A stretch of DNA of 25,178 nucleotides from a virus: positions 1 to 25,178 of the IMG/VR virus record IMGVR_UViG_3300020204_000342; one strand, written 5' to 3'. Below are positions 1 through 25,178 of the stretch, piece after piece. The notes beneath the pieces are model-generated. The model ran no database searches, had not been told where the DNA came from, and saw only the letters and a list, made by a program, of their open reading frames with translations. The stretch's first letter is position 1. Each line of letters opens with the position of its first letter. The translations under genes were made by a program, and so were the position numbers.

Positions 1-401
1 TGATTTGGCTTCTTTTCTTCTGGAATATTACGTGTAACTTTAATGCTTAACATTCCATTAGTTAGATCAGCAGTTGTTACTTCCATATACTCACCAAGTG
101 CAAACGAACGAGTAAACTTTCTTGCAGCGATTCCTTTATGCAATACTTCTGCATCTGTTACTGTTACTTGTTCTCCTTTAATAATTAATGTACCCTTATC
201 TACTAAAATATCAAGGTTTTCTTTACTAAACCCTGCTACTGCTAGAGTAATAATATAGTTATCATCATCTAGTTTAAGTAGATCATATGGTGGAAATCCA
301 CCTGCATTAACTGAATGTGCTTGGTTTAATCTATCTAATTCCCGATTAAATCCAATAAAAAAGGGATCTTTAAAAAGATCCATAGCAAATTGTGTTACCA
401 T
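1..401 (-). CDS. Hsp20 / small heat-shock protein (IbpA-like), 3' end beyond window
   Basis: Small heat-shock chaperone that would bind unfolded proteins in the cytoplasm. The frame opens with ATG at 401-399 and stays open to the window edge, giving 133 complete codons, so the C-terminus is missing. The alpha-crystallin domain is visible from about residue 38 (FPPYDLLKL, then AVAGFSKENLDI at 54-65). It runs to the typical end motif NGMLSIKVTRNIPEEKK at 115-131. A good ribosome site (aaggag) lies 5 bases before the ATG, which favours this start over the internal ATG at codon 7. A promoter at 455-484 and a terminator just upstream make it a separate transcription unit. Hsp20 genes are known in cyanophages and other aquatic phages, where a role in capsid or tail folding is suggested but not proven. 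The family assignment is secure; the phage role is inference. Confidence 0.93.
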   Translation of the reverse strand, partial: MVTQFAMDLFKDPFFIGFNRELDRLNQAHSVNAGGFPPYDLLKLDDDNYIITLAVAGFSKENLDILVDKGTLIIKGEQVTVTDAEVLHKGIAARKFTRSFALGEYMEVTTADLTNGMLSIKVTRNIPEEKKPN

Positions 402-454
402 TTTTTCTCCTTTTCAGCGAGTTATTTGTATCCCCGTTAGGCAGATACTATATT

Positions 455-484
455 AGTATAGCACAAAGGGCAGGTATATTTCAA
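455..484 (-). promoter_or_regulatory. Promoter for the Hsp20 gene
   Basis: On the minus strand TTGAAA (484-479) is followed after 18 bases by TATACT (460-455), preceded by TG in the extended -10 position (TGCTATACT). Transcription would start near 447, leaving a leader of about 46 bases before the Hsp20 ATG at 401. The -35 box lies in the loop of the terminator hairpin of the preceding gene. The prediction is by eye from sigma-70-type consensus. Confidence 0.6.
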
Positions 485-491
485 CCTGCCC
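468..491 (-). terminator. Hairpin terminator after the surface-protein gene
   Basis: A perfect 7-bp inverted repeat (gggcagg at 468-474 and cctgccc at 485-491) with a 10-base loop lies 14 bases past the stop codon of the secreted-protein gene. On the minus strand it is followed only by TTTG, so the U-tract is short and termination may be partial. It separates the surface-protein unit from hsp20 and overlaps the hsp20 promoter. Confidence 0.6.
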
Positions 492-505
492 GTTTGGCGG
501 ATATA

Positions 506-1537
506 CTACTTCTTCTTCTTTAGAAGAGCAGCATACTTCTTTTGTAGGGCCTTAAGGTCTGCCTGTGCTTTTGCAAGGTCAGCCTTTGCCTTTGTTAGTT
601 CTGCATCTAGTGTAGCCTTTGTTGTTTCAGCAGTCTTTGTTACAAGATCAACACTACCCAAAGCCTGAGCAAGTGATGCCTTTGTCTTTGCGTGAGCAGC
701 CTTTTCTGCAGCGAGTTCCTCTGCAGCCTTTGCAGCAACTGCCTTAAGTGCTGTTACCTCAGAAGCGAGGTCAGATACGGTAACAAACTTAACAGTTGAC
801 TTCTTAGCAGCATCAAGGCCATCAACATCGGCAACTGCACCTGGAAGTGCAATGCTAATTGCTGATTGACCAGCGATTGCTGGATACTTAACGCTAAACT
901 TTGAAATACCCGTTGTAGCATCAGATGCACCAGCAGCAACTTCAATAGTTGCACCGATAACGGCAACAGTTGGTGTAACTCCCCCAACAATGTTTCCAAA
1001 GATATCTGTTACCTTAACAATATTTTCTGCAATGCTTGCAGTGCTAACATCAGACCTGACTGTTGCATCAAGGTTGTATGCTGCACCTGCTGTACCCTTT
1101 ACATAGTATGTAAGAGAGTTTGATCCGTTAACAATAACGACTGTTCCAACCTCAGTGGTTGTTGTGTAAACAAAAAATTCTGCTGTTGTACCAGTACCAA
1201 CATTAATGGTAAGAGTGTTTGAGCCAGACTTTGAGTTTACTGGAACTGTTGCAGTGTGAAGCGCTGGAACTACTGTAGCCTTTGTTGTTGTAACAACAAC
1301 TGAAGTTCCTGCAACAATGTTGGTGAGAGCAAACTTAACTGCATCTGCTGCCTCAACCTTGTTATCTGCAGGAACTGTAACAACTGCCGCACCTGCAATA
1401 GTATTTGCATCATTATCAACAACGGCATTAACAGTAACAGCAACTGTAGGAACACTAGCGCGTGCTGGTGTTATTACTGCGACTGAACCCAAAAGTGCTG
1501 CAGACACGATAAGGGCAATCTTTTTGAATGATTTCAT
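506..1537 (-). CDS. Secreted surface protein: signal peptide, Ig-like beta region, C-terminal coiled coil
   Basis: 343 aa, function unknown. The first 27 residues form a typical Sec signal peptide: basic start MKSFKK, hydrophobic core, and cleavage after ARA (25-27). Residues 28 to about 253 are rich in Val, Thr, Ala and Ser and look like tandem bacterial Ig-type beta domains (for example VTDIFGNIVGGV at 176-187). Residues about 254-343 are a long Ala/Lys/Glu coiled coil ending in a lysine tail. There are no cysteines, no LPxTG sorting motif and no C-terminal membrane segment. An aaggag ribosome site lies 6 bases before this ATG; another ATG 4 bases upstream is in a different frame. The gene is visibly richer in G+C than the tail genes (31/60 by hand at 661-720, 18/60 at 22321-22380) and has its own promoter and terminator, which suggests acquisition from a host. 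It resembles actinobacterial S-layer-like or envelope proteins. Superinfection exclusion, a receptor decoy or a virion decoration protein are possible roles, none shown. Confidence 0.75.
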   Translation of the reverse strand: MKSFKKIALIVSAALLGSVAVITPARASVPTVAVTVNAVVDNDANTIAGAAVVTVPADNKVEAADAVKFALTNIVAGTSVVVTTTKATVVPALHTATVPVNSKSGSNTLTINVGTGTTAEFFVYTTTTEVGTVVIVNGSNSLTYYVKGTAGAAYNLDATVRSDVSTASIAENIVKVTDIFGNIVGGVTPTVAVIGATIEVAAGASDATTGISKFSVKYPAIAGQSAISIALPGAVADVDGLDAAKKSTVKFVTVSDLASEVTALKAVAAKAAEELAAEKAAHAKTKASLAQALGSVDLVTKTAETTKATLDAELTKAKADLAKAQADLKALQKKYAALLKKKK

Positions 1538-1585
1538 TCATTTCTCCTTGTTTTATGTATTATCTGACCTTTTAGCCAGAATTCT

Positions 1586-1614
1586 ATTATAGCAGATAAG
1601 ACAGTCTATAGCAA
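1586..1614 (-). promoter_or_regulatory. Promoter for the secreted surface protein
   Basis: On the minus strand TTGCTA (1614-1609) is followed after exactly 17 bases by a perfect TATAAT (1591-1586) with an extended TG (TGCTATAAT). The -35 box overlaps the last codons and stop of terL. The leader would be about 40 bases before the ATG at 1537. The extended -10 is nearly identical to that of the hsp20 promoter (TGCTATACT), which suggests the two genes share one sigma factor. Confidence 0.65.
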
Positions 1615-3393
1615 ATTGAGTTTTCCTAAAAACTCTTTTACATCGTCTGGCATCTCATTATTTCTTTCATTTTCTAGTTCTTGCCGTCTTTGCCTTTGCA
1701 TTTCTTTGTGTGCGCTTGACCAGGTTCTAACCTCTACTTCAAGATTATTTTCTTTACTAGTATATGATATTGCACCAAAGGCTGCACCACAAACTGCATC
1801 AGCCAAGTCCTTAGATGATTTTCGTGGATGGTCTACACGATTATTTTTCATAATCTTAAGTTCAGATAATTCTTCTAGTAACAGGGGAATGTTTGGCATC
1901 GCAATACGATCTTCATAAACAAGCATAGCCAAATCTTCGTAATGTTTTTTAGCAACTGACACTGTATCTGTATTAATATTTACAGCCTTAAGTTCTTGTT
2001 GAATATCATATGACTGCCATCTATCAAATGTTACCTTGCCAATATTAAAACCCAGTCTTCTAAGATTAATAATCCAATTTTTTACTTCACTAAGATTTAC
2101 TGCACCCTCTTTTTTAGGCTCCCACCATGCAACTGCATCTACTACAACAATTGGCGCTACTTGATCATAATCTTTAATTACTTGTAGGTTTACCCATTTT
2201 TCAACGTGTGCAATTGCTACAGCACACTTGTCATGTCTTTGTGCTAAGTCAGCATGAACATAATATGTTTTGTTTGGGTCTGGAACAAATCCAGGATCAA
2301 ACCTTCTAAATTGATCAACTGGATTTCTTAACGTCATGCAATTTTGTAACTTATCTTTTTGTTTAAAGAATGAATCAGAGGCGTAAGTTGGCATACACAA
2401 GAAACGCATCATTGCATCGCCCAAGTCATTATAAAATGCAACTTTAAAATCATCAATGCTTCTAGTTGGATTTACTTCCCATGTTGGTCTTTTAAGTGCC
2501 CAAATTCCAGGCAACTTGTATGAAATAATATGATCTTCTTCCCATTCAATATCTAGTGTGTTTTCTGGTGTTGCATCAAGTAATGGATTGATTATAAACT
2601 TGTGTGATTTATGTACAACATCTTTTTCTGCAATAACACTTTCATATTTTTCAGAAATAAAGTCGCCTTGATATCTTGGAAACGACAGTAGTACAACTTT
2701 TCCTAAATCAGGAAAACGAGAGTCTACGGTTCCTCTAAATGCTTTATATATATTGTCTGCTGTTTTACCTTGTTCATTTCCAGTTCCAACTTCACTAGCA
2801 AAACCAGAAATCTCATCAAGAACTGCAAGCAATAGGTTTAAGCCCTCATGAGATTCTCTTTCTGAATGTCCAGAATAAACTGTAATTGATTTATCAAATT
2901 CAATTGAGTCCACTTTAGCATTATATTTTCCTGCAAACCAGGGAGATTTTTCTATTTTTGTTTTGAATCCTTTAAAGAAGACGTTCTTCGCTTGTTGGGC
3001 GTTGATAGCAACGTTAATAAGGTCAATCGCGTCCCCAGACGGTTTGCCAAAATATTTTGCGGGATCTTTAAGACATAGTAACTTATACACAATATAGGCA
3101 CAAGCCACAGTTGAAGTGAAGTCCTTGCCACTACCCTTCCCAAGTTGTAAAATAATTTCGTTCTTAGTGTATTTATCATAGTATCTTGCTCCTTCGACAG
3201 GACCCATTAATAATTCAAGATCTGTCTTTTTATATATTTGACTCATTGCCTCTACAATTTCATACTGTATGTCTGACAATGGTGGTTGCCCTAGATAGTC
3301 TGTAGATTCTACAAATGTTTTTGTATCTACTGGATTTTTTTCAAATGGATTATCTTGCAATGCTTCAAGAAAATCATTGAACATCGTGGACAA
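1606..3393 (-). CDS. terL: Terminase large subunit (ATPase and nuclease)
   Basis: Packaging motor that translocates phage DNA into the prohead and cuts the concatemer. The 595-aa length is normal for the family. The N-terminal ATPase shows a Walker A GKGSGKD (85-91) and a Walker B LLLAVLDE (187-194). The C-terminal RNase H-fold nuclease shows candidate acidic residues D382 (YYVHADLA), D457 (VTFDRW) and D529/D532 (SSKDLADAV). The start at 3393 is TTG. A GAGGTGA ribosome site lies 6 bases before it, whereas the ATG three codons later is too far away, so TTG is preferred. It overlaps the end of the small-subunit gene by 20 bases, which suggests translational coupling. No terminator separates it from the surface-protein gene, so readthrough into that gene is possible. 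Confidence 0.95.
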   Translation of the reverse strand: MSTMFNDFLEALQDNPFEKNPVDTKTFVESTDYLGQPPLSDIQYEIVEAMSQIYKKTDLELLMGPVEGARYYDKYTKNEIILQLGKGSGKDFTSTVACAYIVYKLLCLKDPAKYFGKPSGDAIDLINVAINAQQAKNVFFKGFKTKIEKSPWFAGKYNAKVDSIEFDKSITVYSGHSERESHEGLNLLLAVLDEISGFASEVGTGNEQGKTADNIYKAFRGTVDSRFPDLGKVVLLSFPRYQGDFISEKYESVIAEKDVVHKSHKFIINPLLDATPENTLDIEWEEDHIISYKLPGIWALKRPTWEVNPTRSIDDFKVAFYNDLGDAMMRFLCMPTYASDSFFKQKDKLQNCMTLRNPVDQFRRFDPGFVPDPNKTYYVHADLAQRHDKCAVAIAHVEKWVNLQVIKDYDQVAPIVVVDAVAWWEPKKEGAVNLSEVKNWIINLRRLGFNIGKVTFDRWQSYDIQQELKAVNINTDTVSVAKKHYEDLAMLVYEDRIAMPNIPLLLEELSELKIMKNNRVDHPRKSSKDLADAVCGAAFGAISYTSKENNLEVEVRTWSSAHKEMQRQRRQELENERNNEMPDDVKEFLGKLNLL

Positions 3394-3910
3394 TTGTAAT
3401 CACCTCATCTGACTTTGAAATGTCAGACAATCTTTGCATAATTAAATCACGAACTTGTGGATGATCTTTTGCAATATCTCGTAATATTTCAACAAGAACT
3501 TCCTGTCTTCTTTCAATTTCAAGCATTTCTTCTGCAAGTTCTTTATTTTCAAGCAATCCAGCCTTTTGTAACATTTCTATTCTTTTTGCTTCAATATCTA
3601 ATACTAACTTAATACCAGCAGTTTTTGCACTAAGATTATTATTCATGGTTGCTTCATCAATAACCTCATATGATTTAGAAATAAGTTTTCCATAGTGTGC
3701 ATCTGCTGCAGCAAGTGCTTCTTTGGCCCTAGAACGAATAGCATCATTTGCAGATACCATAACTTTCCATTCATTAAGATGTGCAACAACTCTAGTTCTT
3801 GGAATACTTAAATCTTTAGATATTTTTGTTGGATCGCTACCCTTTAAATATTCTTCAACAACTTTATTTATTTCATCTAAATGTTCTATAATTTCAAGAT
3901 CTTTCGACAT
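3374..3910 (-). CDS. terS: Probable terminase small subunit (helix-turn-helix DNA binding)
   Basis: 178 aa, immediately before terL and overlapping it by 20 bases, the usual place for a small terminase subunit. That subunit recognises the packaging site and recruits the large subunit. Residues about 24-48 fit a helix-turn-helix (DPTKISKDLSIPRTRVVAHL). The rest is almost all helical and charged, as expected of an oligomerisation domain, including EEMLEIERRQEVLVEIL. The ATG at 3910 has a strong site (aaggagg, 5 bases away). Small subunits diverge quickly, so the assignment rests on context, size and the helix-turn-helix rather than a diagnostic motif. A regulator is the alternative. Confidence 0.72.
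   Translation of the reverse strand: MSKDLEIIEHLDEINKVVEEYLKGSDPTKISKDLSIPRTRVVAHLNEWKVMVSANDAIRSRAKEALAAADAHYGKLISKSYEVIDEATMNNNLSAKTAGIKLVLDIEAKRIEMLQKAGLLENKELAEEMLEIERRQEVLVEILRDIAKDHPQVRDLIMQRLSDISKSDEVITIVHDVQ
3400..3406 (-). promoter_or_regulatory. Ribosome binding site deciding the TTG start of terL
   Basis: GAGGTGA on the minus strand, 6 bases before TTG at 3393-3391 and 15 bases before the nearest ATG at 3384. The spacing supports initiation at TTG inside the 3' end of the small-subunit gene. Confidence 0.6.
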
Positions 3911-4178
3911 GCTTCCTCCTTTTAGGAATTCGGCTTACTTTTTCTTTATCAAAAGATCGCATTGCTCTGGGAAATCCTTTTTCATACTCTACGCAATCTA
4001 CCCACTCCAAACCATTGTCGTTGTTTTTTGTTACACTTATAAACTTAAAACGAGAACCGTGTTCGCCTTTAATTTTAATCATTTCGCCCTGTTCAATAGT
4101 GTGCCCATCAACAATAATTGTATTTACTTTTGTGTATTTACCATTATCTAATACTTGACTTTTCTTTTTTCTACCCAT
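3894..4178 (-). CDS. Small basic conserved phage protein, unknown function
   Basis: 94 aa when started at the ATG at 4178, which overlaps the stop of the upstream gene by 8 bases. An in-frame upstream start at 4205 would add 9 residues and a 35-base overlap, so 4178 is preferred. The protein begins with a basic patch (MGRKKKSQ) and ends with another (IPKRRKH). The middle (GEHGSRFKFISV, then LEWVDCVEYEKGFPRAMRSF) looks like a small beta fold, possibly SH3/KOW-like, and resembles a group of short phage hypothetical proteins. A nucleic-acid-binding role would fit the charge but is only inference. It overlaps the small terminase gene by 17 bases. Confidence 0.75.
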   Translation of the reverse strand: MGRKKKSQVLDNGKYTKVNTIIVDGHTIEQGEMIKIKGEHGSRFKFISVTKNNDNGLEWVDCVEYEKGFPRAMRSFDKEKVSRIPKRRKHVERS

Positions 4179-4410
4179 TTTTTCTCTCAAGTCTATTAAT
4201 TTCATCCTGTATGTAAAAAATTGCTTTTTTTAAATCTTCAATATGTTTGGACTCATCTTTAAGGCCTGCTCTCCAAAGATACTTAAAAGCATTACCAACA
4301 TTGAAATTTCTATGACGAGTAATCTGAATACACTCAACACCAGATGGGTCAGAGGTATAGTGCTCTGGATGGTTTACTTGATCTACAATAATTCTTAAAT
4401 CATCGCTCAT
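4171..4410 (-). CDS. DUF3310 family protein
   Basis: 79 aa. The core VNHPEHYTSDPSGVECIQIT, followed by NFNVGNAFKYLWRAGLKDE and HIEDLKKAIFYIQDEI, is the recognisable signature of DUF3310. This is a short phage family sometimes annotated as nucleotide kinase-like or as part of larger nucleotide-metabolism proteins. Its biochemical role is not established. The ATG at 4410 overlaps the stop of the upstream small gene (ATGA junction), so translation is probably coupled. Confidence 0.9.
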   Translation of the reverse strand: MSDDLRIIVDQVNHPEHYTSDPSGVECIQITRHRNFNVGNAFKYLWRAGLKDESKHIEDLKKAIFYIQDEINRLERKNG

Positions 4411-4562
4411 CGTTTTGACTTCCTTAATCTAAATTTTGCAAGGTACACATAGATAGTTTCTGCACTTGTTTCACACTCTTTGGCAATTTCTGGAACTGAC
4501 TTTTTATCAAGAATGTATCTTTTACGTAACCACGCCTCATTTGTATATAGTTTAGCACCCAT
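4407..4562 (-). CDS. 51-aa helix-turn-helix protein
   Basis: Translating minus-strand 4562-4407 gives a 51-residue protein starting MGAKLYTNEAWLRKRYI and ending in TGA. Residues about 20-48 (KKSVPEIAKECETSAETIYV) fit a homeodomain- or resolvase-like helix-turn-helix, so it may bind DNA or act as a small regulator. It fills the space between two other genes, overlaps the DUF3310 gene by an ATGA junction and starts 4 bases after the previous stop. No clear ribosome site is seen, so coupling to upstream translation is likely. Confidence 0.75.
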   Translation of the reverse strand: MGAKLYTNEAWLRKRYILDKKSVPEIAKECETSAETIYVYLAKFRLRKSKR

Positions 4563-4566
4563 GATA

Positions 4567-4743
4567 TTATTTGTCAATTCTTTCTAATGTTTTTAATTTA
4601 TCCCAATACCCGCCAACATTTCCTTGATATACTTGACCAGTCTCTCTGTCTACCAACAGCCATTTAGAAGGACATCTTGTAGCAACAGTTAAAACCACAT
4701 CATTATCAGTTTCTTCAAATTTAAACGAATCCCTATTGCTCAT
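4567..4743 (-). CDS. 58-aa phage hypothetical protein
   Basis: Minus-strand 4743-4567 encodes 58 residues, from ATG overlapping the previous stop (ATGA) to TAA. The centre reads WLLVDRETGQVYQGNVGGYW, a pattern of small beta-rich phage proteins of unknown function. There are no membrane segments or catalytic motifs. Its place in an otherwise gapless string of coupled genes supports it being real. Confidence 0.72.
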   Translation of the reverse strand: MSNRDSFKFEETDNDVVLTVATRCPSKWLLVDRETGQVYQGNVGGYWDKLKTLERIDK

Positions 4744-5447
4744 ATACCGTTTTCCTCCATATATTTTAATCTTTCAGAGTATTTATCTAATACAGGACCG
4801 CCTTCATTCTCCATGTTCATAATGTCATAATGATATGCATCTGAATCTTCTGTTATCCATTTCGAAGCATCCTCAACATCCCACTTGCGAGTAGAATTAA
4901 TAAGCCTATGTATTAACGGTTTCCCAAATTTGGTAGTAAAGGAAGGCTCTAGCACAAACACACGGTTGTTTGGTTGAATAGCAAAATTACCATCCTCGCG
5001 TTGAATGACGTGGCCACATTTATGTTGTCCAGGATTTTCAGAATAACCATCATCAAGATTATTGGCATCTCCACCATACCAGTCAAGGGTAAACAAATAC
5101 TTACCAGAAATCTTGGTCTTAGTTCTATCCATATAAAACATACGAAGATTTGCTAGGTTTGAAAACTTAGTGACTGTAATAAAGGGACTAAATGAATTCC
5201 ACAGTACTAAATTATGTATGTCAACCTCTGGTACATTAGGCTCTGTACAAAATGCATTGATTGGCATACGCCACCAAATGCCCCCGTCTTCCATCATAAA
5301 ATGAAACAAGGGGCTACGATTCGGTATGCTAGATACTCCAAAAATAACACAGGGAAAATATTGATCATGCGAATCTTTTTGATCTCTTAAAAAATTACCA
5401 CGAACATAACATTCTATTGGAGGTATGTTGGCGTTTAATTCTGGCAT
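4740..5447 (-). CDS. Conserved phage protein of unknown function, 235 aa
   Basis: The protein is rich in aromatic residues, for example LFHFMMEDGGIWWRMPINAF and YLFTLDWYGGD. It has a segment IECYVRGNFLRDQKDSHDQYF at the start and a mention-worthy CGHVIQREDGNFAIQPNNR in the middle. It looks like a soluble enzyme-sized protein and resembles hypothetical proteins of cyanophages and other aquatic phages. I do not recognise a catalytic motif or named fold. The ATG at 5447 shares bases with the TAA of the RuvC-like gene (TAATG) and has a purine-rich ggggaa stretch upstream. Location among recombination genes hints at DNA metabolism, but this is weak. Confidence 0.8.
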   Translation of the reverse strand: MPELNANIPPIECYVRGNFLRDQKDSHDQYFPCVIFGVSSIPNRSPLFHFMMEDGGIWWRMPINAFCTEPNVPEVDIHNLVLWNSFSPFITVTKFSNLANLRMFYMDRTKTKISGKYLFTLDWYGGDANNLDDGYSENPGQHKCGHVIQREDGNFAIQPNNRVFVLEPSFTTKFGKPLIHRLINSTRKWDVEDASKWITEDSDAYHYDIMNMENEGGPVLDKYSERLKYMEENGI

Positions 5448-6019
5448 TAACTAATTCCCCTTTCCCAGTTGTTTAGACCCCAGTGACCTATAGCACAGGC
5501 ATCTGCCACATCGTTGTCATCTATAATCTTATCATAATTAACTTCAATAAACCTTATTGTTCTTTCTTTTCTTACATTACGCTCATAAGATTTATACCAC
5601 GCATCTGATTTTCCTGGATTTTTTGATCTAATCGCAAGTTTTTCTTCTTTAGATAACGTTTTGTTTCCAATATAATTTTGCCAGGTAATAGGAGATACCT
5701 TTGCTATATCAATTATCCCTAATACTCCCGCTGCTCCTATAATCGCTCCTTGTACTAGGGCCAAGTCTGCTGCAGTTTTGGGGCTATTCATAAACACAGT
5801 GTGTTCAATAATCAATGAGTCTGTATTAATAAACATTGGATGAGTTAAAAATGCCATTGTTTTTTTAGAAGCATCAATACATTTTTGATATATATCTTTG
5901 CCTTCAAAATTAATTTTGCCATACTTTTTGATTTGTCCAAACTCAAAAAGAGCAAAGGCCAAACTGTTTGTGCTTGCATCAATAGCAACAAACTTTGTTA
6001 ATTTAAGTTCTATCTTCAT
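5447..6019 (-). CDS. RuvC-like Holliday junction resolvase (RNase H fold)
   Basis: 190 aa, close to the size of bacterial RuvC. It would cut branched DNA before packaging. The acidic residues of the family are visible: D14 in FVAIDAS on the first strand, E72 in LIIEHTVF, and D170/D173 in DNDVADACAIGHW near the C-terminus. The order and spacing match phage RuvC-like nucleases. The ATG at 6019 overlaps the end of the zinc-ribbon gene by 17 bases. In this phage it would act together with RecA-like, Cas4-like and Hjc-like proteins in recombination-dependent replication and in clearing branches for terminase. Confidence 0.87.
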   Translation of the reverse strand: MKIELKLTKFVAIDASTNSLAFALFEFGQIKKYGKINFEGKDIYQKCIDASKKTMAFLTHPMFINTDSLIIEHTVFMNSPKTAADLALVQGAIIGAAGVLGIIDIAKVSPITWQNYIGNKTLSKEEKLAIRSKNPGKSDAWYKSYERNVRKERTIRFIEVNYDKIIDDNDVADACAIGHWGLNNWERGIS

Positions 6020-6296
6020 AATCTATAAAACCCTTTAATTCTTTTAATGCTTTGTTTACTTTTTTATTATCTACCGAACAGTTTTCACAGTAATTAGAAT
6101 CATTGTATGCCGAAAGAATAATTCCACATCCCCTTGCACATTTACGATCTTTGCCATATCTTTTTCTTCTTTTATTAATTACTTGTTTTTCTGCAATTTT
6201 AATTTTTGTTGCCTGAGTGCGACATTCTGGACTGCAATAAATTTGATAACTTACTACAGGAGAAAATTCATTCTCACACCACTCACATGGCTTCAC
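6003..6296 (-). CDS. Double zinc-ribbon protein, 97 aa
   Basis: Two clusters of metal-binding cysteines are visible. The first is CEWC (4-7) paired with CSPEC (21-25). The second is CARGC (53-57) paired with CENC (70-73). A basic stretch (KRRKRYGKDRK) lies between them. This layout suggests a small nucleic-acid-binding or recruitment protein; no enzyme motif is present. The start is GTG at 6296, with GGAG 7 bases upstream, and it is needed to keep the first cysteine pair. It overlaps the end of the Cas4-like nuclease gene by 14 bases. Confidence 0.82.
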   Translation of the reverse strand: MKPCEWCENEFSPVVSYQIYCSPECRTQATKIKIAEKQVINKRRKRYGKDRKCARGCGIILSAYNDSNYCENCSVDNKKVNKALKELKGFIDYEDRT

Positions 6297-7095
6297 TCAA
6301 TTGCTCCAGAGGATTAATTTTTATTAATCCTGGTTCTGACAAGGCACATGCTTTTTGTATTGGACATCCTTTGCAAATTTTAGAATTTGCTCTGTATGTT
6401 TTTTGTGGTAGTTGCCTATCCCTCCAGGCTTGTTTTACTGTTCTCATCCAATCAAATGTTTGATCAATCCATGCTCTATAATGATCATTTACTTCAATGG
6501 GAACAATAAACAATTCATGATTGTTTTTGTTTTCATATATAACCAGACCTTTGCCCATTTTTAATAATTTCATATAAATTAAAAGTTGAGCAATGTGATA
6601 ACTTTTTGCTTTGTTGGTTTTTTTAATGTATTCAAATCCTTCATTATTAACTGTTTTAATTTCAATGACAAATTCTTCATTGTTCCATTCAATTATTCCA
6701 TCGCCATAACCATAAATTGGAGGATCGTTGCTAATAATCTTAAACTCTGTTGTCTCTTTGCCATCATCATCTACAAACTTTTTAGCAATACCAGACTTAA
6801 GAAGTGCGTCTTGAATTCTATCGTGAGAAAGAGATCCATTTGACATATTTGCTACTGAAAATGGAGTGTTTGTGCTTTCAAAAACAACACCATCAAATGC
6901 GTGATACCAATACCTGGCACATTCTCCCTGACCATAAACTAATCCAGATGGAGCAAATGTTTTCTTTTTTTGATGTTTAGGGTCTTGTCCAACCATATAA
7001 CCAGACTCTATTTTTTCAATAACTGATGTTACATCTATATTATTTTGTGATTTTGCTGCCTTAACCATTACTTGTTGTAATAAACTTTTTGTCAT
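6283..7095 (-). CDS. Cas4/RecB-like PD-(D/E)XK nuclease with four cysteines
   Basis: 270 aa. The nuclease core is readable: H91 (SHDRIQ), D132 (GYGDGIIEW), E145-x-K147 (FVIEIKTV) and Q170/Y174 (HIAQLLIYM). Together these are the motifs of the Cas4, AddB and RecB nuclease superfamily. C59 near the N-terminus and C241, C244 and C250 at the C-terminus (CKGCPIQKAC) match the four ligands of the iron-sulphur cluster found in Cas4 and AddB. It probably trims single-stranded or branched DNA ends in recombination. The ATG at 7095 has AGGG 7 bases upstream and follows a promoter at 7127-7155. No Cas1 or Cas2 is nearby, so a CRISPR role is not supported here. Confidence 0.88.
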   Translation of the reverse strand: MTKSLLQQVMVKAAKSQNNIDVTSVIEKIESGYMVGQDPKHQKKKTFAPSGLVYGQGECARYWYHAFDGVVFESTNTPFSVANMSNGSLSHDRIQDALLKSGIAKKFVDDDGKETTEFKIISNDPPIYGYGDGIIEWNNEEFVIEIKTVNNEGFEYIKKTNKAKSYHIAQLLIYMKLLKMGKGLVIYENKNNHELFIVPIEVNDHYRAWIDQTFDWMRTVKQAWRDRQLPQKTYRANSKICKGCPIQKACALSEPGLIKINPLEQLSEAM

Positions 7096-7126
7096 TTTTA
7101 TACCCTATGTCCTTTGTGTTATATCA

Positions 7127-7155
7127 ATTATACACTATCTGGTTATATATTTCAG
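7127..7155 (-). promoter_or_regulatory. Promoter before the Cas4-like nuclease operon
   Basis: On the minus strand CTGAAA (7155-7150) and a perfect TATAAT (7132-7127) are separated by 17 bases, in one of the few real gaps between genes (7096-7134). The start point would be near 7120, leaving a leader of about 25 bases. It would drive the nuclease and the genes downstream toward terminase. The -35 box overlaps the end of the upstream gene. Confidence 0.5.
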
Positions 7156-7434
7156 GGCAGAAACAAGATCGTTAACAGCCTCTGCAGCGGTGTAATATAT
7201 GTTTTTCTTTGCTCTATCATTTTTATCCACATTTGCCATCCAAGTTGCTTTTAATGATAACTTAGCAGCAATTGCCTGCAATCTTACTATTTCAAGAGTT
7301 GCTACTTGAATTGGAATATCTGGTTTAATAATAAGTTTTGCAATCGTAGTTAGTGCCGTTGTTAATTCGTCATCTTCCATATACTCTGATATTTCTGAAA
7401 GACCATTAATTTGTTCTAGTGTTGTTTTTTCCAT
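7135..7434 (-). CDS. Small helical phage protein of unknown function, 99 aa
   Basis: The predicted protein is nearly all helical and acidic at its N-terminus (EYMEDDELTTALTTIAKL). It ends with KKNIYYTAAEAVNDLVSALK, a stretch shared by hypothetical proteins in related phages. There is no signal peptide, metal motif or catalytic signature. The ATG at 7434 overlaps the TAA of the preceding gene (TAATG). Its position between two nuclease candidates suggests a DNA-metabolism accessory, but this is inference. Confidence 0.78.
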   Translation of the reverse strand: MEKTTLEQINGLSEISEYMEDDELTTALTTIAKLIIKPDIPIQVATLEIVRLQAIAAKLSLKATWMANVDKNDRAKKNIYYTAAEAVNDLVSALKYITR

Positions 7435-7718
7435 TATTTACCATCCATAACTTGTTCTAAGACATCTACCTCTATTATAGCAAGTCTAATTTTTTTATTA
7501 CCCTCTCCCAAAACAACAACGAGTGCTGGATCATTATTATTTTTAATTGCATCTGTTACCACCTTAGCCCAAACATCTGCATTTAATGTAAATGATTTAG
7601 CACTTTCTTTAAAATCTACAGTAAATCCATTCCAAGATGCGTCTCCCTTTTTAGTATTTCTACCAGAATTTTTATGTTGTTTAGCACCTAACCTTTTAGA
7701 CTCAGATCTTTCACTCAT
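7434..7718 (-). CDS. Candidate Hjc-like PD-(D/E)XK nuclease, 94 aa
   Basis: Usually seen as a hypothetical phage protein. The pattern KRLGAKQHKNSGRNTKKGD, then FTVDFKES and KSFTL, resembles small archaeal and phage Holliday-junction or repair nucleases. A conserved KGD (D26) precedes a D-x-K pair (D35, K37) on the next strand, and PALVVVLGEG fits the following strand. N-terminal glutamates E3 and E5 could supply the remaining acid. The ATG at 7718 is better spaced from the AAGG site than the ATG at 7724, so I prefer it; the longer form adds two residues. The family name is inference from motif order. Confidence 0.7.
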   Translation of the reverse strand: MSERSESKRLGAKQHKNSGRNTKKGDASWNGFTVDFKESAKSFTLNADVWAKVVTDAIKNNNDPALVVVLGEGNKKIRLAIIEVDVLEQVMDGK

Positions 7719-7887
7719 TTTCATAATCCTTTTTTGTTTTAGGAATCATACTTATTTTAGACACATGTTTTTTACTACACATCCAAGTAACATCTTTTGT
7801 TTCATTCCAAAGCCTACAAATATCTACAACTTCATTACATTTTTGACATGTAAATTTACCAGTAAAAGTTTTAAACTTTTCAGACAT
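7711..7887 (-). CDS. 58-aa zinc-finger-like protein
   Basis: The small frame on minus-strand 7887-7711 encodes 58 residues. C14 and C17 (FTCQKC) with C24, C37 and H41 (WMCSKKH) could bind one zinc ion. The ATG overlaps the end of the RecA-like gene by 8 bases, and the TGA overlaps the start of the next gene, filling what would otherwise be the largest gap in this region. Function unknown; it may be a DNA-binding accessory of recombination. Confidence 0.75.
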   Translation of the reverse strand: MSEKFKTFTGKFTCQKCNEVVDICRLWNETKDVTWMCSKKHVSKISMIPKTKKDYENE

Positions 7888-8896
7888 TTTTTACTTTGTC
7901 TCTTAGCATATCCTGTAGGTCTAGTTCTTCTCTAACTTTATTTACAAAAGCATCTCTGCCTTGAACTTTAGTGCCATCTTCAAGTTGATACCAGGCTCCA
8001 GTTCTATTTATAATTCCTAAACTTTCTGCTGTATCAACCAAATCAGCGATGGTATCAACACCAAGATCATCACCTCTAAAATAAAAATCATACTCGCCAG
8101 ATTGGAAGGATGGAGAAGTTTTTGAAAACTGTAACTCCCACCTAACTTTGCGCCCAACCTTCTGCTCAATAAGTTTATCTCCAACATGTATCTTTCCTTT
8201 CAATGCTTGATTGTCTGATTCAGATGAAAACAATTTAATAACTGTTGATGAATAAAACTTGGTAGCCTGACCACCTGTTGGTTGTTGACTAGTATACATA
8301 GCATTAATATTATTTCTTGATTGTGAAATAAGAATAAATAAAGTTGGTTTTACCTTATTGTTTGCATAGTTAATCATTTTCCAAGCATTACTAAAATCTC
8401 TTGACTCTGCACCAATCTGTTTAGTGTTTTCTAATTGCTTAAGTTCATCTGTATCTTTTTCAAAATATATTGCTGGAAGCAATGATGTGATAGAGTCAAC
8501 AACAATTAAATCTACTCCTGCTTCCATTAATTGTACTCCAACATCTACCATCTCGTTTATTGTTCTAGCCTTTGATACAATTAACTTAGTAGTATCTACA
8601 CCTAATGTTTTAGCCCATTCTTTGTCATATGACATTTCAGCATCAATCCAAGCACAAACCTTACCTTCTTGTTGTGCTAAAGCGATTGTCTGAAGGCATA
8701 AAGAAGACTTTGCAGACGACTTAGATCCCCATATCAAAACCTGTCTACCATATGGCAAACCACCGTTTAAAGCCTTATTAAGACCTATGCTAGGCGTTGC
8801 TGCATACTCTGTGGCTGGAACCGAATCTCCTGACATTACGCTCTTGCGTAATTTAGGATTAAGTTGTGCCAATACTTCTTCTACTGAAACTGTCAT
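7880..8896 (-). CDS. recA: RecA/UvsX-like recombinase
   Basis: 338 aa, the size of RecA. It would form filaments on single-stranded DNA and catalyse strand exchange for repair and recombination-dependent replication. Walker A is at 57-64 (GSKSSAKS), the catalytic glutamate at E87 (WIDAEMSYD) and Walker B at 129-135 (DLIVVDS). The DNA-binding loop region follows (SQSRNNINAMYTSQQPTGG). The Gly before the Walker A lysine is replaced by Ala. T4 UvsX also departs from Gly at this position, so activity is still likely. The ATG at 8896 shares a base with the TAA of the MazG-like gene. The LexA-cleavage function typical of host RecA cannot be assessed. Confidence 0.93.
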   Translation of the reverse strand: MTVSVEEVLAQLNPKLRKSVMSGDSVPATEYAATPSIGLNKALNGGLPYGRQVLIWGSKSSAKSSLCLQTIALAQQEGKVCAWIDAEMSYDKEWAKTLGVDTTKLIVSKARTINEMVDVGVQLMEAGVDLIVVDSITSLLPAIYFEKDTDELKQLENTKQIGAESRDFSNAWKMINYANNKVKPTLFILISQSRNNINAMYTSQQPTGGQATKFYSSTVIKLFSSESDNQALKGKIHVGDKLIEQKVGRKVRWELQFSKTSPSFQSGEYDFYFRGDDLGVDTIADLVDTAESLGIINRTGAWYQLEDGTKVQGRDAFVNKVREELDLQDMLRDKVKNV

Positions 8897-9213
8897 TAAA
8901 ATCTTACCCCATGCTTTTCTGGTCGTGTTTGATTAAATTGTGTTTTTTCTGCAAACGCTTCATCTAAAGAAATATTAAGATATCCATTTTTTCTCATACC
9001 AGCATAAAGATCTAATGTTCTAATAAGAACATCTGCTATCTCTTTAGCAATTTCTTCTTCACCTTTACTTTTACGAACTGCTTCCATTATCTCTGTAACT
9101 TCAGAAACAATCATCATACACTGCTTGGCAATAAAAATATCATCAGCCTTTTCTGGCCAAAACCTTTTTGCTTGTGCTGTTTTATGTAACTCATATGCTA
9201 AATTATCAAACAT
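8896..9213 (-). CDS. mazG: MazG-like nucleotide pyrophosphohydrolase
   Basis: 105 aa, all helical. The metal-binding pattern of the all-alpha NTP pyrophosphatase superfamily is visible: VSEVTEIMEAVRK (a modified E-x3-E helix) followed by EEIAKEIADVLIRTLD (E-x3-D). Such enzymes hydrolyse dNTPs or (p)ppGpp-like nucleotides. In phages they are thought to tune nucleotide pools or blunt the host starvation response; the substrate here is unknown. The ATG at 9213 overlaps the end of the polymerase gene by 8 bases, so it is translated with the replication machinery. Confidence 0.87.
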   Translation of the reverse strand: MFDNLAYELHKTAQAKRFWPEKADDIFIAKQCMMIVSEVTEIMEAVRKSKGEEEIAKEIADVLIRTLDLYAGMRKNGYLNISLDEAFAEKTQFNQTRPEKHGVRF

Positions 9214-12200
9214 TTACTACGTCCTCCATTGTTACTGTTCCATCTTTGGTTTTTCCAAACTCAAACTTATATACGTTTCCTTCTTGTATATTCATGTATG
9301 CTTTAGGAAAAGAAGTAGAAAATACTGTAACTGAATGTAATTCCCGCGATGCATCTGCAATTGTAAGAGATGCCATCCTATTGCCATTCTTTGTTACTCT
9401 AGGCTTAAAGGAAACAACAAACATTTCATCATCTTTATATGGCAACATCTTGTAATTTAAAAACTTAACAAGTGCGCCTTTAGAATCTTTTATTTCTTCC
9501 ACAGGAACTGCAGACACAATCCTATTATCGTTTGTAAGAATAATATAAGTACGACCACTCTCAATAGTGGTGTTTTCATCATCAAATATACCGACAGACC
9601 CAGTCTTGTCCAAAACCTCAACTCTTGACCAACCCTTTCCTCGTTTAATTGATTTTACCATACCCATTAAAATAAACGAACCCTTTTCTTCAAACTCTTC
9701 AACATCATTTATATATGCATAGTAGTGTTGTGGAATAGAAATATTAAACTCTGGAAGATTTAAATATTCATATAGATTAGCACGAATTTCATTATCATCC
9801 GTTGGATTATCTGCAAAGTTTAATGCACCAACACCCTTCATTGCTTGCAATGCTCTACTATTTACACCATTACCCTTTGTAAAAGTAAATTCTTCAACTT
9901 GTTTAAAAGAGGTAAATGGACGTGCAGCAATATATTTGGTTGCAATGTTATCTGAAATATATTTAATTCCAGTTAGTCCAAATCTAATACCTTTACCCTC
10001 AATTTTAAAATCAAGGTCTGACTCATTTATGTGTGGCAACTTAATTCGAATACCCATGCGTTTTGCCTCAATTAGATACTCAGTTCTAGCATCCTTATCT
10101 TTTTCATTTTTAAGAATAGAATACATAAACTCAAGTGGATAGTGGTACTTTAACCATGCAGTCCAATATGATAATGTTGAATATGCTACTGCGTGTGATT
10201 TGTTGAATGAGTATCCAGCATGCGCTTCAAAATCATGCCAGAGATCTTTTGCTTGATTGGGAGAAACAAACTTAGACGCACCAGAAACGAACTTATCTCT
10301 AAAAACATCAAACTCCCTTGCATCCTTTTTCTTACCAATAATTTTACGAACCTTGTCTGCTTCTGCCATAGTCATTCCACCAAGTTCTACGCAAGCAAGC
10401 ATGACCTGCTCTTGATACAAAATACATCCATATGTGTCTTGTGTAATTGGTTTCATAACCTGATGAAAATAATTAATATTTTGCTTACCGTGTTTACGAG
10501 CAATATAATCTTTACCAATTGTATTCATGGCACCTGGACGAACTAAGGCATTAGATGCAGCAAGTTCATCTAAATTCTTAACACCCATCTTAACTAGTAG
10601 ATTTGTGTATGGCGTTGCTTCACATTGAAACACACCCTTTGTATACCCGTCTGAAAGCATTTGATAAACATTCTTGTCATTCATATCAATAGACAACAAA
10701 TCAATCTTTTTGCCATGTCGTTGCTCAATAATTTGAATTGTACTATCAAGAACGCTGAGTGTTTTTAATCCAAGTGCATCAATTTTGATGAGACCAATCC
10801 TTGCAGCCTCCTCCATATCAACTGCAACAACAGGTATTCTTTCATCGCTTCCTGGAGCAGAACGAGTTTCCATTGGTGCATATTTAAAAATAGGGTCTTT
10901 GCTTGTAACAACACCAGCAGCATGAATGCCAGTGCCTCTAATCCTGCCCCTAAGTTGCTCTCCGTATATTTCTACTTCTGGGTATTTCTCTCTAAACCAT
11001 GCAGATGCTTTTGATCTACAAAAATCATCCCAAGTGTCTACAGTTTTTAATACTTTGTTTACATCTAGCAATGGAATATTTAATACACGAGAAACATCTC
11101 TAACAACACCTTTATCTTTAAATTGTAAGAATGTAGCAATAGATGCAACATGTCTATATTGTTTTACAAGATAATCTTTAACTTCATCTCGTCTAGAATC
11201 TTGAATATCTGTATCAATATCAGGAAAGTCATTACGTTCTGGATTAATAAAACGAAAGAATAGAAGTCCATGTTGCATTGGATCAATGTCAGTAATTCCA
11301 AGTGTATAGCAAAGGAGTGAACCTGCTGATGACCCACGACCTGGACCAACCATAATGCCTTGCTTCTTAGCCCAATTAATCATGTTACGAACAACCAAAA
11401 AGTATGGAGCAAATTTCTTTTCTTTAATAGTTTCTAGTTCTTCGTCTAATCTTAATTCATAAGAGTCATTACCAAGCCATGAGGATGTTAATTGCATTTC
11501 TTCTAATGCCGTCCAAGCAAGTTCTCTTAATTCCTTGTCTGGATTTTTATATTGAACTGGCAGTAGATTTAAATCTTCTTTAATATCATAATCTTCTACC
11601 TTGTCTGCAATCTCAAAGGTATTAGCAAACATATCTTCTCTAAACTTAAGTTCTTTAGTCATTGCAGACTTCATTTCATCATATGATAATAGATGAATGT
11701 CAAACCTATTAAAACTCATCATTCTGTCTTTGCCATAAAGATAGTCAAGCCTATCCATCATATCTTTATACTTTTTAGACTTATCGTACTTAACATCTTT
11801 TTCAAGTTTGGCATGTGTATTAAGAATAAGCATCATTTCTTGAATAACTTTTTGATCTACATCTGAATGGTGACAATCTGGAGTTACTACTATCTTTACC
11901 CCAAACTCATCAGCAAGTTGCATAAGGTTAAGATTAATTTCAGTTGGATTGTGTGGCATTACCTCAATATAAAAATCATCCTTAAATGTTTTCTTAAACC
12001 ATTCAATATGTTGTTTTGCTACTGCAAACTCTCCAACTTCAATAGCCTTTGCAATAAGTCCACTAAGACAAGCAGACAAAACAATCAAACCATCTTTATA
12101 CTTTTCCAATACTGCAAAATCAATTCTAGGCTTTTTATAAAAACCTTCTGTCCAAGCAATCTCATTAAGTTTATTAAGGTTTTCTAAACCTTGTTGATTC

Positions 12201-12493
12201 TTTGCAAGAATAACAATATGATTATAAATTAAATCAAGAGGTGTTGTACGTTCTGCTTTATCTCTATGATCAAATCTATCTGCAGCAATATATCCTTCAA
12301 TACCAAGAATTGGCTTAATTCCCGCTGCCTTTGCTGCACGATACATCTCACGATGACCAGACAGGCTGCCGTGATCTGTGATAGCAATTGCTGTCATGCC
12401 CAGACTCACGGCTCTGTCAATATATTCTTGAGGTGTAGCAACACCATCCATAAGTGAATAGTGTGTGTGAACGTGTAATCCTACGTAGTTCAC
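9206..12493 (-). CDS. dnaE: DNA polymerase III alpha subunit (DnaE-type family C) with PHP domain
   Basis: Replicative polymerase, 1095 aa. The N-terminal PHP domain keeps all nine metal ligands expected of an active proofreading site: H7, H9, D16, H41, E66, H92, C142, D206 and H208. The palm carries PGRGSSAGS (384-392), the catalytic pair D425/D427 in FPDIDTDI, and the third aspartate D572 in LIKIDALGLKTL. A finger-type region and a helix-hairpin-helix-like segment follow. An OB-fold is seen near residue 970 (FILMGMVKSIKRGKGW). The start is GTG at 12493, required because the HxH motif precedes the first ATG. There is no separate proofreading subunit in the window. The gene is immediately downstream of ssb and upstream of mazG. 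Confidence 0.97.
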   Translation of the reverse strand: MNYVGLHVHTHYSLMDGVATPQEYIDRAVSLGMTAIAITDHGSLSGHREMYRAAKAAGIKPILGIEGYIAADRFDHRDKAERTTPLDLIYNHIVILAKNQQGLENLNKLNEIAWTEGFYKKPRIDFAVLEKYKDGLIVLSACLSGLIAKAIEVGEFAVAKQHIEWFKKTFKDDFYIEVMPHNPTEINLNLMQLADEFGVKIVVTPDCHHSDVDQKVIQEMMLILNTHAKLEKDVKYDKSKKYKDMMDRLDYLYGKDRMMSFNRFDIHLLSYDEMKSAMTKELKFREDMFANTFEIADKVEDYDIKEDLNLLPVQYKNPDKELRELAWTALEEMQLTSSWLGNDSYELRLDEELETIKEKKFAPYFLVVRNMINWAKKQGIMVGPGRGSSAGSLLCYTLGITDIDPMQHGLLFFRFINPERNDFPDIDTDIQDSRRDEVKDYLVKQYRHVASIATFLQFKDKGVVRDVSRVLNIPLLDVNKVLKTVDTWDDFCRSKASAWFREKYPEVEIYGEQLRGRIRGTGIHAAGVVTSKDPIFKYAPMETRSAPGSDERIPVVAVDMEEAARIGLIKIDALGLKTLSVLDSTIQIIEQRHGKKIDLLSIDMNDKNVYQMLSDGYTKGVFQCEATPYTNLLVKMGVKNLDELAASNALVRPGAMNTIGKDYIARKHGKQNINYFHQVMKPITQDTYGCILYQEQVMLACVELGGMTMAEADKVRKIIGKKKDAREFDVFRDKFVSGASKFVSPNQAKDLWHDFEAHAGYSFNKSHAVAYSTLSYWTAWLKYHYPLEFMYSILKNEKDKDARTEYLIEAKRMGIRIKLPHINESDLDFKIEGKGIRFGLTGIKYISDNIATKYIAARPFTSFKQVEEFTFTKGNGVNSRALQAMKGVGALNFADNPTDDNEIRANLYEYLNLPEFNISIPQHYYAYINDVEEFEEKGSFILMGMVKSIKRGKGWSRVEVLDKTGSVGIFDDENTTIESGRTYIILTNDNRIVSAVPVEEIKDSKGALVKFLNYKMLPYKDDEMFVVSFKPRVTKNGNRMASLTIADASRELHSVTVFSTSFPKAYMNIQEGNVYKFEFGKTKDGTVTMEDVVNV

Positions 12494-12496
12494 AAA

Positions 12497-13150
12497 TTAC
12501 CATTCAATGTTTGTTGCCGAACTACTTGGAGTGTCAAATCCAAGATAAAACGCTTCTTGTTCAGCATAAGGAATTTTGTTCAAAGCCTTTTCTAATGGAA
12601 ACGGCGTTACCTTAGACCAATCAAATGGTTCTTTATCTGGACTGCCTGGAATTAATGTGTAACTTGTTTCAGTTCCCTGTCCGTTACGCTTTAACTTCCA
12701 CGAAAGATTAGAGATGCTACCTATTTCAAGCGCATACTCACGAATTGTATTAAATGCAGATTGCTTGCTTATTCCCATAGCCCAAACTGCAACATAGGGT
12801 TCTTCAATGCCATCATCAACAAGAACATTGCAGTAGAAACGAAGGCGACCTTTCCAGCCAGCCTTTGGATCTTTACGGTGCATCTCTTCTGCCCAGTCAC
12901 GACCTTCTGTTTCCATTGTGTCTAAAGCGCGGCGCTTGTAATCTTTTGGATTTGTATGTTCTTTTACAACAAGTGCTAGACCACGATCAGCATTGTAGTT
13001 TGCAGACTCATCATCAAGTTCTTCAATGAATCTTATTTTAACTGCTTGTCCATCTGCTAATTTCAGCCAACGGACCTTTGTTCCAGTTCCTTCATATTTT
13101 GGTTTGTCGAGCAGGGCATTGATGTTTTTTAGTCCCTTTACTACGCTCAT
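12497..13150 (-). CDS. ssb: gp32-like single-stranded DNA binding protein
   Basis: 217 aa. It would coat and protect single-stranded DNA at the fork and interact with the polymerase, primase and recombinase. The core LRFYCNVLVDDGIEEPYVAVW, then KQSAFNTIREYALEIGSISN and WKLKRNGQGTETSYTLIPG, matches phage proteins of the T4 gp32-like type rather than the bacterial OB-fold SSB. Only one cysteine is present, so the zinc of T4 gp32 is probably absent. The C-terminus is only weakly acidic. The ATG at 13150 has a strong aaggag site 6-7 bases away, and a strong promoter with an operator-like palindrome lies just upstream, consistent with high and controlled expression. Confidence 0.85.
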   Translation of the reverse strand: MSVVKGLKNINALLDKPKYEGTGTKVRWLKLADGQAVKIRFIEELDDESANYNADRGLALVVKEHTNPKDYKRRALDTMETEGRDWAEEMHRKDPKAGWKGRLRFYCNVLVDDGIEEPYVAVWAMGISKQSAFNTIREYALEIGSISNLSWKLKRNGQGTETSYTLIPGSPDKEPFDWSKVTPFPLEKALNKIPYAEQEAFYLGFDTPSSSATNIEW

Positions 13151-13174
13151 ATTATTCTCCTTTGTTGTATATTT

Positions 13175-13203
13175 ATTGTATAGTATTCGTTTGTGTTTGT
13201 CAA
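13175..13203 (-). promoter_or_regulatory. Strong promoter for ssb (and downstream polymerase)
   Basis: On the minus strand a perfect TTGACA (13203-13198) and TACAAT (13180-13175) are separated by 17 bases. It lies in the 54-base gap between the primase and ssb genes. The start point would be about 7 bases past the -10, leaving a leader of about 18 bases with an aaggag ribosome site. This is the best match to a sigma-70 promoter in the window. Confidence 0.72.
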
Positions 13204-13205
13204 AC
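13195..13205. promoter_or_regulatory. Operator-like palindrome on the ssb -35 box
   Basis: gtttgtcaaac (13195-13205) is a perfect inverted repeat (GTTTG-T-CAAAC) that covers the -35 box. Additional gtttg copies lie at 13189-13193 and 13211-13215, spaced around it. The clustering is suggestive of a repressor or activator site, but no binding protein is known, and A/T-rich short palindromes can arise by chance. Confidence 0.35.
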
Positions 13206-14107
13206 TATATGTTTGTTTTAAAAATTTGATCTACTAAGTTATCAGATTTTTGCAACAATTCTATTATATCACTATCAAGCATATCGCCAATATCTTTATA
13301 TATTGAATCTAATTTAATTATTGATGATCTACCGCCAAGTTTGTCAATAAGTTTATTAGCCATTGTATTTCCAGCATCATCATTATCTGAAACAATATAT
13401 ACATCATTGAAGTATTTTTTAAGTAGTTCTATCTGAGAACTGGATACATTCGCTCCCAATGTTGCAACTGCTGGCAATCCAACTTGATCTATTCTGATAG
13501 CATCAAATGATGATTCTACTACATATATTTTATTAGACTGTTTTACTCTATGTAAATTAAAAAGTATTTTACTCTTAGGCAATCCTGGGGTATTTTTAAA
13601 CTCTTTACCCTCAACTGTTCTTGCTACAAAACCTATAGTCATGCCATCTGGAGACTGAACTGGTATTGTTACCATATCTTGTTTTTCGGAATATCCAAGA
13701 CTAAACTTATCCATAGACTTTTTTGTAATCTTTCTACCTTCAAAATATCTTAATGCTCGTGGTGATTCTAGTGCTTGATTGTTTAATCTTTTAATAAGTA
13801 ACTCATCATATTGTATAAACTCTTTAGGCTTATAAAGTTTTTTATTTACAAGGTCCTCTATATTTGTTTCTTTTTCCTTGCTTTTGATAAATCTAATAGA
13901 CTCAAAATATGATCTGCCAGTCATCTTCATAATAAGTTCTTGAAGTTCTGCAGTTTGTTGACAACTAAAACAAAAGAATAATCCGCTTTCTTTTGAAACC
14001 TCTCCCGCTGGAGTTCTTGTATTGTTGTGATATGGACAAAATATAATGAAGTCTGATCCGACTTCTGACTCTATAGTTACGCCTGACCCGACAAGGACTC
14101 TTTTAAT
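13205..14107 (-). CDS. dnaG: DnaG-type primase (CHC2 zinc finger plus TOPRIM); start unclear
   Basis: Synthesises RNA primers. Counting from the first ATG (13930), the TOPRIM domain shows E139 (VVESSFDAIR) and the DxD acids D182/D184 (SDNDDAGN). However, the same frame stays open upstream and encodes a clear CHC2 zinc finger: CPYH at 14038-14027 and CFSC about 20 residues later. The real protein therefore begins before 14038. Between the in-frame TGA at 14191 and 13930 there is no ATG, GTG or TTG. Candidate starts are ATT at 14107 (weak AGAAG site 5 bases upstream), a -1 frameshift from the upstream gene, or a 1-base error in the sequence. I give 14107 as the most conservative left-open start (300 aa). 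The coding identity is sure, the start is not. Confidence 0.75.
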   Translation of the reverse strand: MKRVLVGSGVTIESEVGSDFIIFCPYHNNTRTPAGEVSKESGLFFCFSCQQTAELQELIMKMTGRSYFESIRFIKSKEKETNIEDLVNKKLYKPKEFIQYDELLIKRLNNQALESPRALRYFEGRKITKKSMDKFSLGYSEKQDMVTIPVQSPDGMTIGFVARTVEGKEFKNTPGLPKSKILFNLHRVKQSNKIYVVESSFDAIRIDQVGLPAVATLGANVSSSQIELLKKYFNDVYIVSDNDDAGNTMANKLIDKLGGRSSIIKLDSIYKDIGDMLDSDIIELLQKSDNLVDQIFKTNI

Positions 14108-14382
14108 CTGGTCTTCTGTATATGTATTGGCCTGTACCCGTCTACCGCGATTCTTCCAACGTACATTCCATATGCCGTAAGCCCAAACTCAAAACAATTC
14201 TTGTCACTATCATAGTTTAGCGTAAAGTCTGGCTCAATGTCAATTCTTGGTGCATACCCAGTTTCACGCATTTGTATGACCAATAATCTAAGATATTCTT
14301 CCTTAAGTCTGGGTATGTGAGACTCATCCTTGATTATGCCATCAAGATAAAAGTTTTTGATCGGTTTGTGATGAAGCGACAC
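14077..14382 (-). CDS. Small phage protein of unknown function, 101 aa, upstream of primase
   Basis: The protein has a helical middle (HIPRLKEEYLRLLVIQM) and a beta part (YAPRIDIEPDFTLNYDSDKN, then FGLTAYGMYVGRIAVDG). It resembles short hypothetical proteins found between helicase and primase in related phages. The start is GTG at 14382, 6 bases after the helicase stop; the nearby ATG is out of frame. Two overlapping TATAAT-like boxes (14383-14393) sit just before it, but no -35 box is evident. Its last 30 or so codons overlap the open frame of the primase N-terminus in the -1 frame (see primase). Function unknown; a replication accessory role would be a guess. Confidence 0.7.
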   Translation of the reverse strand: MSLHHKPIKNFYLDGIIKDESHIPRLKEEYLRLLVIQMRETGYAPRIDIEPDFTLNYDSDKNCFEFGLTAYGMYVGRIAVDGYRPIHIQKTRLKESLSGQA

Positions 14383-14388
14383 ATTATA

Positions 14389-15615
14389 TTATAACGCCTT
14401 ATCTTCGTAGTCTTTATAGCGATAGTAGCCTTTATCAAAGTCTACCTGCACTAAAAAATCACCCATAAACCCATTGCGATTCTTTCTAAAAGCACAATTA
14501 ATAATGTCTGAGTTAGTTGCTCTACCTAAAGCCATTACCCAGTCAGCATCATACGCAATCTGTCTAGACCATGCTGTTTGACCAAGTGTAGGAACGCTGC
14601 TAAGATCATTTACATCATCTGGGGTAGCAGAGGAAATAGCAACAATTGGAACTTCTTCCGAAATGGCCATAAGTTTAAGTTCACGAGATAAGTTTTTCAT
14701 TCTTACAGTTTCATTGTCCGACTTTTGATTTGGTGTCATAAGTTGTAGGTAGTCTACAATAACAAAGTCTGGTTTATATTGATCAATTTTTCCACGTATT
14801 ACGGATGGGCTAATCTCTCCACCTTGATCGTTAGAAATAATATGAAAAGGATTTTTACCTTCAAGGTGGCGCTTATGCCACTCTTTTAAAGTGTCTATCT
14901 CAATTTTTCCTTGACTTATTTTGCGATGTGACCAAATACCTTCGCCCATAATTGTAAACACACGATTACGAACTTCTGTTTCAGACATTTCAAGACTAAT
15001 TACTAATGGAGTTTTACCTTGCTTCCATGCTTGTACCGCAAAATAAAGTGCAAGCCAAGATTTACCGATTCCTGGATATGCAAGAAATACTCCTAGTTGT
15101 CCAGCGGTGATGCCAGAAGGAAGATAGTTATCAAATCCTGGTAGTCCCGTTTTAATTCCTACGTTACCTGCTTCCTCCATCTTTTTAAGATGATCAAAAT
15201 AAGCAATAGCAGAATCTAAATCAATAACATCAATATCACGAACCGCAGATGTGTTTTTCTTTAATTCAGATGTTTTAGTAATTAGGTTATTAAGAGCCTC
15301 TGAGCCTTTATCATTTTGTACGTCTGTAGCAGCAGAACGTAAAATATCTTTAAGGCTGTCGTTAAGATATTCGTGTTGTAATTCTTCAAGATGATGTTTA
15401 GTTGCACCAATATCTTCTATCACTTCAAAATCTCTAAACTTTTCTACAACCAAAGAAATTGGAGGAACTGTACTATTGTGTTCAAAATATTTTTTAATAA
15501 AGTTCCATATATCATTGTGGGTTCTTATTACATTATCAATATTGGCCTGAAGCAAAACGTGTATCTGTTTATCTTTTAATACAGCATTAATTACTTTTGC
15601 CTCTGAGTTATTCAC
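14389..15615 (-). CDS. dnaB: DnaB-type replicative helicase
   Basis: Hexameric helicase that unwinds the fork and stimulates primase. 408 aa. Residues 1 to about 125 are helical, like the N-terminal domain. The RecA-fold motor has Walker A AYPGIGKS (179-186), a conserved SLEMS with E209, Walker B FVIVDYLQL (284-292) and a late arginine-rich loop (CAFRKNRNG). It is shorter than E. coli DnaB, as usual for phage versions. The start is GTG at 15615, overlapping the end of the preceding small gene by 8 bases. It stands between a possible loader and the primase, forming a helicase-primase block. Confidence 0.93.
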   Translation of the reverse strand: MNNSEAKVINAVLKDKQIHVLLQANIDNVIRTHNDIWNFIKKYFEHNSTVPPISLVVEKFRDFEVIEDIGATKHHLEELQHEYLNDSLKDILRSAATDVQNDKGSEALNNLITKTSELKKNTSAVRDIDVIDLDSAIAYFDHLKKMEEAGNVGIKTGLPGFDNYLPSGITAGQLGVFLAYPGIGKSWLALYFAVQAWKQGKTPLVISLEMSETEVRNRVFTIMGEGIWSHRKISQGKIEIDTLKEWHKRHLEGKNPFHIISNDQGGEISPSVIRGKIDQYKPDFVIVDYLQLMTPNQKSDNETVRMKNLSRELKLMAISEEVPIVAISSATPDDVNDLSSVPTLGQTAWSRQIAYDADWVMALGRATNSDIINCAFRKNRNGFMGDFLVQVDFDKGYYRYKDYEDKAL

Positions 15616-15916
15616 TTAGCCACGCCCTTGCCTTTCCACGTCTTTCTAATCGTTCTTTATCATCTTGCTCTTTATCAAGTTTAGCCTTTAAGATTTTTTC
15701 AGCATTATATGCAAAATGATTCCAAGATGGATCTTGTGCCACTTTAAAATAATATTGAAGTAGGTCATAACAGACTGGCAATCCGTAGGATTCAATCAAT
15801 GCATCTGAAGCCCACTGTTCTACATTTAAATTTAAAGTAGGCTTTGCTTGATATCTTTCAGTATGATACTTAGAATACCTGCTCAGCAAAGCCATTCGGT
15901 CTTTGCGATCTGCCAT
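15608..15916 (-). CDS. Small helical protein next to helicase, possible helicase loader
   Basis: 102 aa with no Walker motif. The core WASDALIESYGLPVCYDLLQYYF and DPSWNHFAYNAEKILKAK recurs in hypothetical proteins encoded next to phage helicases. The C-terminus is a charged helix (KEQDDKERLERRGKARAWL) that resembles helicase-binding tails. I infer a helicase-loading or accessory role from location and form only. The ATG at 15916 overlaps the TAA of the gene before it, and its own TAA lies inside the helicase start region, so all three genes are translationally coupled. Confidence 0.72.
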   Translation of the reverse strand: MADRKDRMALLSRYSKYHTERYQAKPTLNLNVEQWASDALIESYGLPVCYDLLQYYFKVAQDPSWNHFAYNAEKILKAKLDKEQDDKERLERRGKARAWLSE

Positions 15917-16125
15917 TACTCTGCTATTTCTGCCTTAGCCTCATTGATTTTTTCGGTCAATTTAGCCTCTACAAAGCCATATACACGCTCCATAGCATCG
16001 TTTGTAGTCTCACCCTGCCTCTTTGAATCTACCACGCCCAAATCAAGCCGTAGCGATTGAAAGTTGCCAAGATTTAGTGTATATCCTAAAGTAACAGATA
16101 CTTTAGTCTCATCATTTTGTTCCAT
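15916..16125 (-). CDS. 69-aa conserved phage hypothetical protein
   Basis: A short protein with one beta part (KVSVTLGYTLNLGNFQSLRL) followed by a helical part (NDAMERVYGFVEAKLTEKINEAKAEIAE). The pattern is found in several phage hypothetical proteins; no function is known to me. The ATG at 16125 is preceded by ggaggg 3-4 bases away. It is the first of three closely overlapping genes leading to the helicase. Confidence 0.75.
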   Translation of the reverse strand: MEQNDETKVSVTLGYTLNLGNFQSLRLDLGVVDSKRQGETTNDAMERVYGFVEAKLTEKINEAKAEIAE

Positions 16126-16140
16126 TAGCCCTCCAAAGGC

Positions 16141-16686
16141 TTAGTTAATGCTCTCATTCCAAACAGGAATATATCTACCATCTTCAGTTTTCGTATAAGT
16201 AAGTATACCATCGCCCATTCTGCGTGTCAACTCTTGCTTAGTAGGCGTATTATTATTTGTTACCAATCCGTCTTTTCTAGGCTGGCCTTGATGAATTGAT
16301 GCAAGAATATCTCGCATCTCTTTAACCTGACTTTCAGAATAATATGATCTAATCTGAAATCCTATTTTTCCATCCTTACTAGATCCTTTAGGATATGGAA
16401 TAATCCCCTTTTTCATCAAACGTGGCATATACTTTCTATGTCTATTTAATAGTTGTGATGTTTCACTCACGGTATATGCTCGTTCTCTTTTCTTTTTAAA
16501 TTCATGTAAAAAACAAATTTCATTTTGATCTTTGTTAATATTGTATAAAGTTATAGTACCAGTAGATCTACTATTATGATATATTCTTACAAGGTCTCCA
16601 TTAAGAAACCATATTTTTTTGCTACCAGAAATTACAGGGGCGTTATTGTAATCTTTGCCCTCGTCTTTTCCTGAGAAAGAAGCCAT
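16141..16686 (-). CDS. MerR-type helix-turn-helix DNA-binding protein
   Basis: 181 aa. Residues about 70-128 (AYTVSETSQLLNRHRKYMPR, then GIIPYPKGSS and RSYYSESQVKEMRDIL) form a MerR/excisionase-type winged helix: a binding helix, a wing with KG, then a helix after YYSESQV. Residues 25-62 look like a small beta domain (WFLNGDLVRIYH). It could be a regulator or an origin-binding protein for the nearby helicase, but no target is visible. The ATG at 16686 has GAGGG about 5 bases upstream. It overlaps the end of the zinc-ribbon gene by 55 bases. Confidence 0.75.
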   Translation of the reverse strand: MASFSGKDEGKDYNNAPVISGSKKIWFLNGDLVRIYHNSRSTGTITLYNINKDQNEICFLHEFKKKRERAYTVSETSQLLNRHRKYMPRLMKKGIIPYPKGSSKDGKIGFQIRSYYSESQVKEMRDILASIHQGQPRKDGLVTNNNTPTKQELTRRMGDGILTYTKTEDGRYIPVWNESIN

Positions 16687-16820
16687 GATCCCTCTTTAGA
16701 ACTATCTGGTGGATGATAAAATTTTCTTTTACCACATACAATACAGTATACCTCAAGATGCTCAGATGTGCTGAATTGACGGTCTACTAAGATTTTACCT
16801 TTACATTTTACGCATTTCAA
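16632..16820 (-). CDS. Zinc-ribbon miniprotein, 62 aa
   Basis: Two CxxC pairs (CVKC at 3-6, CIVC about 20 residues later) make a classic zinc ribbon; the remainder is charged. The start is TTG at 16820, overlapping the TGA of the upstream gene (TTGA junction). Its 3' end overlaps the next gene by 55 bases, which is more than usual here and lowers confidence that the full frame is used. The cysteine spacing argues that the N-terminal half is real. Function unknown. Confidence 0.6.
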   Translation of the reverse strand: MKCVKCKGKILVDRQFSTSEHLEVYCIVCGKRKFYHPPDSSKEGSWLLSQEKTRAKITITPL

Positions 16821-17263
16821 TTTGGAATTCCAACAACAAGAACATTAACGTCTACTGTTGCTGTTCCATTAGATGAAAACTTAGCGACAAGGTTTGCCTC
16901 AGATGTTGTTACATTAGTTACATAAATAGAAACATTTTTTCCAGCATCTGTTCCACCTCTATTCCAAGGAGTTGCAACAACAAGTGGTGGATACAAATAA
17001 CTAAAATTAATTTTAAATGGAATTTCCCCACCAGAAGTTGTTGCTGTAGAGTTTGCAACATTAACAACTTCTCCATAAATAGAAACACCTGGAGTTGGAA
17101 TCATGTTCTCTGCTCTTTGAGGAAATGTTCTAACAATCTTGGTGGTATTTTTTGCTGAAGGAGAGCCTTGATCTATAAGTTCATTAACAACTGTTACAAT
17201 ATTATTAATGTATGAAACATCTAGTGGCTGACCTCTTTGTGGAACTATAAGTTTTTTAGGCAT
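16817..17263 (-). CDS. Phage structural/appendage protein, 148 aa
   Basis: Begins VPQRGQPLDVSYINNIVTVV, a helical segment shared by small structural proteins of cyanophages and other aquatic phages. This is followed by a beta-rich body (VSIYGEVVNVANSTATTSGG, then PPLVVATPWNRGG and VDVNVLVVGIPN). This looks like a virion-attached beta-sandwich rather than an enzyme. The ATG at 17263 has no clear ribosome site but lies 8 bases after a TATAAT box, so the message may be leaderless. It is the last of the structural genes before the replication block. Confidence 0.72.
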   Translation of the reverse strand: MPKKLIVPQRGQPLDVSYINNIVTVVNELIDQGSPSAKNTTKIVRTFPQRAENMIPTPGVSIYGEVVNVANSTATTSGGEIPFKINFSYLYPPLVVATPWNRGGTDAGKNVSIYVTNVTTSEANLVAKFSSNGTATVDVNVLVVGIPN

Positions 17264-17271
17264 GATATTTA

Positions 17272-17280
17272 ATTATACCA
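17272..17280 (-). promoter_or_regulatory. Extended -10 element at tail/replication boundary
   Basis: TGGTATAAT on the minus strand (17280-17272) is a perfect extended -10 box, but no -35 box is present at 16-18 bases. Transcription from it would begin at or next to the ATG at 17263, giving a leaderless message, consistent with the missing ribosome site. A chance A/T-rich match cannot be excluded. Confidence 0.35.
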
Positions 17281-17287
17281 TATATGA

Positions 17288-17776
17288 CTAACTTACAGGT
17301 AGTGTATATTTGGGAGTTTTTACCAATATATGATTATTATTTATAATTCTATCGTAAGTTGGAGAATGAACAATAATACTAAAATTATCAACATCATTAT
17401 CATCAAGATTTATAGAAAATTGTGGTACAGACATCCTTCTGTTATAAGAATAATCTGCAACAACTGGCTCTCCAACTGCTTTGTTGGTTGATAAATATAT
17501 ATCAAAAGTATTAAATAGATAGGAACTATTAGGTGTCCAAAACAACTGAACAACATAAATTGTAGGATTTGTTTCTTCTACTACAAGTTGATAGGATGCT
17601 GAAGTAAGTTGCGTTACAGAAGGAACTGTTAAAGAATGTACTTTAGACCAATGTGAGGTTCTATTTCTGTCTTCAGAAATAACTCTATATCTAAGATCAT
17701 ACTTTCCAGTTTTGCCACTAAAATCTGGCAAATTTTTTTTTGGAATAATTGATTTTTTTATATTTTTATCTGCCAC
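17288..17776 (-). CDS. Tail protein with fibronectin III-like fold, 162 aa
   Basis: The segment YDLRYRVISEDRNRTSHWSK followed by VHSLTVP is typical of fibronectin type III strands in phage tail and baseplate proteins. Later YVVQLFWTPNSSYLFNTFDIY continues the sandwich. It probably is an exposed tail component, perhaps involved in surface attachment. The start is GTG at 17776, overlapping the TAG of the upstream gene. There are no membrane or catalytic signatures. Confidence 0.72.
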   Translation of the reverse strand: MADKNIKKSIIPKKNLPDFSGKTGKYDLRYRVISEDRNRTSHWSKVHSLTVPSVTQLTSASYQLVVEETNPTIYVVQLFWTPNSSYLFNTFDIYLSTNKAVGEPVVADYSYNRRMSVPQFSINLDDNDVDNFSIIVHSPTYDRIINNNHILVKTPKYTLPVS

Positions 17777-18918
17777 TACTGAACACCAACAGTCATCCTA
17801 TATTCTACATAATTATTTGTATTAGATGCTTTTAATATTGGTTGTTCACTAATATTTTTAACAGTTGTATAAGCAGTTAATCCATATAAAGGGTTTTGTG
17901 TTGAAACATTTTCAACTCTAATCGCATCAAGACCAACATAATATCCGTCATCTAATGCATTGCTTGTAACAGCACAAGCATATATTTTTATAGATGTTAC
18001 ATCTGCCCAGGTAAATCCATCATCTTGAACAGCATCAGATATTTCTTTTTCAAGTACATAATATCTATTAGTTGAAAAATTAAGTTCTGCACTTGCTGAA
18101 TCAATAGCGTTAAATATTAATCTTGCTTTTTTTGTAGATGTATTAATAAAATCAATTATAATTTTTACACTATCTGGACCAGTATACGGAGTTGAAAGTG
18201 TTTGTGATGCACTTTTATTAATAATAGAAAATGCAATTTTAATTTTGTCTGATAATGAATTTTGAGACAGATTAAGAGATGTTCCTGTTTTTAAAATATG
18301 ATAAACAGATGAAAGATCTGTAGAAGCAGTTGCATCTTTTATACTAGAATAATCTCCAGCAATCATGACAACGTTATTAAAAAATCTACATCTCTCATAA
18401 TAGTCATTTCTATTTTTTTTATAAAAAACTCTGTTATCAGCATTTGCTTGAAAAACATCAACCTCTGCGCCGTCAACCAATGGACTAATAACATTATTAT
18501 CAGCAGGATCAAGTGGGGCTGTTATAACTGGTATGGTTGATGTTGAAGCAGTTACTGCCTGCCAGGATTCTTCTTGTGAAAACAAAACAATATTTCTGCT
18601 ATCAAATCCTGCGGCAGATGGATTGCTGCCTGCAGAATAAATTCCAATTTCTGTAATTTCATATCTTTCTTGTCCTGGAAGTTCTGCTGTAAATACTAAT
18701 TTGTTTACATCATCTTCATAAACATATCCTTTTGAAGAAATTGGAACTCTAAACATTTCAAAATCTAGTGATTCTTTTATTTCATATTCATTAAAATCAT
18801 GTGAATCTCCAGAACCCAGAGGTTGTGGACCACATCCAAAAGCCATATAAGAAGCATAGGCTGGTGCGGTTCCAAGCAAATACTTTGCTACAATCTCTTT
18901 ACCTTTAATTGTTATCAA
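17776..18918 (-). CDS. Tail fibre/baseplate-like protein, 380 aa
   Basis: N-terminal part (KEIVAKYLLGTAPAYASYMA, then FGCGPQPL and ELPGQERYEITEIGIYSAG) resembles the attachment region of phage tail-fibre or baseplate proteins. The C-terminal half (about 165-370) is a beta-sandwich of jelly-roll or carbohydrate-binding type (FTWADVTSIKIYACAV, then DDGYYVGLDAIRVENV). It likely is an accessory adhesin. The start is TTG at 18918 with an aggag site 10 bases upstream; the TTG overlaps the previous TGA. Role inferred from location and form. Confidence 0.75.
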   Translation of the reverse strand: MITIKGKEIVAKYLLGTAPAYASYMAFGCGPQPLGSGDSHDFNEYEIKESLDFEMFRVPISSKGYVYEDDVNKLVFTAELPGQERYEITEIGIYSAGSNPSAAGFDSRNIVLFSQEESWQAVTASTSTIPVITAPLDPADNNVISPLVDGAEVDVFQANADNRVFYKKNRNDYYERCRFFNNVVMIAGDYSSIKDATASTDLSSVYHILKTGTSLNLSQNSLSDKIKIAFSIINKSASQTLSTPYTGPDSVKIIIDFINTSTKKARLIFNAIDSASAELNFSTNRYYVLEKEISDAVQDDGFTWADVTSIKIYACAVTSNALDDGYYVGLDAIRVENVSTQNPLYGLTAYTTVKNISEQPILKASNTNNYVEYRMTVGVQ

Positions 18919-19583
18919 GACAGACTCACTCCTAATGTATCATTATATATTGTACCACCTGAAAGGATTTGTATTTCTACCCTTTCGTCAGGCTCATTAT
19001 TTTTGGTTTCTATTACAATATTGCCTGAAGTTGTAATATAAACGTTTGTACCATTAGTACTATCAGATGTTGGAACATCTGGTATTCTACTTAAAAGATT
19101 GATAATAAAATTTAAAAAATATACATCTGCTGTATCCTGTAATGCAATTATTTTTCTAGGATCGTATGCGTTTTTAAAATCAGATACATTTATGATAGGT
19201 TGATAACTAATATTAATTGTATTAACAAAATTTCTATTGCTTGAAATTAATAACTCTGCACCAGAAATTTGCTCAAAGAAAAATGTTTCTAAACCTTCTT
19301 GTCTGTCTATAACGCTTGTATCAAAGTTAACATATTGTGGTGTTGCAATTTTGATAGGAACGTTTGTTACTACAGTTGAAGTTGTTCCTGATCCAGTATC
19401 AACTCTTAAATATTGTTCTGGCGTTGGTGGTGTTGCTTGAACTCTTGGCCCTTGTTCTGTTAAACCTGGAACTCCCATATAATCATCGACTGAGTTATAT
19501 TGGATTGGAACATTAGTTGTAGATGGTTGTGGTGTTGTTCCTGGAGCAAATAATCCTGGCACACCCATATAATCATCGTACAT
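18915..19583 (-). CDS. Tail-associated protein with duplicated N-terminal motif, 222 aa
   Basis: The N-terminus contains DDYMGVPGL twice (about residues 3-11 and 33-41), each followed by a proline/threonine-rich linker. The rest is beta-rich (PIKIATPQYVNFDTSVIDRQ, then ADVYFLNFIINLLSRIPD and TSGNIVIETKNNEPDERVEI). It resembles no enzyme known to me. The repeated motif may dock the protein to the tail or to two copies of a partner. The ATG at 19583 has GAGG 7 bases upstream. The gene directly follows the large minor tail protein, so a baseplate or fibre-connecting role is likely but inferred. Confidence 0.72.
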   Translation of the reverse strand: MYDDYMGVPGLFAPGTTPQPSTTNVPIQYNSVDDYMGVPGLTEQGPRVQATPPTPEQYLRVDTGSGTTSTVVTNVPIKIATPQYVNFDTSVIDRQEGLETFFFEQISGAELLISSNRNFVNTINISYQPIINVSDFKNAYDPRKIIALQDTADVYFLNFIINLLSRIPDVPTSDSTNGTNVYITTSGNIVIETKNNEPDERVEIQILSGGTIYNDTLGVSLS

Positions 19584-19585
19584 TT

Positions 19586-22500
19586 TTATACCTCGCTCAA
19601 ATAAATAGTCATAGAAGGTCCAGAACTATCTCTTCCATATTCAATATTATAAACTATAAATCTAGAATTTGCACTTGTAACCATATCAATATCATCATTA
19701 TTTTTATAATCAATAGTTACAAGATCTCCTAATTGAAGAATTGGAGTTGGGAATATATTAAGACCAATTGCTTTTTTAGGTTGCATTAATTTATTAATAA
19801 TCCATCCCATTAAATCTTCGGCATCGTCTGGTGTTTGAATATAATCACTTTCAATGGAAAATTGATTTTTACCATAAGCCATTCTGCTATTTTTAATACT
19901 GTTATACTTTTGTTCTTCAATTACTGGAGAATATACAAATACATTTCCTTTAAGTTCTGGATCTGAAAAACTTGATGTCTTTTTAAAATAATCATCAACT
20001 GTTAAAGCATTTGTATTGTCTTGTGTAAATGCAATTCCAAGAATATCTACTGAATTAAATGCTGTTGTTCCTAAATCTAAAAGAGCATCTGTAGAATTAA
20101 ATAGTAAAAATTCTGCACCATATGCGTCTGCTTTAAATCCAGAAACTACATAGTCTTTTACTGTATCTTGTCTTTTAAACATCTTTGCAGCAAATGCTGG
20201 GTATGCATTATCAAACCTAACATTAAAATATGCACACTCTCTCATTATTGTTCCAAATTCTTCATAAAAAATTTTATAATTTGGATTACTACTAGTGCCA
20301 ATACCAGATAAATATGTATCTTGAAATATTCCACTCATAGCATATTTTTTCAAAGATTCTCTTAGGTTTACTGCATTACCACCAAATATTTTGCCTGCTG
20401 GCTCAGTTACAAGTTCAGACCCATATAATCCATAGTTTTGACCTAAGCCAAAAAGATTTTCAAACATACATTTTGTTCCACCACGAGTAAACAAAGCAAC
20501 ATTATTTCCTTTTGGTAGTGGATTTGTATCGTCAACAGTTGCAACTAAAACATTATCAATATATAAATAAAATCTTCTTGTATTAGTATCTAATATATTT
20601 TCTGCATACTCTACTGCCAGATCATAAACTGTAGAATTTGGATCTTCGAATTTTTTAGAAAAACCAACAAAATTGCCAGAGTCAGAAAGAATCTTTCCAT
20701 TTCCACTCCATAATAATTTTGGTATTGCTTTTGTGGATGATGCATCTTTTTCAATTTTATAAAAAATAATGTTAGCATGATTATCATCTGCAGTTGATCC
20801 ATCTAAAGATATAATTTCAAAATAATAACCATTGTTATTTGTTGCATTAACTAAAACACCTATTCCACCAGAATTACCAAAAACTTTTACTGGTTGGTTT
20901 GGTGAACCAGTTGCATTTTGATAATAAATAGAACCATCTAAAGTAGTTACTGCAGTATACAAACTGTTATTTTCATCTTTAACTTCTCCAACAGATGCAC
21001 CAATAATTCTAATTCTAGTTCCAAAATAATTAAACTTATCTTCCATTGTACGAATAACTGATGTTATAAAATTTGTTGGATTTGGATCTGCTGCTTCAAA
21101 GGTTGGTCCTTTTAAAACTAATGCAGAAGACTGAACAATACCTTTATTTTTTTGTGAATCTATAACATTTAAATTTAATACTTCTTTTTCTGTTAAACTA
21201 GATTGAGATAAATATCTTTTTATAATCCCATTTACAGATGATCTTTTTGCTAAAACATTGTTAACACCCGCTGCTCCAGTTGTAGTTGATCCAGCAAATG
21301 GAGTATCACCAAAAAGATATTGTGATTCCATTTGACATCCTCTTCGATTATCTGTATTTGTCCAATATGATGTTAATCCAGATGAATGAGAAACTATGCT
21401 GGTTCCAAATTGTGCTCTGCCATGAGATCTTACGGCACCCTCTTTTCTTTTACTAACTCCAGCAACTAACTCATAGTATGGTTCAGAATATATTCTAACT
21501 AAACCAGTTTGATAAATTTTTCCATTAAATGGTAGTTTAGATAAATACTCTTTGTATTCAGCATCACTGCTAATCCAAACATTGCCAACATCGCCAACAT
21601 TAAACTCTACAGCATCATATTTAATTATTTCTCCATTTGCATAAAAATAACCCTGATATCTAACTAAAAAGTATGCGTTTTCTCCAATATCTAATATGTT
21701 ATTAATAACAATACCATTTTGAACAGTTGGTGGTAAGTTATTTAAATTTTGTTTTAATGGCACCGCAGCAAGACTATATCCTCCAGAACTGTTGCCAATT
21801 CTAGATTCTTGTGTATCTTGAATCTGCCACAACATAGATGGTTTATAGATCCATGTTTTATCTTCAGGACCTCTTAAATTATTTTCTTCGCCTAACTGTC
21901 TGTATGCTTTTTCTATGTATCTAGACTTATATGTAATTTTTCCATCATTATAAATTTTTTTATCTTGTGATGCTATATCAATAATGTTTGCAAGTTTTTT
22001 GCCAGTTATAACTTTGTTTTTAATAATATTAGCAGTATTTTCAATTAATGATGCACTACCTTGACCCAACTCTTCTGTCCAAAATGTTGTATTGTAAAAT
22101 CCTGCATCTAACTCTTCTGTTGCTGTTGTTGTTGGGCTTCCACCATCATCAGTTAAAATAATAATTTCAGAAACTTTGTCAGTTACTTTTGATCCAATTA
22201 ATTCATAGTCTACCGATCTTTGTGATGGACTTGGCATTAAATAATCTTTGCTCATAACAATAAAATTGTTATATTCATCAAAAAACATTGACGTTTGTGT
22301 TGAAACTGCCAAGTCATTTAAAACTTCTGCTAAATTTTTATCTGGTCCTACAAAAAAATATGGAATAACTGGCTCAACATCTCCAACATTTCTTTTGTAT
22401 ACATAATTGCTAAAACCAACATAATCAAGAAGTAACGCAATTGCATAACTTAAAGATACATTTGTTAAAAATAATTGTGGCGCTGGCATTGATTCAAAAT

Positions 22501-24082
22501 GAAAATAAAGATCTCTTAACTGAATTGATATTGTTCCACCAGTTACATCTGCTTGCGGAAAACCTTCAGAATATAAACTTTTTAAAGGAATTAAATAATC
22601 AAAACCATTAATGTCCATAATTTTTTCATAAAATGTAAACTTTACATTTTTTCTAATATAGTCAGAAATAATACTATTAGAATTTTCATTAAATGCTTGA
22701 TCTTCATCGAAAATAGTTAAACTTCCAGTTGAAACTAACAACTGTCCTATTGGTAATGCACCAGAACCTAAATCCCCAAGAGACTTGGTAACATTGTATG
22801 ACATTACTTGATCTGATAAATCTACCGTTAATCTTGGTGAAAACTCAATCAAATCAAACGTTGAATTAAACTTATTCATTGAATCTACAACAATTCTTAT
22901 TCCTTTTATGTAATCAAACTCTCTATAAACAGTTTGACTAGTTGTAGTTTCTAAATAAGAAGATGGAGTAGAAACATTTGTAACAAAATGTTTAGTTTGA
23001 TTTAAAGATTCATCTGTTAAAAACCAAGTGTACTCTGGAACAAACTGCTCATAAGAATCTGTAGTTGCATTCCATATGTGATAAGTTCCTTTATCAGAAC
23101 TACCATTAATAACTAAATAAGAATAACCATCTATTGAATTGCTTGGAAGCAAAGTGGTTGACGACAAAACCTCAGCATGGATAAAACGAGATTTATATTG
23201 ATCTGGAACATTAAGCCCATAAGATAATTCTATATATCCATCATCTGGAACTATTGGAGATCCATTTGGTCTAATTGAAGAGTAATTAAAATCTTCAACA
23301 GTAATCCATTGATTTCCTTTTAGTACCTGAATTTTCCAAATAACTGGTGTTGTTTTGTTTGCTGGTCCATAAAATGGATCTGAAATATTTCCTGTAGTAG
23401 ACTGAAAAGTACCTAAATTAACACTTCCAACATTTGTTTGCATTTTAACAACAAGTCGATTTGCTGGCACAATATTTTTATAAACAACAAATGGTGCTGC
23501 GTCTTGAATGTAATAAGATGATCCTATTAGCCTATCAGCAATTCCTCTTTCTGTTGTATTTACAGATGAAGGAGAATCTTTTTCAGTTCTATATGAAGTC
23601 CAATATTTAAATTCATCTCTTCTGTCTGCCATATAATATCTAGGTCTTTGAGTAAAAAAAGAACCTTGATTATCTAAAGAATTAATAGTAAAATCTGGTA
23701 TTTTATTACTTGCAAAATAAGATATTTTATTAATACCAGATCTTGGTCTAAATGGTTTAATGCAATCTTCTAAAGAATAATAAAGTTTAAGTTGTTCTTT
23801 TGTTGCGGTATAAATAATTGGATTTATATCATCGTCTACACCGCCATCAACAATTACATCTGCATCTGTTGCTCCTGTATAAAAATTACCAGTGTCGTTT
23901 TGATCAAATGCTGACTGTATCGCTAAGTATCTTGTATCAGAACTTTGTGGTCTATATCTATAATTGCCCAGTTTAAAAATATTGTCAGGCATATTCATAT
24001 TCCATTCAGCAACTATTTTTGCACGAGACTGAATAGTTGGAGATGCAATAAAATGATTTTTTAATGTTGAATTTTCAAACAT
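19586..24082 (-). CDS. Large minor tail protein with LamG-like segment, 1498 aa
   Basis: The largest gene in the window. I choose ATG 24082, which overlaps the TAA of the preceding gene; an in-frame start at 24115 would add 11 unlikely residues. The N-terminal motif KLYYSLEDCIKPFRPRSGIN is typical of large minor tail proteins of actinobacterial siphophages. A concanavalin/LamG-like beta-sandwich lies around residues 1005-1215 (NGYYFEIISLDG, then RRFYLYIDNVLVATVDD and VALFTRGGTKCMFENLFG) and could bind host carbohydrates. The final part has ESDYIQTPDDAEDLMGWIIN, similar to baseplate hub ends. It probably forms the distal tail or baseplate that contacts the cell. The exact receptor is unknown. 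Confidence 0.87.
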   Translation of the reverse strand: MFENSTLKNHFIASPTIQSRAKIVAEWNMNMPDNIFKLGNYRYRPQSSDTRYLAIQSAFDQNDTGNFYTGATDADVIVDGGVDDDINPIIYTATKEQLKLYYSLEDCIKPFRPRSGINKISYFASNKIPDFTINSLDNQGSFFTQRPRYYMADRRDEFKYWTSYRTEKDSPSSVNTTERGIADRLIGSSYYIQDAAPFVVYKNIVPANRLVVKMQTNVGSVNLGTFQSTTGNISDPFYGPANKTTPVIWKIQVLKGNQWITVEDFNYSSIRPNGSPIVPDDGYIELSYGLNVPDQYKSRFIHAEVLSSTTLLPSNSIDGYSYLVINGSSDKGTYHIWNATTDSYEQFVPEYTWFLTDESLNQTKHFVTNVSTPSSYLETTTSQTVYREFDYIKGIRIVVDSMNKFNSTFDLIEFSPRLTVDLSDQVMSYNVTKSLGDLGSGALPIGQLLVSTGSLTIFDEDQAFNENSNSIISDYIRKNVKFTFYEKIMDINGFDYLIPLKSLYSEGFPQADVTGGTISIQLRDLYFHFESMPAPQLFLTNVSLSYAIALLLDYVGFSNYVYKRNVGDVEPVIPYFFVGPDKNLAEVLNDLAVSTQTSMFFDEYNNFIVMSKDYLMPSPSQRSVDYELIGSKVTDKVSEIIILTDDGGSPTTTATEELDAGFYNTTFWTEELGQGSASLIENTANIIKNKVITGKKLANIIDIASQDKKIYNDGKITYKSRYIEKAYRQLGEENNLRGPEDKTWIYKPSMLWQIQDTQESRIGNSSGGYSLAAVPLKQNLNNLPPTVQNGIVINNILDIGENAYFLVRYQGYFYANGEIIKYDAVEFNVGDVGNVWISSDAEYKEYLSKLPFNGKIYQTGLVRIYSEPYYELVAGVSKRKEGAVRSHGRAQFGTSIVSHSSGLTSYWTNTDNRRGCQMESQYLFGDTPFAGSTTTGAAGVNNVLAKRSSVNGIIKRYLSQSSLTEKEVLNLNVIDSQKNKGIVQSSALVLKGPTFEAADPNPTNFITSVIRTMEDKFNYFGTRIRIIGASVGEVKDENNSLYTAVTTLDGSIYYQNATGSPNQPVKVFGNSGGIGVLVNATNNNGYYFEIISLDGSTADDNHANIIFYKIEKDASSTKAIPKLLWSGNGKILSDSGNFVGFSKKFEDPNSTVYDLAVEYAENILDTNTRRFYLYIDNVLVATVDDTNPLPKGNNVALFTRGGTKCMFENLFGLGQNYGLYGSELVTEPAGKIFGGNAVNLRESLKKYAMSGIFQDTYLSGIGTSSNPNYKIFYEEFGTIMRECAYFNVRFDNAYPAFAAKMFKRQDTVKDYVVSGFKADAYGAEFLLFNSTDALLDLGTTAFNSVDILGIAFTQDNTNALTVDDYFKKTSSFSDPELKGNVFVYSPVIEEQKYNSIKNSRMAYGKNQFSIESDYIQTPDDAEDLMGWIINKLMQPKKAIGLNIFPTPILQLGDLVTIDYKNNDDIDMVTSANSRFIVYNIEYGRDSSGPSMTIYLSEV

Positions 24083-24717
24083 TACACTTCTTCCAAAGAA
24101 ACAGAAACATTCCAAAGATCATGATTTGTTCTGCCTCTTTTTATTACATCATAGGAAAAATCTGAAATATAAACCTGCATAATTTCACTATAACTGGTTA
24201 GATGTAAAAATGCTGAATCATCTGTACCAAAGTTTTTATATTTATCATATGATAAAAACATCCAAAATGGTCCTTTGTGTTTATCATACCAATCAAGTAA
24301 TTCTACACCACCTGCTCCACCATCTGCAGTATATTCATTTTGACCAACAAGGTCAGACTCTCCAGTTGCATTAAAGTCAGCAACTCGTAAATGTGCTCTT
24401 GAAGGAAGATTGTCCCAACTAACTGACATAGTAATTTTATCTGCAATATGATGTGATCTCATGTTGCCATTAATCATTCTTTGTCTTTGTTCAATTCTAT
24501 TTGGTTTAAATTGTAATGCGGATCTGTTGTGATCAGACAAAATTAAAAATTGGTTTGCTGGTTGAGCGGCAGTTGTTAATGAAGAGTCAGCACCTATTTC
24601 TTGTCCTATTGGAATATATATTCCACTAGCAGAAAGAGTTCCAGCATTTTCTGACCAAATTATTGCCTGTGGTCTGGTATATCTTTTACGACCTAAAACA
24701 TATGCTGCTGTTGCCAT
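24082..24717 (-). CDS. Distal-tail-like minor tail protein, 211 aa
   Basis: Placed right after the tape-measure gene, the usual position for a distal tail protein. The pattern RMINGNMRSHHIADKITMSV with WDNLPSRAH, then GGVELLDWYDKHKGPFWMFL, is typical of this group in actinobacteriophage-like tails. It probably forms the ring that ends the tail tube and carries the large minor tail protein. The ATG at 24717 shares a base with the TAA of the tape measure gene and has an aggag site 9 bases upstream. No unusual features. Confidence 0.82.
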   Translation of the reverse strand: MATAAYVLGRKRYTRPQAIIWSENAGTLSASGIYIPIGQEIGADSSLTTAAQPANQFLILSDHNRSALQFKPNRIEQRQRMINGNMRSHHIADKITMSVSWDNLPSRAHLRVADFNATGESDLVGQNEYTADGGAGGVELLDWYDKHKGPFWMFLSYDKYKNFGTDDSAFLHLTSYSEIMQVYISDFSYDVIKRGRTNHDLWNVSVSLEEV

Positions 24718-25178
24718 TATCTGCTACTCCTAATTCTTTGTGCATCAACTTGTTTGATTTGATTCATTACTGCTCTTGCAATATCGTTTGGATTAGCATT
24801 ACTGCTTGAAACATTAACGCTTACACTATAATTATACAACGAATTGCTTACTGGCATTTGTCCATTATTAATAGATTGCATACTGTCAATGCCTATCGAA
24901 TCTACTGCACTCTTTCTTACTACAAACTCTCCAGGAGTTAGCATTGCTGGAATAATGTCAGTTCCTTTACCATACCCGCCAGAAGCAAAATATTTTGGAA
25001 CAAGTCCACCTTTACTAAAACCAAAAGATTTTGGAACTGTTATTGTTTTAGCCTTTTTGCCTTTGCCAACAGTTATTGTTGAAAAATCTGCTGGCGGTTT
25101 AACTCCAAAAAGAGGATTTCCTTGACCATAAACAAAAGTAGGAGGATTAACAGATATATCTGGTTTAGTTTTATCACC
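24717..25178 (-). CDS. C-terminal end of tape measure protein (5' part beyond window)
   Basis: The frame is open from the window edge (25178) to TAA, 153 codons. It contains KGGLVPKYFASGGYGKGTD, then IPAMLTPGEFVVRKSAVDSI, the very common end of siphophage tape measure proteins. A disordered stretch and a short helical end (PNDIARAVMNQIKQVDAQRI) follow. The protein spans the tail lumen and sets tail length. The GKGKKAKTITVPKSFG segment is basic. The N-terminal and membrane-interacting parts are not in view. Confidence 0.9.
   Translation of the reverse strand, partial: GDKTKPDISVNPPTFVYGQGNPLFGVKPPADFSTITVGKGKKAKTITVPKSFGFSKGGLVPKYFASGGYGKGTDIIPAMLTPGEFVVRKSAVDSIGIDSMQSINNGQMPVSNSLYNYSVSVNVSSSNANPNDIARAVMNQIKQVDAQRIRSSR

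What the first reader, a model, noticed from the sequence alone, without database searches (positions are those of the whole stretch)
506..1537. Phage-borne secreted surface protein of host-like design
Seen: a 27-residue Sec signal peptide, Ig-like beta region, 90-residue Ala/Lys/Glu coiled coil with a lysine tail, no anchor motif, and base composition richer in G+C than the tail genes. Known: phages rarely carry large secreted proteins outside of lysins and exclusion proteins. Inference: a captured host envelope or S-layer-like protein that coats infected cells, blocks superinfection, masks receptors, or is displayed on virions. The lysine tail could bind acidic wall polymers.
Basis: partly seen in the sequence, partly recalled or inferred. 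Interest (0 to 1): 0.75.

Follow-up and report, generated by a model that had tools for sequence, protein, structure and literature searches.

The report
Swappable secreted coat protein of actinophages
Freshwater viruses of actinobacteria carry, often right behind their DNA-packaging gene, a secreted protein that is probably made in large amounts and whose outer part is exchanged between related viruses while its export signal and gene position stay fixed, which suggests (untested) a virus-made coat for the infected cell's surface.

Summary
Window 506-1537 (minus strand) encodes a 343-aa protein with a Sec signal, two Ig-like domains, a ~90-residue helix and a basic tail; no Cys, lipobox or LPxTG.

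It is not an isolated oddity. Of 72 readable loci fetched by terminase (TerL) alone, 70 carry a signal-peptide protein in this slot. They form three families (about 340-390, 540 and 860 aa); the first two share detectable sequence only in the signal peptide. Phages with TerL about 96% identical carry different families between flanks 83-96% identical in DNA. Gene and TerL histories disagree, so the gene moves between lineages. Its C-terminal motif occurs in at least 503 IMG/VR contigs; two GTDB pattern scans and the cultured-phage collection gave no homologue.

Capture from a host is not supported by composition: fourfold-site GC is 0.10, as in the rest of the phage. The extra GC reflects Ala/Thr/Val content and biased codons; in eight related phages that bias resembles the major capsid gene, so high expression is likely.

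Best reading: an abundant exported surface coat acting in superinfection exclusion or receptor masking. Family, export design and swapping are well supported by sequence; function is inferred and untested. Host genomes could not be searched sensitively.

The parts
506..1537 (-). Secreted slot protein, family F0, 343 aa (stop codon 506-508)
1457..1537 (-). Sec signal peptide, residues 1-27
   Evidence: sequence; conserved in homologues
773..1456 (-). Two Ig-like domains, residues about 28-255
   Evidence: alignment to modelled homologue
509..772 (-). Long A/K/E-rich helix with basic KKKK end, residues about 256-343
1586..1614 (-). Promoter-like site TTGCTA-17-TATAAT with extended -10, conserved in the window's subfamily and in two swapped alleles (L205, L208)
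   Evidence: the number of such sites in the region is not above shuffles, conservation is the argument
1544..1549 (-). Ribosome-binding site AAGGAG, conserved
468..491 (-). Terminator-like hairpin after the gene
   Evidence: z -4.8
1606..3393 (-). Terminase large subunit, upstream neighbour that defines the slot
3..401 (-). Hsp20 gene downstream, cut by the contig end

Best explanation
The gene is one allele of a 'slot' behind TerL in freshwater actinophages related to the Stanwilliamsviridae. Shown by sequence: a conserved Sec signal, an Ig-like ectodomain and a basic helical C-terminus; replacement of the ectodomain by unrelated ones between close phages; movement between phage lineages; codon usage resembling the capsid gene. 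Inferred: during infection it is made in quantity, exported by the host Sec system and held on the actinobacterial envelope by its basic helix and tail. There it coats the cell and blocks adsorption or DNA entry of competing phages (superinfection exclusion), and perhaps re-adsorption of progeny to cells and debris. Ectodomains would turn over because competitors change.
For: Signal peptide conserved and the only part shared by the F0 and F1 profiles (hhalign 95.6% over residues 1-29). 70 of 72 readable TerL-fetched loci hold a signal-peptide protein in the slot. Ectodomain swaps between phages with TerL about 96% identical and conserved flanks. TerL and gene histories disagree: window vs G001 52% TerL but 78% gene; window vs G002 78% TerL but 41% gene. 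Capsid-like codon usage in 8 phages, rank 2-8 of 82-105 genes. Fold like adhesins and S-layer proteins. Basic C-terminus in all three families. WhiB in 15 of 15 phages tested, so an actinobacterial host. Precedents: phage lipoprotein Ltp of TP-J34, whose secreted non-lipid form still blocks phages (PMC3952083), and host surface protein CwpV with exchangeable repeat types, which blocks DNA injection (PMC4737114).
Against: No functional, localisation or expression data. No similarity to any known exclusion or defence protein. No known wall anchor. One close relative lacks the gene in the slot (L202). Cultured soil relatives have no annotated secreted protein of this size in the slot. Capsid-like codon usage is strong in lysine codons but the overall score is moderate (z 1.5-2.5).
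Confidence: 0.42

Rival explanations
1. It is a soluble protein released in bulk (by export or lysis) that acts outside the cell: it binds cell debris, vesicles or host surface polymers so that progeny are not wasted, or binds competitor virions.
For: No anchor motif; likely high expression; Ig-like domains are binding modules.
Against: The conserved basic helical C-terminus in three families suggests retention on something acidic such as the wall.
Confidence: 0.2
2. It is a virion component (decoration or fibre-like) that binds virions at or after lysis.
For: Ig domains are frequent on virions (BFVD matches include tail and structural proteins); codon usage resembles capsid and tail tube genes; it lies next to TerL.
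Against: The Sec signal takes it out of the cytoplasm where tailed phages assemble (established knowledge); no structural PHROG match; in other lineages the gene lies away from structural genes.
Confidence: 0.15
3. It is a host envelope (S-layer-like) protein captured by the phage and used as the host uses it, for example to stabilise or mask the cell.
For: S-layer/adhesin fold; Sec signal of ordinary bacterial design.
Against: No homologue in two GTDB scans, fourfold-site GC equal to the phage, broad phage-only distribution.
Confidence: 0.12
4. It helps infection or lysis from outside, for example by weakening the envelope or working with the secreted subtilase and PA14 proteins found near it in relatives.
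For: In other lineages it lies beside a CHAP lysin, secreted subtilase and thioredoxin genes.
Against: No catalytic domain found; free exchange of unrelated ectodomains fits recognition better than lysis.
Confidence: 0.08

Closest known systems
Ltp superinfection-exclusion lipoprotein of Streptococcus phage TP-J34 (PMC3952083)
   Same: Phage-encoded and exported to the surface of a Gram-positive host; a secreted non-lipid form still works
   Different: Ltp is a lipoprotein with a lipid-anchored Cys, from temperate phages; here no Cys, Ig-like domains and a basic helix; no similarity found
CwpV of Clostridioides difficile (PMC4737114)
   Same: Surface protein with several different C-terminal repeat types behind a constant part; blocks phage DNA injection
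   Different: Host-encoded, phase-variable, wall-anchored by PF04122 repeats
Invasin/intimin Ig domains and S-layer proteins SbsB, SbsC, Sap
   Same: Fold of tandem Ig-like domains
   Different: About 7-20% identity, no outer-membrane barrel or SLH anchor, phage-encoded
Stanwilliamsviridae (Streptomyces phages Yaboi, Muntaha, SparkleGoddess, Mildred21)
   Same: TerL 51-54% identical; Yaboi has the same order DnaE-MazG-UvsX-exonuclease-RuvC-TerL
   Different: After TerL they carry HNH endonucleases, small proteins or an annotated peptidase, and tRNAs; no annotated protein like the slot protein

Membership tests
Big_1 / invasin-type Ig domain proteins | Profile match over the Pfam gathering score | tested here: not met
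   Only sub-threshold hits in relatives (Invasin_D3 3.9e-4, Big_1 4.7e-3); none for the window protein
Big_1 / invasin-type Ig domain proteins | Ig-like fold similar to invasin/intimin | tested here: met
   Foldseek E 4.7e-7 to invasin 1cwv, 1.9e-6 to intimin D0-D1; TM over the whole chain is low (0.2-0.3)
S-layer proteins | Known wall-anchoring domain (SLH and the like) | tested here: not met
   No such Pfam or NCBIfam match
S-layer proteins | Forms a surface lattice | not testable with these tools
   needs microscopy
Ltp-type superinfection-exclusion proteins | Lipoprotein signal with Cys | tested here: not met
   No Cys in the first 40 residues of any unique slot protein
Ltp-type superinfection-exclusion proteins | Blocks DNA injection of other phages | not testable with these tools
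   needs plating and adsorption assays
Sec-exported proteins | n-, h- and c-regions with AxA-type cleavage site, conserved | tested here: met
   (AxA in 70 of 71 unique F0 proteins, 16 of 31 F1); no trained signal-peptide predictor was available
Virion Ig-domain proteins | Match to a structural PHROG | tested here: not met
   No PHROG at E<=0.1 for the window protein and none at E<=10 for a homologue
Host-captured gene | Homologue in cellular genomes | tested here: inconclusive
   None in two GTDB pattern scans, which need short exact motifs; profile search of host genomes was not possible
Host-captured gene | Foreign synonymous composition | tested here: not met
   Fourfold-site GC 0.10, as in the phage genes; codon bias resembles the capsid gene in relatives

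The most novel reading that the evidence does not exclude
A dedicated viral surface-variation locus: actinophages coat infected cells with an abundant secreted protein whose unrelated ectodomains are exchanged as cassettes behind a constant signal peptide, an arms race fought between phages on the surface of the shared host.
Probability: 0.35. Interest if true: 0.85.

Novelty: new variant of a known kind. Interest (0 to 1): 0.62.

Why it matters
Freshwater actinobacteria (order Nanopelagicales and relatives) are among the most abundant lake bacteria and their phages are little known. A large phage-only protein family, exported, probably made at near-capsid level and exchanged between phages, would point to competition between phages on the cell surface as a major force. 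It gives a testable candidate for superinfection exclusion in abundant lake phages, whose members have no entry in the family libraries searched here.

Tried and rejected
Host capture by base composition: rejected, because fourfold-site GC equals the phage. Homologues in cultured phages, PHROGs, Pfam, NCBIfam and PADLOC (weak coil-only hits) and PDB sequences: nothing solid. Heptad periodicity of the helix: not significant. The structure model of the 537-aa alternative family is poor (pLDDT 56), so its S-layer matches are only suggestive. A DNA-level shared tail between F0 and F1 was seen clearly only for L205 (80% over 75 nt); for the others the match is at amino-acid level and my ungapped comparison cannot judge it. 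Promoter-like site count in the region is not above shuffles. The extended -10 site is absent from the alleles with a 16-nt gap behind TerL, so an own promoter is not general. No paper describing this family was found in eight searches of the open library.

Full report
What is there. Window 506-1537, minus strand, is an intact 343-codon gene between the large terminase gene (1606-3393) and an Hsp20 gene cut by the contig end (3-401). The window is a 25,178-base IMG/VR virus record. Its TerL is 54% identical to that of Streptomyces phage Yaboi (Stanwilliamsviridae), and the order DnaE, MazG, UvsX, exonuclease, RuvC, TerL is the same. WhiB, an actinobacterial marker, is found in 15 of 15 related phages tested (use as a marker: PMC10202952).

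The protein. Residues 1-27 form a typical Sec signal with cleavage after ARA. An AlphaFold2 model of a 42%-identical homologue (mean pLDDT 84) shows two Ig-like domains followed by one helix of 112 residues; in the window protein this helix would be about 88 residues. Foldseek matches are invasin, intimin, InvD and S-layer protein SbsC. The protein has no Cys and no LPxTG; the ectodomain is slightly acidic (-4) and the helix plus tail basic (+6). Coiled-coil periodicity is not significant, so I call it a long helix.

A large phage family. One scan with the window protein gave 123 relatives in IMG/VR. Each of 25 records searched whole holds one gene of this family; two records list a second row that is the tail of the same gene. 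No homologue was found in 50,697 cultured-phage records or by two scans of 84,980 GTDB genomes. The scans rest on short exact motifs, so distant host relatives are not excluded. dN/dS in the window's subfamily is 0.17 overall and 0.14-0.20 in the mature domains: purifying selection, with no sign of point-wise diversification.

The slot. To avoid bias I fetched loci by TerL alone and read what follows it. Of 79 loci examined, 7 end too soon. Of the other 72, 70 have a signal-peptide protein as the next gene, or as the next but one behind an inserted ~220-aa ORF. In L203 the contig ends inside such a gene. Only L202 truly lacks it: the sequence runs from TerL through a promoter-like site to Hsp20. 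Over all loci with TerL the proteins fall into three families: F0 (the window's; 59 loci), F1 (43 loci, median 537 aa) and F2 (4 loci, about 860 aa). This second tally includes loci fetched with F0 itself, so its proportions are biased towards F0. The F0 and F1 profiles align only over residues 1-29, the signal peptide (hhalign 95.6%). F2 shows only weak Big_1-like similarity to F0 (22%) and a weak signal-peptide match to F1 (24%). Some F1 members carry the same KWN..NP..KV tail as F0.

Cassette exchange. Sixteen of 168 pairs of phages with TerL at least 95% identical differ in slot content. In L010/L205, L248/L277, L009/L208 and L008/L213 the DNA is 83-91% identical up to the promoter or signal-peptide codons, unrelated through the ectodomain, and 83-96% identical again after the gene; two of these loci also carry the inserted ORF. 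Among eight large records and the window, TerL and F0 disagree: window and G001 share 52% of TerL but 78% of F0; window and G002 share 78% of TerL but 41% of F0. In the second phage lineage the gene lies elsewhere, near WhiB, CHAP lysin, thioredoxin and secreted subtilase genes. In four cultured soil Stanwilliamsviridae and one Rhodococcus phage no comparable protein is annotated after TerL, so the slot protein appears to be a trait of the freshwater lineages.

Expression. The high GC is not foreign: fourfold-site GC is 0.10. Lysine codons are AAG in 28 of 31 cases against 27% in the other genes. In eight related phages the F0 gene ranks 2nd to 8th of 82-105 genes for codon usage like the major capsid gene (capsid genes identified by PHROGs), next to the major tail protein; z is 1.5-2.5. 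High expression is therefore likely, but inferred. A ribosome-binding site AAGGAG precedes nearly all alleles; an extended -10 promoter precedes the window's subfamily and two swapped alleles; a hairpin follows the window gene.

Function. Exported, probably abundant, basic at the C-terminus, with Ig-like binding domains that are exchanged as units: this fits a surface coat that competes with other phages. Exclusion proteins of Gram-positive phages are known to act at the surface, and a secreted non-lipid form of Ltp still blocks phages (PMC3952083). CwpV shows that a host surface protein with variable types can block injection (PMC4737114). None of this is homology. Rivals are a released decoy, a virion-binding part, a captured host envelope protein, and a lysis helper. 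I give the coat/exclusion reading 0.42.

Verdict. The composition argument and the 'rare capture' argument do not. The exchange of whole ectodomains behind a constant signal peptide, the distribution and the codon usage are what I add.

Noticed in passing
L053:10741-11256 and cluster c1 in 58 of 81 loci (related phages, not the window): Conserved 170-190 aa protein with an N-terminal MTCIAG and weak proteasome-beta/HslV similarity (NCBIfam 20S_bact_beta 3.4e-5, below cut-off): a possible phage-encoded proteasome-like hydrolase.
   Followed up: partly
L069:4017-4961: Secreted subtilase (Pfam S8 1.1e-18, mycosin-like 6.8e-10) with its own signal peptide, conserved near the gene in the second phage lineage.
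   Followed up: partly
L012:7651-9924; also L053:7604-9196: Large proline-rich proteins with a PA14 domain (7.5e-9) downstream of the slot; the L012 copy has a signal peptide: a second exported surface-type protein in these phages.
   Followed up: partly
between TerL and the slot gene in L007, L010, L203, L205, L211, L213, L215: Inserted ORF of about 180-225 aa ending in KLIKENLI, function unknown, possibly a mobile element.
   Followed up: no
L202, after TerL: Close relative of the window (TerL 92%) in which the slot gene is missing and Hsp20 follows TerL directly.
   Followed up: partly
window 3-401: Hsp20 small heat-shock protein gene next to the slot (phrog_432, 3.9e-33), cut by the contig end.
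   Followed up: no
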